This document shows, piece by piece, positions 1 through 64,000 of a DNA stretch of 64,000 nucleotides. Origin of the DNA: Lactiplantibacillus songbeiensis. Its GTDB lineage: Bacteria > Bacillota > Bacilli > Lactobacillales > Lactobacillaceae. Each line of letters begins with the position of its first letter. Within the stretch, counting starts at the first letter, position 1. The DNA is taken from contig NZ_BJDL01000006.1 in NCBI RefSeq assembly GCF_005405125.1, positions 62,001-126,000 of the forward strand, in the 5' to 3' direction. The position numbers and the translations under genes are program-made. Below the pieces are notes generated by a model, which was given only the letters and a program-made list of their open reading frames with translations, was not told the origin of the DNA and ran no database searches.

Positions 1-185
1 AAGATGTTTCTAGCAACATGGATACTAACTTGTTTGACGAAGGTATCTTAGACTCAATGGGGTCAGTTCAATTATTACTTGAATTACAAAATCAACTTGG
101 GATTGAAGTACCGGTTTCCGAATTCGAACGGTCAGAATGGGATACACCGGCTAAAATTGTTGCAAAGGTTGAGAGCATGCAATGA
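1..185 (+). CDS. dltC: D-alanyl carrier protein DltC, 3' part
   Basis: The last ~60 codons are present; the 5' end lies outside the window. The frame starting at base 3 reads a carrier-protein C-terminus with the motif [13 protein letters not shown], whose Ser in DSM is the expected 4'-phosphopantetheine attachment site. DltC carries activated D-alanine from DltA to the membrane for esterification of teichoic acids. The stop TGA overlaps the dltD start ATG (ATGA), so translation is probably coupled. Identification rests on the motif plus the neighbouring dltD. Confidence 0.93.
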
Positions 186-1459
186 AAGTTTCCAAGCGCC
201 TTTTTAAGATTTTTGGCCCGATTCTCGTGGCTGCAATCTTATTATTGGCCGTGCTGCTTTCACCATTCTCGTTTGGATTAAATCACGTTTCGAAGACGAC
301 GGAAGAAACGGCGGCGGTGTCATTATCGCCGAACGTTTTAAAGGGTCGGTTGGTTAAGCGACAAGCGCTTAGTGACAACTATGTCCCATTCTTCGGTTCT
401 TCGGAATGGTCCCGATTTGATCCGATGCATCCATCCGTTTTGGCAGCGAAGTATCACCGCAATTATCGACCATTTTTATTGGGCGCGCGGGGAACGCAAT
501 CGTTGACTCAATATTTCGCGATGCAATCGGTTAAAAAGCAGTTAACGAATAAGAAAGCAGTCTTCGTGATTTCTCCCCAATGGTTTGTACCAAAAGGGAC
601 GCGGACCGATGCCTTTGGTTACTATTACTCACCGTTACAGACGACCGACTGGTTACAGACAGAAAAGAATACTCAGATGGACCGCTACGCCGCTAAACGG
701 CTTTTGCAAATGCCATCTGGATCTTCTGATAAGGTCTTAGCTGGGGCGTTAGCGCGGGTTGCCGCGGGCTTTAAGCCAACGAGTGCCCAACGTGCTTATA
801 TTAATTACAAAGCGCGGGTGCTTGGTAGTGAAGACGAGTTCTTCTCTAAGTTTGGAATTGCTGGTAAGAACTTGAAGACGGTGAAACACCAAGAAACATT
901 CTTACCAACGACGTATAACTACAATGCTTTAGATAAACTCGGCGGTAAGATTGGTAAGGAACAGACCACGTCGAATGATCTGGAAATCAGTAACAAGTTC
1001 TGGCGGACACAACTCCGGCGTAATTATAAACGGTTAAAGAATTCTCAAACCCATTTGGATTACACCAAGTCACCAGAATTTGCAGATTTCCAATTAGTCT
1101 TAAATCAATTTGCTAAAAACAATACGAATGTGATGTTTATCATTCCGCCAATCAACCAACGTTGGGCTAACTATACCGGCCTTTCAATGGATATGATTAA
1201 GCAGTTTGATACCAAGATTCGTTATCAACTCGAAAGCCAAGGATTCACGAATATCTGTGATCTGAGCCAAAATGGTGATGAAGATTACTTTATGACTGAT
1301 ACGATTCATCTTGGTTGGCGCGGTTGGTTAGCGGTTGATCAAAAGGTTGATCCGTTCTTAAGTAAAAAGCAAACCACCCCAACGTATAAGATTAATACGC
1401 AATTTTATACGAAGAAGTGGCAACAGTTAGATCCAAATGATATTAATGAATTTAAATAA
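182..1459 (+). CDS. dltD: D-alanyl-lipoteichoic acid biosynthesis protein DltD
   Basis: 425 aa, the usual DltD length. One N-terminal membrane segment (about residues 9-31) is followed by an extracellular SGNH-hydrolase-like domain: the nucleophile block contains FFGSSEW near residue 72 and the C-terminal block contains [10 protein letters not shown], giving the catalytic Asp/His pair. DltD acts in the final transfer of D-alanine to teichoic acid. It is the last gene of the dlt operon, overlaps dltC by 3 bases and is followed by a hairpin terminator. Confidence 0.95.
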
Positions 1460-1469
1460 GCATCTCACT

Positions 1470-1513
1470 GAGAGCATGGTCACTAAGTTAATTAGTTGGC
1501 GATGCTCTTTTTG
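1470..1513 (+). terminator. Rho-independent terminator after dlt operon
   Basis: AGAGCAT (1471-1477) pairs with ATGCTCT (1502-1508) and runs into a T-rich tract. Confidence 0.75.
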
Positions 1514-1532
1514 ATGATGATTGGTGGAAAAA

Positions 1533-1561
1533 TTGAGATTGTCGGCTTTAGTTGGTATAAT
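1533..1561 (+). promoter_or_regulatory. Promoter of lepA
   Basis: TTGAGA (1533-1538), 17-bp spacer, TATAAT (1556-1561), about 40 bases before the lepA start. It lies after the dlt terminator, so lepA has its own promoter. Confidence 0.75.
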
Positions 1562-1599
1562 TATCTGGACTGGGAATTAGTAAGAAAGTAGGAAAATAA

Positions 1600-3435
1600 A
1601 TGGATAAAGCGACAATGCAAGATCGACAAAAACATATCCGGAATTTTTCAATCGTCGCCCACATTGACCATGGTAAGTCAACGTTGGCCGATCGGATTCT
1701 TGAATTGACGGACACGATTTCAAAACGTGAAATGCAAGACCAAGTGTTGGATTCAATGGATTTGGAGCGTGAACGTGGGATTACCATTAAGCTCAATGCG
1801 GTTGAGTTGCATTATCAAGCTAAAGATGGCGAAACGTATATCTTCCATTTGATTGATACCCCCGGACACGTGGACTTCACCTATGAAGTCTCACGGAGTC
1901 TCGCGGCCTGTGAAGGGGCTGTCTTGGTTGTAGATGCTGCCCAAGGGGTCGAAGCCCAAACGCTGGCTAACGTCTATTTAGCCATTGATGATGACTTGGA
2001 AATTGTGCCGGTCATCAATAAGATCGATCTACCATCGGCTGAACCCGAAAAAGTTCGGCAAGAAATTGAAGATGATATTGGGATTGAAGCGGATGATGCG
2101 GTCTTAGCTTCAGCGAAAGCTGGGATTGGGATTGAAGAACTGCTCGAACAAATCGTTCATAAAGTGCCGGCACCAACTGGGGATATTGAAGCACCGCTAA
2201 AAGCGTTGGTCTTTGATTCCATCTATGATGATTATCGTGGGGTGGTCTTAAGTGTCCGGATTCACGAAGGGATTGTCCGGCCAGGTGATCGGATTCGCTT
2301 GATGAACAGTGGCAGTGAATATGATGTGACCGAAGTCGGCGTCAACTCGCCCAAGCCAATTGCTCGTGATTATTTAATGGCCGGCGATGTGGGCTATATT
2401 ACGGCCAGCATCAAGGATATTCAAGATACCCGTGTCGGTGATACTGTGACTAATGCGGCACGTCCCGCTGAAAAAGCTTTGGCCGGTTATCGGGAAATGA
2501 ATCCGATGGTCTATGCGGGGATCTATCCGACTGATAATGCGAAGTTTACGGATCTGCGCGAAGCTTTAGAGAAGCTGAAGTTAAACGATGCCGCTTTGGA
2601 ATTTGAAGCGGAATCTTCACAAGCGCTAGGCTTTGGGTTCCGTTGTGGGTTCTTAGGCTTGTTGCATATGGATGTCATCCAAGAACGCCTCGAACGTGAA
2701 TTTAATCTTGAATTGATTACGACGGCGCCATCGGTTACTTATCACGTGTTGATGACCGATGGGACCGAAAAAGATGTTGAAAACCCGGCTGAAATGCCTG
2801 AAGCATCATCAATTAAAGAAATTCATGAACCCTATGTTAAGGCTCAAATTATGGTGCCAAATGATTATGTCGGTGCCGTGATGGAGTTGGCACAACGTAA
2901 ACGGGGTCAATTCGATACGATGGATTATTTAGATAGTAACCGGGTCAATGTGATTTATCATATTCCGTTATCGGAAATTATCTTTGATTTCTTTGATAAG
3001 CTGAAGTCGAATACCCGTGGCTATGCCTCGTTAGATTACGAGATTGATGGTTATCGGGCCAGTGACTTAGTGAAGATCGATATTTTGTTGAACGGGGATA
3101 AAGTCGATGCCTTGAGTTTCATTGCGCATCGTGACTTTGCCGCTGCGCGTGGTCGTGAGATTGCCTCGAAGTTGAAGACGATCATTCCACGCCAAAACTT
3201 CGAAATTCCAGTTCAAGCGACGATTGGTGCTAAAGTTATCGCGCGGACCAATATCAAAGCTTATCGTAAGGATGTCACGGCCCATCTCTATGGTGGTGAC
3301 CGCACTCGGCGGATGAAGCTGTTAGAGAAGCAAAAGGTTGGTAAGAAACGGATGAAGGCGGTTGGACGGGTCGAAATCCCACAAGAAGCATTCATGGCTG
3401 TTTTGAAAACTGACGAAGAAGAAAAGCCGTCGTAA
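1600..3435 (+). CDS. lepA: Elongation factor 4 (ribosomal back-translocase LepA)
   Basis: 611 aa. GTPase motifs are intact: AHIDHGKST (P-loop, about 19-27), RGITIK (switch I), DTPGH (G3), NKID (G4). EF-G-like domains follow, then the LepA-specific C-terminal domain with conserved [19 protein letters not shown]. It promotes back-translocation of stalled ribosomes and is known to be membrane-associated under some conditions. ATG 1600 follows AAGTAGGA; a second in-frame ATG at 1615 is possible. Monocistronic, with its own promoter and a strong terminator. The integrated phage remnant starts just downstream. Confidence 0.97.
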
Positions 3436-3437
3436 AG

Positions 3438-3468
3438 GGGTTCCGCGTGAGCGGAGCTCTTTTGTTTT
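3438..3468 (+). terminator. Terminator of lepA
   Basis: A 9-bp stem, GGGTTCCGC / GCGGAGCTC (3438-3446 and 3451-3459), closes a GTGA tetraloop and is followed by a T-rich tail. Confidence 0.9.
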
Positions 3469-3473
3469 AGTGA

Positions 3474-3517
3474 TTTGCCAACATTTTGCCAACATTGAGA
3501 TTGAATTGTTGGCAAAA
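3474..3517. repeat. Two direct and one inverted copy of TTTGCCAACA, possible integrase sites
   Basis: TTTGCCAACATT occurs at 3474-3485 and again at 3485-3496 (11-bp period); TGTTGGCAAAA, the reverse complement of TTTTGCCAACA, is at 3507-3517. The cluster lies between the lepA terminator and the 3' end of the integrase gene, where the left attachment site of an integrated phage would be. Seen: the repeats. Inferred: binding or crossover sites of the adjacent integrase. No matching copy was found near the right end at about 8.6 kb. Confidence 0.5.
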
Positions 3518-3552
3518 TATACATATTTTAAATAAATGTCTATCATCTTTTT

Positions 3553-4704
3553 CTAGCTTCCTTTTAGCATGTTCTCGAAGATGTCAACGGTATCACGTTT
3601 CATCTTTTGAGTAACGTGAGAGTAGGTATCTAGCGTGGTTGAAATACGTGAGTGCCCCAGACGTTGCTGAATCTCTTTGTATTTGGCACCGTTCTCTAAT
3701 AGCATAGTAGCGTGTGTGTGCCGTAGTGAGTGAAAGTTAAATGGAAAATCCAGTTCTTTCGATAATTTGCTGGCATAGTATTTGATGACTGATGGTGTGA
3801 CTGGCTTTCCGTTTGCCTTAGTACAAATAAAATCACTGTCAAAGTAATATTGACCGTAACGCACTTTATTTTCTTTTTGATATGTGTGGAACCTTTTTAG
3901 AACGGTTAAGAGTGTGCTACCAATTGCAATAGTACGATAGCTAGCCTTAGTCTTAGGGGAAGTAATATCAAATGCACGCTTCTTCATAATCATTTGTTTG
4001 TTGACGGTTAAGGACTTATTGTCAAAGTCAATGTTGTCCCAGGTCAAGCCAGATACCTCACCTCGGCGTAAACCAGTATTAAAACTGATAATTAGTGGTA
4101 GGTAGAGCGGATTAGATTCAGGCACCAGTGTCAGAATTTGTTTGAACTGATCCATTGTGATGATTTTTAGTCTTTCACGTGCAGCTTGTTGTGAAATTTC
4201 ATCATCATCATTATTGGTTGGTTTAACGATATAGTTGGCCGGGTTCTCCCTAATCAGTTGGTAGGGGAAGACAGCCATCTTGAACCCTTTACGAAGCACC
4301 GAGACGATGATTTCAATCGTATGTTTAGATAATTTGTCAGTGGGTAAGTCGTTGACGAATTTTTGAATAGCAGCGGGTCCAATTGACCTCATGCGGTACA
4401 TGCCAATACCTGGTTTAATATAATTATTTATAACAGTTCGGTAGTTGGTCTGAGTGTTATATTTTAGTGTTTTTACAACGAAATTTTCATGCCAATAGTC
4501 AAAGTAGTCTGAAACACTCATTTCAGTTAGATTAATGGCAACACCGCCACGTTCAAATTCGTCAATTGCTTTTCTTAGGGCTTGTTCTGCTTCTGCACGC
4601 GTGTTACCGCCAGCAAGTTCAAACCGTTGGCGTTTGCCGTCAATGGATGGTCCTTCGTAGGTATAATACCAGCGATTACCACGTTTTCTTACATAACCTC
4701 TCAT
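3553..4704 (-). CDS. int: Phage tyrosine recombinase/integrase
   Basis: 383 aa, typical for integrases of Gram-positive temperate phages and ICEs. An N-terminal arm-binding domain (RKRGNRWYYTYEG) is followed by a SAM-like core-binding domain (about 60-165) and the catalytic domain. The catalytic residues are visible: Arg in TGLRRGEVSGL, His and Arg in HSLRHTHATML, His in LGHSRIS and the Tyr nucleophile in TLDTYSHV. It reads toward the lepA-proximal repeats, as expected for an integrase next to its att site. It appears complete and could be active in isolation, although its element is not. Confidence 0.95.
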   Translation of the reverse strand: MRGYVRKRGNRWYYTYEGPSIDGKRQRFELAGGNTRAEAEQALRKAIDEFERGGVAINLTEMSVSDYFDYWHENFVVKTLKYNTQTNYRTVINNYIKPGIGMYRMRSIGPAAIQKFVNDLPTDKLSKHTIEIIVSVLRKGFKMAVFPYQLIRENPANYIVKPTNNDDDEISQQAARERLKIITMDQFKQILTLVPESNPLYLPLIISFNTGLRRGEVSGLTWDNIDFDNKSLTVNKQMIMKKRAFDITSPKTKASYRTIAIGSTLLTVLKRFHTYQKENKVRYGQYYFDSDFICTKANGKPVTPSVIKYYASKLSKELDFPFNFHSLRHTHATMLLENGAKYKEIQQRLGHSRISTTLDTYSHVTQKMKRDTVDIFENMLKGS

Positions 4705-4889
4705 AGATAAAACTTCCTTTCAGATTGTTATAAATGGATATTGAATATAAATCAAACGTATGTTCTTTTGAGGTGCTAAATAAAAGCCCTAGTTGGGCCA
4801 TTTGACTGTTTTGAAAGCCAGCTTGATTATGGTAAAAGTTAATTCCATGTTCTATAATCGCAGTAAAACGTGATCGGGGGAAATAAGCA

Positions 4890-5117
4890 ATGTTTTTCAA
4901 ACCTAAAGAGACACCTAGCATTTTAAAAACAGACATAGTAAAGTCAGTTAAGTCTTTAGACTACTTTGAAGCTATTAATTTTTTGGCAGTTGTTAATAAA
5001 GCCAATAATCCCAAACTAACAAATAGAGAATGCTATTCTGAAGCGACAGCTGTGTATTCTGACGATGAACAATTGTCTTTTTTAATCTCGCAGGCATTCA
5101 AAACAGGATTACATTAA
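4890..5117 (+). CDS. Small protein of unknown function, tandem paralog 1
   Basis: 75 aa; I do not recognise the family. ATG 4890 follows a strong GGGGGAA site, which supports a real gene. It shares with the next gene an F-K-x-PK N-terminus, SLDYFEAIN versus SLDSYEKIN, KANNP, CYSEA and a C-terminal TG-I/L-H. No signal peptide or membrane segment; mostly helical, acidic/basic mix. It is divergent from the integrase and lies in the phage remnant before an Abi gene, so it may be a phage-borne regulator or accessory factor; that is inference only. Confidence 0.7.
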   Translation: MFFKPKETPSILKTDIVKSVKSLDYFEAINFLAVVNKANNPKLTNRECYSEATAVYSDDEQLSFLISQAFKTGLH

Positions 5118-5136
5118 TTCGATAGGGGGAATAGAA

Positions 5137-5373
5137 TTGTTTAAACGACCGAAGGCAAATGATGGGTCAGTACAAAAGAAGGACAAGATTGCGATGTTCC
5201 TTGATTCACTTGACTCTTACGAAAAAATAAACTTATTTACTATGATTGAAAAGGCCAACAATCCTCAGAAAGCTAACTGGCTGTGTTACTCCGAAGCACT
5301 CGGGACTGTTTCCGAAGGCAATTTAGAACACAGTATTATTGAAACGCTATTGCGAACAGGAATTCATTCATAA
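5137..5373 (+). CDS. Small protein of unknown function, tandem paralog 2
   Basis: 78 aa from a TTG start (5137) placed 6 bases after AGGGGGA. It is a diverged duplicate of the preceding gene: SLD-x-Y-E-x-IN, KANNP, N-x-x-CYSEA and TGIH are kept while the rest has drifted. It begins 19 bases after the first copy stops, so the two form an operon. It ends 12 bases before the end of the convergent Abi gene. No known domain recognised. Confidence 0.7.
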   Translation: MFKRPKANDGSVQKKDKIAMFLDSLDSYEKINLFTMIEKANNPQKANWLCYSEALGTVSEGNLEHSIIETLLRTGIHS

Positions 5374-5385
5374 TAAGATGAGTAG

Positions 5386-6402
5386 CTATTCTCCCCACTC
5401 TTGGTGCAATTCGTGAATAAGTGCAGTACCTTTGTCAATGAAGTCTGAAGGTAAACCAAAGACTTCTTGAATAAAGAATGTACGTTTGCTGGGTTCAAGT
5501 AGATCCAAGCTTTGTTGAAGTTCTGCTATAAAAATACTTGTCTGGTCAAAATCATTCGATAATAGTAATACTGAGATGTAGCAAGCATATAGGCCATTAC
5601 GTCTTGTGGAAGCAAATTCGTTGTCGGTTAAAATGTTTGTATTAAGATTCTGTTGCAATAGCCCAAAATCCAATTCGCGGTGGCTAAACATTTGACTGAG
5701 AACAGAGTTGTGAGCAAAATAATTTCTAAATTCTCGCATGACATCAATTGATTCAACGAATAGAGTCTGTGATGTTGAAGTGGGATAAAGGTTTTCTAAA
5801 GAAAATAATTGTTTGGCTATATTTTCTTGCCCGTTATGATTTAAAGATTTAAACCAGTAGATAGTTTCGCCCAAAGTTAATTCGTCAACTAGAATCCAAG
5901 GTGGAATATGATTGTGGTCTTCACGATAATGATTAATTGGATCACCTTGAGGGTGTGGAACATTGTCATCTCTGATGGCTTTTAGCCTTTTCATATTTTT
6001 GTGGGCTACTTTTTGACTGGCACCCGTTTGTGAGTAGTTCGAAAGAGATAGATATCCGCCATCGCGACTGTCGACACCAAAAGTAGAAGCAATATAATAA
6101 GACAGAACTGTTTTAAAAGTTTTTTCAATCATTAATATTTGTTTTAAAAATGTATTCTTTAAGCGATCTTCAATGATACGAATCTGGACTAAATCTGCGA
6201 AGTTAGTATTAGCGATAAATTTGTCTGGATGTCGTGTGAGCATGAGAGCATCCAGATTGCCATTGACCAAATCGTAGTAAGAATAAGTCTGAAGAAAGTG
6301 AATAGCTAAGTTTTCGTCTTCAATTATTAGTCCGCGTGATTCAAGAAGATTCAGTTGTTCTTTGTATGTTTTAAAGGGTTTATCCGGAACGAAATTATTC
6401 AA
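5386..6402 (-). CDS. Abi_2 family abortive infection protein with HEPN motif (AbiF/AbiD-like)
   Basis: About 338 aa. The N-terminus has the family pattern KPFKTYKEQLNLLESRGL followed by the I-x-x-Y-x-Y block (LQTYSYYDLVNGN). The C-terminal half has RNYFAH, an R-x4-H motif as in HEPN RNases, in the usual Abi_2 position. Known members give abortive phage resistance; cleavage of RNA is inferred from the HEPN motif. The frame is open to TTG 6450, but that codon lies inside a terminator hairpin. TTG 6402 follows GGTGGTG by 7 bases and gives the conserved start, so I chose it. A candidate small RNA lies directly upstream. Confidence 0.85.
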   Translation of the reverse strand: MNNFVPDKPFKTYKEQLNLLESRGLIIEDENLAIHFLQTYSYYDLVNGNLDALMLTRHPDKFIANTNFADLVQIRIIEDRLKNTFLKQILMIEKTFKTVLSYYIASTFGVDSRDGGYLSLSNYSQTGASQKVAHKNMKRLKAIRDDNVPHPQGDPINHYREDHNHIPPWILVDELTLGETIYWFKSLNHNGQENIAKQLFSLENLYPTSTSQTLFVESIDVMREFRNYFAHNSVLSQMFSHRELDFGLLQQNLNTNILTDNEFASTRRNGLYACYISVLLLSNDFDQTSIFIAELQQSLDLLEPSKRTFFIQEVFGLPSDFIDKGTALIHELHQEWGE

Positions 6403-6421
6403 TATTAATTCACCACCATAG

Positions 6422-6503
6422 AAAAAGGGCACCTTCCTGATTAAAATCAAGAAAGTGCCCTTTTCCTAGTCGGCTTGCCGTTTCCAGCTACCAACCATCT
6501 CAT
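6422..6503 (-). ncRNA. Candidate structured small RNA/attenuator upstream of the Abi gene (abiF-RNA-like)
   Basis: A minus-strand promoter (TTGACT 6538-6533, 17 bp, TAAAAT 6515-6510) would start an RNA near 6503. It ends in a strong intrinsic terminator: AAAAGGGCAC (minus 6464-6455) pairs with GTGCCCTTTT (6432-6423) and a U-run follows. Between them is a short CGG-CAAG-CCG hairpin (6480-6471). The terminator loop holds the reverse complement of the sequence at the promoter/start (12-bp inverted repeat, 6441-6452 and 6505-6516). Abi_2 genes are known to be preceded by a conserved 'abiF' RNA motif; assignment to that family is inference. Confidence 0.6.
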
Positions 6504-6509
6504 GTCTTG

Positions 6510-6538
6510 ATTTTAATATACTATTTATTTTTAGTCAA
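6510..6538 (-). promoter_or_regulatory. Promoter of the Abi-associated RNA
   Basis: Minus strand TTGACT (6538-6533), 17-bp spacer, TAAAAT (6515-6510). It lies just downstream of the FlgT_C-like gene and reads toward the Abi gene. Confidence 0.6.
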
Positions 6539-6543
6539 GTATC

Positions 6544-6933
6544 TTATATACTACGAATAGGGTCTCCAACTTGAATTTGTTCATTCTTAATGTGTCTTGG
6601 TTCAATCGAATCTTTATTGACTGGCAAAGTGTGAATTTTGGTAGTTTCAATACTTTCAGTTCTTTGGCTAAAAGCGCTCAGTCCCCCTCGAGATACGGTT
6701 TCACGTTTCGTAGAACGGTGCTGGACAATAGAAAATGACTTATGCAACTCAGTCACTTCGACTGTTGCTTTGATGTAGTCAAGAACTCCCAATGATTCAT
6801 GAGTAGTGGGGTCTTTAATTGATTCACCAGGCTCATAGATTTCAAACCTATTACCATACCCAACTTCGTCATTGCTTCCGAGATTAATAATGAGATCAGT
6901 GTCACTTAAAATTCTGATTACTTTTCCATCCAT
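6544..6933 (-). CDS. Hypothetical protein with FlgT C-terminal-like domain
   Basis: 129 aa, soluble. The first ~60 residues (GKVIRIL...LIINLGSNDEVGYGNRFEIYEPGESIKDPTTHESLG) resemble the FlgT_C beta-barrel domain, which recurs in small phage-borne proteins of Gram-positive bacteria unrelated to flagella. The C-terminal half is polar and unrecognised. ATG 6933 follows CAGGAGG. It lies in the lysogeny arm of the phage remnant between the secreted protein and the Abi gene. Role unknown. Confidence 0.65.
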   Translation of the reverse strand: MDGKVIRILSDTDLIINLGSNDEVGYGNRFEIYEPGESIKDPTTHESLGVLDYIKATVEVTELHKSFSIVQHRSTKRETVSRGGLSAFSQRTESIETTKIHTLPVNKDSIEPRHIKNEQIQVGDPIRSI

Positions 6934-6974
6934 GTTAATAGCCTCCTGAATGTTTTTAGTTTAATAGTGTATTT

Positions 6975-7595
6975 TTATTTACCAAAGTAAGCAGTTGTAC
7001 CTTTGCGCCACTTGCCATTTTTAAAGTGATAGTCAGTAACATATTTATTGTCTTTAGTAGAGTAGTCCCATTCATGATGAGTCGGGTAAATATGTAAACC
7101 ATGTTCAAAGATAATCTTAGATACCTGAGTTGGGCGGTAGTGCGAAAGAATCACGTGGTCGCTCTTTTCGTAAAACGTATTACTTCTGACGTATTTACTT
7201 CTCGCAATTTTATAGCCATGAAATGATTTGTACTTTTTGAGGCTGGTTGCTTTGTGAATGCCCATTTTAAACCAGCTAGCATCATTGTATTTTTTGTTTA
7301 TCATGTAGGTATAATTGTTACCGGTATTATATTTGCCAGATTGAAGTACCCAGCTATAATTTATATCCCAGTGGCTAAGCTTGTAATGAGAACCTGCCTT
7401 TGCGGTATGCGTACTTATCCTTTTGCCCCAGTCAGTATTACTGAGCTTATAGACAGTGACGTTTTTCTTGAGTGTTACCCAGTGGCTTGTTTTCCAGTAG
7501 GAGGCAAGAGCATCTGCTGGTTGCGGTTTCTGTAAAATTGTAAATAGTAGTAGCATGCCCAAAATAATCGATATGAATTTAATGACTTTTTTCAT
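6975..7595 (-). CDS. Secreted protein of unknown function
   Basis: About 206 aa. N-terminal signal peptide: MKKVIKF, a hydrophobic core (ISIILGMLLLFTIL) and a cleavage-like ADALA site near residue 30. The mature part is rich in Lys, Tyr, Trp and His with repeated SYWKTSHWVTLKK / SHWDINYSWVLQ patterns, as in lactobacillus surface or secreted proteins of prophage lysogeny modules. ATG 7595 is preferred because GGAGGAC sits directly before it; an upstream TTG would overlap this site. No catalytic motif seen. Confidence 0.7.
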   Translation of the reverse strand: MKKVIKFISIILGMLLLFTILQKPQPADALASYWKTSHWVTLKKNVTVYKLSNTDWGKRISTHTAKAGSHYKLSHWDINYSWVLQSGKYNTGNNYTYMINKKYNDASWFKMGIHKATSLKKYKSFHGYKIARSKYVRSNTFYEKSDHVILSHYRPTQVSKIIFEHGLHIYPTHHEWDYSTKDNKYVTDYHFKNGKWRKGTTAYFGK

Positions 7596-7617
7596 TTTGT
7601 CCTCCAAAATATCTTTT

Positions 7618-8175
7618 TTACAACCCTAATAGCTGTTTCTTCTTAGCTTCAAACTCCTCATTACTAATAATCCCGTCATCAGCTAGTCCCTTTAATTTAC
7701 GTATCTCGTCAGCAACGTCAGTCGAGCCAGCTTGTTGCGGTTGATGTGCCACGGCTAGATATTTATTGATGATATTGGCAGCCTGAGCAAACGTATCTCG
7801 GTCTTGCTTGGAAGCAAGTGAGATAACGTTAGGTGCCTTACCGGCACTGTTATCCTTTTGTCCCCAGAAACTCTTAGGAGAGCTTTGTACGCCACCTGCA
7901 GCGACCTCAAAATAACCAGTTAATATATGAAAGTTGACGGTAACACTAGTGATGTTAGAGTAGGGCATACGAAAGACACCGTAGCCAAACGTATGACCAG
8001 TCATATAACCTTTTTTTGCTATGATCAATTCGGAATCTGTTGCGAATAGATATTCCTTGAAACCACCACGTAAGGCAATACGTAGAGAATCAAAGTCTGT
8101 GCAACCAATTTTTTGAAAGACTTTCCCAACTTCTTTTACAACATCTGGCTGATAAAAGAATTCATTTTCACTCAT
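7618..8175 (-). CDS. PH domain and SHOCT domain protein (phage lysogeny module)
   Basis: 185 aa. Residues ~20-140 look like a bacterial PH-like domain (LFATDSELIIAKKGY...MPYSNITSVTVNF). Residues ~155-185 are a SHOCT domain (IRKLKGLADDGIISNEEFEAKKKQLLGL), a short C-terminal helical pair common in phage and membrane-linked proteins. ATG follows TAGGAGGAAG and lies 11 bases after the ImmA stop, so the two are cotranscribed. This pair is common beside ImmA/CI genes in Lactobacillus phages. Function unknown. Confidence 0.75.
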   Translation of the reverse strand: MSENEFFYQPDVVKEVGKVFQKIGCTDFDSLRIALRGGFKEYLFATDSELIIAKKGYMTGHTFGYGVFRMPYSNITSVTVNFHILTGYFEVAAGGVQSSPKSFWGQKDNSAGKAPNVISLASKQDRDTFAQAANIINKYLAVAHQPQQAGSTDVADEIRKLKGLADDGIISNEEFEAKKKQLLGL

Positions 8176-8186
8176 AAAGCTTCCTC

Positions 8187-8600
8187 CTAAATCAATGAGG
8201 CTAATTCATGTGGTAACTTAAAGAAGTCTAAAAAATCTAGTATATCTTCTTGTTTACTCCAACCGTACTCGTCGCGTAGCATAGCTAACATAAATTTATT
8301 AGCTTCAATTTCGTTTCTATCTGACAGCAAGCTGTTTGTGTTGACTGCAAAAAACTGCGTATTAAATCCCTTATGATGACGCAAGTGGAAGATTTCATGA
8401 AAGCAAACACCTTCTTGTGTCCGTTCGTCAATCTCACTATTAATAACGATCATTGGAATTCTATGCGAGTTGTTATTGTAGCCGTAAATAGCACTGCCAA
8501 GATTATTAAATTGAACACTAATATTTAATTCACTGGCAAGTTCAAAGGCATTTAGAATCCCAAACTTATTTGTTAAATGGTCGATATCTTTTTCAATCCA
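8187..8600 (-). pseudogene. ImmA/IrrE-type metallopeptidase, 5'-truncated
   Basis: The open frame reads back from 8187 to 8600, where it meets a TAG. The protein-like part starts WIEKDIDHLTNKFG and continues through HEIFHLRHH (HExxH zinc motif) and NEIEANKF (third ligand region), the arrangement of phage ImmA anti-repressor proteases. The first in-frame ATG is 8453, inside the conserved fold, so only an 88-aa product with the zinc site but no N-terminal region could start there. The normal start codon and the CI repressor expected upstream are gone. The break probably marks the deletion junction of the prophage. Confidence 0.75.
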
Positions 8601-8653
8601 CTATTTTTATATCATCAACTATAAGCATACCGATTTATACTGAAATGGAGAAT

Positions 8654-9253
8654 TTAATCAATATACCGATTATTAAATTGACGGGAAGGCTGGCAAAGCA
8701 TAATCAAAACCGCGATGCTTCCAACAAACGGCACAAAGTTGATCAACCAAAAGGCGCCACTATAACCGATATCATGAAAACGGCGGAATTGGGCAGTGAA
8801 ACCCGCAATCGTGATGAATAGCCAGTAAATGGCCAATATGATTAGGAGAAGGCCATCGAAACCGGTTAAGTCATCCATAGTCCCAAGGCTGGCAGCGAAG
8901 ACACTGACATAAACAATGCCAATCACAATGGCAATCAGGGAGATACCTAGTGATGCCCACCAATAATCAGCACGGCCCATCCGTTTATGAAGGTTAAAAG
9001 CATCTTTAAAGTATCGGCCGGTCGAGCTGATGAGGTTCGGTGGTGTACTTTCATTATAAGGGACATCGTGAAAGACTTGTTGAGGATTGGTCGTCGCGTT
9101 TGTGTGCTCAAACTCATCGGTAGTGGCTTGTCGTTCATGATGAGTCGATGAGTCAGTTGAGGATACTGGTGGTTGCGCTGTGCCACAGTTCGGACAGAAT
9201 TTAGCGTCTACGGTTAATTTCTGTCCACAATTAGTACAAAATTTAGTTTCCAT
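8654..9253 (-). CDS. Zinc-ribbon DUF805 membrane protein
   Basis: 199 aa. An N-terminal zinc ribbon (CTNCGQKL...FCPNCGTAQ, residues 6-28) and a polar linker (~30-75) lead to a DUF805 domain with about four membrane segments (~95-190) and the family signature RRFHDIGYSGAFW. DUF805 proteins are inner-membrane proteins of unknown role. RBS-like AGTGACC is weak. Monocistronic; likely the original chromosomal neighbour of lepA before phage entry. Confidence 0.85.
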   Translation of the reverse strand: METKFCTNCGQKLTVDAKFCPNCGTAQPPVSSTDSSTHHERQATTDEFEHTNATTNPQQVFHDVPYNESTPPNLISSTGRYFKDAFNLHKRMGRADYWWASLGISLIAIVIGIVYVSVFAASLGTMDDLTGFDGLLLIILAIYWLFITIAGFTAQFRRFHDIGYSGAFWLINFVPFVGSIAVLIMLCQPSRQFNNRYID

Positions 9254-9430
9254 TTAGGTCACTCCAAAGTTAGTTAAAAGTTTAGTGAGGATCGCTTTAA
9301 ATTAATCTTACCATACGCTTAACTAGGTTGGTGGCAAAACGATGATATCGTTGGATAATGCTTATTTCAATTGGCTTATCAATGATTAATTGCTAGTAAC
9401 AAGATCAAGATATAATAAGATGTATAATTA

Positions 9431-9468
9431 AAAAGATCGTCAGCAAATTTAATGACTGACGACCTTTT
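9431..9468 (-). terminator. Terminator after the small secreted protein gene
   Basis: AAAAGATCGTCAG / CTGACGACCTTTT stem, with a U-run on the minus strand; it could act in both directions. Confidence 0.8.
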
Positions 9469-9471
9469 GGA

Positions 9472-9714
9472 TTAACCTAATTTACAACGTTTATAACCAT
9501 GATGTTTAGCCCAAATTAGTTTCACATGGCGTTTACTTTTAGCACGATTTAAACCACGACAGGATTTAAGGTAATGATATTTTTTTCCATGGTTCGGTGC
9601 AATCCAGACGTAGGCGGTGCGGGCTTGAGCTGGTTGTGGTGGCAAGCTTACAAGACCGCCACCTAATGTGACCAAAATGGTAATGGTTGCCGTCAAGCGT
9701 TTTAAGGTATGCAT
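9472..9714 (-). CDS. Small secreted Cys-motif protein related to the adjacent nuclease N-terminus
   Basis: 80 aa. Signal peptide to about residue 31 (TATITILVTLGGGLVSLPPQPAQARTA). The mature part has Y-V-x-I-x-PNHGKKYHYLKSCRGLNRAK...AKHHGYKRCKLG, a short domain with two Cys known as an appendage of secreted nucleases and competence-type proteins. The same pattern occurs in the N-terminus of the next gene (TGKHYFYKRHDRGLNRAK) but without the two Cys. The two genes are 24 bases apart and look cotranscribed. Function unknown; possibly substrate or surface binding. Confidence 0.7.
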   Translation of the reverse strand: MHTLKRLTATITILVTLGGGLVSLPPQPAQARTAYVWIAPNHGKKYHYLKSCRGLNRAKSKRHVKLIWAKHHGYKRCKLG

Positions 9715-9738
9715 AATAGGTGTCTCCTTTAGTGGCGG

Positions 9739-10656
9739 TTACTTAGCGACTTGGCTTCGACCAGTAGCATAGTTTAATTTCATACCGCTTTGTGTGTTAG
9801 GTAAATAGACATTAAATTTAATTGTTTTAGATCCAACTGATTGACCTTGCATCTTGACACCACGGGCCAATAATTCATGATTCTTAAATACTGGTTTCAC
9901 TTGATACCGGACGTAATGTTTCGGACTAGCTTTCAAATAACTAGCGACTTTATTTTCATATTTAGTCATGCCGGGATCATTAAGTTGTCGGGTTCCAGTG
10001 ATTAGGTTGCGCAAATTGTTGTTTTGACCAGTTAATTGATAACCGATTAAGTGGCAACGATTATAGAGCCAGCCCGAACTGATGCGTTTGTTGTGCCAAC
10101 CGGTCGGATCAACGGTGAGGGCTGCCCGTTCACTTGTCGGCATCAAGTGTTTGTTGAGCAGGGCATTTGCTGTGGTGGCACGATTATAGCTGTCAAGTTG
10201 GCCATATTTTTGCCAAGCACCGTGTTTAGTCGACAGTGTTTTTTTAGTAAAGTTTGGTCGATTATGATTGACCGTTTTGACATGATAAGTCGTTGCCCGT
10301 TTAGTCGTAGTGACTTTCTTAGGTGTCTTTTTGACGACTTTTTTAACAACTGGCTTTTTAACCGTCTTATGATGGGTTACCGTGGTTTTCTTAGGCGCCG
10401 CTTCAGTGGCTGATAAGGTGAGTCCGCGTTTTTTGGCGGTACTTAAAGAAACGGCGAATACCTTTTTAGCCCGATTTAACCCCCGGTCATGCCGTTTATA
10501 GAAGTAATGTTTCCCAGTACGGGTCACATAAACCGTAGTGGCATGAGCGATGGTCGGTTGGGTGAAGGCAGTCGTTGCTGTGATACTCCCAATGAGTAAC
10601 ATCAGGGTGAGTAACCATTTTAGAAAATGGCGTGAAGATTTTTGCAAAAAAACCAA
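9739..10656 (-). CDS. Secreted DNA/RNA non-specific endonuclease (EndA/NucA family)
   Basis: 305 aa. Signal peptide to about residue 38 (AHATT), then a short YxYxRHDRGLNRAK motif domain, a very basic Lys/Thr/Val linker (~90-125), then the nuclease domain. The catalytic block is YNRCHLIGYQLTGQNNNLRNLITGTRQLN: the His is the general base and the Asn in NLRNL positions Mg2+. Family members degrade extracellular DNA/RNA for nutrients or competence. The usual DRGH is here NRCH, as in streptococcal/lactobacillus relatives. Upstream of and probably cotranscribed with the 80-aa gene. Confidence 0.88.
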   Translation of the reverse strand: MVFLQKSSRHFLKWLLTLMLLIGSITATTAFTQPTIAHATTVYVTRTGKHYFYKRHDRGLNRAKKVFAVSLSTAKKRGLTLSATEAAPKKTTVTHHKTVKKPVVKKVVKKTPKKVTTTKRATTYHVKTVNHNRPNFTKKTLSTKHGAWQKYGQLDSYNRATTANALLNKHLMPTSERAALTVDPTGWHNKRISSGWLYNRCHLIGYQLTGQNNNLRNLITGTRQLNDPGMTKYENKVASYLKASPKHYVRYQVKPVFKNHELLARGVKMQGQSVGSKTIKFNVYLPNTQSGMKLNYATGRSQVAK

Positions 10657-10787
10657 CTCCTTTTAAAATTAGTGTTAGGTTAGGTCAATTAATCGTATTC
10701 CCCCAATTAATTGGTAACTTAACTTCTATTAATAATTTTATAATAATTCCAGTATTAAAACTATTATATTTTAAAAGAAATCAACAA

Positions 10788-10826
10788 AAAGCCAGCTAAT
10801 GAGTAGAGATCACTAGCTGGCTTGAT
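10788..10826 (-). terminator. Terminator of the DUF3892-like gene
   Basis: Stem AAGCCAGCTA / TAGCTGGCTT, followed by a T-run on the minus strand. Confidence 0.8.
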
Positions 10827-10871
10827 ATTGGTTATAGCAACTGATTATTTTTAGCTAATTGGCTATGACAA

Positions 10872-11162
10872 CTATCCCCAAACATTATCCATATGTGGCA
10901 AGCTGAGTAGGCCATCTTGCTCCGCATCAGTCGCGCCGATGGTTTTTAGATGCCAGTCACCGGCATCATCTTTGCTGGCGACAACTTTTTTACGCTTGCC
11001 TTCTGAATTCTTGTAAAAGCAATTTTCGCCGTCCGCACCAATCTCACGTGCTAAGACTTGACGAGTGGTGACGTAGCCATCATTAGTTTGAAACCGGTCG
11101 ATTTGGTCGACTTTGGTAACTTCGGCGTGGCTGTGGTGATAGATCTTTTCAATTAAAATCAT
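10872..11162 (-). CDS. DUF3892-like small protein
   Basis: 96 aa, soluble. The stretch VTTRQVLAREIGADGENCFYKNSEGKRKKVV resembles DUF3892, a small beta-rich domain of unknown role found in many lactobacilli. The C-terminus is acidic. ATG 11162 follows AGGGGGA (minus strand). Monocistronic with its own terminator. Confidence 0.7.
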   Translation of the reverse strand: MILIEKIYHHSHAEVTKVDQIDRFQTNDGYVTTRQVLAREIGADGENCFYKNSEGKRKKVVASKDDAGDWHLKTIGATDAEQDGLLSLPHMDNVWG

Positions 11163-11322
11163 GGTAAATCCCCCTGTATAATTAACTTAATCCCTAATTG
11201 GCCATAGTTTAGCATAGATTTTCAAGCTTATTGGTAAATAATCACTTTTTTAAGCAAATATTCATCAATTAATGCGAGTTTCTTGCCTAACCGGTGGCGT
11301 ATTGATACAATAACTGTTTGAA

Positions 11323-11345
11323 ATCTGTTATAATATTGAACAGAT
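11323..11345. promoter_or_regulatory. Inverted repeat over a -10 box before the 94-aa gene
   Basis: ATCTGTT (11323-11329) and AACAGAT (11339-11345) are perfect inverted half-sites flanking TATAAT (11329-11334). The arrangement looks like an operator over the promoter of the gene at 11419; no regulator is assigned. Confidence 0.4.
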
Positions 11346-11418
11346 ATAGTGACCGTGAGCTTAGTAAAATAAGTTCTTTAATCAATCAATTTCACGTTGT
11401 GAAGGAGAGATAACCGAC

Positions 11419-11703
11419 ATGTTAAAACGCACGAAACAGTTTTTGCGATCGATACATTATGACTACGATAAAACATATATCCGACCGCTGATGGTTCCCG
11501 ATAGCGTTTACGTGTTGAAATTCGGCAAGGACCATCGGAATAATCGCGTGGTCGTGAAGTATAGTCATACTTGGACTGGGCGCGTAAAAATTAATGAGAT
11601 TGCCTTGCGCCTGCATAAGCAGAAGCATCCTCGAATTTTTAAGCACGAAACGGATCTGGTCAAGTATTTAAATAAACATTTAGCAAAAAAGGCGGCTGAT
11701 TAG
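11419..11703 (+). CDS. Conserved hypothetical basic protein
   Basis: 94 aa, very basic, no membrane segment or recognised domain. ATG 11419 follows GAAGGAGAGAT. It lies 30 bases before the 3-methyladenine glycosylase gene and ends in TTTT-rich sequence without a clear hairpin, so it may be cotranscribed with it. An isolated inverted repeat covers its promoter. Confidence 0.65.
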   Translation: MLKRTKQFLRSIHYDYDKTYIRPLMVPDSVYVLKFGKDHRNNRVVVKYSHTWTGRVKINEIALRLHKQKHPRIFKHETDLVKYLNKHLAKKAAD

Positions 11704-11733
11704 TCGTCCTTTTTATTAGGATGGTGATGTTAA

Positions 11734-12411
11734 ATGAGTGTGGCAACTTTTTTAAGCGGGCGATCCACAACTGAAATTGCAGCTGACTTGTTAGGCCGAC
11801 AATTACGATTACAAACGCCGACAGGGCCACTGGTTGCTTGGATTACAGAAACCGAAGCTTACCTAGGATCGCGTGATGCCGGGGCGCATGCATTTAAGAA
11901 TCATCAAACGCCACGTAATCAGGCTTTATGGCGAGCCGCGGGTACTATTTACATTTATCAAATGCGGACGCAATTCTTATTGAATCTGGTGACACAAGCG
12001 GCGGGGACGCCAGAATGTGTCCTGATTCGTGGGATTGAGCCGGCTAATCAATGGACACAACAACAGATGTTACAGCGACGGCCAGGCCCCATTAGCAATT
12101 TGACGAATGGGCCAGGAAAGTTGATGCAGGCGTTGGGGTTAGATAAGACGTTGAACGGGACCTTGCTGCAGGCTAGGACCCTTGACCTGGTCTTAACGGG
12201 TGGTCGGCAACCGCAACAAGTGGGCACTAGTCCACGCATTGGCATTGTCAATAAAGGGGATTGGACGACGGCACCACTACGGTATTACGTGAAGAAAAAT
12301 CCCTTTGTCTCTAACAGTCGTCGCCGTGATCAGGATTTACAGCAACGTGGTTGGCAGTCATCAGAATTAGGAGGAACAGTAAAAAATGCAATGGACAGAA
12401 GTAACCGTTAA
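11734..12411 (+). CDS. DNA-3-methyladenine glycosylase (MPG/AAG fold)
   Basis: 225 aa. Mammalian AAG-type family: [18 protein letters not shown] holds the catalytic Glu, and [18 protein letters not shown] and [11 protein letters not shown] are the other conserved blocks. It excises alkylated purines to start base-excision repair. ATG 11734 follows AGGATGGTGATG. The last 26 bases overlap prmA in another frame, and the prmA ribosome site (TTAGGAGGA) lies inside it, so expression is coupled. Confidence 0.9.
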
Positions 12412-13336
12412 AACTTCAAATGAAGCCGTTGAGGCCGTTTCCAACATCTTAATGGAAGCGGGTGCTAGTGGCGTTAAGATCGAAGACGCGTTGGATTATC
12501 AGAACTTAAAACCAGATCGGTATGGTGAAATTATCGATTTAGCAACGATTCCGCATATTACCGCTGGCGCGCAGATTTCAGCGTATTATCCTGAGACGGT
12601 CTTTGTGCCAGAAATTTTACCAACCATTAAGCAACGAGTGGCAAAGCTGAGCGATTTTGGCTTAGATCCCGCACCCAATGAGGTGACAATGGCCGCAGTC
12701 ACCGATGAGGCTTGGGCAACGGCGTGGAAAAAATATTATCATCCGGTACGCGTGACACGGTATTTAACGATTGTGCCCAGTTGGGAAGATTATCAACCCG
12801 TTCAGCCGCATGAATCGATTATGCGGTTAGATCCAGGAATGGCTTTCGGAACTGGAACCCATCCAACGACGCGGTTGTCACTACAGAATCTGGAAACTGT
12901 CATTCATGGTGGCGAACATTTAATTGATGTGGGTACCGGTTCTGGGGTATTGAGTATTGCCGCCAAAGCCATGGGGGTTGGCCAAGTGGAAGCGTATGAT
13001 TTGGATGATGTCGCCGTTAAAGCGGCACAAGATAACTTGGATCTGAACCCAGTGGCTGCCGATGTTAAAGTGGCCGCGAATGATTTATTAACCGGTATTC
13101 AGACGCAAGCAGATATTATTGTTGCGAATATTTTAGCAGAAATTATTGTGCCGTTAGTGCCACAAGCGAAGGCTAATCTAAAACCAGGTGGTTACTTTAT
13201 TACGTCGGGGATCATTGACGATAAATTTGCGACCGTCATGGCAGCGTTAAAGGCCGCTGATTTTAAGATTACCCAGCATACCCAAATGGGTGATTGGCAC
13301 AGTATTATTGCTTATTTACCAACGGACGAAGATTAA
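12386..13336 (+). CDS. prmA: Ribosomal protein L11 methyltransferase
   Basis: 316 aa, normal length. The N-terminal substrate-binding domain (~1-120) leads to a class I SAM methyltransferase: [16 protein letters not shown], then [15 protein letters not shown] as the SAM motif I, and [10 protein letters not shown]. It trimethylates L11. ATG follows TTAGGAGGAACAGTAAAA, inside the preceding gene; rsmE starts 12 bases later. Confidence 0.96.
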
Positions 13337-13348
13337 CGGAGGCTGAAG

Positions 13349-14101
13349 ATGCAACGCTATTTTTTAACAGCTGAAACTACCCCCGTTTTGGGAGCAACCT
13401 TTACGTTGACTGGCGATTCGGTCCATCATTGGTTAAAAGTGATGCGGGCCCAACCTGGTGATCAAGCTGAGTTTGTGACCACTAGCCAAGCCGTGGCGAT
13501 TGGTGAATTAGTGCGTGCCGAGGGACAAGCGGCCAAGGTTAAGGTGCTCAGTCTCACGACACCACAAGTCGAATTGCCCGTGCCAGTTGTGATTGCCTGT
13601 GGCGTGTCTAAAGGTGATAAAACCGAGCAAATTGTCCAGCGGGGAACGGAACTTGGGGCAGCTGAGTTTGTCTTTTTTGACAGTCAGTATGCGGTAGCCA
13701 AGTGGGCCCCCAATAAACGTGAGCGTAAACTAGCCCGGTTGGCTAAGATTGCCCAGTCAGCGGCTGAACAATCCCATCGAACAATCGTGCCAACAGTTAG
13801 TTATCAGCCAAACCTAACTAGTCTAATCACGCAAGTCGACTATACGGCCGGGGTGGTGGCTTGGGAAGAATCCGCGAAACAAGGTGAAAGCAGTCAACTT
13901 GTTCGGACGTTACGCCAATTAGAAGATGGGCAACGGTTACTGGCTATCTTTGGTCCTGAGGGTGGCTTAACCGCTGCCGAGGTCGCTGACCTACAAACGG
14001 CTGGCATTCAGGCAGCCGGTTTAGGACCACGTATTATGCGAGCCGAAACGGCGCCATTATACTTATTGAGTGCTGTTTCTTTTTGGCGGGAATTAGTGTA
14101 A
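13349..14101 (+). CDS. rsmE: 16S rRNA (uracil-1498-N3)-methyltransferase
   Basis: 250 aa. N-terminal PUA-like domain (~1-70) and SPOUT methyltransferase domain with the knot motifs GPEGGLTAAEV and LGPRIMRAETAPLY. It methylates U1498 in the 30S decoding region. RBS GGAGG. Third gene of the glycosylase-prmA-rsmE operon. Confidence 0.96.
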   Translation: MQRYFLTAETTPVLGATFTLTGDSVHHWLKVMRAQPGDQAEFVTTSQAVAIGELVRAEGQAAKVKVLSLTTPQVELPVPVVIACGVSKGDKTEQIVQRGTELGAAEFVFFDSQYAVAKWAPNKRERKLARLAKIAQSAAEQSHRTIVPTVSYQPNLTSLITQVDYTAGVVAWEESAKQGESSQLVRTLRQLEDGQRLLAIFGPEGGLTAAEVADLQTAGIQAAGLGPRIMRAETAPLYLLSAVSFWRELV

Positions 14102-14164
14102 TTTTTTTGACGGTGGTGTACAATAAATAATCATAGTCATGTAGCATGAAAACCTAAGTGAGGG

Positions 14165-14494
14165 ATGGATTTGACGGAAAAATTTCGTAAGGTTAGTGGT
14201 CAATATTGGTTAGTGGCCATCGTGGTTGGCCTTGGCTTGCCGTGGTTATTGACGTTACTGAGCGTCAGCCGCTTTCATCAAATCGTTTGGCTATTATTTT
14301 TAGTTGACTTTATTTTAGCAGCCGTGTTGGGCTGGCAGATTCGTCGGACAGCACGGACCGGTTGGCTGGTTTGGCTGATGCCGTTATTTTGTTTGTTGGG
14401 ACTCTACTTATTCTTCCCAACTTATGTTTATTATCTCGCAATCGTTGATTTAGGGATATCGTACTTAGCGTACGGGATGGCGGCGCAAGCTTAA
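14165..14494 (+). CDS. Small integral membrane protein
   Basis: 109 aa with four predicted membrane segments (about 17-36, 40-59, 67-87, 88-105). No recognised family. ATG 14165 follows GTGAGGG. A terminator lies between it and rel. Confidence 0.65.
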   Translation: MDLTEKFRKVSGQYWLVAIVVGLGLPWLLTLLSVSRFHQIVWLLFLVDFILAAVLGWQIRRTARTGWLVWLMPLFCLLGLYLFFPTYVYYLAIVDLGISYLAYGMAAQA

Positions 14495-14523
14495 ACGAGT
14501 GGTATTCAGAATTAGGACAGATT

Positions 14524-14568
14524 AAGGCCGGTTAGTTGGATACAACGAACTGGCTTTTTTGCAAAAAA
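14524..14568 (+). terminator. Terminator between membrane protein gene and rel
   Basis: GCCGGTTAGTT pairs imperfectly with AACGAACTGGC and is followed by TTTTTT. Confidence 0.65.
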
Positions 14569-14593
14569 ATTTTTGAAATCGTGGTGAATATGC

Positions 14594-16858
14594 ATGCCCA
14601 AACAACCTACTTGGACGGCTCAAGACGTCCTCGAAATGGTCCAAAAATATATGAATGATGATCACGTTGCCCTCGTCAAACGGGCTTGTGATTTTGCAAC
14701 CTACGTGCATCGTGATCAGTATCGTCAATCTGGCGAACCGTACATTATGCATCCAATTCAGGTCGCTGGTATTTTAGCTGAGTTAAAAATGGATCCGGAA
14801 ACTGTTGCGTCAGGCTTTTTACATGACGTGGTTGAAGACACCGGGGTCACGTTGGCGGATGTCGAAGAGCTATTCGGCAAGGATGTTGCCGTCATTGTCG
14901 ATGGTGTTACGAAATTAGGCAAAATTCGCTACAAGTCCAATAAAGAACAACTGGCTGAAAATCATCGTAAGCTGCTCTTAGCGATGTCAAAAGATATTCG
15001 AGTCATGATTGTGAAGTTGGCGGACCGCTTACATAACATGCGGACCTTAAAGCATTTGCGGCCAGATAAACAACGTCGGATTGCGAACGAAACCTTGGAA
15101 ATCTATGCGCCTATTGCTGATCGTTTAGGGATTAGTACGATTAAATGGGAACTAGAAGATATTTCGTTGCGGTATTTAAATCCTCAACAATACTATCGCA
15201 TCGTCCATCTAATGAATTCGCGGCGTGAAGACCGTGAGAAGTATATCGAAATTGCAATCCAAGATATTCATCAAGCGTTGCATGATTTGAATTTACCGGA
15301 TGCTGATATTTATGGCCGACCGAAACATATCTATTCCATCTACAAAAAAATGCGGGATAAACACAAGCAATTCAGTCAACTCTATGATTTATTAGCGATT
15401 CGGGTAGTCGTGGACTCGATTAAAGATTGTTATGCCGTTTTAGGAGCGATTCATACCCAATGGAAACCGATGCCAGGCCGGTTTAAGGATTATATTGCGA
15501 TGCCCAAAGCCAACATGTACCAATCGTTGCATACCACGGTGGTTGGTCCTGAAGGGAAGCCACTTGAGATTCAGATTCGGACGTTTGAAATGCATCGGGT
15601 CGCTGAATATGGGGTTGCGGCGCACTGGGCTTATAAAGAAGGCGTCCATGATCAAGTCCAAGAGACCCAATCTGGCGATAAGCTAAACTTGGTCAAAGAG
15701 ATTATCGAACTTCAAGATGAAAGTAAAGATGCGGCCGACTTCATGGAAGGCGTCAAAGGCGATCTCTTTAGTGATCGGGTCTACGCGTTTACCCCTAAAG
15801 GCGATGTTATGGAATTACCTAAGGGTGCTGGACCATTAGATATGGCTTACTCGATTCATACCGAGGTCGGTAATCATACGACCGGGGCCAAAGTAAATGG
15901 TAAGATTGTCCCGTTGGATTACCAGATTAAAAATGGGGATATTGTCGACATTTTAACGTCGACGAGTTCCACGGGGCCTAGTCGTGATTGGCCAAAGTTG
16001 GTCTATACGCGGCGCGCACGTAATAAGATTAAACAATTTTTCCGTAACGCTGACCGTGAAGAAAATATCATCACGGGTCGTGAAATGCTGGATCATCAAT
16101 TGCGGGAATTTAACTTTGATCCCAAAGTCGTGATGACGAAAGAAAAGCTGGATAAGGTTGCTAAGAAGATGCACTACGCGGGCGAAGATGACCTCTTTGC
16201 CGCGCTAGGTTTTGGCGATATGCAACCGGTTGGGATTGCTAATCGACTCACTAGTGACGTGCGCAAGCAGCGTGAGGCTGATCGGCAACGTGAACGTGAG
16301 CGTGAAATTTTAGCTGAGCATACGGAACAAGCGACTAAGAAGAAAAAGAAAGAACAAACTGAAGCTCAAGAGAAGAAAGACGAGCAACGAAAAAAGGTCT
16401 CGTCATCTGGCGGGGTCATTATTCAAGGTGTCGATAATCTGTTGGTACGCTTGAGTCATTGTTGCTCACCAATTCCTGGTGATGAAATCGTTGGTTATAT
16501 CACTAAAGGGCGCGGTGTCTCAGTTCATCGCATTGGCTGTCCGAATGTGAAGCAAGCCGAAACTCAAGGTGAACGCTTGATTGAAGTCGAATGGGAAGAC
16601 CCTGAAGGCGACCGGACGAACTACAACTCTGATCTTGAAATTCAAGGGTACAATCGGAATGGTATGTTGAACGATGTTTTAAAAGTCATCAACAATAATA
16701 CGAAGTTCTTAACGAATGTTAATGGGAAAGTTGACCATAACAAGATGGTGATTATTAGCGTTTCGTTAGGGGTTCGTAACTTAGGCCATTTGCAACGGAT
16801 TATCGATAGTTTGAAGAATGTTCAAGACGTTTACGTGGTTGAACGGAAGATGTTTTAG
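14594..16858 (+). CDS. rel: Bifunctional (p)ppGpp synthetase/hydrolase (RSH)
   Basis: 754 aa, a long RSH. HD hydrolase domain (~30-200) with HPIQVAGIL and [10 protein letters not shown]; synthetase domain (~240-350) with [31 protein letters not shown] (~395-455); a highly charged K/E/R stretch (~555-600); zinc-finger-like [14 protein letters not shown] domain at the C-terminus. It makes and degrades the stringent-response alarmones. ATG 14594 follows GTGGTGA. Short gap to dtd, with its ribosome site TTAGGAGG touching the stop codon. Confidence 0.96.
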
Positions 16859-16869
16859 GAGGCGTTCAC

Positions 16870-17316
16870 TTGCGAGTGGTTGTTCAACGGGTGCAACAGG
16901 CCCAAGTTAGTATTGACGGTCAGGTGCACGGCAAGATTCAACAAGGATTAGTGTTACTCGTTGGGTTTACAACGGGTGATGGTGCGGCGGAGCTAGCTTA
17001 TCTCGGGCATAAGATCTTAAATTTACGGATCTTTAGTGATACGGATGGGAAGATGAATCTAAACGTCCAGCAAGTCGGTGGCGCTATCTTATCGATTTCA
17101 CAATTCACCTTGTATGCGGATACCCGGCATGGTAACCGGCCGAGCTTTATTGATGCTGGTGATCCGGCCGTAGCGAGTCAGCTGTATGCCCAGTTTAACC
17201 AACAATTAGCTGCGACTGGGATGACCGTTGCCACGGGTGAGTTTGGCGCCGATATGCAAGTATCGTTAGTTAACGATGGTCCGGTGACAATTTGTTACGA
17301 TACAAATCAAAAATAG
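16870..17316 (+). CDS. dtd: D-aminoacyl-tRNA deacylase
   Basis: 148 aa. [19 protein letters not shown] and the C-terminal NDGPVTI block (the Gly-cisPro region is next to it in the fold) mark the DTD family, which recycles D-aminoacyl-tRNAs. Start TTG 16870 lies 8-9 bases after TTAGGAGG; GTG 16876 is an alternative. rel-dtd is a common Gram-positive pair. Confidence 0.94.
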
Positions 17317-17323
17317 TTTGTTG

Positions 17324-17360
17324 AGCTGAAGTTAGGGGATGTCTTAACTTCAGCTTTTTG
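17324..17360 (+). terminator. Terminator of rel-dtd
   Basis: AGCTGAAGTTA / TTAACTTCAGCT stem with TTTTT tail. Confidence 0.85.
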
Positions 17361-17395
17361 TACGACCCAATAAATGCAATAGGAGATTTTTTAAA

Positions 17396-18025
17396 ATGAT
17401 GAAACGAGAATTTATCTGGGACTTTGATGGCACGTTATTGGATACTTATCCGGCGATGGTACAGACATTTGTGCAAGTTGTCGCAGATCTGGGCGGTGAA
17501 GTGACGCCAGCCGAGACATATCAAATGATGCGACAACAGTCAGTCGGTGTGGCTGAGCGAACCGTTGCACAACGTTATGGTTGGAACTGGCATCAGTTAC
17601 GCGCGGGTTATCAAAAACTGGAACCTGAATTACAAATCCAGCCACAAGCTTTTGAGGGCGCAGCAGACGTTCTGGCAAAGGTCAAAGCCGTTGGTGGCCA
17701 CAATTATTTAATGACGCACCGCAATGATGCTGCATTGACCTACTTGGCACAAGCAGGACTCCAGACTTACTTTGATGACTTTGTCACTGCAGCCCAACCA
17801 TTTCCACGTAAACCGAATCCGGCAGCTTTAAACTACTTGTTAGACAAGCATCAGGTCGATCGGCAACAAGCGGTGATGGTTGGTGATCGAAATTTGGACA
17901 TTGATGCTGGGCATAATGCGCAGATTGCAGGATTCTTATTTGACTATGATCAGTTAGTCACGGTGACGAGTCACCCGGAGGTCAATGTCACAACGTTAAC
18001 CGAGTTGCTCCCATTGATAGGCTAA
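17396..18025 (+). CDS. HAD-family phosphatase (phosphoglycolate phosphatase-like)
   Basis: 209 aa. Motif I FIWDFDGTLLDTY (two Asp), motif II in LMTHRND, motif III Lys in FPRKPNPAAL and motif IV GDRNLDIDAG are all present, with a helical cap (~20-90). Substrate unknown. ATG 17396 or 17399 after TAGGAGATT. Flanked by terminators on both sides, so monocistronic. Confidence 0.88.
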   Translation: MMKREFIWDFDGTLLDTYPAMVQTFVQVVADLGGEVTPAETYQMMRQQSVGVAERTVAQRYGWNWHQLRAGYQKLEPELQIQPQAFEGAADVLAKVKAVGGHNYLMTHRNDAALTYLAQAGLQTYFDDFVTAAQPFPRKPNPAALNYLLDKHQVDRQQAVMVGDRNLDIDAGHNAQIAGFLFDYDQLVTVTSHPEVNVTTLTELLPLIG

Positions 18026-18041
18026 ACTCAAGTTTAACAGT

Positions 18042-18083
18042 AGCACGCTGAGTAACGATAATCGTTGTTTAGCGTGCTTTTTG
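18042..18083 (+). terminator. Terminator of HAD phosphatase gene
   Basis: Long stem AGCACGCT...GTAACGA / TCGTTGT...AGCGTGCT followed by TTTTT. Confidence 0.88.
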
Positions 18084-18174
18084 GTATAGACAATAAGTCT
18101 AAGCTAAGGTTGATTACTGGACAGTTAGAACCAAGTTAGCGCCACCGTATAAAAATCTTTATATGTGGAATAAG

Positions 18175-18202
18175 TTGTCCCCATAAATTTAACCGCTATA
18201 AT
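18175..18202 (+). promoter_or_regulatory. Promoter of the PRD/SFCGS operon
   Basis: TTGTCC (18175-18180), 16-bp spacer, TATAAT (18197-18202). The leader to the GTG start is about 130 bases and contains two identical sites described separately. Confidence 0.55.
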
Positions 18203-18229
18203 CAGAATTAAAGACTGACTAATTAGGTC

Positions 18230-18313
18230 AGGGGTTGCACTAATTATCGTGTGCGGATTTGGTATTGTTATCAACCAATAAATCCGTATGATAAATAGTG
18301 TAAGGGGTTGCAC
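18230..18313 (+). repeat. Two identical 11-bp sites AGGGGTTGCAC in the operon leader
   Basis: AGGGGTTGCAC occurs at 18230-18240 and 18303-18313, same orientation, 73 bp apart (close to seven helical turns). They lie between the promoter and the regulator start. Candidate operators for the PRD regulator encoded next; inferred. Confidence 0.5.
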
Positions 18314-18341
18314 AAACCGGATTACGGGAGGTGAGGCTGGC

Positions 18342-20198
18342 GTGCAACTATCAAATCGTCAAGTGAAGTTAGGGTTGCATTTACTATCATTAGATCAAGC
18401 AACGACGACAAACCGCTTGGCAGCAGCGTTAGATGTTAGTGTACGGACGGTTAAAAGTGATTTGAAAGTGGTGCAAGCTTGGTTGCAAACGACTGGTGAC
18501 TATTACCGGGCTAAACCACGGGTGGGCATTTGGCTTGTAGCGACGCCGGCCCAACGTGCAAGTTTAAGAGCGGCCTTAATGACGAATCAGCCGAATACTG
18601 AAACTAGTACACCGCAGGAAAGAATTAGCCAACTAGGATTGTTATTAGCAGTAACGGATCATTATTTAACAACTCAGCAGTTGGAGAATCGATTAGGCAT
18701 CAGCAAGAATACGGTGATTAATGATCTGACTAAGGTTGAACGTTATCTGGCAGATTTTCAAGTGACGCTGGAACGCAAGAATTACTACGGTTACCGATTA
18801 ATTGGGGCTGAACTTAATTTACGCTCAGTTTTGGAAGCGCTACTAAACCAGTTAGTTCGGACATCACTAGCTGCTAATCTGACCGATGACCCTTTACGAC
18901 AATTGCAGCAGTTACCATTAGGGACCGTGCCAGAACTGCAAGCCATTTTGGCGGTAGTTATCCCCGTCTTTTCAACGCCAATGACTACGGCGAATGCGAA
19001 CTTTGATGCGACGGATCAATTGACAATGATTATGCGGCTGACAATCATCATCTTACGCTTGAGTATGCATCGGTCGCTGAGTCATTATCAGCAGTTAGTT
19101 GCTAGTCCACATGAACAGGCAGCTTTGCCGTATCGATGCTTTGTACAGCTAATGCAGCATTATGAGTTCCCCCAATTACAGCAAGAATATGATTACTTGT
19201 TGCGGGGGGCCAATCCTCGGTTTGATGATCAAAACATTGCGCGGTTAACCAAAGACATCATTGCTGCGGTCAGTCAACAGACGGGGCAAGCTTATGATCA
19301 AGACAGTCAGTTACAAGTGAATTTATTTTCACATCTGTTAACGCAACTGAGTAATAAGTACAAGTTTACTAACGAATACAATCCATTTATTGCGGATATT
19401 CAAAATCGGCAGCCAGTGCTGTATCAGGCCGTGAGTCACACGTTACGGACACAAATATCGGCCAACCCCGCAGTCGTTAATGAGTCGCTGATCGTCTTTG
19501 TCACGTTACATTTCTTAGTGTCGCTTGAGCGGCAACCGACGACTAAGCATGCGCGCATTATCTATGTTTGTTCAACCGGTCTAGGGGTGACCAGCTTAAT
19601 CAAAAATGAGTTGGAATGCCAACTGACTAATATTGAAATTGCTGGTTTTGCATCGCCAACTGAAGTGGCGGAAAAGGTGCGACAGTGGCAACCGGATTTA
19701 ATTGTCAGTATCTTTCCACTTACGGATGTGGACTTACCAGTTATTCAGGTCAGTCCCTTACCGAGTCCAACTGATATTCAGCAGATTAAAGCTGCGGTCG
19801 CCCGAGTATTGCAAGTGTCACCACAGCGGCTAACACCAGTGACGCCCCAACCGGTCACGACGGCTAGTCAAGTGGAACAATCACGAGCACTGATGTTGAA
19901 GGGGGCCGTCATCTATGGCCAGTTACAAGCTGCAATTGGCTCGCGGGTCCCGGCAGCGTATCAGGCGGCATTTGTGATTCACGTGATGCTGGCGGTACAG
20001 CGTATCAGTTGCCAGCAAAGTTATGACAGTCAGGTGTTACAAGTTGGCGGTGTGCCAGTTGCCCCCAATGATGCCCAACGGATCCGGCAGATTTTTAAAG
20101 CAAATCAATTGTCGATCAATTCAGCTGAAGTTAGTGCCATTTTACAATATACCCGAATTAATGACTTAACGAATAAAGGAGCGAAACAACATGGATGA
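18342..20198 (+). CDS. PRD-domain transcriptional activator (BglG/MtlR/LicR type)
   Basis: 618 aa. Two N-terminal HTH units (~1-60 and ~95-150), PRD domains in the middle (~180-420), then an EIIB-like domain whose VCSTGLGVTS holds the phospho-acceptor Cys, and a C-terminal region (~505-618). Such regulators are switched by PTS phosphorylation. The frame is open to 18288, but GTG 18342 is the start because GGGAGGTGAGG lies 5 bases before it. Its last 8 bases overlap the next gene. First gene of the nine-gene operon and probably its activator. Confidence 0.85.
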   Translation: MQLSNRQVKLGLHLLSLDQATTTNRLAAALDVSVRTVKSDLKVVQAWLQTTGDYYRAKPRVGIWLVATPAQRASLRAALMTNQPNTETSTPQERISQLGLLLAVTDHYLTTQQLENRLGISKNTVINDLTKVERYLADFQVTLERKNYYGYRLIGAELNLRSVLEALLNQLVRTSLAANLTDDPLRQLQQLPLGTVPELQAILAVVIPVFSTPMTTANANFDATDQLTMIMRLTIIILRLSMHRSLSHYQQLVASPHEQAALPYRCFVQLMQHYEFPQLQQEYDYLLRGANPRFDDQNIARLTKDIIAAVSQQTGQAYDQDSQLQVNLFSHLLTQLSNKYKFTNEYNPFIADIQNRQPVLYQAVSHTLRTQISANPAVVNESLIVFVTLHFLVSLERQPTTKHARIIYVCSTGLGVTSLIKNELECQLTNIEIAGFASPTEVAEKVRQWQPDLIVSIFPLTDVDLPVIQVSPLPSPTDIQQIKAAVARVLQVSPQRLTPVTPQPVTTASQVEQSRALMLKGAVIYGQLQAAIGSRVPAAYQAAFVIHVMLAVQRISCQQSYDSQVLQVGGVPVAPNDAQRIRQIFKANQLSINSAEVSAILQYTRINDLTNKGAKQHG

Positions 20199-20532
20199 TC
20201 CTTGGATTACAGCAGATGTACAAGCGATTTTAGCTAAAGCGAAGCATCCTGAAGCGACATTAACCGCGTTAAACTTTGCGATTAAGCGGATGCGGGCCGC
20301 ACAGATTGAACCTACTGAATTACAACTGGTGATCTTAACCAACCACATTGCGGAAATGGTGACCCGTTCAGTAACGGGCGAACCGTTAGCCGCCGTTGAC
20401 CCGCAGATGTTTGCGGAGGTCTCACCGGAAGCAATTCAGATTGCGGCCGATTTGGTAACGAAGATTGGAAATTTAGCAGATTCAGAAAAGTATGTCGCAT
20501 CAATTCACTTTGAAACGGCCAAACATCAATAA
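20191..20532 (+). CDS. Small stand-alone PRD-domain protein (EF_0829/AHA_3910 type)
   Basis: 113 aa, about the size of one PRD (LTNHIAEMVTRS has the expected conserved His). Small PRD proteins of this kind (TIGR03582 by recollection) are known only as partners of the SFCGS cluster. RBS AAGGAGCG; starts 8 bases inside the regulator gene. Its free-standing PRD may act as a phosphorylation-dependent partner of the activator; inferred. Confidence 0.75.
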   Translation: MDDPWITADVQAILAKAKHPEATLTALNFAIKRMRAAQIEPTELQLVILTNHIAEMVTRSVTGEPLAAVDPQMFAEVSPEAIQIAADLVTKIGNLADSEKYVASIHFETAKHQ

Positions 20533-20545
20533 GGAGGAGTTTATC

Positions 20546-20902
20546 ATGGTTAAAGTTGTCATTGCAGATCGAATGGGTAAGGGTCAAAAAGTTGCCGCAG
20601 GAGTTGAACAAGCTGGTGGTGAAGCGATTGTGGTGCCTGGGATGGGCGCCGATATGCGTTTAGGTGATGTGATGCAGCAAGAAAATGCGGATATGGGCTT
20701 GTCATTTTGCGGGAGTGGTGGTGCCGGCGCTTTAACGGCTAGTACGAAGTATGGCTATCCGGAACGACATGGCATGCGCTCAATTCAAGAAGGGCTAACG
20801 GCGATTGCCGATGGGAAGACGGTGTTGGGCTTTGGGTTTATGGACAAGCCAGAACTCGGTCAAAAGTTAACGGAAGCCTTTGCAAAGAAGTATGACAAAT
20901 AA
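20546..20902 (+). CDS. Glycine-rich SFCGS family protein
   Basis: 118 aa. The motif LSFCGSGGAGAL (about 52-63), which names the family, is intact, preceded by a Gly-rich GAD/MG stretch. ATG 20546 follows AAGGAGGAG; a longer reading frame from 20492 is not used. The family (TIGR03577 by recollection) is of unknown function and always sits with DUF4312, DUF4311 and DUF4310. The Cys could be a phospho-acceptor like that of PTS EIIB; that is inference. Confidence 0.85.
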   Translation: MVKVVIADRMGKGQKVAAGVEQAGGEAIVVPGMGADMRLGDVMQQENADMGLSFCGSGGAGALTASTKYGYPERHGMRSIQEGLTAIADGKTVLGFGFMDKPELGQKLTEAFAKKYDK

Positions 20903-20923
20903 CGGTTACGGGAGGCGGCACGT

Positions 20924-21280
20924 ATGACGAAGCTGAACGCAAGTAACCAGCGAACGGTTCGGGTCAGTGGCCAAGCCGAGACGAAACAAGCGGCGTTTGC
21001 CAGTGCCCTGAGTAAGATTCAAAAAGAATTAGTGGCCGATACGGCGATGGTGACCTTGCAAATTCAACCGCTACAGGTGACGCCAGTGAGTCTGCAAGTG
21101 GCTCACCGGACTGAACGGTTCTTGTGGTTGTTCTTTCCACGGCAACGGACGCAGTTCTCGGTCACCATCGATGTGACCGTCCAAGTCAATGCGATTGATC
21201 TAAACACGGTCGTATTTGCGACAACCCCCGTTAAACGCAACCCGCTCTTGGACTGGACTGGGTTGAGAGGAGGCAAATAA
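20924..21280 (+). CDS. DUF4312 family protein
   Basis: 118 aa, soluble, beta-rich. Identified by position between the SFCGS gene and the DUF4311 gene and by its core VRVSGQAETKQAAFASALSKIQKEL and HRTERFLWLFFPR. Function unknown; it is thought to be a cytoplasmic component of the same system. RBS GGGAGG; its stop TAA (21278-21280) lies one base before the next GTG start. Confidence 0.78.
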   Translation: MTKLNASNQRTVRVSGQAETKQAAFASALSKIQKELVADTAMVTLQIQPLQVTPVSLQVAHRTERFLWLFFPRQRTQFSVTIDVTVQVNAIDLNTVVFATTPVKRNPLLDWTGLRGGK

Positions 21281-21281
21281 G

Positions 21282-22058
21282 GTGCATATTTTAATTGTTT
21301 TAATGGAGTCAGTGATTATTGGTGGGTTAGTCGGCTTTGCGGCCGGTGTTGGGGCCGCCCGGATGTTTAATGCCCCGACTGTCCAAGCCTTGGGAGCCTT
21401 TCGAACCCTTGGCGAAATGAATGCGGCGGAAGGTGACGCCGCGTCTCACTTCTCATTTGGGTTAGGGTTCTTCTTTAATGCTTGGGCATCAACAGTCGGG
21501 GCTGGGGCCTTTACCCAAGATGTGACGCACCGGGTGATTCCTAACTGGGCAGTTTCAGCCCTATTATTACGCAGTAAAGATATGAATGAATCAATGCATA
21601 ATCCTAAGAAAATGGGAATTATGAGTGCGTTGATTGGGATCGTGGTCGTGGCCTTTTTAAATGTCACCTCATCCTCGATCCCGGCGGCATTACAAGTGAC
21701 CGCGGTGAAAGTTTTGGTCCCTGCCGCCACTTTACTGATTAATATGGTGATGCCGATTATCTTTTGGCTAGCAGCGATCGATGCGGGCCGGCGTTCTGGC
21801 CTATTAGGGACGATCTTCGGTGGCTTAGCGGCCTTGATTATGGGGAACGCGGTTCCAGGTGTGGTCTTAGGAATCTTAATCGGTAAAGGGGTCGAAGAAA
21901 TCGGCTGGACGCGGATTACCCGGATTATGCTGGGGGCAGTGATTTTGCTATTTATCCTAAGCGCGTTTTTCCGCGGTTTCGATGTTGATCTATTGAAGTC
22001 CTTTAGTCTCAGCGTTCCACAATGGCTGACCAACTGGCATAGCTCGATGGGCGGCTAG
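21282..22058 (+). CDS. DUF4311 integral membrane protein
   Basis: 258 aa with about seven membrane segments, Gly/Ala-rich. Contains NAAEGDAASHFSFGLGFFFNAWASTVGAGAFTQDVTHRVIPNW, a polar loop between segments with conserved acidic, His and Asn residues, a plausible substrate site. Start GTG 21282 after GGAGGC. Presumed permease subunit with DUF4310; similar in size and gene order to two-subunit PTS permeases but with no recognised homology. Confidence 0.85.
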   Translation: MHILIVLMESVIIGGLVGFAAGVGAARMFNAPTVQALGAFRTLGEMNAAEGDAASHFSFGLGFFFNAWASTVGAGAFTQDVTHRVIPNWAVSALLLRSKDMNESMHNPKKMGIMSALIGIVVVAFLNVTSSSIPAALQVTAVKVLVPAATLLINMVMPIIFWLAAIDAGRRSGLLGTIFGGLAALIMGNAVPGVVLGILIGKGVEEIGWTRITRIMLGAVILLFILSAFFRGFDVDLLKSFSLSVPQWLTNWHSSMGG

Positions 22059-22074
22059 AGAGGAGTATAAGTGT

Positions 22075-22737
22075 ATGGAAAATGATTTAAAAGATTTGGA
22101 ACAAGCCAAAAGTTTCTGGTTCGCCGATTGGGCGTTTCCCATTATTGTCGGTATTATGTCGGCGGGGGTCTTTGCCGGAACATCGATGTATTACAACTAC
22201 GGCGTTGGGGCGTTTAATGAAGTCGCGATTGTGGCCATGTTGAAAGCCGGCATGACTGATGGTGCGTATGGCGCCGCTGCGGCATTTGGGGCTAGTTTCT
22301 TGTTTGCCCGGGTATTGGAAGGTTCACTAGTCGGAATTCTTGACTTGGGTGGTTCAATCTTGACCGGGGTCGGGATCGGGATTCCCGCCATTCTACTGAG
22401 CGTTGGTTTTGAAGCCCCAGTCAAAAGTTTTCCGTTGGCGTTACTGACAGGACTAATCATTGGGGTGATTATCGGTGGCATTATTTACATCGTTCGCCAC
22501 TTTACGATTGGTCAGTCCAAAGCTACGTTTGGTGCCGATGTCATGATGGGTGCTGGGAATGATACTGGCCGCTTTCTAGGACCATTGATTATTCTGAGTG
22601 CCGTCACGGCCTCTATTCCAATTGGTCTCGGGGCTACGGCTGGTGCGGCTATTTTTTATGCTTGGAAAAAGCCGATTGCCGGTGGTGCGATTATTGGCGC
22701 GATGATTCTTGGGTTCTTCTTCCCAGTGAAACTATAA
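22075..22737 (+). CDS. DUF4310 integral membrane protein
   Basis: 220 aa, about six membrane segments, Gly-rich. A family pattern is kept: WFADWAFPIIVGIMSAGVFAG at the N-terminus and FGADVMMGAGNDTGRFLGPL. RBS GAGGAG. Partner of DUF4311 in a putative transporter. No substrate known. Confidence 0.85.
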   Translation: MENDLKDLEQAKSFWFADWAFPIIVGIMSAGVFAGTSMYYNYGVGAFNEVAIVAMLKAGMTDGAYGAAAAFGASFLFARVLEGSLVGILDLGGSILTGVGIGIPAILLSVGFEAPVKSFPLALLTGLIIGVIIGGIIYIVRHFTIGQSKATFGADVMMGAGNDTGRFLGPLIILSAVTASIPIGLGATAGAAIFYAWKKPIAGGAIIGAMILGFFFPVKL

Positions 22738-22750
22738 AGGAGTTCGTAAA

Positions 22751-23869
22751 ATGGTTGATTTAGTGGTTAAAAATGGCCGTTCGGTACGTGACGATAGCCC
22801 GTTGGAAGTGGCAATTACCGCGGGTAAGATTACGGCGGTTGGTACCCAACTGACTGGTATTACGGCGCAGCAAACGATTGATGTGGCAGGACAATATGTC
22901 TCGGCCGGTTGGATCGATGATCATACCCATTGTTATGAAAAGCTCAGCCTGTATTATGATGATCCCGATGAAGACGGAGTCAAGACCGGGGTCACAACGG
23001 TGATTGATGCTGGGTCGACCGGCGCCGATAATATCGCGGACTTTTATCAGCGAACACGCGCTAAGCGGACCAATGTTTATGCCTTAATCAATATTTCCAA
23101 GACCGGGATTCTCGCACAAGATGAATTAGGCGATATGGCACGTGTTCAGTGGGCACCACTAGCTGAAGCCGTTGCCACTTACCCGGACTTTATTGTCGGG
23201 ATCAAAGCGCGCGAAAGTCATTCGGTCGTGGTCGACAATGGTGTGCAGCCATTAGTTCAGGCGAAGGCCTTTCAAGCTAAGTTGGATCGCCATTTACCTG
23301 TAATGGTCCATGTGGGCGCGAATCCGCCTGAATTAGAAGCTATTTTAGCACTGATGACTAGTGGCGATGTATTGACGCATGCCTATAACGGTAAGCCTAA
23401 TGGTATTTTAACGCCAGACGGGATGGTCAAAGAAGCCGTCTTCGATGCCTATCATCGGGGCGTCCGTTTTGATGTGGGGCATGGGACCGACAGTTACAAC
23501 TTTAATACGGGACGAATTGCAACGCGTTATGGCTTACGACCATGGTCTATTAGTACGGATATTTACCATCGTAACCGTGAAAGTGGTCCGGTGCATGATC
23601 TGGCGACGACGTTAGAAAAAATGATGCTATTGAATTACTCGTTACCAGAAGTCATTCGCATGGTAACCGTGGCGCCGGCTGACAGCTTTCATTTGACGCA
23701 AAAGGGGCGTTTGGAAGTTGGCTTAGATGGGGATCTCACCATCTTTAAAGTTACGGATGGCACTAAGACCTTAACAGACTCGAATGGCAATACCCAAGTA
23801 ACCGAACAACTGATTCAACCGACCCAAGCGATTGTTGGCGGGACAGCTTATGAAGTGGAGGCTCAGTAA
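22751..23869 (+). CDS. Amidohydrolase/deacetylase of the metallohydrolase superfamily
   Basis: 372 aa, dihydroorotase-like fold: DDHTHCYEK (HxH metal motif), VGIKARES (Lys likely carbamylated), MVHVGANPP, LTHAYNGK and the Asp region STDIYHRN are the metal ligands. Probably removes an acyl group from an N-acylated amino-sugar-like substrate. RBS AAGGAG. It is the first catabolic gene after the transporter genes and matches the TIGR03583 family by recollection. Confidence 0.82.
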   Translation: MVDLVVKNGRSVRDDSPLEVAITAGKITAVGTQLTGITAQQTIDVAGQYVSAGWIDDHTHCYEKLSLYYDDPDEDGVKTGVTTVIDAGSTGADNIADFYQRTRAKRTNVYALINISKTGILAQDELGDMARVQWAPLAEAVATYPDFIVGIKARESHSVVVDNGVQPLVQAKAFQAKLDRHLPVMVHVGANPPELEAILALMTSGDVLTHAYNGKPNGILTPDGMVKEAVFDAYHRGVRFDVGHGTDSYNFNTGRIATRYGLRPWSISTDIYHRNRESGPVHDLATTLEKMMLLNYSLPEVIRMVTVAPADSFHLTQKGRLEVGLDGDLTIFKVTDGTKTLTDSNGNTQVTEQLIQPTQAIVGGTAYEVEAQ

Positions 23870-23872
23870 TCA

Positions 23873-24973
23873 ATGAGCGATTTATATAATAAGTACCATT
23901 TAAAAAAAGTGATCAATGCTAGTGGCAAGATGACGATTCTCGGGGTGTCAACCTTGGCAGGCCCAGTGATCGACGCGCAAAAGTTTGGTGATGAACATTT
24001 CTTTGAAATGGCTGACCTCGTCAAACAAACCGGTCGGCATCTGGCTGAATTACTAGGCGCGGAAGACGCGATTGTGGTTAACTCCGCTTCTTCGGGGATT
24101 GCTGAATCGGTGGCGGCGTTGATTGGCCGTGGTAGTAAACATCATGTCTATCACCCTTATGATGCCCGTTATACCAAGCGTGAGATTATTATTCCTAAGG
24201 GACAGAACGTGGATTATGGGACGCCCGAAGAAGTGATGATTGCCGTTGGGGGTGGTCAAGTCGTTGAAGCTGGGTACGCCAATATGTGCTCGCCAGAACA
24301 CCTTGAAATCATGATTACCGATCAAACAGTCGGCATCTTATATGTGAAGAGTCACCATGCCGTCCAAAAAAGTATGCTGACGGTAGCGGAAGCGGTGAAA
24401 GTGGCCCATGACCATCAATTACCATTGATTTTAGATGCTGCGGCGGAAGAAGACTTGCGTAAGTATTTAGATCTCGGTGTCGATATTATTATCTTCTCTG
24501 GTGGTAAAGCGTTAGTTGGACCGGCATCTGGTCTGGTTTATGGAAAAAAACAATATATCGATTGGATTCGGTTGCAATCATTAGGGTTAGGTCGGGCGAT
24601 GAAGGTCGGTAAGGAAAACATCATGGGGCTGACACGGGCGATTGAAGATTACTTACAAGCTGGTCCCGAAGATGGGGATAGTATGCAACGCCGTTTACAG
24701 CCATTTTTAACCGCCCTCAATGCGGTCCCTTATGTCGAAGCTACCGCCGTTCAAGATGGCGCGGGTCGCGATATTTATCGGGCAAGTGTCGTTATTCAAC
24801 CTGAATCACCACAAAATGCGAAGGCCGTTACCGCCGCCTTAAAAGCGGGTAATCCGGCGATTTATACTCGTGAATACCGCGCTAATGTCGGGATTATTGA
24901 ATTTGATATTCGGGCGGTGGATCAAACGGAAATGGATGCCATTGTGCAACGGTTACATGAAATCTTAGACTAA
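23873..24973 (+). CDS. SelA-like PLP enzyme (D-glucosaminate-6-P ammonia-lyase-like, DgaE type)
   Basis: 366 aa. PLP fold type I: VVNSASSGIAESVAAL phosphate loop, ILDAAAEEDLRKYLDLG with the Asp, and IIFSGGKALVGPASG with the PLP Lys. DgaE of Salmonella is a related lyase that converts D-glucosaminate-6-phosphate to KDGP and ammonia. The pairing with the next gene supports the same type of reaction, but the substrate here is inferred. Start 23873 lies 11 bases after GAGG and next to the previous stop. Confidence 0.8.
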   Translation: MSDLYNKYHLKKVINASGKMTILGVSTLAGPVIDAQKFGDEHFFEMADLVKQTGRHLAELLGAEDAIVVNSASSGIAESVAALIGRGSKHHVYHPYDARYTKREIIIPKGQNVDYGTPEEVMIAVGGGQVVEAGYANMCSPEHLEIMITDQTVGILYVKSHHAVQKSMLTVAEAVKVAHDHQLPLILDAAAEEDLRKYLDLGVDIIIFSGGKALVGPASGLVYGKKQYIDWIRLQSLGLGRAMKVGKENIMGLTRAIEDYLQAGPEDGDSMQRRLQPFLTALNAVPYVEATAVQDGAGRDIYRASVVIQPESPQNAKAVTAALKAGNPAIYTREYRANVGIIEFDIRAVDQTEMDAIVQRLHEILD

Positions 24974-25001
24974 ACTGTCAATAAAAAAGGAGTGCTCAAT
25001 C

Positions 25002-25742
25002 ATGCAAAAGACACCAAATTATTACCAAGATCGCGTCGCCTTAAATGTTTTAGCGGGTTCTGTTCAAAATGCGGTTGACTGTTATGCTGCCGCTGAACAT
25101 CATATCATCTTAGGCGTGTTGACAAAAAATTATTCCACTGATCAATTGGCGATTGAAGATATGTTAAAATATCAATCACAAATTGAAAATGCGGTTTCCG
25201 TTGGCTTAGGTGCGGGTGATCCTAATCAAAGTCAGATGGTGAGTCGGGTCTCCAAAGTGATCCAACCGCAACACGTGAACCAAGTCTTCACAGGGGTTGG
25301 AACTAGCCGGGCGCTACTCGGCCAAGCGGATACCATTGTTAATGGCTTGGTGTCCCCAACTGGTAAAGTGGGTATTGTCAACATTGCGACTGGGCCATTG
25401 AGTTCACAGACACCGGCCGCTGAAGTGCCGATTGAAACGGCGATTGCCTTATTGAAAGATATGGGCGGCAGTTCAATCAAGTTCTTCCCCATGCATGGGT
25501 TGGCGCATGAGGCCGAATTTAAGGCTGTTGCCGAAGCTTGTGCAACCAATGATTTCTACTTGGAACCAACGGGTGGGATTGATTTAGAGAACTTTGAAAC
25601 GATTCTCCAAATTGCCTTAGATGCTGGCGTCAAACGGATTATTCCGCATATCTATTCGTCAATTATTGATGCCGATACTGGCATGACGCGGCCAGAAAAT
25701 GTGCGTCAGCTATTTGAGATTGTCAAACGCTTAGTTGGTTAA
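25002..25742 (+). CDS. 2-dehydro-3-deoxy-phosphogluconate-type aldolase (DgaF type)
   Basis: 246 aa. KDPG-like aldolase fold: VGLGAGDPNQ, GTGTSRALLGQ, KFFPMHGLAHEAEF with the Schiff-base Lys in the SSIKFF segment, and LEPTGGIDLENF. It would split 2-keto-3-deoxy-6-phosphogluconate to pyruvate and glyceraldehyde-3-phosphate. RBS AAGGAG. Last gene of the operon and followed by a terminator. Confidence 0.82.
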   Translation: MQKTPNYYQDRVALNVLAGSVQNAVDCYAAAEHHIILGVLTKNYSTDQLAIEDMLKYQSQIENAVSVGLGAGDPNQSQMVSRVSKVIQPQHVNQVFTGVGTSRALLGQADTIVNGLVSPTGKVGIVNIATGPLSSQTPAAEVPIETAIALLKDMGGSSIKFFPMHGLAHEAEFKAVAEACATNDFYLEPTGGIDLENFETILQIALDAGVKRIIPHIYSSIIDADTGMTRPENVRQLFEIVKRLVG

Positions 25743-25756
25743 TGAACTGACAGGTG

Positions 25757-25786
25757 GCGCGGTTCGGCGTGAATCGCGCTTTTTTG
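25757..25786 (+). terminator. Terminator of the SFCGS operon
   Basis: GCGCGGTTC pairs with GAATCGCGC (one G.U), followed by a run of six T. Confidence 0.85.
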
Positions 25787-25998
25787 TTGCGCTTAAACAT
25801 TTTGTTTAAATTTATGGCGATTCAATCGTATAAATCGGTTATTTGGCCCAATTGAGACTAAATATACCCCCATTGTCTCTAGATATTGGTAAACTAATAG
25901 TTAGAGTCGAGTGGCGTTAGGTTTTGGCGACTAGGCTAAGTTGATGCCAGGTCAACTTTAATTAAACAAATTAACAATGCAATAGAAGGGTGATTTTA

Positions 25999-27492
25999 AT
26001 GAACAATTCGGAACCAGTTTTAATGATGCTTTTTGGTGCGACGGGGGATTTAGCGAAACGGAAGCTTTATCCTGCCTTCTTCCGCCTTTTTCGGCAACAA
26101 GTGTTAAATGACCACTTTGCAGTGATCGGGACGGCACGGCGCCCTTGGAGTGATGACCATTTTCGGGAAGTCGTTGCCGATGCGATTGCTGATCAAAATC
26201 CCACGGAACCGGAACAGAGTGCCTTTTTACAGCATTTTTATTACCAATCACACGATGTTGGTGATGCCAGTCATTATCAGACTTTAGCTAAGTTGGCTGA
26301 TAAGTTGGACCAACAGTATCAATTGGCGGGTAACCGGATGTATTACCTCGCAATGGCACCGCGGTTCTTCGGTCAAATCGTGACCCAGTTGAAAGCAGCT
26401 AAGATTATTGATACGGCTGGTTTTAACCGGGTTGTTCTCGAAAAACCATTTGGGACTGACTATGAATCAGCGAATAAGTTAAGCCAAGAATTAACCCAAG
26501 TCTTCCCGGAAAAAGATATTTTCCGGATTGATCACTACTTAGGCAAGGAAATGATTCAAAATATCTTGACGTTGCGGGCTACTAACAGTTTATTAGAATC
26601 GCAATGGAGCAATCAATATATTGATAACGTCCAGATTACCTTTGCTGAAGCATTGGGTGTTGAACAACGGGGCGGCTACTATGACCAGACGGGGGCTCTG
26701 AAGGATATGGTCCAAAACCATATCTTACAAGTGTTATCTCTATTGGCCATGGAATTACCGACGAAGATGTCTGAAGCAGCGATTCGAACTGGTAAAGTAG
26801 CCGCATTAAAGGCGGTTCGGATTTATAACGCGGATGAAGTGGCGGCCAACTTTGTCCGTGGTCAATATACCGCTGGCAGTCTTAACAATGAACAATTTGC
26901 GGGTTATCGTGAGGAGCCAGCTGTTGATCCGAAGTCACGGACGGAAACGTTTGTTGCGGGTAAGTTCCAAATCGATAATGAACGTTGGCAAGGCGTCCCG
27001 TTCTATGTCCGGACTGGGAAACGGTTAACGGAAAAAGGCACGCGAATCAATATTGTCTTTAAGAACTTAACTGCTAACGCTGAGATTGCAACGCAAAATG
27101 TCTTAACGATTTATATTCAACCGACAGAAGGGTTCTCATTGAGCCTGAATGGGAAGGCGTTAGATAACCAGTCGACAACGACGCCGATTAGATTATCCTA
27201 TCGGCATGACAGTCAAATGATGGCTAATACACCGGAAGCGTATGAACGGTTATTGCATGATGTCATTACTGGTGATGCGACTAACTTTACTCATTGGGAT
27301 GAAGTTGCCCAATCATGGCGGATTGTAGATACGATTCGGCAAGCTTGGGACCAAGATGACCAACCATTGCCAACTTATGCGGCCGGGACGATGGGACCAA
27401 AAGCGGCGTTTGATTTAGTAGCTAAGAATGATAATCAATGGATTTGGCAACCAGATACTTGGTTTGTCGAACGTGGGTTACTTAACCGTTAG
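25999..27492 (+). CDS. zwf: Glucose-6-phosphate 1-dehydrogenase
   Basis: 497 aa. N-terminal Rossmann fold (MMLFGATGDLAKRKLYPAFF), catalytic RIDHYLGKEM and the C-terminal domain are intact. It makes 6-phosphogluconolactone and NADPH and opens the phosphoketolase/pentose route. The frame is open to GTG 25990; ATG 25999 is chosen, 8 bases after AGAAGGG. A palindrome (TTAAAC-N5-GTTTAA, 25793-25809) lies in the leader. Monocistronic. Confidence 0.96.
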   Translation: MNNSEPVLMMLFGATGDLAKRKLYPAFFRLFRQQVLNDHFAVIGTARRPWSDDHFREVVADAIADQNPTEPEQSAFLQHFYYQSHDVGDASHYQTLAKLADKLDQQYQLAGNRMYYLAMAPRFFGQIVTQLKAAKIIDTAGFNRVVLEKPFGTDYESANKLSQELTQVFPEKDIFRIDHYLGKEMIQNILTLRATNSLLESQWSNQYIDNVQITFAEALGVEQRGGYYDQTGALKDMVQNHILQVLSLLAMELPTKMSEAAIRTGKVAALKAVRIYNADEVAANFVRGQYTAGSLNNEQFAGYREEPAVDPKSRTETFVAGKFQIDNERWQGVPFYVRTGKRLTEKGTRINIVFKNLTANAEIATQNVLTIYIQPTEGFSLSLNGKALDNQSTTTPIRLSYRHDSQMMANTPEAYERLLHDVITGDATNFTHWDEVAQSWRIVDTIRQAWDQDDQPLPTYAAGTMGPKAAFDLVAKNDNQWIWQPDTWFVERGLLNR

Positions 27493-27536
27493 CATGACGC
27501 AATTTGTTAATACCAATTTCACTAACAACTAATCAA

Positions 27537-27574
27537 AAAGGCACCTGTAATCTTAACTGATTACAGGTGCCTTT
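27537..27574. terminator. Bidirectional terminator between zwf and amidase gene
   Basis: A perfect ~16-bp stem, AAGGCACCTGTAATC / GATTACAGGTGCCTT, with A/T runs on each side, serves both convergent genes. Confidence 0.92.
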
Positions 27575-27622
27575 CTTGGCAATTGAAATGCTTTTAGTTG
27601 TAGTCAACAATAACTGGTATTA

Positions 27623-28471
27623 TCAATGATTAGCAAAGTAACTAGAGAGCCCAGCATAGACCGCGTGAGCGACTTCATTCGGATATCTTTGTGAGCTAAT
27701 CGTCTTAAAGTCGGTATCGTCATTGATATACCCAAGTTCCATCAAGACGGCTGGCACTTGATTGTCACGGATGACTAAGAAATCACCAAATTCAACGCCC
27801 TTACTTTTGATTGGTAAGGCAGAGACATTACTGCTAAGAGCTTTCGCTAGGCCAAGTGAAGTGGATTTATGGTAATAGTAAGTGGTAATCCCTGAACCTT
27901 GATTATTTTCAGGCGAACTATCGAAGTGGAAGCTAATAAAGGCATCGGCGTGTAACTTGTTTGCCAAGGCTGGACGTGCACTTAAACCAACGTACTGATC
28001 ACTATCACGGGTCATTACCACGTGGGCGCCGGCTGCACGTAGCCGCTTAGCCACGACTTGGGCCACCCGTAACGTGTAAGTTTTTTCCATTTTGTCATGA
28101 CTGGACAGGGCCCCAGAATCGGAGCCACCATGGCCTGGATCCAGCACAATCGTGGCTTCTGAAATCTTGGTCGTTTGATTCAATTGACTGTTCTTTTCAT
28201 TGACGAGCCAACTCGCAATCCAACCAAATTTATGATCGGCATAGCGGACGTATAACCAATTGTTTTTGCGCCGCATAATATGCACTTTGGTTCCTTTGGT
28301 CGTTGAATCGGTCACACTATAGCTCATGCCGGGACCTTTACGGATATTGACGTTAGCAATATTAACGATGGCAGTATTATGAGTGGCTAGGATGGTCGTG
28401 AAGCCGGCCACTAGCCCGATAAAAACGGCGGCAATGACAAGTTGTCGCCAGTAGCGTTTGAAGACTTGCAT
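27623..28471 (-). CDS. N-acetylmuramoyl-L-alanine amidase with SH3b domain
   Basis: About 282 aa. N-terminal membrane anchor or signal (~8-27), bacterial SH3 domain (~32-90; NIRKGPGMSYSV and GWIASWLVN) and Amidase_3 domain: TIVLDPGHGGSDSGA (Zn His), ISFHFDSSPE (second His), VPAVLMELGYINDDTD with the catalytic Glu. It cleaves the lactyl-amide bond in peptidoglycan. The frame extends to TTG 28483, but ATG 28471 has the nearer ribosome site (GGTGAAATCC). Confidence 0.9.
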   Translation of the reverse strand: MQVFKRYWRQLVIAAVFIGLVAGFTTILATHNTAIVNIANVNIRKGPGMSYSVTDSTTKGTKVHIMRRKNNWLYVRYADHKFGWIASWLVNEKNSQLNQTTKISEATIVLDPGHGGSDSGALSSHDKMEKTYTLRVAQVVAKRLRAAGAHVVMTRDSDQYVGLSARPALANKLHADAFISFHFDSSPENNQGSGITTYYYHKSTSLGLAKALSSNVSALPIKSKGVEFGDFLVIRDNQVPAVLMELGYINDDTDFKTISSQRYPNEVAHAVYAGLSSYFANH

Positions 28472-28681
28472 GGATTTCACCAACTAAATTTTTTTGAGTT
28501 TAAAACACGTAATCATTAGTATACCAAAAATTATGAACTGCGTTTAGGGCGGGCAGTGATTTTAAAGGTTAACTTTAACTAAACAGGTGATGAAACGATG
28601 CTTAGCACTGGTTAAGCTTGTTGCCTGTTGATTGGCCTCAGAACTGACCGGGGCTTAAGTTTGAGAAAGACACTCGAATAG

Positions 28682-28883
28682 TCAATCATTAATTTCTTAA
28701 TACCCATTAGTTAACGTCGGGCGGTCCAGAATTGGCTCAGTGGTGTCGTTTATCTTGGTCGGTGGTTTTCCGACTTAGATAAAGCCCGGCTTTCGAGACC
28801 GCACTATGGCTCGAAAACGCGGCCACCACGTTCCAGCCAATTCTGGACCAACCAGAGTGGCAATTTAATCTAACCAGCACCAA
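28682..28883 (+). repeat. Dispersed structured intergenic element, copy A
   Basis: A 202-bp block aligns without gaps to 59138-59339, with about 20 differences by hand count. Pairings seen: GGTCCAGAATTGGCT (28723-28737) with its exact complement at 28835-28849; GTGGTG (28740-28745) with CACCAC (28824-28829); a hairpin 28750-28782; TTTCGAG (28791-28797) with CTCGAAA (28810-28816); and GTCGGGC (28716-28722) with GCCCGGC (28784-28790), which would be pseudoknotted. It lies between the amidase and hisS leader. It could be an RNA or a mobile hairpin element. Confidence 0.75.
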
Positions 28884-28927
28884 ACATCATAAATCGTATT
28901 TTCATGCCAACATTTTACGGGTGTCAG

Positions 28928-28956
28928 TTGACTTTTCCAACGGAGTCGTGTAACTT
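28928..28956 (+). promoter_or_regulatory. Promoter of hisS-aspS
   Basis: TTGACT (28928-28933), 17-bp spacer, TAACTT (28951-28956), just before the T-box leader. Confidence 0.75.
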
Positions 28957-28979
28957 TAATCATAAGTTAATAAATCGAC

Positions 28980-29184
28980 CGCAGAGAAAGTAAGAGCATT
29001 GTGCCACGCTATAGCCAGAGACCGGTAGTGCTGAGAATTCCGGATAGCGAGCAATGAGGAGACGCTTTTGAGGTGAACGAAAAGTTCCGCCTGTTATTAA
29101 CACAGACGTTATCAGTTAGTGCTCATAAAGGTGGTACCGCGCAAAAAAGCGCCCTTGGATAAACAATCAAGGGCGCTTTTTTTG
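28980..29184 (+). promoter_or_regulatory. T-box riboswitch controlling hisS-aspS
   Basis: The conserved T-box AAGGTGGTACCGCG is at 29128-29141, followed by the terminator GCGCCCTTG / CAAGGGCGC with T7 (29148-29183). In Stem I, a lower stem (GAAAG/CTTTT) and an upper stem (CATTG/CAATG) bound a loop whose 3' side contains GAC (29061-29063). I read this as an Asp specifier, so uncharged tRNA-Asp would induce both hisS and aspS. The specifier assignment is by hand folding. Confidence 0.88.
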
Positions 29185-29212
29185 TCGATTTGAATTGAAG
29201 GAGGAGATTAGG

Positions 29213-30496
29213 ATGAGATACCAACGGCCTAAAGGCACCGCCGATATTTTGCCAGGTGATAGTGAAAAATGGCAATATGTCGAAGAAACGGCGCGTCAAG
29301 TCTTTAAAACCTATCGTTTTAAAGAAATTCGGACGCCAATTTTTGAAAATTTTGAAGTTTTCTCACGTTCTGCGGGGGATACTTCCGATATTGTGACTAA
29401 AGAAATGTACGATTTTCATGATAAGGGTGATCGTCACATTACCTTGCGGCCAGAAGGAACGGCCGGCGTTGTCCGGGCGTTTGTTGAAAATAAACTCTAT
29501 GGTCCGCAAGTGTTAAAACCTTACAAGGTCTATTATATGGGACCAATGTTCCGTTATGAACGGCCCCAATCAGGTCGGTTACGGGAATTCCATCAACTTG
29601 GTGTTGAAGCTTTCGGGAGTGAAAGTGCTGCTTTAGACGTTGAAGTCATTGCAATGGGCTTTAATTTGCTTAAAAAATTTGGCTTAAACGACTTAAAGCT
29701 AGTTATCAATACGTTGGGTGACCAACAAACGCGTGATGATTATCGCCAAGCCTTGATTGATTACTTGGAACCTCATTTTGAAGAATTAAGTGATGATTCC
29801 AAAGCCCGCTTGCACAAGAATCCATTACGGGTTCTAGATAGCAAGGCGCCTGAAGATCAAAAATTCGTAGCCGATGCACCGTCAATCTTAGATTACTTAA
29901 CGCCCGAAGCTAAAGCCCATTTTGAAGAAGCTAAAGCCTTGCTGACGGCCTTAGAGATTCCGTTTGAAATTGACGCCACAATGGTGCGGGGCTTAGATTA
30001 TTACAACCACACGATTTTTGAAATCATGACGAATTCGAAATCACTTGGTCAAGGCTACACGACAATCTGTGCCGGTGGTCGCTACAATGGCTTGGTTAAA
30101 GAATTAGGCGGTCCTGAAACATCTGGAGTTGGCTTTGGTTTAGGTGTCGAACGCTTATTAGTCTTGATGGATGCGGAAAAGATTGCCTTTCCAACTGATG
30201 ATCGATTAGATGTTTACGTGGTTGGTATTGGGGACGCTGCAAATGCGACGACCTTAAAGCTGGTTCAAGCTGTCCGGGATGCGGGGTTAACCGCTGAACG
30301 CGACTATTTGGATCGTAAGCCGAAAGCGCAATTCAAGAGTGCGGATCGTTTGAATGCCCGTTATACGATGACTATCGGGGATAGCGAGTTGGAAAACGAA
30401 GTGGTTAACTTGAAGTCAATGGCAACGGGTGAAGAGACCCAAGTCGCCATGGCCGATGTCTTTAACCATGTTGAACAAGTATTGGCAGCTAAATAA
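29213..30496 (+). CDS. hisS: Histidyl-tRNA synthetase
   Basis: 427 aa. Class II motifs: [11 protein letters not shown] (motif 1 region), [24 protein letters not shown] (motif 2), [17 protein letters not shown] and GFGLGVERL (motif 3); C-terminal anticodon domain (~330-420). ATG 29213 follows GGAGGAGATTAGG; an upstream in-frame start at 29195 lies inside the ribosome site and is rejected. T-box controlled, 18 bases before aspS. Confidence 0.96.
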
Positions 30497-30514
30497 CAGG
30501 GAGGAAACAAGTTA

Positions 30515-32290
30515 ATGAAACGAACCACATATGCTGGGTTAGTTAATGAAGACTACCTGGGTCAAGACGTCATCTTACAAGGATGGGTCCAAAAGCGCCG
30601 GGATTTAGGGAGCTTGATCTTTATTGATTTACGTGACCGTGAAGGCATTGTTCAATTAGTCTTCAGTCAAGAATTTTCACAAACCGCTTTAGATGTTGCG
30701 GATCAATTACGTGGTGAATACGTGATTGAAGTCCAAGGGAAAGTTGTTAGCCGGAATGGCGATGCAATCAACCCGAACATGAAGACAGGTAAAGTCGAAG
30801 TTGAAATCCATGAGGCTAAGATTTTAAACAAGGCTAAAACACCACCTTTCTACATTCAAGATGACATTAATGTGTCGGATGAATTACGGTTGAAGTATCG
30901 TTACTTAGACTTACGGCGGCCAGAAATGCAACGTGGTTTAAAGATTCGTAACGGCATTACCCAAGCGGTTCATAGTTATTTTGACGCCAATGGTTTTTAC
31001 GACATTGAAACGCCATTCTTAACTAAGTCAACGCCTGAAGGGGCCCGGGACTACTTGGTACCTTCACGGGTTTATCAAGGCCATTTCTACGCTTTACCAC
31101 AATCACCCCAATTATTTAAGCAATTATTGATGGGTGCCGGTTTTGATCGGTATTATCAAATTGCTCGTTGTTTCCGGGATGAAGACTTGCGGGGCGACCG
31201 GCAACCAGAATTCACGCAGATCGATATGGAAACCTCATTCTTAACGGCGGAAGAAATCCAAAGTTATACGGAAGGTTTGATCAAAAAAGTCATGCATGAC
31301 GTGAAGGGTGTCGATGTTAAGACGCCATTTACCCGTATTACTTGGCAAGAAGCAATGGATCGCTTTGGTTCCGACAAGCCTGATGTCCGGTTTGGTATGG
31401 AATTAAAAGACATGTCCAGCATCTTTGCGGATACCGACTTTAAAGTCTTCTCAGGCGCGATTAAGAATGGTGGCGTGGTTAAAGCAATCGCCGTTCCTGG
31501 TGGTGCTGACAAATACTCACGAAAAGCTATCGATGCCTATGCCAGCCATGTTGAACGCTTTGGCGCTAAGGGCTTGGCCTGGATGAAAGTGACCGATGAC
31601 AGTTTTAGTGGGCCAATCGCGAAGTTCTTCAAGGATGACTTTGACGCCATCACGACGGCCGCTGATGCGAAACCAGGTGACTTGTTATTATTCGCTGCGG
31701 ATAACTTCAAGGTTGTTTCGGATACCTTAGGCTATTTGCGGAAAGCCATCGCTAAGGAACAAGGCATGATTGATGAAAACAAGTATGCTTACCTTTGGGT
31801 CGTTGACTGGCCATTGTTCGAATACGATGAAGGGATTTCCCGCTGGGTACCAGCCCACCATCCATTCACGATGCCTAATGAAGAAGATGTCCACTACTTG
31901 AACGACGGTGAAGATCCCCACAAGGCGCATGCCCAATCATACGATATTGTCTTAAATGGTTACGAATTAGGTGGCGGTTCCATCCGGATTCATACGCGTG
32001 AATTACAAGAAAAAATGTTCAAGGCGTTGGACTTCACTAAAGAACGGGCCCAAGAACAATTTGGCTTCTTACTAGATGCCTTAGACATGGGCTTTCCACC
32101 GCATGGCGGGTTAGCCATCGGGTTAGACCGGTTTGCCATGTTGCTTTCTGGTAATGACAATATTCGTGAAGTCATTGCCTTTCCTAAGAACTCGAAGGCT
32201 TCTGAACCAATGACCAATGCGCCAGCGGAAGTTTCTGATCAACAATTACAAGATTTGGCTTTGTTTATCAACAAACCTGACGATAAATAA
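30515..32290 (+). CDS. aspS: Aspartyl-tRNA synthetase
   Basis: 591 aa, bacterial type. OB-fold anticodon domain (~1-110, [24 protein letters not shown]), catalytic core with [34 protein letters not shown], a bacterial insertion domain (~290-420) and [18 protein letters not shown] (motif 3). RBS GGGAGG. Second gene of the T-box operon, with a strong terminator after it. Confidence 0.97.
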
Positions 32291-32301
32291 GTCGGTTACC
32301 G

Positions 32302-32337
32302 AAAGAACGTCCACTCAGCTGACTGGACGTTCTTTTT
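32302..32337 (+). terminator. Terminator of hisS-aspS
   Basis: Stem AAAGAACGTCCA / TGGACGTTCTTT with T-run. Confidence 0.9.
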
Positions 32338-32381
32338 AGTTAGTGTTAGATTTAGATTAAAATTTAATTGGAGGAATCTGA

Positions 32382-32918
32382 ATGACAACTGAAACAGCAA
32401 TTTTTGCCGGCGGGTGCTTTTGGTGTATGGTCAAGCCATTTGACAGCCAGCCAGGGATTACTAGCGTGGTTTCTGGGTTTACTGGCGGTCATGTTGAAAA
32501 TCCAACCTATGAACAAGTGAAAGCCCATACGACTGGCCATACCGAGGCGGTTAAAATCACTTTTGATCCGACTAAAATCAGTTATGCCGATTTAGTAGAA
32601 ATTTATTGGCACCAGACGGACCCAACTGATGCGATGGGGCAGTTCCAAGATCGCGGTGATAATTATCGACCGGTGATTTTTGTGCAGAATGCGCAGCAAC
32701 GACAAATTGCCGAAGCATCGAAAGCAAAGCTACAGGCCTCCGCATTGTTTGATCAGCCGATTGTGACTAAGATTGAGGACGTCCAGCCGTTTTATCCAGC
32801 GACTGCGGAACATCAACGTTTTTATAAAAATAATCCCGTCGTCTTTGCGGCGCAAGAAGCTGGTGGACGGGCGGACTTTATTGAAAATCACTGGGCCAAT
32901 ACCCCTAAAGTCGATTAA
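32382..32918 (+). CDS. msrA: Peptide-methionine (S)-S-oxide reductase
   Basis: 178 aa. Catalytic GGCFWC near residue 12, with [23 protein letters not shown] and GDNYRPVI. It reduces methionine-S-sulfoxide in proteins using thioredoxin. ATG 32382 after TTGGAGGAATC. Resolving Cys is not at the usual C-terminal position; only the active-site Cys pair of the FWC motif is visible. Confidence 0.94.
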
Positions 32919-33035
32919 TCTCTGTGAAATTTATGAGAAGCGTGAGACTTTCAAGTGAAAGTCGATTTTGCCTGCTGAACGCAGTTTCTAATGGTACAAT
33001 AGCCAAGGATTAAAAACGTAAAGGAGCGCACGAAA

Positions 33036-33911
33036 ATGGACGATTTTCAGCAGTTGACGAAGCGTCATCGCGATGTGTTTAAGGCTTCGACCGCGTTTAT
33101 TTATGCGATCTTAGTGTCTGTCGCCATGAACTTCTTCTGGACGCCCGGCCATATTTATTCGTCAGGGATCACGGGGTTAGCCCAATTGATTAATAGCTTG
33201 ATGGCGAAGTTTATGCCCGTTCAGCTTTCAACCGCGTTATTGCTATTCTTATTAAATGTGCCAATGTTTGTGATTGCTTGGCGATCAATTGGTCACCGTT
33301 TTACCGTTTATACGTTCTTGGCGGTTGCTTTATCAAGTATCATGATTAAGATTGTTGCGCCCGAGACCTTAACGCACGATCCCATTATTTGTGCGATTTT
33401 TGGTGGGGCGGTTAATGGTTTTGGGACTGGGACGGCGTTAAAAAATGGCATTTCAACTGGTGGCTTAGACATCATTGGACTGGTCTTGCGGCGCAAAACG
33501 GGTCGGAGTATTGGGACCATCAATATGGCCTTTAATGCCATTATTGTCTTAGCAGCTGGGTTTGTTTATGGCTGGCCCTATGCCTTTTATTCAGCGTTAG
33601 GGTTGTTGGTTAATGGTCGGGTCATCGATATGACATATACTCGGCAACAAAAGATGCAGGTGATGATTATTACTAGTCGGCCGAATACCGTGATTGATAG
33701 TGTTCAAAATCGGATTCGTCGTGGGGTGACCATCGTGCATAATGCTGAAGGGGCTTATCGCCATGATGACAAGACGATTTTATTTACGGTCATTACGCGT
33801 TATGAAATGTCTGAATTAACGGCCGCGATGGCGGAATCTGATCCGCATGCCTTTGTTAGTATTTCAGATACTGTTAAAATTCTGGGTCATTTTTATGAAC
33901 CAGACCCGTAA
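33036..33911 (+). CDS. YitT family membrane protein (DUF161/DUF2179)
   Basis: 291 aa: five membrane segments in the N-terminal ~200 residues (YitT_membrane; GNGISTGGLDIIG-like loop seen as LKNGISTGGLDIIGLVL) and a soluble DUF2179 domain (~205-290; VMIITSRPNTVIDSV...AEGAYRHDDKTILFTVITRYE). Function of the family is unknown. RBS AAAGGAG; followed by its own terminator. Confidence 0.92.
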   Translation: MDDFQQLTKRHRDVFKASTAFIYAILVSVAMNFFWTPGHIYSSGITGLAQLINSLMAKFMPVQLSTALLLFLLNVPMFVIAWRSIGHRFTVYTFLAVALSSIMIKIVAPETLTHDPIICAIFGGAVNGFGTGTALKNGISTGGLDIIGLVLRRKTGRSIGTINMAFNAIIVLAAGFVYGWPYAFYSALGLLVNGRVIDMTYTRQQKMQVMIITSRPNTVIDSVQNRIRRGVTIVHNAEGAYRHDDKTILFTVITRYEMSELTAAMAESDPHAFVSISDTVKILGHFYEPDP

Positions 33912-33916
33912 ATTAA

Positions 33917-33955
33917 GAGTGGTTAGTTGGTTAAGACCAGCTAGCCGCTTTTTTG
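33917..33955 (+). terminator. Terminator of YitT gene
   Basis: AGTGGTTAGTTGG / CCAGCTAGCCGCT stem and TTTTTT. Confidence 0.85.
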
Positions 33956-34006
33956 ACTGAATCTTAAGCTTTTGCGCGTAGCCAGAAGCTGGGCAATGAA
34001 GTATGC

Positions 34007-34012
34007 TATAAT
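34007..34012 (+). promoter_or_regulatory. -10 box before the teichoic acid genes
   Basis: A perfect TATAAT about 37 bases before the TTG start at 34049; no good -35 at normal spacing, so weak evidence. Confidence 0.4.
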
Positions 34013-34048
34013 TACTGAGTATAATTTGCGGAATGGAAGGGCTAACGT

Positions 34049-35191
34049 TTGAAGAAGACGATTTACATGTGGCTGGTGTCATTGATGTCCTGGTTGACCC
34101 ATTGGCACACCACCACGCAAGTCATTTATTTAATGAGTTTTGCGGATAACTTGACGTTTATTAAGCAGTTGCAGGCCCGTTTGGGATCTCAATTGACGAT
34201 TTACTACTTACCGGCGGCTACTAGTGGTGCTCGGGACTTAGAAGTTGCAGGGATTCAAGTGGTCCCATTTCAGGATTCGCTTCAGTTTGCCGTAACTGGT
34301 GTTCCCGTCATCACACGAGCAGCAACGGTGTATTGCGACAACTATTATGCGTTTGTTGGTGGGCTAACGAGTCGGCCAACGCAACGGATTGTGCAGGTTT
34401 GGCATGCGGCGGGAGCGATTAAAGCGTTTGGTTGGGGCGACCCGCAGACCCATCAACGTTCAGCGGCTGATCAGCACCGTTTTCAGCGGGTCTATGACCA
34501 TTTTACAGATTATGTCGTCGGCGCGGCGAAGATGGGTGACGTCTTTGCGACGAGTTATCGCGCTGATCCACAGCGGATGCGCGTACTAGGGTATCCGCGT
34601 TCGGATCGGTATCAAGATTCAGCTTGGATTGCGCAGACCCGGTCAGCTATTTATGCGGCGCATCCAGATTGGCAGCATAAACAGATTATCTTGTATGCCC
34701 CAACTTACCGTGAGGGCGTGACTTTTAGCTTGCCAGCTGATTTTGGTCAATTGCAATTAGCGGCTGACCAAGTCTTAGTCCTCAAGTTGCATCCGCACTT
34801 ACAAGCGCAGACGGCGCAACTATTAGCACATTATCCGAACTTGTTGACGACAGCTGACGACTTTAGTACTGACGATTTATTAACGGTCACGGACACCTTG
34901 ATCAGTGATTATTCATCCGTGATTTTTGACTATGCCCTCTTGCCAAATTGTCAAAAAATGGTATTCTATGTTTTTGACTGGCAAACTTACCAACAGCGCG
35001 TTGGGTTGCAGGCTGATTTTCGTGCCTGGGCACCAGGACCGTTAGTAACGACGGTCGCTGCTTTGAATCAAGCGTTGGCGCAACCGGCCACCGCGACGGC
35101 GGCACAATTAGCCGCATTTAACCACTTATGGAATGCCCATAATGATGGTCAGGCTGGGACTCGCACGGTTGCTTATTTTCATCAAAAATAA
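34049..35191 (+). CDS. CDP-glycerol glycerophosphotransferase family protein (TagB/TagF type) 1
   Basis: 380 aa. GT-B fold of the Glyphos_transf family: QVWHAAGAIKAFGWGD (catalytic His region), RVLGYPRSDRYQ, ILYAPTYREGVTF, VLKLHPHL and SDYSSVIFDYALL are all present. It adds glycerol-phosphate to a teichoic acid acceptor. Hydrophobic N-terminus (~8-35) suggests peripheral membrane binding. TTG 34049 follows GGAAGGG. First of a tag gene cluster with the permease next. Confidence 0.88.
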   Translation: MKKTIYMWLVSLMSWLTHWHTTTQVIYLMSFADNLTFIKQLQARLGSQLTIYYLPAATSGARDLEVAGIQVVPFQDSLQFAVTGVPVITRAATVYCDNYYAFVGGLTSRPTQRIVQVWHAAGAIKAFGWGDPQTHQRSAADQHRFQRVYDHFTDYVVGAAKMGDVFATSYRADPQRMRVLGYPRSDRYQDSAWIAQTRSAIYAAHPDWQHKQIILYAPTYREGVTFSLPADFGQLQLAADQVLVLKLHPHLQAQTAQLLAHYPNLLTTADDFSTDDLLTVTDTLISDYSSVIFDYALLPNCQKMVFYVFDWQTYQQRVGLQADFRAWAPGPLVTTVAALNQALAQPATATAAQLAAFNHLWNAHNDGQAGTRTVAYFHQK

Positions 35192-35228
35192 CCATTATTA
35201 GAATTAAGAGATAGGAAGTGGCTGAGCC

Positions 35229-36047
35229 TTGAAAGAGGTCGTAACGATTATTAAAGAGCAATTCCAAAATTGGGGAATTATTTGGCGGATCTCAAATTAT
35301 GAAGATCAAGCCAGTTATCAAAACCATTATTTGGGATTAGCTTGGGAATATTTATATCCGTTGATTCAAATTGGGATTTACTGGATTGTCTTTAGCGGTG
35401 GGTTTAAAAAGGGTAGTAATCTAGATGGGGTCTCCTATTTAATGTGGATGGTCATCGGGATTACCCCATGGTTCTTTATGAACCGTGCCGTCTTAGATGG
35501 GTCCAAAGCGATTTATCAACGGGTCGGGATGGTCTCGAAGATGAAGTTTCCAGTTTCCGTGCTACCTTCAATTCGAATTGTGGGTAACTTAAATTCATTT
35601 TGGACCATGCTGGTCTTTTCGATCGCGTTAGGCTTCTTTAATGGCATCTATCCCGCTATCGCTTGGTTACAATGGATTTACTATTTCTTTGCGATGATGT
35701 GCCTAATGTTTGCATTGAGTACGTTCAATTCCACGGTTTCGGTATTAGTACGTGATTGGCAGATTTTACTACAATCCATGATGCGGATGTTGTTTTATTT
35801 ATCCGGTGTCCTATTTAACTTTCAAACGACTGGTTTTCCAGCCCCGTTTGTCCGGATCTTAGAGTTAAATCCATTTTGGTACATTATTTCTGGTTTCCGG
35901 AACTCAATGTTCCACCAGAGTGCGGATACCTACATGTGGAGTCGACCATTGTTAACCCTGATCTTCTGGGGCTTTGTCCTATTAGTCTTATTGGTTGGCT
36001 CACACTTACATTATAAATTCCGATCACGATTTGTTGATTTGATTTAA
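35229..36047 (+). CDS. tagG: Teichoic acid ABC transporter permease (TagG type)
   Basis: 272 aa, ABC-2 permease fold with about six membrane segments; GLAWEYLYPLIQIGIYWIVF and LNPFWYIISGFRNSMF are family blocks. It would export polymer chains with an ATPase (TagH). No tagH-like gene is in the window, so the partner must be encoded elsewhere. Start TTG 35229, 9-10 bases after GATAGGAAG. It lies between two glycerophosphotransferase genes. Confidence 0.88.
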   Translation: MKEVVTIIKEQFQNWGIIWRISNYEDQASYQNHYLGLAWEYLYPLIQIGIYWIVFSGGFKKGSNLDGVSYLMWMVIGITPWFFMNRAVLDGSKAIYQRVGMVSKMKFPVSVLPSIRIVGNLNSFWTMLVFSIALGFFNGIYPAIAWLQWIYYFFAMMCLMFALSTFNSTVSVLVRDWQILLQSMMRMLFYLSGVLFNFQTTGFPAPFVRILELNPFWYIISGFRNSMFHQSADTYMWSRPLLTLIFWGFVLLVLLVGSHLHYKFRSRFVDLI

Positions 36048-36063
36048 AAAAGGAGCAGCTTTA

Positions 36064-37281
36064 ATGGCTAGACTTAAACACCGTTTAATGACTGCGATTA
36101 AGATTCTCATTCGAGGTGGACTCATCGTGTTGAACGATGGGTTCATTTTATTACCCGTTAAAAAATACAGCTTCGTCTTTGAGAGTTTTAATGGCAATGA
36201 TATTAATGATAATCCTATGGCCTTATATCAGGCTTTGCTGGCACAACATCCAGAATATGCGGATCGTTGCTATTTTAATGTGAAACCACGTCAATATGCG
36301 GCTTTAAAAGCGCGTTATCCTGAGATACAATTATTGAAACGTTTTCATTTCAAATGGATCTGGGTCATGGCGCGGGCAGACTTTTGGATTTTTAACGCCC
36401 GATTACCACGTTGGTGGCATAAGAACAGTGGGACCACTTACGTGCAAACTTGGCACGGAACGCCATTAAAACATTTAGGTGTGGATATTGACGCGGTAGA
36501 AATTCCTGGTACTGACACGCAAACTTATCATCAGAAGTTTATTGATGAGGCTAAACGTTGGGACTACTTGATTGCCCCCAATCAATATTCTCATGATATT
36601 TTTGCGCATGCATTCGGATTTAATCAGCAATGGCTGGATACGGGGTATCCTCGCAATGATCGTTTGTATCATACAACTGCTTCGGAAACGGCCCAATTAA
36701 AGCAGCAATTAGTCGGGCGGGCAGATGCTCAGGTAATCTTGTATGCCCCAACTTGGCGAGATGATGACTTTCAATATGTGGGTCGGTATAATTTTAAGTT
36801 ACCGTTTGATCTTGGAACTTTCTTCCAGCATGTTTCTGCGACGACCATCTTAGTGCTACGTCCGCATTATTTAGTGAAGGATCAGATTGATATTACGGGC
36901 TTTGAAGACCGGGTCAAAATTTTGGCAGAAACGGACATCACTAATTTATACTTAATTAGTGATTTGATGATTACAGATTATTCTTCCGTCATGTTTGATT
37001 ATGCCAATCTCAAACGACCGCAACTGTTTTATGCCTATGATCTGGAACATTATCGTGATCAATTACGTGGCTTTTACTTTGATTACGAAAGTGAATTGCC
37101 AGGGCCGTTAGTGACAGATGCAGCGGCATTGTATGCAGCGTTGGACCGTTATACGGCGGGACAATGGCAGCCAACCGCGGCGGCACCTGATTTTTATGAG
37201 CAGTTCTGTGGCTGGGAAGATGGTCGAGCGAGTCAAAAGGTACTCCAACAAATTGGAATTGAGGCGACACAAGATGCTTAG
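36064..37281 (+). CDS. CDP-glycerol:poly(glycerophosphate) glycerophosphotransferase 2
   Basis: 405 aa; distinct from the copy at 34049 though related (about the same motif order: [65 protein letters not shown]). It elongates or primes poly-glycerolphosphate. RBS AAAGGAGC; the last 8 bases overlap nfo, so nfo is translationally coupled to a cell-wall gene. Confidence 0.9.
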
Positions 37282-38170
37282 ATTAGGATCGCATGTATCA
37301 ATGAAAGCACCAGATATGTTACTCGGGTCTGCAAATGAAGCAGTTAGCTATGGTGCTAATACGTTTATGATTTATACAGGGGCACCCCAAAACACCCGCC
37401 GTAAGCCGATTGATGAGTTGAATATTGCAGCTGGCCAAAAGGTGATGGCAGCGCACGATTTACAACAAATCGTGGTCCATGCGCCATATATTGTGAATCT
37501 GGGTAATACTAAAAAAACGGGTTATTTTGAGTTTGCAACGGACTTTTTGTATCATGAAATTGAACGTGCTGAAGCCGTTGGGGCCACTCAGCTGACGCTC
37601 CACCCAGGGGCCCATGTTGGCGCTGGTGCTGAAGCTGCGATTGCTCAGATTATTAAGGGCTTGAATACGGTCATTCGGCCTGATCAAAAGATTCAGATTG
37701 CGATTGAGACGATGGCCGGTAAAGGAACCGAAGTCGGTCGGACGTTTGAAGAAATTGCGGCGATGATTGCTGGAGTGACTTATAATGAGAAGTTGTCGGT
37801 CACCTTTGATACTTGTCATACCAGTGATGCCGGTTATGCCATTAAAGATGACTTCGATGGTGTTTTGAATGAGTTTGATCACGTGATTGGTTTGGATCGG
37901 TTAAAGGTCATTCACTTGAATGATTCTAAGAATCCCCAAGGGGCCCATAAAGATCGGCATACGAATATTGGGATGGGAACGATTGGTTTTGAGGCCTTAA
38001 ATGCCGTTGCCCATCATCCACAGTTAACTGAAATCAGTAAAATTTTAGAGACGCCCTACGTTGGGCCAGATAAGAAACATCAATTACCACCGTATAAATA
38101 CGAGATTGCCATGTTAAGAGCGGGTCAATTTAACCCTAATTTGATTCGTGATATTGAACAACAAGTTTAA
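37274..38170 (+). CDS. nfo: Endonuclease IV (AP endonuclease)
   Basis: 298 aa. TIM-barrel AP endonuclease: [71 protein letters not shown] and ILETPY hold the Zn ligands. The long upstream frame (from 37118) overlaps the previous gene and is not used; ATG 37274 begins the conserved protein. Ends before a strong bidirectional terminator. Confidence 0.96.
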
Positions 38171-38175
38171 GCGCC

Positions 38176-38215
38176 AAAAAAAGCGGCTTAGGAAAAAATC
38201 CTAAGTCGCTTTTTT
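38176..38215. terminator. Bidirectional terminator between nfo and PDRP gene
   Basis: AAGCGGCTTAGGA / TCCTAAGTCGCTT with A- and T-runs on the flanks. Confidence 0.9.
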
Positions 38216-38222
38216 AATTGAG

Positions 38223-39038
38223 TTAACGATTAGGTTCGTTGTAACCGAGACTTTCCGTAATGAGGGTGGCAGTTTCTTCAATTGACTTGTTAGCCACGTT
38301 GATAACGAGGCAGCCAATCTTTTTGAAAATCGTATCCGCATAAGCGAGTTCAGCTTTGATTTTATCAGTATTGGAATAAACCGTATCTGGGTTTAGTCCA
38401 TATTGAATCATCCGTTCGCGGCGAATCGTATTGAGCTGTTCCGGATCATTGGTTAAGCCAAAGATCTTCTTCGGGTCAACTTGCCAGATTTCGTCGGGAA
38501 TTTGAGCCTTAGGAACTAAGGGTAAGTTAGCGACCTTTAAGTTACGGTTGGCTAGGTAGAGTGACAACGGCGTCTTCGAAGTCCGTGAGACTCCTAATAA
38601 GACGACGTCGGCATCCAAAAAGCCAGCGGGGTTCTTACCATCGTCATAAGTCACGGCAAATTCAATGGCGTTGATCCGATCAAAGTAATTGGTATTTAAA
38701 TCATGCATTTTACCTGGCTTGTTGACAGGCTGCCGGTGGGTGATGCCAGAAAATAAATCCAACGTTGGAGTCATGACATCATTATAAGGTAAGTCATGAG
38801 CTTGACAAAAATCGTTCACGCTCTTACTTAACTTACGATCAACAAAGGTGTGGTAGACGATTGCTTGGTCTTTTAAAGCTTGTGCGAGTACCGTTTGCAG
38901 TAGCGATTCGGTTCGGACGAAAGGAAACCGTTGATAAGTGATATCTAAATCGCCAAATTGAGCGGCCCCGGCTTGGGCGACCGCGTGGGCCGTTTCGCCA
39001 ACTGAATCAGATAAAATAAAAATTTTAATGGCTTGCAT
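38223..39038 (-). CDS. Pyruvate,phosphate dikinase regulatory protein family (DUF299, bifunctional kinase/phosphorylase)
   Basis: 271 aa. GVSRTSKTPLSLYLANR forms the family P-loop, with VDPKKIFGLTNDPEQLNTIR and the C-terminal NVANKSIEETA. Members phosphorylate/dephosphorylate PPDK or PEP synthase. The usual target gene is not nearby, so the substrate here is unknown. ATG 39038 after TGAGGG. Divergent from rpsU. Confidence 0.9.
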   Translation of the reverse strand: MQAIKIFILSDSVGETAHAVAQAGAAQFGDLDITYQRFPFVRTESLLQTVLAQALKDQAIVYHTFVDRKLSKSVNDFCQAHDLPYNDVMTPTLDLFSGITHRQPVNKPGKMHDLNTNYFDRINAIEFAVTYDDGKNPAGFLDADVVLLGVSRTSKTPLSLYLANRNLKVANLPLVPKAQIPDEIWQVDPKKIFGLTNDPEQLNTIRRERMIQYGLNPDTVYSNTDKIKAELAYADTIFKKIGCLVINVANKSIEETATLITESLGYNEPNR

Positions 39039-39163
39039 GATTAAACCCTCATTTCCGTATCAATAATGACTCTAGTGTAGCATAGCCAAGGGTTTATGAA
39101 AACGATTTATTGTGGGTAAAGCCAGCCATTTTGAAATATTTTGCATTAATCTTTAAACTTTTG

Positions 39164-39192
39164 TTGACGTGGTTTTTCTATTTATGTATAAT
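39164..39192 (+). promoter_or_regulatory. Promoter of rpsU
   Basis: TTGACG (39164-39169), 17-bp spacer, TATAAT (39187-39192): a near-consensus promoter before the broken S21 gene. Confidence 0.85.
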
Positions 39193-39268
39193 TTACTAGA
39201 ACAGTTGTATTATGTAAGTATGCATAATTTGACGGTTACTTTTCAAGCTCGGAGGGAGGGAATTTTAA

Positions 39269-39457
39269 ATGGCAAAAACAGTCGTTCGTAAAAACGAATC
39301 TCTTGATGATGCTCTTCGTCGCTTTAAACGTACCGTTTCAAAAAGTGGTACTTTACAAGAATACCGCAAACGGTAATTTTACGAAAAACCAAGTGTGAAG
39401 AAAAAGTTAAAATCAGAAGCTGCTCGTAAGCGTAAGAACCGTCGTCGTTTCAAGTAA
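39269..39457 (+). pseudogene. rpsU: Ribosomal protein S21 with an internal stop codon
   Basis: Translation from ATG 39269 gives [18 protein letters not shown]... and matches S21 through ...EYRKR, then TAA at 39374-39376. The frame then continues FYEKPSVKKKLKSEAARK...RRRFK to a normal TAA at 39455-39457. In S21 the codon after RKR is normally Glu (GAA), so a single G-to-T change explains the stop. Only 35 of 62 residues would be made, without the basic C-terminal half that contacts 16S rRNA. Promoter and GGAGGGAGGG ribosome site are intact. A sequencing error cannot be excluded. Confidence 0.9.
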
Positions 39458-39500
39458 TCAACATCTTGTTGATTTTAATTGAATCGAAGGAGGATATCCA

Positions 39501-39944
39501 ATGAGTCTAGTTGATACACTCAATGGTGATCTTAAAGCTGCGATGAAAGCTCGCGATAAGCAAAGCCTTAGCGTGTTGCGGATGCTGAAGTCTGCGTTAA
39601 TGAATGAAAAGATTAATGCAGGTCATGATTTAACGGCCGAAGAAGAAGTGAGCGTGTTATCACGTGAATTGAAACAACGGCGCGAATCACTTGAGGAATT
39701 CCAAAGCGCGAATCGTCAGGATCTAGTTGATGGGGTTAAAGCTGAAATTACCCTTGTTGAATCATATATGCCCAAGCAGTTGTCTGACGAAGAAGTCAAA
39801 CAAGTGGTTGCAGCAACGATTGAACAAGTCGGTGCCACCGGTAAAGGTGACTTCGGTAAAGTAATGGGTGCGGTAATGCCAAAACTTAAAGGTCAGGCGG
39901 ATGGCAAGCTTATCAACCAAACAGTTAAATCATTATTGAATTAA
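39501..39944 (+). CDS. yqeY: GatB/YqeY domain protein
   Basis: 147 aa, full length. SLVDTLNGDLKAAMKARDKQSLSVLRMLKSAL and the KGDFGKVMGAVMPKLKGQADG C-terminal block define YqeY, a tRNA-amidotransferase-tail homologue of unclear function. ATG after GAAGGAGGATAT, 43 bases after the rpsU stop; rpsU-yqeY is the standard pair. Confidence 0.95.
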   Translation: MSLVDTLNGDLKAAMKARDKQSLSVLRMLKSALMNEKINAGHDLTAEEEVSVLSRELKQRRESLEEFQSANRQDLVDGVKAEITLVESYMPKQLSDEEVKQVVAATIEQVGATGKGDFGKVMGAVMPKLKGQADGKLINQTVKSLLN

Positions 39945-39951
39945 CGGTTAG

Positions 39952-39979
39952 TCAGGGAAGTTTTTCCCTGGCTTTTTTT
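39952..39979 (+). terminator. Terminator of rpsU-yqeY
   Basis: TCAGGGAA / TTCCCTGG stem followed by TTTTTTT. Confidence 0.88.
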
Positions 39980-40149
39980 GTGTCGTCAAGCTAGTCGACC
40001 AAGCGTTCGTGAAGCTGGTCGTGGCCAGGCTTTTATGCTATGATTAGTTAACACCAAACCCGCTTTTAAGCGTTGACATTGTGCGTCACGTCGCGGGTGC
40101 CATTGGCTTTCAATGGCTAATAAATCTGTCAATAAAGGAGTCCATGTTT

Positions 40150-41121
40150 TTGACCGAAAACTCAAAATATGAACAAAAATTTCTCATCGCTGATCCTAGT
40201 CAATCGGTAGCTTTACTCGGTCCGGAAGATCAGTATTTAGCGATGTTAGAAGATGGGCTGCACGTTAGCCTCCATGTTTTTGGCGATCAAGTGACCATTA
40301 GTGGGGATGACGAGGAAGCCGTTCATAAAACCCAAGCTGTGTTTAAGAATTTAACGAGTTTAATTAAACAGAATATTCAAATCGGTGCCCCCGATGTGAT
40401 CAGTGCGATTAAGATGGTCAATCGCGGTACTTTAGACTATTTTCAAGATTTATATGCGGAAACGCTTATTAAAGATAATCGTGGTCGGCCGGTCCGCGTG
40501 AAGAACTTTGGTCAACGTCAATATGTGCAAGCCGTCGCCAAGAGTGACATTACGTTTGGGATTGGACCAGCTGGGACTGGGAAGACCTATCTTGCAGTTG
40601 TCATGGCAATTGCGGCTTTAAAGCGCGGTGATGTTGAAAAGATTATTGTCACGCGGCCAGCCGTTGAAGCTGGTGAAAGCTTAGGCTTCTTGCCAGGTGA
40701 TTTGAAGGAAAAGGTTGACCCTTATTTGCGGCCAATCTATGATGCCTTGTATGAGATTTATGGCGCTGAACATACCCAACGATTAATGGATCGTGGTGTG
40801 ATTGAAATTGCGCCACTAGCTTATATGCGTGGACGGACGTTAGATCATGCCTTTGTCATCTTAGATGAAGCGCAAAATACGACGAACGCGCAAATGAAAA
40901 TGTTCCTCACTCGGTTAGGCTTTGATGCCAAGATGATCGTCAATGGTGATATCTCACAGATTGATTTACCGCGTAATACGACGAGTGGCTTGATTCAAGC
41001 GGAACATATCTTAAATCACATTAGTAATATTTCGTTTGTCAACTTTACGGCCGATGATGTGGTTCGTAATCCGGTGGTTGCGAAGATTATTACGGCATAT
41101 GAAGCTGGCGAAAAGCACTAA
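40150..41121 (+). CDS. phoH: PhoH-like ATPase
   Basis: 323 aa from TTG 40150; ATG 40144 and a longer frame to 40081 exist, but AAAGGAG lies 7-8 bases before TTG 40150 and only 3 before ATG. P-loop GPAGTGKTYLA, Walker B VILDEAQNTT and VTRPAVEAGESLGFLPGD are intact; the N-terminal ~110 residues include the KH-like region. RNA-processing role with YbeY is likely. First gene of phoH-ybeY-dgkA-era-recO. Confidence 0.94.
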   Translation: MTENSKYEQKFLIADPSQSVALLGPEDQYLAMLEDGLHVSLHVFGDQVTISGDDEEAVHKTQAVFKNLTSLIKQNIQIGAPDVISAIKMVNRGTLDYFQDLYAETLIKDNRGRPVRVKNFGQRQYVQAVAKSDITFGIGPAGTGKTYLAVVMAIAALKRGDVEKIIVTRPAVEAGESLGFLPGDLKEKVDPYLRPIYDALYEIYGAEHTQRLMDRGVIEIAPLAYMRGRTLDHAFVILDEAQNTTNAQMKMFLTRLGFDAKMIVNGDISQIDLPRNTTSGLIQAEHILNHISNISFVNFTADDVVRNPVVAKIITAYEAGEKH

Positions 41122-41133
41122 ACGGAGGCAGTT

Positions 41134-41613
41134 ATGGACTTAGAATTATATGATCAAACGGCCGCCGGTGCTGCAGCAGCTGATTTACAATTGATCCGGG
41201 ATCTGATTGCGGCAGCGGGGCAAGAATTGAAGCTTCGTGATGATACCGAAGTTTCAGTAACATTAATGAACAATGATGAGATTCAAAAAATTAATGAGCA
41301 GTACCGGGGCGTTGACCGGCCCACCGACGTGATTAGTTTTGCCATGCATGATGATGACGCCGATGATGTGATTGTGATGGACCCAGAGATGGCCGCAGAA
41401 ATGCCGTTAAACTTAGGGGATATCATGATTTCAGTTGATAAGGTTGACGAACAAGCCCAATTCTTACAACACTCGCGTGAACGGGAGTTAGGTTATTTAG
41501 TCGTCCATGGCTTTTTGCACTTGAACGGCTACGACCACCTGCAACCAGCGGATGAAAAAGAAATGTTCGGGTTACAAAGGAAGATTTTAGATGACTATGG
41601 ACTCGCAAAATAA
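41134..41613 (+). CDS. ybeY: Endoribonuclease/rRNA maturation factor YbeY
   Basis: 159 aa. The zinc motif HGFLHLNGYDH (H-x3-H-x5-H) is complete, with RPTDVISFAM and GDIMISV. It functions in 16S rRNA 3' end maturation and ribosome quality control. RBS CGGAGG. Overlaps dgkA by 23 bases. Confidence 0.96.
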   Translation: MDLELYDQTAAGAAAADLQLIRDLIAAAGQELKLRDDTEVSVTLMNNDEIQKINEQYRGVDRPTDVISFAMHDDDADDVIVMDPEMAAEMPLNLGDIMISVDKVDEQAQFLQHSRERELGYLVVHGFLHLNGYDHLQPADEKEMFGLQRKILDDYGLAK

Positions 41614-42007
41614 ATCAAATAAACCACAAATCGAAAAGAACCATTCATTTTGGCAGTCTTGGCAACATGCTTGGTCCGGTTTGAAAACGGTGGTTAAAGA
41701 AGAGCGCAATATGCAGACCCACCTTGTTTTGGGGGCAGTGGCGTTACTAGCCGGCTGGTACTTCCAATTGACAACGAGTGAATGGTTATGGTTGTGCTTG
41801 GCCATCTTTATGGTGATGCTTTGTGAGATCAATAATACGATTGCGGAGAATATTTGTGATCTGGTAACCGGACCACATTATCATCCGTTAGCCAAAAAGG
41901 TTAAAGATATAGCTGCTGGCGCCGTTGTATTTGCAGCGGCATTTGCGGTACTAGTTGGGTTGATCTTATTCGTACCTAAAATCTGGCAGTTTGTGTTAAC
42001 AAGGTAG
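41591..42007 (+). CDS. dgkA: Undecaprenol/diacylglycerol kinase
   Basis: 138 aa with about three membrane segments (after a ~30-residue polar N-terminus). EINNTIAENICDLVTGPHYHPLAKKVKDIAAGAV is the family signature with the catalytic Glu/Asp region. In Gram-positives it recycles undecaprenol to the phosphate carrier. It starts inside ybeY. Confidence 0.9.
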   Translation: MTMDSQNKSNKPQIEKNHSFWQSWQHAWSGLKTVVKEERNMQTHLVLGAVALLAGWYFQLTTSEWLWLCLAIFMVMLCEINNTIAENICDLVTGPHYHPLAKKVKDIAAGAVVFAAAFAVLVGLILFVPKIWQFVLTR

Positions 42008-42024
42008 TAGAAAGGGAATAAATT

Positions 42025-42930
42025 ATGGCAAATACAGAGTTTCATTCCGGCTTCGTAGCAATTATCGGTCGGCCCAACGTTGGTAAATCCACGTTGTTGA
42101 ACCGCATTGTGGGTCAAAAAGTGGCCATTATGTCCGATAAGGCCCAAACGACCCGTAACCGGATTCAAGGAATTTATACCACTAAAGACACGCAAATGGT
42201 CTTTATCGATACACCTGGGATTCATAAACCACACAGTCGCTTAGGTGATTTTATGGTGAAGTCGGCCTTGTCAACGTTAGGTGAAGTTGATGCAGTACTC
42301 TTTATGATCAACGCGGACGAACGACGTGGTGCAGGGGATAATTTCATTATTGATCGGCTCAAGTCCGTTAACAAACCGATCTATCTGGTTATTAATAAGA
42401 TTGATCAGATTCATCCTGATCGGTTGTTAGAAATCATGGATCAATATAAAGATGCGATTTCGTGGGCTGACGTTTATCCAATCTCAGCTTTGGAAGGCAA
42501 TAATGTTGATGAATTGGTCGCAACTTTGAAGTCGAAGTTACCAGCAGGACCACAATATTATCCCGCTGATCAAATTACGGATCATCCAGAACGTTTCATT
42601 ATTTCTGAATTGATTCGTGAAAAGGTCTTAGACTTAACGCGGCAAGAAGTGCCCCATTCAACTGCTGTGGTGATTGATTCGATTAAACGACAAGATGAAG
42701 AAAAGATTCATATTCAAGCGACGATTATTATTGAACGGTCGTCACAAAAAGGGATTATCATTGGTAAGGGCGGCAGTATGTTAAAACGGATCGGGTCAAT
42801 GGCTCGCCGGGATATTGAACGTTTACTTGGTGATAAAGTTTACTTGGAATTATGGGTCAAAGTGCAAGAAAACTGGAAAGATCGGGAAAATCTGTTAGCT
42901 AGCTATGGCTATCGGCAAGATGATTATTAG
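42025..42930 (+). CDS. era: GTPase Era
   Basis: 301 aa. [12 protein letters not shown] (G1), switch region [25 protein letters not shown] (G4), SAL (G5) and the KH domain with [14 protein letters not shown]. It binds the 3' end of 16S rRNA during 30S assembly. RBS AAAGGG. Confidence 0.97.
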
Positions 42931-42947
42931 AATCGTTAGGTGATTAA

Positions 42948-43739
42948 ATGGCCCAACAAACGATCACTAACTTTAACGGTATTTTATTGTATCGGCGCGA
43001 TTATCGTGAACGGGACATGCTGATTAAATTTTTGACCGCTGAATATGGCAAAAAAATGTTTTTTATTCGTGGCGCCCGTCGTCGTGGGTTTAAAATGGCA
43101 GCGGAATTATTGCCATTTACGATGGGTGAGTACGTTGGCGACTTACGTGATCAGGGCTTGTCTTACATTAATAGTGTCAAATCAGTACAGTATTTTGAAC
43201 AGATTAGTCAAGACATTGAGCTGAATGCCTATGCAACGTATATCATGAATCTGATTGATGTGGCTTATCCGGATAATCAACCGGTAGGCCGCTGGTACCA
43301 ACAGATTACCAGTGCGTTGCAGCTGATTGATCAACAAGTCGCACCAGCGCTGGTTGCTAACGTGATTGAGATTCAATTACTAGGCGCGTTCGGGGTCGCC
43401 CCGGAACTGCGCTGGTGTGCCGTGTGTGGTCGACAGGACTTACCGTTAGATTACTCGGAAAGTTATGGGGGCCTGTTGTGTCAACAACATTGGCACCTAG
43501 ATCCACATCGTTTACATGCAAGTCAGGCGGCTATCTTTTACTTGCGGAAGTTCTCAGTATTGAACTTAAGTCAAGTGCATTCGATGACTGTTAAGAAGAC
43601 GACAGCGCAACAGTTACGGCGGATTTTAGATGAAATCTATGATAATTCAGTGGGGTTACATCTAAAGTCTAAACGCTTTATCGATCAGATGGGGAGTTGG
43701 TATCAACCATTAAAACCCCGGCAGACCGATGATGATTGA
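42948..43739 (+). CDS. recO: DNA repair protein RecO
   Basis: 263 aa. OB-fold N-terminus (~1-80), helical middle and a zinc finger (CAVCGRQDLPL ... GGLLCQQHW). It mediates loading of RecA with RecF/RecR. ATG 42948 after TTAGGTG. Ends just before the glyQS T-box. Confidence 0.94.
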   Translation: MAQQTITNFNGILLYRRDYRERDMLIKFLTAEYGKKMFFIRGARRRGFKMAAELLPFTMGEYVGDLRDQGLSYINSVKSVQYFEQISQDIELNAYATYIMNLIDVAYPDNQPVGRWYQQITSALQLIDQQVAPALVANVIEIQLLGAFGVAPELRWCAVCGRQDLPLDYSESYGGLLCQQHWHLDPHRLHASQAAIFYLRKFSVLNLSQVHSMTVKKTTAQQLRRILDEIYDNSVGLHLKSKRFIDQMGSWYQPLKPRQTDDD

Positions 43740-43769
43740 CAAACTAGTAACAGTCGGCTATGATGATGA

Positions 43770-43980
43770 AGAACTGAATAGTTAAGTGTTGATGAGAGAA
43801 AATGATAAGTTGTGGTATCCAGTGAGGCCTAGTGAGTGAGAAATGGTCAGAAGCGATTTATGATTGGCGCTCTCGGAGCTTTGAAGATTAATTAAGCTGC
43901 TGAGGTTACTCAGAAGTAGGGTGGAACCGCGAAATCAATCGTCCCTATGTCATTCTTTTGGAATGGCAGGGGACTTTTTT
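43770..43980 (+). promoter_or_regulatory. T-box riboswitch controlling glyQS
   Basis: T-box AGGGTGGAACCGCG (43918-43931) and terminator GTCCC...GAATGGCAGGGGAC with T7 (43941-43980). In Stem I, a GAGAG/CTCTC lower stem is followed on the 3' side by GGC (43866-43868), the expected glycine specifier. Confidence 0.92.
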
Positions 43981-44024
43981 TGTGGGCAAAAGCCGATTCA
44001 GTCACAAATTTTGGGAGGCAGAAA

Positions 44025-44924
44025 ATGAGCAAAAAGTTATCAGTGCAAGAGATTATTTTAACCTTGCAAGAATTTTGGTCAGATCAAGGTTGTATGTTAA
44101 TGCAATCTTATGATACAGAAAAAGGGGCCGGGACGATGAGTCCATATACGTTCTTACGTGCTATCGGTCCTGAACCTTGGAACGCGGCGTATGTCGAACC
44201 TTCACGGCGCCCAGCTGATGGTCGGTATGGTGAAAACCCTAACCGGTTGTACCAACATCATCAGTTCCAAGTGGTTATGAAGCCGTCACCTGAAAACATC
44301 CAAGACTTATATTTACAAAGTTTGGAAAAATTAGGCATTAACCCACTTGAACATGATATTCGATTTGTCGAAGATAACTGGGAAAATCCTTCAATGGGTT
44401 GTGCCGGTGTTGGTTGGGAAGTTTGGCTAGACGGGATGGAAATTAGTCAATTTACCTACTTCCAACAAGTTGGTGGTCTGGAAGTTGATCCAGTTACTTC
44501 AGAAATCACTTATGGCTTGGAACGCTTGTCATCTTATATTCAAGATGTTAACTCGGTCTTTGATTTGGAATGGGGCGATGGCGTTAAGTATGGCGACATC
44601 TTCTTGGAACCTGAATTTGAAAACTCAAAGTATGCCTTTGAAGACAGCAACGAAGACTTATTATTAATGTTGTTTGATGAATACGAAAAAGAAGCTAAAA
44701 AGCAAATCAAGAACGGTTTGGTGCACCCTGCCTATGATTATTGTTTGAAGTGTAGCCATACCTTTAACTTGATGGATGCACGCGGGATGGTTTCCGTGAC
44801 GGAACGGGCTGGTTATTTGGACCGTATTCGTAATATGGCCAAGTCCATTGCTAAAGAATTTGTGGCACAACGTGAAAAACGGGGCTTCCCATTACTCAAA
44901 CATGCGCAGGAGGAAACGAAATAA
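44025..44924 (+). CDS. glyQ: Glycyl-tRNA synthetase alpha subunit
   Basis: 299 aa. Alpha subunit with [55 protein letters not shown] and [10 protein letters not shown]. Start ATG 44025 follows TTGGGAGG; the longer frame from 43947 runs through the T-box terminator and is rejected. Its TAA overlaps the ATG of glyS by one base. Confidence 0.97.
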
Positions 44925-47005
44925 TGGCTAAAACTTATTTGTTAGAAATCGGTTTGGAAGAAATGCCGGCGCACGTCGTCACTCCTAGTATTTTGCAATT
45001 AAAAGAACGAATGGCAAAATTTCTCAAAGACGAACGCTTAACTTTCGACCAGATTAAAACTTTTTCAACGCCACGCCGGTTGACGTTGCAAGTTGAAGGC
45101 TTAGCTGACAAGCAAGCTGATGTTAAAAAGGAAGTGCGGGGACCAGCTAAGAAAATCGCCCAAGACGCGGATGGTAATTGGACGAAAGCAGCGATTGGAT
45201 TTTCTAAAGGTCAAGGCGCTTCAACGGACGATATTGTCTTTAAGGAAATCAAAGGGACCCCTTATGTGTTTGTTCAAACGTTTACGGCTGGTAAACCGGC
45301 TAAAGATGTTTTAGCAGGCGTTAAGGACGTTATCACGAAGATGAACTTTCCAACGATGATGAAGTGGTCAACGTTTAGCTTTAAATATATTCGGCCAATT
45401 CGTTGGTTAGTCTCATTATTAGATGATGAGATTATCCCAATCGAAATCTTGGATGTCAAAGCTGGTCGGACAACCCGTGGCCATCGTTTCTTAGGTCATG
45501 ATGTTGAAATTGCTAACGCGACGGACTATGAAGCTGATCTAGCGAAAGAATTCGTGATTGCTGATGCAGCTAAACGGAAGGCCAAGATTCGGACACAAAT
45601 CGATGCCTTAGCCAAGGCACATCAATGGCAGATTGTGGTTAATGAAGACTTGTTAGAAGAAGTTAATAACTTGGTTGAATATCCAACGGCTTTTGCTGGG
45701 GATTTCGATACCAAATACTTACCAATTCCTGATGAAGTCTTGATTACATCAATGCGTGACCATCAACGGTTCTTCTATGTAACCGATGCTGATGACAACT
45801 TGTTGCCACACTTTGTTTCTGTTCGTAACGGGAATACCGAAAACTTAAAGAACGTGATTCTTGGTAACCAAAAAGTGTTGACAGCTCGGTTGGAAGATGC
45901 GGCCTTCTTCTTCCATGAAGATCAGCAACATTCCATTCAAGCTTATGTGGAACGCCTTAAAAAGGTTAGCTTCCATGATAAGATTGGGACGATGTACGAA
46001 AAGATGCAACGGGTCATGTACATCGGCGGTTTACTGGCTGATCGGTTTGGCTTGACTGAAACCGAAAAGAACCAACTGCATCGTGCGGCTCAAATCTACA
46101 AATTTGATTTGGTAACGGGGATGGTCGGCGAATTCCCTGAACTTCAAGGTGTGATGGGTGAAAAGTATGCCATCTTGAAGGGTGAAGATCCCGTCGTTGC
46201 CCAAGCCATTCGTGAACACTACATGCCGACGAGTGCCGATGGGGCCTTGCCACAATCTAAAGTCGGTGCCGTTTTAGCGGTGGCTGACAAGATTGATTCG
46301 ATTACGAGTTTCTTTGCGGTTGGCTTAACCCCAAGTGGGTCGAACGATCCGTTTGCCTTACGTCGTCAAGCCTTTGGGATTGTTCGAATTGTCCGTGATC
46401 AAGGCTGGGACTTCCCAATTGGCCAATTTGAAGCTGATATTCAACAAGTCTTGCAAGCTAACGGGGCTACGTTCAATTTAGACTTTGCTAAGCAAACGAA
46501 GCCAGTAGCGGCGTTCTTAACTGATCGAGTTAAGCAATGGTTCAGTAACAAAAAGTTACGTTATGACATCGTAGACACCGTCATTAAGGGGAGTCGGCAA
46601 GATATTCGTGAAATGTTCAAGGCAGCAGATGTGTTAAATGCGCATCAAAATGATCCTGAATTCCGGGACACGATTGAAGCGTTGACCCGACTATTACGGA
46701 TCACGGCTAAGGCTGATCTGGACACGCGTGATTTGACCGTTGATCCGGCATTGTTTGAAAATGATGCGGAACAAAAACTTTATGATGCGGTGAATGAGCT
46801 TGAAACGAAGTTAACCCCAGCACTCGATATGAATGACCGTTTTAAGGCGTTGGCTAGTTTACGGCCATTGATCGCTGATTACTTTGACCAGACGATGGTC
46901 ATGAGTAAAGACGAAAAAGTTCGTAACAATCATTTGAAGCAATTGATTAAGATTGCCCGCATGGCAAATGTCATGGGTGACTTGAACCAATTAGTCGTTA
47001 AATAA
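44924..47005 (+). CDS. glyS: Glycyl-tRNA synthetase beta subunit
   Basis: 693 aa, normal beta-subunit length. LLEIGLEEMPAHVV, DHQRFF region (ITSMRDHQRFFYVTD), LEDAAFFFHEDQ and the HD-like region HDKIGTMYEKM, with the C-terminal DALR-like anticodon domain. RBS AGGAGGAAACG sits inside glyQ. A T-box product of glyQS; ends with a terminator. Confidence 0.97.
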   Translation: MAKTYLLEIGLEEMPAHVVTPSILQLKERMAKFLKDERLTFDQIKTFSTPRRLTLQVEGLADKQADVKKEVRGPAKKIAQDADGNWTKAAIGFSKGQGASTDDIVFKEIKGTPYVFVQTFTAGKPAKDVLAGVKDVITKMNFPTMMKWSTFSFKYIRPIRWLVSLLDDEIIPIEILDVKAGRTTRGHRFLGHDVEIANATDYEADLAKEFVIADAAKRKAKIRTQIDALAKAHQWQIVVNEDLLEEVNNLVEYPTAFAGDFDTKYLPIPDEVLITSMRDHQRFFYVTDADDNLLPHFVSVRNGNTENLKNVILGNQKVLTARLEDAAFFFHEDQQHSIQAYVERLKKVSFHDKIGTMYEKMQRVMYIGGLLADRFGLTETEKNQLHRAAQIYKFDLVTGMVGEFPELQGVMGEKYAILKGEDPVVAQAIREHYMPTSADGALPQSKVGAVLAVADKIDSITSFFAVGLTPSGSNDPFALRRQAFGIVRIVRDQGWDFPIGQFEADIQQVLQANGATFNLDFAKQTKPVAAFLTDRVKQWFSNKKLRYDIVDTVIKGSRQDIREMFKAADVLNAHQNDPEFRDTIEALTRLLRITAKADLDTRDLTVDPALFENDAEQKLYDAVNELETKLTPALDMNDRFKALASLRPLIADYFDQTMVMSKDEKVRNNHLKQLIKIARMANVMGDLNQLVVK

Positions 47006-47024
47006 GTGCCACTGATGTAAACTT

Positions 47025-47072
47025 AAGAGCATCAAATTAGTCATAGTTGTGACTAGTTTGATGCTCTTTTTA
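47025..47072 (+). terminator. Terminator of glyQS
   Basis: AAGAGCATCAAATTAGTCA pairs with TGACTAGTTTGATGCTCTT, followed by T-run. Confidence 0.92.
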
Positions 47073-47106
47073 TATTAGTACTAAGCTGGATTAGTGGTAA
47101 AGAAGC

Positions 47107-47481
47107 TTGGGTAGGATGAAAAAATATCGCTGGATTCAAGGGATTGCGGCCGTCTATGGGGTGATCTATGTGGCGGCACTTTATTATGCCAGTGGCGTCC
47201 ACACAGGATTTAAGTTAGATGATCATCAATTAACTGGTTACGTGATTTGTGGACTATTGTTGGGGTGTTTGGTGGGGTCATTTTTGGTCCGAACTCGGGG
47301 CTTCAGACGACTCTTAGCACTAGTATTGTTAGGCTGCTGTCTGGCACTGTTTGGGGTGGCTTGGTTTGGTATCGTTAACTTTAATGAAGCGTTCTGGTAT
47401 TTTATTTTCTGGTTTTATTTGCTGCCAATCATGGAACTGATTGAGACGATTGAATTTATTATTGAGACTAGAACTCGCTAG
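47107..47481 (+). CDS. Small membrane protein of unknown function
   Basis: 124 aa with four predicted membrane segments (~10-28, 42-60, 67-89, 97-115). No recognised family. The TTG start is uncertain; ATG four codons in (MKKYRWIQ) is equally likely, because neither has a well-spaced ribosome site. Lies between the glyQS terminator and the dnaG promoter. Confidence 0.55.
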   Translation: MGRMKKYRWIQGIAAVYGVIYVAALYYASGVHTGFKLDDHQLTGYVICGLLLGCLVGSFLVRTRGFRRLLALVLLGCCLALFGVAWFGIVNFNEAFWYFIFWFYLLPIMELIETIEFIIETRTR

Positions 47482-47608
47482 TTGTTACATGTGAGGCTGG
47501 GCGTGTCGCATAACTGTTATTGAACGAGTCATTACCTGCCAGTTTACGATTGTTTCAGCTTTAATTGTGACAAACTTGACAAAAGTGTCTAATAAGCAAG
47601 ACTTATTA

Positions 47609-47637
47609 TTGCACACCTGTCAAACTTGTGGTAAGAT
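47609..47637 (+). promoter_or_regulatory. Promoter of dnaG-sigA
   Basis: TTGCAC (47609-47614), 17-bp spacer, TAAGAT (47632-47637). It is inside a falsely open extension of dnaG, which supports a start further downstream. Confidence 0.65.
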
Positions 47638-47664
47638 ATATTTTGTAGAAATTCGCACGCTAAT

Positions 47665-47695
47665 AGTCGCATCTCGTTTTCGTGATGCGGCTTTT
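47665..47695 (+). promoter_or_regulatory. Leader hairpin before dnaG, possible attenuator
   Basis: AGTCGCATC (47665-47673) pairs with GATGCGGCT (47684-47692, one G.U), followed by TTTT. It lies between promoter and start and looks like a weak intrinsic terminator. Confidence 0.5.
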
Positions 47696-47755
47696 CAAGG
47701 CTACGCGAATTTTTGTGATTTTGTCAGTCGATTACTTATGAAATGGGGTGGCAAA

Positions 47756-49666
47756 GTGGCCAATTTGATCCCAGAAGAAAAGGTCGATCAAATTCGATCC
47801 GCAGTGAATATTGCGGATTTTGTTGGTCAATATGTACAGCTGAAGAAGGCCGGTAAAAACCTATTTGGCTTATGTCCGTTTCATGAGGAACGGACGCCGT
47901 CATTTTCAGTTAATGAACAAAAACAAATTTTTCATTGTTTCAGTTGTGGTCGGGGCGGTAATGTCTTTTCATTCATTATGGACTTGGAAAACCTTAGCTT
48001 TCCAGAAGCGGTTGCGAAAGTCGCGGATTTTGGACATGTGGATTTACCGGCAAGTTATACCGCACAATCTCAACCTGCCGCACCTAAAGATCAAGTTCAA
48101 AGTGATTTGCTAGCTCTTTATGCGGACAGTGCTAAGATGTATCAACATGTTTTAGTTAATACAGAACTAGGGGAACCCGCGTTAGCATATTTGCATGAAC
48201 GTGGGTTAGACGATGACACGATTGCGACGTTTGGCATTGGGTATGCTCCTAAGAATCAGTTATTATTAGACTTTTTTAAAGCCCACCAGATTGATTATCA
48301 ACTTTTACGGCAGTCGGGGTTATTTATTGAGAACCAAGCCGGTGAATTACGGGATCGGTTTGTTGATCGGGTGTTATTCCCAATTAAAGATGCCAGCGGT
48401 CGGGTGATTGCGTTTTCAGGACGTATCTTGAAAAAGTCACCGGATGAGCCTAAGTATTTAAACAGTCCGGAAACCAAACTCTTCAATAAACGGTCCGTCT
48501 TATTTAACTTTGACTTGGCACGGGGGGCAATTCGCCAGAAAAAGGCAGTTGTCTTATTTGAAGGGTTCATGGATGTGATTGCGGCTTATCGCGCTGGCAT
48601 TCAAAACGGTGTGGCTTCCATGGGGACGAGTTTAACGAATGAGCAGATTTATATGCTCGAGCGGGTAACTGATCACCTGTCGATTTGTTATGATAGTGAT
48701 ACTCCCGGTCAAAAAGCAACGGATCGTGCGCTTAAGCTACTCGGTGATAACAGTCGGCTGAATTTAAATGTGATTCAAATGCCCGATGGGATGGACCCTG
48801 ATGAATACTTACGATCAGCTGGCGCAGAAAAGTTTCAGCAGGTCTTTGAGGATGGTCAGCAGACACCCACGGCTTTTGAAATGCAGTATTTACGTCATGA
48901 TTTGAATTTACAAAATACGCAGGATCAGTTAACTTATTTAGAAGCCGTTTTACAACAGCTGTCGCAACTCTCTTCCAATGTCGAACAAGACTTATACTTG
49001 AATCAACTGGTACAAGAGTTTGGCTTAAATAAGGATGATTTACGGCAACAATTACGGTCGCTAGTCGGTCACCAGACGGTTCATCGGCAGCCGACCAAAC
49101 GACCCGCGGCCCCAGTTGGCCCACCACCAGTTGATGATGGCGGGGTGACCATGATGGCCCCACCACCCCCAACGGAGACGATGGCAACAATGGGTGCCAC
49201 GACCAATGCGGCGCCGTTAAGTCGTGTTGAACGGGCGGAACGACTATTACTGTATCGCTTATTACACGATCATGATGTTTGGTTGCGCGTCATGGCTTTA
49301 GCAGATTTTCACTTTGTCCATGACCAGTATCAAAATATCTTGGCGGACGCTGAGGCTTATTTTAATAGCCATGCTCACTTTGATTTAGCGAACTTTACCG
49401 ATTTTATGACCGATAATCAGCTAAAACAAGTGGTCACTAGCTTGGAATTCATGGATGTAGCGCAGGAAACCTCGCGTGAAGAAGTGGCTGATCTGGTCAA
49501 TGTCATTATGAATCAGCATCCAGTTGCGGAACAAATTAAGGGTAAAAAGGCCGAATTAACGGCCGCTAAACAATTAGGCAATCATGATTTAGTCCAGCGA
49601 TTAACACTGGAATTGATTGAATTATATCGACAACAACAGCAGGTACAACAAGCTGACAGCTTATAG
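47756..49666 (+). CDS. dnaG: DNA primase DnaG
   Basis: 636 aa from GTG 47756 ([15 protein letters not shown]). Zinc-binding motif [35 protein letters not shown] (~40-70), TOPRIM with [16 protein letters not shown] and [13 protein letters not shown], and a C-terminal helicase-binding domain (~470-636). The frame is open for 63 more codons but these hold the promoter, so GTG 47756, after TGGGGTGG, is preferred; ATG 47738 is possible. 14 bases before sigA. Confidence 0.95.
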
Positions 49667-49680
49667 GAGGCTACGACTTT

Positions 49681-50790
49681 ATGGCAAAAGCAAAAACAAC
49701 GACAACGGAATATAACAAAGCCGTTAAAGCGTTAATTAAGAGTTATAAAAAGTCTGGTAGTATCAAGTATGACGAACTATCCGACAAATTGGCGGCACCT
49801 TATAAACTAGATGCTAAGGGTATTGATAAGTTATTACAAAAAATTGAAGATGCTGGGATCAGTGTCGTTGATGAAAATGGCGATCCAGATGCCCGGGCCG
49901 TTAAGAGTGTCAAGACGGTTACTAAGAAAGAATTAAAGAGTGCCGGCTCGGCAACTGGGATTAAAATCAATGATCCTGTGCGGATGTACTTGAAAGAAAT
50001 CGGCCGCGTTGACTTATTGACAGCGGATGAAGAAGTTGCTTTAGCGTTACGGATCGAACAAGGCGACGAATCTGCTAAACAAGAATTGGCAGAAGCCAAC
50101 TTGCGTTTGGTCGTGTCAATCGCCAAACGTTATGTTGGTCGGGGCATGCAATTCCTTGATTTAATCCAAGAAGGTAACATGGGGTTAATGAAGGCCGTTG
50201 AAAAGTTTGATTATCGCAAGGGGTTTAAGTTCTCCACTTATGCCACTTGGTGGATTCGTCAAGCGATTACGCGGGCCATTGCGGACCAAGCGCGGACAAT
50301 TCGGATTCCAGTTCATATGGTTGAAACCATTAACAAGTTGATCCGGATTCAACGCCAATTATTGCAAGATTTAGGCCGGGAACCAACTCCCGAAGAAATT
50401 GGGGCTGAAATGGATATGCCAACGGAAAAGGTTCGCGAAATCTTGAAGATTGCGCAAGAACCCGTTTCATTGGAAACGCCAATCGGTGAAGAGGACGATT
50501 CACATTTGGGTGACTTCATTGAAGACCAAGATGCGACGTCGCCAGCCGATGCAGCGGCTTATGAATTATTGAAGGAACAATTGGAGGGCGTTCTCGATAC
50601 GTTAACGGATCGGGAAGAAAACGTCTTACGGTTGCGGTTCGGTTTGGATGATGGTCGGACGCGGACTTTGGAAGAAGTCGGGAAAGTCTTCGGGGTTACG
50701 CGGGAACGGATTCGTCAAATCGAAGCCAAAGCGTTACGGAAGTTACGGCACCCATCTCGTAGTAAACAATTAAAAGATTTCTTGGAATAA
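49681..50790 (+). CDS. sigA: Primary sigma factor RpoD/SigA
   Basis: 369 aa. Region 1.2 with [26 protein letters not shown], region 2 with [45 protein letters not shown], region 3, and region 4 with [56 protein letters not shown]. It forms a two-gene operon with dnaG; here rpsU is not part of that macromolecular-synthesis operon. Confidence 0.97.
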
Positions 50791-50794
50791 GTGT

Positions 50795-50848
50795 CACTAA
50801 AAACGGTCGCTAGTTGAGCAAATGCTCGCTAGCGGCCGTTTTTTAGTG
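50795..50848. terminator. Bidirectional terminator between sigA and O-antigen ligase-like gene
   Basis: CACTAAAAACGGTCGCTAG pairs with CTAGCGGCCGTTTTTTAGTG. Confidence 0.92.
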
Positions 50849-50849
50849 G

Positions 50850-52013
50850 TTAGGTGTTAGTTTGAAGTGGGATAGCCTGTTGAACCTGCCACCAATGAGC
50901 CATGACGAGTAGCACGATGATCAAGACTTGCAGGGATGACAAGACAAAGTCACTGCTGCCATACGCTAAAATGACGGGTAGGAGTAATGCAAAGTAGTGT
51001 TGATTGGGTAGCTTGGAGTGCGTAAGCCGAATCAACTGCCAACTATTGAGGATGATTAAACTAGCTAAGCCTAGGCCGCCTAATCCGCCAAACGAAGCTA
51101 GGATCATAATGAAAAGATTATGGGCATGTGGCACGTAATGGCCGGTTAAGCTTAAATATCGCGGAGCAAAGCCGAAATATGAGACGCCAAGCCATGGGGC
51201 GGTAGCAAAGACTTGGAGACTATGCTGCCAAATTGCTACGCGGGCAGTCCAACCAGTCGCCCAGGAATAGCTGCGTGGCGCCCAAGCTAGTCCGAACCAG
51301 CAGAAACTACCGGCACCGCCGATTAACCATAAAAAACGGCGCCAATTCAAGGAAAAGCTGGTCCCTAAAATCAGTAGTAGCATCAGGATTAAGCCAGTTC
51401 GTGATTGGGTCTGGTAAATACCGAGTATGAGTAAAGCGACTAAGCCCCAATTAAGCCAAGTGGTTGCGTAAACGTGCTCGTCAATTTGGGCTAAGGCCAC
51501 AGCTAGGGCAATCAACAATAAGCAGCAAGCATCGTTGGGATTATCGGCTGAACCGAATAAGCGATTCGCATTGGCCGCATAGCCCCAAAGTAGGTCGCCA
51601 GTTAAAAATTGACACCAGGTTGGTAAAAGTTGCCAGTGGTTCAACCAGTGGAACAGATTACCACTGACCGTTAAATAACTGCCAAAGTAAACCAAATAAT
51701 GGCAGATTTGTGGCCAAGTTAAGAGCTGAGCGGATTGTCGGCATAGTAGCCATAAGTTTAATAAGACAATGAGTAATACCCCAGATAGGCCGACCAACTG
51801 ACCAGGCGACCGTAAAAGTGTCAGACTGGTAATACCGAGCAACCATAAAATAAATGCTAAGACGTGGTCGTGATAAATGGTCTTAGGCTGCTTAAACAAG
51901 GTCAGCCATTGCCAGCGACTTAAATAAATGAGCCAGCCAATACCAATTGGTGGTAAGACGGCAAGTAACGCCAACCCAATTGAAAATTGGCGGGTGGTGA
52001 GGGACTTAGACAT
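50850..52013 (-). CDS. O-antigen ligase/polymerase-like membrane protein (Wzy/WaaL)
   Basis: About 387 aa with roughly ten to eleven membrane segments and one larger loop. The block YQTQSRTGLILMLLLILGTSF and GVSYFGFAPRY...YVPHAHNLFIMILASFGGLGGLGL is the Wzy_C pattern (Arg in the loop, His in HAHN). It would ligate or polymerise a surface polysaccharide, but no other polysaccharide gene is near. ATG 52013 chosen over TTG 52025; neither has a clear ribosome site. Confidence 0.78.
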   Translation of the reverse strand: MSKSLTTRQFSIGLALLAVLPPIGIGWLIYLSRWQWLTLFKQPKTIYHDHVLAFILWLLGITSLTLLRSPGQLVGLSGVLLIVLLNLWLLCRQSAQLLTWPQICHYLVYFGSYLTVSGNLFHWLNHWQLLPTWCQFLTGDLLWGYAANANRLFGSADNPNDACCLLLIALAVALAQIDEHVYATTWLNWGLVALLILGIYQTQSRTGLILMLLLILGTSFSLNWRRFLWLIGGAGSFCWFGLAWAPRSYSWATGWTARVAIWQHSLQVFATAPWLGVSYFGFAPRYLSLTGHYVPHAHNLFIMILASFGGLGGLGLASLIILNSWQLIRLTHSKLPNQHYFALLLPVILAYGSSDFVLSSLQVLIIVLLVMAHWWQVQQAIPLQTNT

Positions 52014-52212
52014 GGTGACACGCAAGCTTTCTCTTAAAATTAACTGGCCAAAGCAGCCAATTATAAATCGTACAAGCTATTATGCCACTCGTTGTCAGTG
52101 TGATGGTCAGCAGGTTGAAAAGATTTAAGCCTTCTTACAAAAGTTAAGTGAATCGTTATCTTTAAGCCCGCCGTGCCCCAGCGAGTTGCAAGTATCAGTG
52201 TGCGCGGCAGCT

Positions 52213-53076
52213 TTAGTTGTTCAGACCGTTACCCGCGCCAAAAAAGTAATCCACAAATTCTAAGTTAGTATAATTCACGGGTTGGGCCCGCTGTTGTTGA
52301 ACTTGGGTTTGTCGCCGGTTTAACCCGGCTTGAGCCAAGGCTTCGGGGCTGGCTAAAAGGTGGCAGTTAAACAGTCGAAAACCGGTTGTTTCACCCCATT
52401 GTAATTGCGCCATGGTCGGGGGACCTAAGACTTCAGCTGGGTGATTATAAAACGCTGCAATCAATCCCATGGCCAGTGGTTTCAAGATTAGTTTTAGATC
52501 AGTATACCGAGCAGCAGCCAATAAGCTATTGATCTGAAAGAACCGGTCTAAGTCTGTTTCATTAGTGGGTTCATCATGGGATTGTAGCCAGATTAAATCG
52601 GCCGGAAAGTTTTCAGCAGCTTGGGCTTGTTGTTCAGTCAGCGGACTAGGATTGGCTGCTTGTAGTTTTTCTAAGCGGACCCGAAGCTTATCAGCTGACT
52701 GGGTGGTGTCAAAGGTGTCATTAATCAGAAAAGTGGTTAGTAGACCCGTTTGCTCATAGCAACCGGTTAGCGGGAGTATCGCGGTCTGGTGACAATCGTG
52801 ATCAATAAATTTAAGTTGGCCTTGAAATTGTTTAGTGGTGCGGTTGAGTGCAGTCAAGACGACTAATAATTCTTGGTCCGGGATTAGGGTGAGCAAGTCG
52901 TCTAGTTCCAGTTCCAACGTGCGTGCTAACGTATTTAGCTGTTGCAAGTTGAGTTGTTGGGCCTGATTATTGGCCAGTTGGCTTAATATTTGGTGATCGA
53001 TGCCCGTTTGCTGGGCTAGTTCGGTAATGCTGAGCTGGCGTTCGGTCAAGATTGTGGCTAATTCGGATTTGATCAT
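52213..53076 (-). CDS. XRE-type HTH transcriptional regulator
   Basis: 287 aa. N-terminal HTH (residues 7-60: TERQLSITELAQQTGIDHQILSQLANNQAQQLNLQQLNTLARTLELELDDLL). The rest is unrecognised. ATG 53076 after GAAGGGATG. Upstream of, and in the same direction as, the ligase-like gene; the 187-bp gap has no clear hairpin. Divergent from trmK. Confidence 0.7.
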   Translation of the reverse strand: MIKSELATILTERQLSITELAQQTGIDHQILSQLANNQAQQLNLQQLNTLARTLELELDDLLTLIPDQELLVVLTALNRTTKQFQGQLKFIDHDCHQTAILPLTGCYEQTGLLTTFLINDTFDTTQSADKLRVRLEKLQAANPSPLTEQQAQAAENFPADLIWLQSHDEPTNETDLDRFFQINSLLAAARYTDLKLILKPLAMGLIAAFYNHPAEVLGPPTMAQLQWGETTGFRLFNCHLLASPEALAQAGLNRRQTQVQQQRAQPVNYTNLEFVDYFFGAGNGLNN

Positions 53077-53326
53077 GGTAAAACATCCCTTCTTGGTTCT
53101 ACATTGATCCAGCCAAGTTGACTGGCTGGTAACGTTATGGAAGTGCCTCCTTTACCGCAACAGCTACGCAAACAACGTCATTAGTCAGTGAAAAATAAAA
53201 AATAAGTCGTTTACTAGCGTTAATCGCTTTCTAAGCATGTTAAAATGAAAGCAGTTAAAATGATTGAAATTAGCTAAAGTTAAGTTCAATTTTAAATCAA
53301 ATTGGGACCATAAATAAAAAGGGGTT

Positions 53327-54040
53327 ATGTCGGTGGATGCCAAACAATTATCACAACGATTAGCAACGGTCGGGCAGTTCGTGCCACAAGGAGCCCGCGT
53401 TGCCGATATTGGGTCAGATCATGCGTACTTGCCAGCTAACTTGGCGTTAAATCAGCGGATTAGTTATGCGGTCGCTGGCGAGGTCGTTAAGGGCCCATTC
53501 GAAAATGCGCAACATGAAATTCAAAAGTTGGCTTTAACCGCCCTCGTCCAGGCACGTTTAGCTGATGGATTGGCGGCAATTCAACCCGCTGATCGAATTG
53601 ATACCATTACGATTGCCGGCATGGGTGGCCCGTTGATTCGGCACATTTTAGAACAAGGGTCGGCCCAATTAGCCGGTGTAAAACGGTTAGTTTTGCAACC
53701 AAACGTTGGTGAAGCGACCGTACGTGACTGGTTAGCAGCCCACCAATTCAAGTTAGTTGCCGAACGGATTTTGGCGGAAGATGGTCATACGTATGAAATT
53801 CTGGTTGCTGATCACGTAGCTGAACCGGTTAGTTATACGGCAACCGAAACGCTATTTGGACCGTTCTTACTAGCAGAAAAGTCGCTGGTCTTTCGGGAGA
53901 AGTGGCAACATGAACTACAGCGCGCACAAATGGCGGTTAGCCAAATGCAGCAAGCCAAAGTTGTGCCAGCTGAACATTTAGCAGCGATTCAAACCAAAAT
54001 AAATTTAATTGAAGGAGTCTTAGCGGATGTTGGCAAGTGA
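53327..54040 (+). CDS. trmK: tRNA (adenine22-N1)-methyltransferase TrmK
   Basis: 237 aa. N-terminal SAM fold (VADIGSDHAYLPANLALN, TITIAGMGGPLIRHILEQG, VLQPNVGEATVRDWL) and a coiled-coil C-terminal tail. ATG 53327 lies 3 bases after AAAAGGGG; GTG 53333, better spaced, is a possible start. 14-base overlap with the following Nif3-like gene. Confidence 0.92.
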   Translation: MSVDAKQLSQRLATVGQFVPQGARVADIGSDHAYLPANLALNQRISYAVAGEVVKGPFENAQHEIQKLALTALVQARLADGLAAIQPADRIDTITIAGMGGPLIRHILEQGSAQLAGVKRLVLQPNVGEATVRDWLAAHQFKLVAERILAEDGHTYEILVADHVAEPVSYTATETLFGPFLLAEKSLVFREKWQHELQRAQMAVSQMQQAKVVPAEHLAAIQTKINLIEGVLADVGK

Positions 54041-55052
54041 GTTAATCACACGGTTTGAGAGTTTTGCACCATTGAAGTTGAAGTGGCACGATGATCCAAC
54101 GGGGTTACAAATTGGTGATCCTAATCAGCCGATTCATAAAGTACTGGTAACATTAGATGTTCGGCCAGAAGTGGTCGATGAAGCAATCAAAGTTGGGGCT
54201 GACATGATTTTTGCCCACCATCCGGTAATGTTTCGTCCTGCCGCTAATTTAGACTACCAAGATCCGCAAAAAGCGATGTATGCGAAGATCGCGGCGCACC
54301 ATCTTTTAGTCTACGCAGCACATACGAACTTGGACTGTGCTGAAGGTGGGATGAACGACTGGTTGGCACAAGCGTTAGGCCTACAACAAGTAAGTGGCCT
54401 AGTGCCTGGCTATCACGCCGCCGCTGTAAAATTAACGGTGACCGTTCCAGCGGCCCAAGCTGAAGCGGTGCAGGAATATCTCATTAAGACTTGGCAAGCT
54501 AAAGTCGATCGCTATGCCTTGAATTCTGGCGAGCAATTTAGTGTGGATTTACTGCAGGACGACTTGTCAGCTGCCATTCAAGGCATTCAAGCCTTACTAC
54601 CAACTACTGACTGGGACTATCAAGCTAAACCGTTATTAACTGGCGGTCATCAATACAGCATGGGTCGCATCGGGAATTTAGCCCAACCAATGACTGTCCA
54701 AGCGTTTGCGGAACAATGCAAGCAAGTCTTTGGTGTCGGTGGGTTGCGGCTGGTCAGCGCTGAACCGCAACAACTGATTCAGCGAGTAGCGGTGCTAGGT
54801 GGCGATGGCGGTAAGTTTTATCATCAAGCGTTGCAACAAGGCGCACAAGTCTATGTGACTGGCGATGTGTATTATCATACGGCCCACGATATGTTGGCGG
54901 CGGGCTTGTCGGTCGTTGATCCGGGTCATCATATTGAAAGTATCTGTAAGGCACAATTGACGACGTTATTTACCCAATGGGCTAGTGACCATGATTGGCC
55001 ATTGGAAATTGTGGCCTCGCAATTAAATACTGATCCGTTTACGTTTATTTAA
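54027..55052 (+). CDS. Nif3-like dinuclear metal center protein
   Basis: 341 aa. ADMIFAHHPVMFRP (metal His pair), VYAAHTNLDCAEGGMNDWLA and the C-terminal block YVTGDVYYHTAHDMLAAGLSVVDPGHHIES supply the metal ligands; an insert domain (~125-240) is present. A GTP cyclohydrolase-like role is proposed for relatives but not established. Coupled to trmK. Confidence 0.92.
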   Translation: MLASELITRFESFAPLKLKWHDDPTGLQIGDPNQPIHKVLVTLDVRPEVVDEAIKVGADMIFAHHPVMFRPAANLDYQDPQKAMYAKIAAHHLLVYAAHTNLDCAEGGMNDWLAQALGLQQVSGLVPGYHAAAVKLTVTVPAAQAEAVQEYLIKTWQAKVDRYALNSGEQFSVDLLQDDLSAAIQGIQALLPTTDWDYQAKPLLTGGHQYSMGRIGNLAQPMTVQAFAEQCKQVFGVGGLRLVSAEPQQLIQRVAVLGGDGGKFYHQALQQGAQVYVTGDVYYHTAHDMLAAGLSVVDPGHHIESICKAQLTTLFTQWASDHDWPLEIVASQLNTDPFTFI

Positions 55053-55071
55053 CTTTAAGGAGGAACTACCA

Positions 55072-56313
55072 ATGGCAACTTATCCACATTTAATTTCTGA
55101 CTTTTTAAGTTTTGTGAAGATTAACAGTCGTTCTGACGAAACGTCGACCACGATTCCATCATCACCACGCGAGACGGCCTTTTTGCAGCAGCTAATGACC
55201 AAATTAACTGATTTAGGCTTGAGTGATGTTGAACAAGATGCGCAAAGTGCGTATGTTTTTGCAACGGTGCCCGCTAACACGGATCAACCTGTCAAAACGT
55301 TAGGCTTTATTTCACATATCGATACCGCTGACTTTAACGCTGAAAATATTCAACCCCAAATCGTTGAAAACTATGATGGTCATTCGGTGATCAAATTAGG
55401 CACGAGTGGCTATGATTTAGATCCTAAGGTGTTTGCTAATTTAAAGAATTACACCGGGCACACGTTGATTACGACCGATGGGAATACCTTACTTGGCGCG
55501 GATGATAAGGCCGGCGTCGCTGAAATCATCAGTGTTGCAGAATATTTGTTGGCGCATCCGGAAGTTAAGCATGGGAAGATTCGGCTAGGCTTTGGTCCGG
55601 ATGAAGAGATTGGAACTGGGGCTGACCACTTTAACGTGCCCGCTTTTGGTGCTGATTATGCATACACGGTCGACGGTGGGCCATTAGGTGAGCTTGAATA
55701 TGAAACGTTTAATGCGGCTCAAGCTGAAGTCAGCTTTACTGGGGTCAATGTGCATCCCGCCGAAGCTAAGGATATTATGATCAACGCCTTGCAGTTAGCG
55801 GTTGACTTCCAAAATGGTTTACCTGCGCAAGAAGTGCCGGAACATACGAGTGGTCGGGAAGGCTTCTATCATTTGTTAGCCTTAGATGGCACGGTTGATA
55901 ATGCCAAGATGACCTACATTATTCGTGACCATGACCGGGCAAAATTCGAAGACCGGAAAAAGACCTTCCAAGCCGTTGCGGATCATCTGAACGCCCAATT
56001 CGATGTGGAACGGGTTCACGTTAACATGAAGGATCAGTACTATAACATGCGTGAAATTATTGAAAAGGACATGACCGTGGTTGAATTAGCTAAACAATCG
56101 ATGGAAAAATTAGGCATCAAACCAGTTATCTATCCGGTTCGTGGTGGGACTGATGGCTCGAAGATTTCATTCATGGGCTTACCAACGCCTAATTTATTCG
56201 CAGGTGGCGAGAACATGCACGGCCGCTTTGAATATGTGTCTGAACAAGTGATGGCTCAGGCTGTCGATGTGGTACTCCAAATTATTACTGATAATGCCCA
56301 ACAAACTAAATAG
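55072..56313 (+). CDS. pepT: Peptidase T (tripeptidase)
   Basis: 413 aa. M20 metallopeptidase: LGFISHIDTADFN, LLGADDKAGVAEII, GFGPDEEIGTGADHF, YTVDGGPLGELEYE and YPVRGGTDGSKISFMGLPTPNLFAGGENMHGRFEYVS are the zinc ligand and dimerisation blocks. It cleaves N-terminal residues from tripeptides. RBS AAGGAGGAAC. Its stop codon overlaps the -35 box of the clpB promoter. Confidence 0.96.
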   Translation: MATYPHLISDFLSFVKINSRSDETSTTIPSSPRETAFLQQLMTKLTDLGLSDVEQDAQSAYVFATVPANTDQPVKTLGFISHIDTADFNAENIQPQIVENYDGHSVIKLGTSGYDLDPKVFANLKNYTGHTLITTDGNTLLGADDKAGVAEIISVAEYLLAHPEVKHGKIRLGFGPDEEIGTGADHFNVPAFGADYAYTVDGGPLGELEYETFNAAQAEVSFTGVNVHPAEAKDIMINALQLAVDFQNGLPAQEVPEHTSGREGFYHLLALDGTVDNAKMTYIIRDHDRAKFEDRKKTFQAVADHLNAQFDVERVHVNMKDQYYNMREIIEKDMTVVELAKQSMEKLGIKPVIYPVRGGTDGSKISFMGLPTPNLFAGGENMHGRFEYVSEQVMAQAVDVVLQIITDNAQQTK

Positions 56314-56364
56314 TTGGCAAAGCTGGCCATTCGTTATATAATGCAATGGTCAATAAAGGTCAAA
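56314..56364 (+). promoter_or_regulatory. clpB promoter with CtsR operator
   Basis: TTGGCA (56314-56319), 17 bp, TATAAT (56337-56342). The CtsR-type direct repeat GGTCAATAAAGGTCAAA (56348-56364) fits the consensus RGTCAAANANRGTCAAA with one mismatch and covers the start region, which points to repression of clpB by CtsR with release by heat. Confidence 0.85.
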
Positions 56365-56370
56365 CCTTAA

Positions 56371-56396
56371 TTGGCAGCTGAAATGGCTGCCTTTTT
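56371..56396 (+). terminator. Terminator-like hairpin between the clpB promoter and clpB
   Basis: GGCAGC / GCTGCC stem with TTTTT lies after the CtsR promoter and before the clpB ribosome site. It probably stops pepT transcripts, but RNA from the clpB promoter must also pass it. Confidence 0.75.
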
Positions 56397-56427
56397 GCTA
56401 ACCTAATTTAGAGGGGGTTATGAAATT

Positions 56428-59037
56428 ATGAATCCAGAACAATTAACTGAAAGTTTACAACAAGCCTTAACTGAGGCCCAACAAATTGCCCAAACACGGC
56501 ATCATCAAGAAATCGGGGTGCCGCATCTATTTAAATTTATGACACAGCCTGGGGAACCAGCACGGCAAATCTTTAGTGAAGCTGGTGCCGATTTGGACCA
56601 GTTGCAAACGGAACTTGATCGCGAATTAGACGAAATCAGTACGGTCAGTGGCGGCAATGTTCAATATGGTCAAAGTTTTAGCAGTAGCTTAGCCACGTTA
56701 ATGCAGACCGCGGAAGCCAAACGCAAGTCACTCGGTGATGATTTTTTAGCCACCGATACGGTTGTGTTAGCTTTGATGGACCAAACGGGTGATCAATTAA
56801 CTCGTTATTTGACCCAACAAGGGCTCACCGCGGGCCAAGTTAAAAATGCGGTTGATCGGATCCGAGGTGGTCAACGGGTGACCTCGCGAAATCAAGAAGA
56901 TCAATATCAATCCTTGGAAAAGTATGGGGTTGACTTGGTCAAAGCCGCCCGTCAAGGGAACCAAGATCCCGTTATCGGCCGTGATGAAGAGATTTTAGAT
57001 GTCATTCGGATCTTATCACGCAAGACGAAGAATAATCCGGTCTTAATCGGTGAACCAGGGGTCGGTAAAACGGCGATTGTTGAAGGTTTAGCCCAACGGA
57101 TCGTGCGTGGGGATGTGCCGTCTAACTTAAAAGATAAAACGTTATTTTCACTAGATATGGGAGCCTTGATTGCCGGTGCCAAATATCGTGGTGAATTTGA
57201 AGAACGATTAAAAGCGGTTTTGAAAGAAATTAAAAAGAGCGATGGCCAGATCATCATGTTCATCGATGAAATCCATAATATTGTTGGCGCGGGTAAGACT
57301 GAAGGCAGTATGGATGCCGGCAATTTGCTTAAGCCAATGTTAGCGCGGGGCGAACTCCATCTGATTGGGGCCACCACGCTGGATGAATATCGGCAATATC
57401 TGGAAAAAGACAAAGCGCTTGAACGCCGGTTCCAACGGGTGCTCGTGGCGGAACCTTCCGTAGACGATACGATCAGTATTTTACGGGGGTTAAAAGAACG
57501 TTTTGAAATCCATCATGGCGTCCGGATTCACGATAATGCGTTAGTTGCTGCGGCTAAGTTATCGGATCGATACATTACGGATCACTTTTTACCTGATAAA
57601 GCCTTGGATCTGATCGATGAAGCGTCGGCGGAGATTCGGGTAGAAATGAACTCAAATCCCACGGAACTGGATCAGGTCAATCGGCAATTAATGCGCTTAG
57701 AAGTTGAAGCCGCGGCCTTGAAGAAAGAAACCGATGAAGCCTCTGTCAAACGGCTCGGTGACCTGCAACAAGAATTAGCCAGTGCGAAGGAAAAGCAACG
57801 GACGCTTGCTGAACGCTGGGATAGTGAAAAGAAGAGTCTCCAGGCGTTAAGTGACAAAAAGGCTGCTTTAGATCAAGCTAAGCATGACTTGGAAACGGCA
57901 GAAAGTAAATACGACTTGGAGACGGCCGCTAAGTTACAACATGGCACGATTCCTAAATTAGCTGATGAACTTAAACAGATGGAAGCCAATGACCACCATG
58001 CTGACTGGTTAGTGGAAGAATCGGTAACCGCGGATCAAGTGGCTAATGTGGTATCGCGGATGACCGGAATTCCAGTTAATAAGCTGGTCGCTGGCGAACG
58101 CGAAAAACTTTTACATTTAGCTGATAACTTGCATCAACGGGTCGTTGGTCAAGATACGGCTGTTAATGCGGTGGCCGATGCGGTTTTACGGTCACGAGCG
58201 GGATTACAAGATCCTAATCGGCCGTTAGGTTCCTTTATGTTCTTAGGGCCAACCGGGGTCGGCAAGACGGAGCTCGCTAAAGCGTTAGCTGAAAACTTAT
58301 TTGATGCGGATGATCATATGGTCCGGATTGACATGAGTGAGTATATGGAAAAAGCCTCAGTTTCACGGCTAGTTGGGGCTGCGCCTGGCTACATCGGTTA
58401 TGAGGAAGGCGGCCAGTTAACGGAGGCGGTCCGGCGTAATCCATATTCAATCGTCTTATTCGATGAAATCGAAAAGGCACATCCAGATGTGTTTAATATC
58501 TTATTACAAGTGTTGGATGATGGCCGTTTAACGGATGGTCAAGGTCGGACAGTTGATTTCAAGAATACCATTTTGATCATGACGTCTAACTTGGGGTCAC
58601 AACAACTGTTGGCTGGCGTCGACGACCGTGGACAATTATCCGATGAGGCGCATGATCAAGTCATGCAGTTGGTTCAAAGCCGGTTCAAACCGGAATTCTT
58701 GAATCGAATCGATGACATCATCATGTTTACACCATTACAATTGGATGCGATTGAACAAATCGTGGTGAAATTAATTGCCCGGTTATCTAGCCGGTTACAA
58801 GATCGTGAAATTACGTTAAAAATTTCGGACTCAGCTAAGCAATGGATTGCTAAGCAAGGCTACGAACCAGCCTATGGGGCGCGACCATTGCGGCGTTATA
58901 TTACCAATTATGTGGAAACGCCCTTGGCAAAAGAAATTATTGCCGGTCGGGTGACGCCACAATCGACCGTTGAGATTAATCTGCTAGATGATCATTTAGT
59001 CTTTGAAAATCAATCGGCTGATGCTGTGAAGGCTTAG
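56428..59037 (+). CDS. clpB: ATP-dependent chaperone ClpB
   Basis: 869 aa. Clp_N domain (~1-145), first AAA module ([13 protein letters not shown], Walker A), coiled-coil middle domain (~400-520; long Lys/Glu/Ala heptad region), second AAA module ([15 protein letters not shown]). It disaggregates protein with DnaK. ATG 56428 after GAGGGGG; an ATG closer to the site is out of frame. Under CtsR control in the leader. Followed by the structured repeat copy B. Confidence 0.97.
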
Positions 59038-59137
59038 TTGAAATTGTTGCCTGCCGGTTGGTTCCTAAAGCGCTGGAATGCCATGGCTGAGTATTTTAGC
59101 AACCAACGACTCGGCTAGATGACTGGATTGAAAATAA

Positions 59138-59339
59138 TCAATCGTTAATTTTTTAATAGCCGTTAATTAACGCCGGGCGGGCCAGAATTGGCTCAGTGGT
59201 GTCGTTTATCTTAGTCGGTGCTTTTCCGACTTAGATAAAGCCCGGCTTGCGAGACCGTTCTATGGCTCGCAAACGTGGCCACCACGTTCCAGCCGATTCT
59301 GGGCCAACCAGAGTGGCAAGTTAAACCAACTAGCACCAA
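59138..59339 (+). repeat. Dispersed structured intergenic element, copy B
   Basis: Gapless match to 28682-28883 (copy A), about 20 differences in 202 positions. It keeps the stems: the third-position change in the TTTCGAG/CTCGAAA stem becomes TTGCGAG/CTCGCAA, a compensatory T-A to G-C change; the 28757 G.T pair becomes A-T; GCCGGGC now pairs perfectly with GCCCGGC. One outer-stem pair changes to G-G. It lies in the long gap between clpB and dnaE and is followed by a terminator. Confidence 0.75.
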
Positions 59340-59361
59340 GCGTATTCAGCATACTGACTAA

Positions 59362-59403
59362 GCTACCAACTAACGATAACAACCGTTAGTTGGTGGCTTT
59401 TTC
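59362..59403 (+). terminator. Terminator between clpB/repeat and dnaE
   Basis: ACCAACTAACG pairs with CGTTAGTTGGT, followed by a T-rich run. It ends the clpB transcript, which would include the repeat element as its 3' UTR. Confidence 0.85.
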
Positions 59404-59485
59404 TTTGCGCACAATGTCATTTAATGCCGAATCGAACCGGCGTTTGCTATAATAGAATTAATAATAAAGTGAAAGGAGCGGTAGG

Positions 59486-62400
59486 ATGTCCTATATTCCG
59501 TTGCAAGTGATGAGTACCTTCAGCTTGCTGCAAAGTACCAGCACGATCCAGGCCTTAGTCCAAACGGCGCAACAACAAGGTTATCCAGCCTTGGCTTTGA
59601 CCGATATCGATGTGATGTACGGCAGTGTCGACTTTTATAACGCGTGTCGTCAAGCGGGTCTTAATCCGATTTTGGGGATTAATTTAAAAATTAGTGGTAG
59701 CCAACTAGCTGAGCGTGAGTTTGGCTTGGTCGTCTTAGCCAAAGACTGGGCGGGCTATCAAAACTTGATGCAATTGTCGACGTTGAAACAAACCGCGACT
59801 AATGATGCTCCCTTGACGTTAGCACAAGTGACGCCACATTTAGCGCATTTGGTCGTCATGACACCGGCTAAAGATAGTGAAGTTGTAGCACTACTGATGC
59901 AAGACCAGCCAGCCGTGGCAGCTACTTGGGTGCAACAGGTGCAAACCGCCTGTGATCCAGAGAGCTTTTATTTAGGTGTGTCCCTCGATCAATCACCCGC
60001 ATTGCGGTCGACATTAGTGGCCTTTGCCGCGCAACAACAGGTACCGATTGTGGCCCTTGACCCGGTCGATTATGTTCAAGCGACGGATTATTTTTCAGTT
60101 TCCGTTTTGCGGGCCATCGCCGGGGGCCAACAAATTGATCAGCCTGAACAGCTACAAGATGTTGCTGGGGCGCACTATTTACGGGACCCACCAACGATTG
60201 AAACTGCATATACGGCGTTAGATTTATCGGCTGCGGTTGCAGCGACAGCGAAGATTGCGGCGGTTTGTCAGGTTGAGTTGGTCTTTCAAAAACCCCAATT
60301 ACCGCATTTCCCAACGCCAGAGCAACAACCAGCGAATCGCTATCTACGTCAATTATGTGAACAAGGGTTGAAGCAGCGATTAACTGCGATGACTAAAGAT
60401 TGTGATCCTCAACCCTACCATGACCGGCTAGATCATGAACTGCAAGTTATTGATCAGATGGGTTTTGACGATTACTTCCTGATTGTCTGGGATGTCATGA
60501 ATTATGCCCATCAAGCGAAGATTACGACTGGGCCAGGCCGTGGTTCGGCTGCCGGTTCACTTGTGGCCTACGTTCTTCGTATTACAGACGTTGATCCGCT
60601 ACAATACGACTTATTATTTGAACGTTTCTTAAATGCGAAACGCGCCAATATGCCGGATATTGATTTGGATATTCCAGACAATCGTCGAGAACAAGTCTTG
60701 CAGTATGTGCATGATAAGTATGGCCATGACCGTGTTGCCCAAATTATTACGTTTGGGACGCTAGCAGCTAAGCAGGCATTACGCGATGTTGGCCGGGTCT
60801 TTGGGCTATCGACTTTTGAAATGAGTGACTGGAGCGGTGCCATTCCGAATCAGTTACACATTACCTTAGATCAGGCTTACCAAGCGTCGCGGCCGTTACA
60901 GAATTTAGTGGCTGATTCTAGTAAGAATCGGTTATTGTTCGAAACAGCGCGTCGGATTGAAGGCTTACCACGACATTACTCGACCCATGCGGCCGGGGTA
61001 GTTTTAAGTCAAGTCCCGTTGATTCAAATCGTGCCCTTGCAAGCGGGTAGTGAAACGATGCTGATGACGCAATATACGAAGGATACTGTAGAAGCGGTCG
61101 GTCTGTTGAAAATGGATTTCTTGGGCTTACGGAACCTGTCGCTAATGGCAAGTGCGTTACACTATGTTCAACGACAGACTGGACAACCACTGGCTATTAC
61201 GAAGATTGATCTCAATGATCCCGCGACTTTAAAGCTATTTCAAGCTGGCGATACCACGGGTGTCTTTCAATTTGAATCAGCTGGGATTCGGAATGTTTTA
61301 CGCAAACTACACCCCGATAACTTTGAATTAGTCGCGGCTGTCAATGCCTTATATCGGCCCGGCCCGATGGAAAATATCGATCATTTTATCGCTCGTAAAC
61401 AGGGCAGCGAGCCAGTGACCTATCCGGCGCCAGAATTACAGCCCATTTTAGGCCCAACTTATGGCATCTTGGTCTACCAAGAACAAGTCATGCAAGTGGC
61501 GGCCGTGATGGGGGGCTTTAGCTTAGGCGAAGCCGATTTATTACGGCGAGCGATGAGTAAAAAGAAAAAACAAGTCATCGATGAGATGCGCCAAAAGTTT
61601 ATTGTGGGTGCAGAACAGCAGCATTTCTCCGCTGAGGTAGCGACGCAGGTCTATCAATATATTGAACAATTTGCCAATTATGGGTTTAACCGCTCACATG
61701 CGGTGGCTTACAGTAAAATGGCGTTTGAGTTGGCCTATTTGAAAGTCCATTATCCGGGGGCTTTTTTCACGTCATTAATGAACTCCATTCTGGGTAATGG
61801 GACAAAGCTAAAGCAGTATCTTGCGGAGGCTAAACAGCATCAAGTTAAGATTGTGCCCCCGGATATTAATCGTAGTGGGGCGTACTTTGACTGGGATGGT
61901 CAAGCGATTACGTTTGGCTTGAGTTCCATCAAAGGATTGCGGCGTGATTTCATTAGCGATGTGATTGCGGAACGCACGGAAAATGGGCCATTTAAGAGTT
62001 TGCAGCAGTTGATGCAGCGGTTGGATGCCAAATGGTTAAAGCCGGAACTAATGACGGCCCTGATCTATGCCGGAGCCTTAGATCACTTTGGCTTGAATCG
62101 AGCGGAATTGTTGACCGGTGTTCCAGAATTGATGTCGAGTGCTGAATTGGCCGGTAATAGTCTGAGCCTTTTTGCGTCGTTAGCGCCCAAGATTAAGAAA
62201 CAGCCCGAGTTACCTTTAGGTGAACGGTTGGCTAAAGAATCGGAAGTTTTAGGTGCGTATGTTTCGGGGCATCCGGTAGAATCTTACAAATGGTTAGCTC
62301 AGCAACAGCAGACGAGTTTAGTGAGTGCGCTCAGTGTTGAGCAACGAGCGAAACTATTGGTCTATATCACGAAGATTCGCGTTATTCGTACAAAACGTGG

Positions 62401-62836
62401 CCAACAGATGGCCTTTGCCACGGGGAGTGATCTGTCTGGAGAAATCGATTTAACGATTTTTCCGAAAACTTACGATCGCTTGCAGGCAATTTTGAAGCCA
62501 GAAACGATTGTCTTAGTTAGCGGTAAAGTCGAACAACAGCGCGGGTTGCAAGTGATCGTTGACCAATGGCAATTAGCAGATCAGTTTCCAGCACCCACCG
62601 GCCGCTTGTTTTTACGACTACAGCCGGAACAAGCAACGGCAACGGTCCAAAAACAAATTTTAATGATTTTGCGGCGCTTCAAGGGGCCTAATCCGGTTTT
62701 GATTTATTCAGCGACGGCTCGTAAGACAGTTGAACTAAATTCACAGTATTGGGTCCGAGATAATGATGACCTGATTGGAGCGCTTACAACCTTGTTAGGT
62801 CGCGATAACGTCGTCATGAAAAGCGAAACCCCTTGA
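59486..62836 (+). CDS. dnaE: DNA polymerase III alpha subunit DnaE
   Basis: 1116 aa. PHP domain (~1-200), polymerase palm with the catalytic Asp pair PDIDLDIPD and KTTGPGRGSAAGSLVAYVLRI, finger region (LMTQYTKDTVEAVGLLKMDFLGLRNL), FQFESAGIRNVLRKL, EQVMQVAAVMGGFSLGEADLLRRAMSKKKK, then HhH and OB domains. It is the DnaE-type replicase partner of PolC in low-GC Gram-positives. ATG 59486 after AAAGGAGCGG; a TATAAT is present at 59450 region without a clear -35. Confidence 0.96.
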   Translation: MSYIPLQVMSTFSLLQSTSTIQALVQTAQQQGYPALALTDIDVMYGSVDFYNACRQAGLNPILGINLKISGSQLAEREFGLVVLAKDWAGYQNLMQLSTLKQTATNDAPLTLAQVTPHLAHLVVMTPAKDSEVVALLMQDQPAVAATWVQQVQTACDPESFYLGVSLDQSPALRSTLVAFAAQQQVPIVALDPVDYVQATDYFSVSVLRAIAGGQQIDQPEQLQDVAGAHYLRDPPTIETAYTALDLSAAVAATAKIAAVCQVELVFQKPQLPHFPTPEQQPANRYLRQLCEQGLKQRLTAMTKDCDPQPYHDRLDHELQVIDQMGFDDYFLIVWDVMNYAHQAKITTGPGRGSAAGSLVAYVLRITDVDPLQYDLLFERFLNAKRANMPDIDLDIPDNRREQVLQYVHDKYGHDRVAQIITFGTLAAKQALRDVGRVFGLSTFEMSDWSGAIPNQLHITLDQAYQASRPLQNLVADSSKNRLLFETARRIEGLPRHYSTHAAGVVLSQVPLIQIVPLQAGSETMLMTQYTKDTVEAVGLLKMDFLGLRNLSLMASALHYVQRQTGQPLAITKIDLNDPATLKLFQAGDTTGVFQFESAGIRNVLRKLHPDNFELVAAVNALYRPGPMENIDHFIARKQGSEPVTYPAPELQPILGPTYGILVYQEQVMQVAAVMGGFSLGEADLLRRAMSKKKKQVIDEMRQKFIVGAEQQHFSAEVATQVYQYIEQFANYGFNRSHAVAYSKMAFELAYLKVHYPGAFFTSLMNSILGNGTKLKQYLAEAKQHQVKIVPPDINRSGAYFDWDGQAITFGLSSIKGLRRDFISDVIAERTENGPFKSLQQLMQRLDAKWLKPELMTALIYAGALDHFGLNRAELLTGVPELMSSAELAGNSLSLFASLAPKIKKQPELPLGERLAKESEVLGAYVSGHPVESYKWLAQQQQTSLVSALSVEQRAKLLVYITKIRVIRTKRGQQMAFATGSDLSGEIDLTIFPKTYDRLQAILKPETIVLVSGKVEQQRGLQVIVDQWQLADQFPAPTGRLFLRLQPEQATATVQKQILMILRRFKGPNPVLIYSATARKTVELNSQYWVRDNDDLIGALTTLLGRDNVVMKSETP

Positions 62837-62949
62837 TGTAACAGCGTTTTCACGGGGATTTAATTTCAAAAAATAACAGACAAGTTTTATGAAAAGTGTT
62901 AAAATCACTTATGGAGTTACGAACTCAATTTATTGCCTGAGGTGAAAAA

Positions 62950-63912
62950 ATGAAACGCATTGGTATTTTAACCAGTGGCGGCGACGCTCCTGGTATGAAT
63001 GCGGCCGTTCGTGCGGTTGCTCGTAAAGCAATGGCCGAAGGGTTAGAAGCATACGGCATCAATTACGGCTTTGCCGGATTAGTTGCTGGTGACATTCATA
63101 AATTAGTGGCTGCAGATTTAGACGACGTGGTTAATGAAGGCGGCACTTTGCTGTACTCAGCCCGTTATCCAGAATTTGCACATGAAGAAGGTCAGTTAAA
63201 GGGTATCGAACAACTGAAGAAGTTCGGTATCGATGCTTTGGTCGTTATCGGTGGCGATGGTTCTTATCATGGGGCTTTACGCTTAACTGAACACGGCTAC
63301 AACACAATTGGTCTTCCCGGAACAATTGATAATGACATCCCATTTACTGATTTTACGATCGGGTTTGATACGGCAGTTAACACTGACGTGGAAGCACTTG
63401 ATCGGATTCATGATACGGCTCGCAGTCATGACCGGACTTTCGTTGTGGAAGTTATGGGTCGTGGCGCTGGGGACGTTGCCATGTGGGCTGGTGTTTCGGC
63501 TGGTGCCGACGCCATCGTGATTCCTGAACTTGATTGGGACATGGAAACCATTGCCAACAAGATCAAGCACAATCGTGCTAACGGTCATCGTTGCAACATT
63601 GTTGTTTTGGCTGAAGGTGTGATGAGTGCCCAAGAATTTGTTGAAAAGTTATCTGAATATGGTGACTTTGATGCACGGGCTAACACGATTGGTCATATGC
63701 AACGCGGTGGTCGTCCAACGGCTAAAGACCGGGTCATGGCCAGCAAGATGGGTGCTTATGCTATCGAACTCTTACTTAGTGGTAAGGGTGGCTTAGCAGT
63801 TGGTATCCAACACAATGAATTAGTGACGCATAACATGTTAGATCTTTTTGATTCTAAGCATGAAGCTGAATTATCATTGTCGAAGTTAAATGATGAAATC
63901 TCATTTAACTAA
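62950..63912 (+). CDS. pfkA: 6-phosphofructokinase
   Basis: 320 aa. [18 protein letters not shown] (ATP site), [39 protein letters not shown] (catalytic Asp), MGRGAGDVA, and [25 protein letters not shown] are family blocks. The main glycolytic control step. RBS TGAGGTG. A pyk gene begins 78 bases later, so a pfkA-pyk operon is likely. Confidence 0.97.
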
Positions 63913-63989
63913 ATCGTTTTATAACTATATTTAATAAAAATGACGTTATTGTCTTTTTATAAAAAACTTTCAAGGGAGAGATTTTTCTT

Positions 63990-64000
63990 ATGAAGAAAAC
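63990..64000 (+). CDS. pyk: Pyruvate kinase, 5' end only
   Basis: Only ATG AAG AAA AC is in the window, behind CAAGGGAGAG. MKKT is a normal pyruvate kinase start and pfkA-pyk is the usual order in lactobacilli, so this call is by context only. Confidence 0.6.

What the first reader, a model, noticed from the sequence alone, without database searches (positions are those of the whole stretch)
28682..28883. Dispersed 202-bp structured element, copies A and B, with compensatory changes
Copies A (28682-28883) and B (59138-59339) align gaplessly with about 20 differences. They fold into nested stems (15-bp outer stem in copy A; GTGGTG/CACCAC; 28750-28782; TTTCGAG/CTCGAAA) plus a possible pseudoknot (GTCGGGC/GCCCGGC). 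Copy B shows TTTCGAG/CTCGAAA becoming TTGCGAG/CTCGCAA, a true compensatory pair change, and two wobble pairs become Watson-Crick. Both copies lie in long gene-free gaps, in the same orientation as the next gene. This looks like a conserved RNA or a mobile hairpin element that may be undescribed.
Basis: partly seen in the sequence, partly recalled or inferred. Interest (0 to 1): 0.85.

Follow-up and report, generated by a model that had tools for sequence, protein, structure and literature searches.

The report
Transposon-borne structured RNA of lactobacilli
The two repeats are copies of a small jumping element, present at least 237 times in this bacterium, whose body is a folded RNA whose shape is kept by paired mutations; this RNA family occurs across lactic acid bacteria and is not in the RNA family catalogue searched.

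Summary
Copies A and B are two of at least 237 copies in a 3.03-Mb Lactiplantibacillus genome. The conserved core is a ~150-nt Y-shaped RNA: 46 pairs, 23 with two-sided compensatory changes in 66 sequences, and 44 of 46 in 97 model-aligned matches from 9 genera. Rfam 15 holds no match. The RNA occurs in 76 of 301 Lactobacillaceae genomes, weakly in 5 genomes of one other family of the order, and in 1 of 398 phylum-wide, this one.

Neighbouring copies are mostly head-to-head pairs (59 head-to-head, 9 tandem, 0 tail-to-tail). In Lactiplantibacillus the pair is a MITE with 8-9 bp target duplications and empty sites. Its consensus 17-bp ends are those of an intact 958-bp IS982-family insertion sequence in L. 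nangangensis. Elsewhere the RNA lies inside IS110-type elements. At orthologous sites it diverges less than half as fast as the rest of its element (4.9% v 11.0%). Its job is unknown; a cis-acting protein-binding RNA is my best guess.

The parts
28598..28887 (+). Copy A, whole MITE (about 290 bp), ATGCTTAGCACTGG...CAGCACCAAACAT, degenerate inverted ends
   Evidence: aligned to five full-length own copies
28598..28680 (-). Copy A, remnant of the head-to-head partner RNA (beta), mostly deleted; boundaries approximate
   Evidence: alignment with full copies; beta recognised by comparison
28712..28861 (+). Copy A, structured RNA core (alpha): outer stem, GTGGTG/CACCAC stem, two hairpins on a three-way junction
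   Evidence: R1 match 176.1 bits; fold
28589..28597 (.). Copy A, left flank, possible target duplication (matches 28888-28896 at 6 of 9 positions; weak, read by eye)
   Evidence: sequence, ends
28888..28896 (.). Copy A, right flank, possible target duplication
   Evidence: sequence, ends
59033..59343 (+). Copy B, MITE; the left end is degenerate and overlaps the clpB stop codon (TAG 59035-59037); the right end ...CAACTAGCACCAAGCGT is intact
   Evidence: alignment; the left boundary is approximate, read by eye
59038..59120 (-). Copy B, remnant of the head-to-head partner RNA (beta); boundaries approximate
   Evidence: alignment
59168..59317 (+). Copy B, structured RNA core (alpha), with the compensated TTGCGAG/CTCGCAA stem
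   Evidence: R1 match 178.3 bits; fold
59366..59404 (+). Intrinsic-terminator-like hairpin and T run just beyond copy B
   Evidence: read by eye

Best explanation
A and B are non-autonomous transposons (MITEs) whose body is two divergently oriented copies of one structured RNA domain: alpha (well kept) and beta (decaying). SHOWN: the ends match an IS982-family IS with an intact reading frame in a sister species, insertion duplicates about 8-9 bp, and alpha is a covarying RNA-like family that evolves more slowly than the rest of its element after insertion. INFERRED (about 0.85): IS982-type transposase moved the element in trans; this genome was found to hold only a decayed relative, so spread has probably stopped here. 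INFERRED (about 0.3): the RNA works in cis. Because the two domains point outwards, any host transcript crossing the element from either side carries one sense copy near its exit. That copy folds and binds a host factor (RNA polymerase, ribonuclease or ribosome-associated), which makes the insertion harmless or useful to the neighbouring genes. The same domain also rides in IS110-type elements, so it behaves as a cargo module taken up by unrelated transposons.
For: RNA family: A1, a MAFFT alignment of 66 sequences, has 97.8% of cells paired v 89.3% shuffled, 23 pairs with two-sided change v 13.3, covariation 0.258 v 0.095, and slid controls at 28-45% paired. A3, 97 model-aligned matches from 9 genera, has 97.1% v 69.6% and 44 of 46 pairs. 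G.U exceeds A.C on this strand: 52 v 25 in A1, 120 v 28 in A3. Mobility: best 8-bp flank identity is 0.82 v 0.57 shuffled (maximum 0.63 of 300) in 32 full copies. Three own sites are empty in other species, one clean (AATGGAACT, L368 v L109). The TIR 17-mer (up to 2 mismatches) occurs 181 times here, 179 in L. dongliensis and 21 in G014, reversed control 0, 1 and 0; in G014 pairs 941 bp apart enclose a 290-aa ORF that is IS982 family (222 bits, cut-off 130). In-place constraint over 22 orthologous pairs: alpha 166/3376, beta and spacer 637/5805, tail 119/808; alpha slower in 19 of 22 (p 0.0009); loops 7.1% v paired 3.1%; 12 of 12 two-sided changes keep the pair.
Against: No transcript data were available. 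A3 is fitted to the model, so its figures lean towards the structure. In-place constraint could partly be ectopic gene conversion: in 8 of 22 pairs some own paralog is closer than the ortholog. Of one-sided changes, 18 broke a pair and 20 did not. No orientation bias to genes, so no regulatory target is visible. The IS982 link rests on the ends; the IS with these ends was seen with an intact frame only in G014, and of its two intact copies one shows ATCAATT (7 bp) on both sides and the other no duplication. Besides 27 same-orientation pairings, 16 pairings with L. dongliensis are in opposite orientation, not all explained.
Confidence: 0.62

Rival explanations
1. The RNA is the guide (bridge RNA / seekRNA) of an IS110-type element, and the MITEs are its non-autonomous copies.
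For: In G010, G013, G310 and G151 the RNA follows an IS110-type transposase C-terminus (PF02371 in L279), and in 10 of the 15 such copies read it is followed by CGTAGGAA with at most one mismatch, the right end of IS110s in other genera. One G010 copy has an open 184-aa reading frame running off the contig, with the RNA downstream. In the relative of G203 (68% identical) the 3' noncoding part holds a long run of N, so the RNA cannot be excluded there; for this I raised the odds from 0.10 to 0.12.
Against: Of 30 loci of IS110 relatives only two, both already known, match R1 at E<=5. Read through, the 3' parts of L311 (G084) and L316 (G265), with full-length frames, and of L309 (G014, 73% identical, decayed), L312, L313 and L315, with shortened frames, have no such RNA. 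Copies here have target duplications and IS982 ends, which is not how IS110 inserts (recalled). Head-to-head pairs are not bridge-RNA anatomy (recalled).
Confidence: 0.12
2. It works as DNA: a folded single strand or cruciform bound by a transposase or a nucleoid protein, as REP/BIME elements are thought to be.
For: Inverted pair, no orientation bias to genes, hundreds of dispersed copies.
Against: G.U exceeds A.C on one strand; highly conserved unpaired motifs (GUUCC, GAGACC...GGCUC) across genera.
Confidence: 0.2
3. An ordinary MITE whose hairpins keep pairing through template switching between the arms, without any function.
For: P4 stem variants change as blocks (L015 v L074); quasi-palindrome repair is a known mutational route (recalled).
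Against: It does not explain highly conserved unpaired motifs over 9 genera, nor the lower divergence of alpha than of beta at the same sites.
Confidence: 0.12
4. A stand-alone small RNA gene that acts in trans from many loci.
For: Own outer stem; in G310 copies a terminator-like hairpin often follows (by eye).
Against: Spacers of 23-60 nt in 36 of 59 head-to-head pairs leave little room for two promoters; redundancy would not protect each copy.
Confidence: 0.08

Closest known systems
MITEs of the IS982 family (IS982-family insertion sequences)
   Same: Consensus ends identical over 17 bp to an IS982-family IS in G014; short target duplications
   Different: The interior is not IS982 sequence but a head-to-head pair of a covarying RNA domain that also occurs without these ends in other genera
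IS110/IS1111 elements with bridge RNA / seekRNA (PMC11208160, PMC11187229; seen as search listing and start of abstract only)
   Same: A structured RNA lies in the 3' noncoding part of some IS110-type elements
   Different: Relatives whose 3' part could be read lack it; the C-terminal IS110 remnant was not found in this genome (0 matches in G000); target duplications present
Small dispersed palindromic repeats of bacteria (REP/BIME, ERIC, BOX, RUP, NEMIS, EFAR; from memory)
   Same: Short, high copy, foldable, between genes
   Different: Three-way junction of ~150 nt with two-sided covariation in 44 of 46 pairs across genera; built in head-to-head pairs. Relation to EFAR of Enterococcus could not be tested
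Rfam structured RNAs of Lactobacillales (Lacto-rpoB, Lacto-usp and others listed in PMC2864571, passages read)
   Same: Structured RNA found mainly in this order
   Different: No Rfam 15 match to this core at gathering, E<=10 or E<=1

Membership tests
MITE (non-autonomous DNA transposon) | Terminal inverted repeats and target duplication | tested here: met
   32 full copies of 75 distinct cores, flank identity 0.82 v 0.57 shuffled
MITE (non-autonomous DNA transposon) | Empty site in a relative with a single target copy | tested here: met
   3 of 55 copies tested against the loci held: L368 v L109 clean; L351 v L086 and L039 v L112/L069 supportive
MITE (non-autonomous DNA transposon) | Ends shared with an autonomous element | tested here: met
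   958-bp IS in G014 with the same 17-bp ends
IS982-mobilised MITE | The partner transposase is IS982 family | tested here: met
   NF033520, 222 bits, cut-off 130
IS982-mobilised MITE | Transposase moves the element | not testable with these tools
   needs a transposition assay
IS982-mobilised MITE | Intact partner in the same genome | tested here: not met
   one decayed relative in G000 at E<=1e-20, 60% identity, 9 stops; the assembly has 50 contigs
IS110 bridge RNA / seekRNA | Encoded in the noncoding end of an IS110 element and kept in its relatives | tested here: not met
   30 loci of IS110 relatives: only the 2 already known carry it; in G203 the stretch is a run of N and cannot be judged
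IS110 bridge RNA / seekRNA | Guide loops match element ends and target | not tested
   no loop-to-end comparison was computed
Known Rfam family | Match at gathering score | tested here: not met
   E<=10 and E<=1 gave no family at the core
Structured RNA | Covariation above shuffled and slid controls | tested here: met
Structured RNA | Transcription | not testable with these tools
   no RNA-seq available
REP/BIME or EFAR | Sequence relation to those repeats | not tested
   no reference sequences at hand; paper searches did not list the EFAR paper I recall

The most novel reading that the evidence does not exclude
A transposon-borne RNA module that is exchanged between unrelated transposition systems (IS982-type MITEs and IS110-type elements) across Lactobacillaceae and is kept functional in place at hundreds of sites. 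It would be an RNA that lets insertions live inside transcription units whichever way they land, because the head-to-head pair puts one sense copy in every crossing transcript.
Probability: 0.3. Interest if true: 0.88.

Novelty: new variant of a known kind. Interest (0 to 1): 0.76.

Why it matters
One genome carries over 200 copies of a folded RNA that the RNA catalogue searched here does not hold, and partial relatives of it appear on plasmids of common fermentation genera (Lacticaseibacillus paracasei, Levilactobacillus brevis, Liquorilactobacillus; 7 records, 31-38% of the query). Shape kept in place at individual transposon copies suggests a job beyond movement. The module's presence with two unrelated transposon types makes the question of what an RNA does for a transposon and its host directly testable in harmless food bacteria.

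Tried and rejected
Pseudoknot GTCGGGC/GCCCGGC: 0 of 7 pairs covary in A1, 89.2% paired v 89.3% shuffled; 54.4% paired v 49.3% in A3. The 3' strand belongs to the P4 stem.

Target duplication as artefact: rejected. In-place inversion of the element: 16 opposite-orientation pairings, several from sites with two RNAs. I read four: two are independent insertions, one (L136/L079) is at what looks like the same site, one is complex. Left open.

Regulatory position: no gene-orientation bias in 66 copies. Synthetase enrichment: hisS, leuS and trpS, named by eye, among 104 genes facing an element; not convincing.

A transposase ORF next to the RNA: 1639 ORFs of at least 90 aa were clustered and the 40 widest clusters shown; I recognised no transposase among those, by eye. 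The partner was found through the ends instead. Plasmids and phages by DNA with copy A: none; plasmids with two other members: none.

Rows dropped: one search used 22 of the 27 same-orientation pairings (two cross-pairings of tandem copies and three that align poorly were left out). A1 left out 2 of 68 chosen sequences. Pair 193-272 (A3) and pair 100-108 (A1) were left out of the G.U count. One search counted 60 head-to-head pairs, of which one site (L165 and L239) appears twice; I report 59. It took hits with E<=0.001 and left out antisense self-matches.

Full report
Observation. Copies A and B match over 202 nt at 90% identity and fold well beyond shuffles. The 18-nt core TTAGATAAAGCCCGGCTT with up to 2 mismatches occurs 237 times (139 +, 98 -) against 0 for the reversed control. 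A covariance model (R1) found 150 matches in the own genome, all at E <= 5.8e-31, 150 being the number of candidates scored out of 2005.

Structure. From 137 distinct cores I took 66 diverse ones from this and related species. RNAalifold gives 46 pairs, 23 with two-sided changes. Against shuffles, 97.8% of cells pair v 89.3%, covariation 0.258 v 0.095; slid partners give 28-45%. In the wider set of 97 matches from 9 genera (A3, fitted to R1) 44 of 46 pairs change on both sides, with 97.1% of cells paired v 69.6%. The shape is an outer stem, an internal loop CA/GUUCC, a GUGGUG/CACCAC stem, and two hairpins on a three-way junction. Highly conserved motifs are GCUCAG, CUUrG/CUUAG, GAGACC...GGCUC and CGUUCCAGC; a few of the weakest matches lack one or another. 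G.U pairs outnumber A.C mismatches (52 v 25 in A1; 120 v 28 in A3), which favours RNA of this strand.

Distribution. R1 at E<=1e-3: 76 of 301 Lactobacillaceae genomes and 13 of 40 genera, with at most 10 candidates scored per genome; three of the 76 are weak partial matches (G103, G133, G158). R2 at E<=1e-4: 31 of 395 genomes in the order, of which 26 are Lactobacillaceae and 5 belong to one other family at E 1.8e-5 to 3.2e-7; the four of those I read share the hairpin and internal-loop motifs (by eye). Phylum sample: 1 of 398, this genome. By 18-mer 12 of 60 genomes match, this one included, but in 6 of them the matches read have no RNA around them. Named plasmid matches are partial, 31-38% of the query, in 7 records. 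Rfam 15: none at the core.

Architecture. R1 matches within 500 nt of each other are head-to-head at 59 distinct sites, tandem 9 times and tail-to-tail never (coordinates transcribed; one site counted twice there). The gap is 23-60 nt in 36 of 59, up to 367. What first looked like a 5' half and inverted repeats is the diverged partner beta on the other strand.

Mobility. In 32 own copies with both ends recognised (of 75 distinct cores), element length is 251-406 bp, with one outlier of 632. Flank identity for 8 bp is 0.82 v 0.57 shuffled, maximum 0.63 in 300 shuffles. Of 55 copies with both ends tested against the loci held, three sites were found empty elsewhere, one clean; the loci held cover only part of those genomes. 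The 17-bp end (up to 2 mismatches) occurs 181 times here, 179 times in L. dongliensis (G008, identified by shared coordinates) and 21 times in G014, identified as L. nangangensis by a shared contig length; 15 of 21 genomes of the genus have at least one match, most of them within a few of the control level. In G014 two pairs enclose intact 958-bp elements with a 290-aa open frame that scores as IS982 family (222 bits, cut-off 130); a third copy is decayed. One intact copy has both ends identical to the MITE consensus end and ATCAATT on both sides; the other shows no duplication. This genome has one decayed relative (60% identity, 9 stops).

IS110. In G010 and G013 (same genus) and G310 and G151 (another genus) the RNA follows an IS110-type transposase C-terminus, and in 10 of 15 such copies read it is followed by CGTAGGAA with at most one mismatch, the right end also seen on IS110s of other genera. 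Two full-length relatives whose 3' part was read (L311, L316) and four decayed or shortened ones (L309, L312, L313, L315) lack the RNA; in G203 the stretch is a run of N and cannot be judged. In G010 one such element with an open 184-aa stretch interrupts an ABC transporter gene (gene named by eye). So the RNA module has travelled with two unrelated transposon types. Three further genomes, of other genera, show yet other conserved flanks.

Constraint in place. Own and L. dongliensis copies with both flanks syntenic and the same orientation: 27 pairings, 22 used. Alpha 4.9% diverged, beta and spacer 11.0%, tail 14.7%; alpha slower in 19 of 22 (sign test p 0.0009). Within alpha, loops differ at 7.1% and paired positions at 3.1%; 12 of 12 two-sided changes keep pairing; of 38 one-sided changes 20 keep and 18 break it. 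Against this reading: in 8 of 22 some own paralog is closer than the ortholog, so gene conversion or re-insertion may contribute. With no intact partner transposase found here, selection for movement does not explain the constraint, which is why I favour a role in cis.

Function. No orientation bias to genes (20, 18, 15, 13 of 66). No T run follows the core, so it is not a terminator by itself (read by eye). The cis protein-binding role is inference at about 0.3.

Literature. Listings only, except passages read in PMC2864571 and PMC2267715. Neither those passages nor any title or abstract start describes this element. The library holds open-licence papers only, so 'not in print' is not claimed.

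Noticed in passing
window 59033-59343: Copy B's left end overlaps the stop codon of clpB (TAG 59035-59037), so the element seems to supply the end of that gene.
   Followed up: partly
window 28960-29190: A T-box-like leader (GGTGGTACCGCG, then a terminator) lies between copy A and hisS; Rfam did not report it at gathering in the window. Read by eye.
   Followed up: no
L185 (G035) and window copy A: The RNA lies between the same two genes (amidase and hisS, named by eye) in two genera; orthology or repeated insertion was not settled.
   Followed up: partly
L194 1306-1638: In G280 a head-to-head pair lies between a T-box leader (Rfam 97 bits, L194 1774-1981 minus strand) and what looks like the gene start downstream.
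   Followed up: no
L136 v L079: The element has opposite orientation at what looks like the same insertion site in two species; a possible inversion in place.
   Followed up: partly
L246, L280, L287, L297, L304, L311, L312: Several IS110-type right ends (CTTGACTAATCGTAGGAA and variants) sit directly before intrinsic-terminator-like hairpins, as if this IS110 group targets terminators (by eye); L313 and L316 do not.
   Followed up: no
L279 (G010:C2): An IS110-type element with the RNA interrupts an ABC transporter gene at a contig end.
   Followed up: partly
L310 (G203): The 3' noncoding part of the IS110 closest among full-length ones (68% identical) holds a long run of N, just where the RNA would lie.
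   Followed up: no
L439-L444 (G094): Copies of a longer variant (about 207 nt) with a conserved flank of over 150 nt, a separate subfamily.
   Followed up: no
L415-L418 (family f2): 165-171-nt relatives in another family of the order with GAAAT...GGAAATTTCC-like borders; a possible link to known enterococcal repeats was not testable.
   Followed up: no
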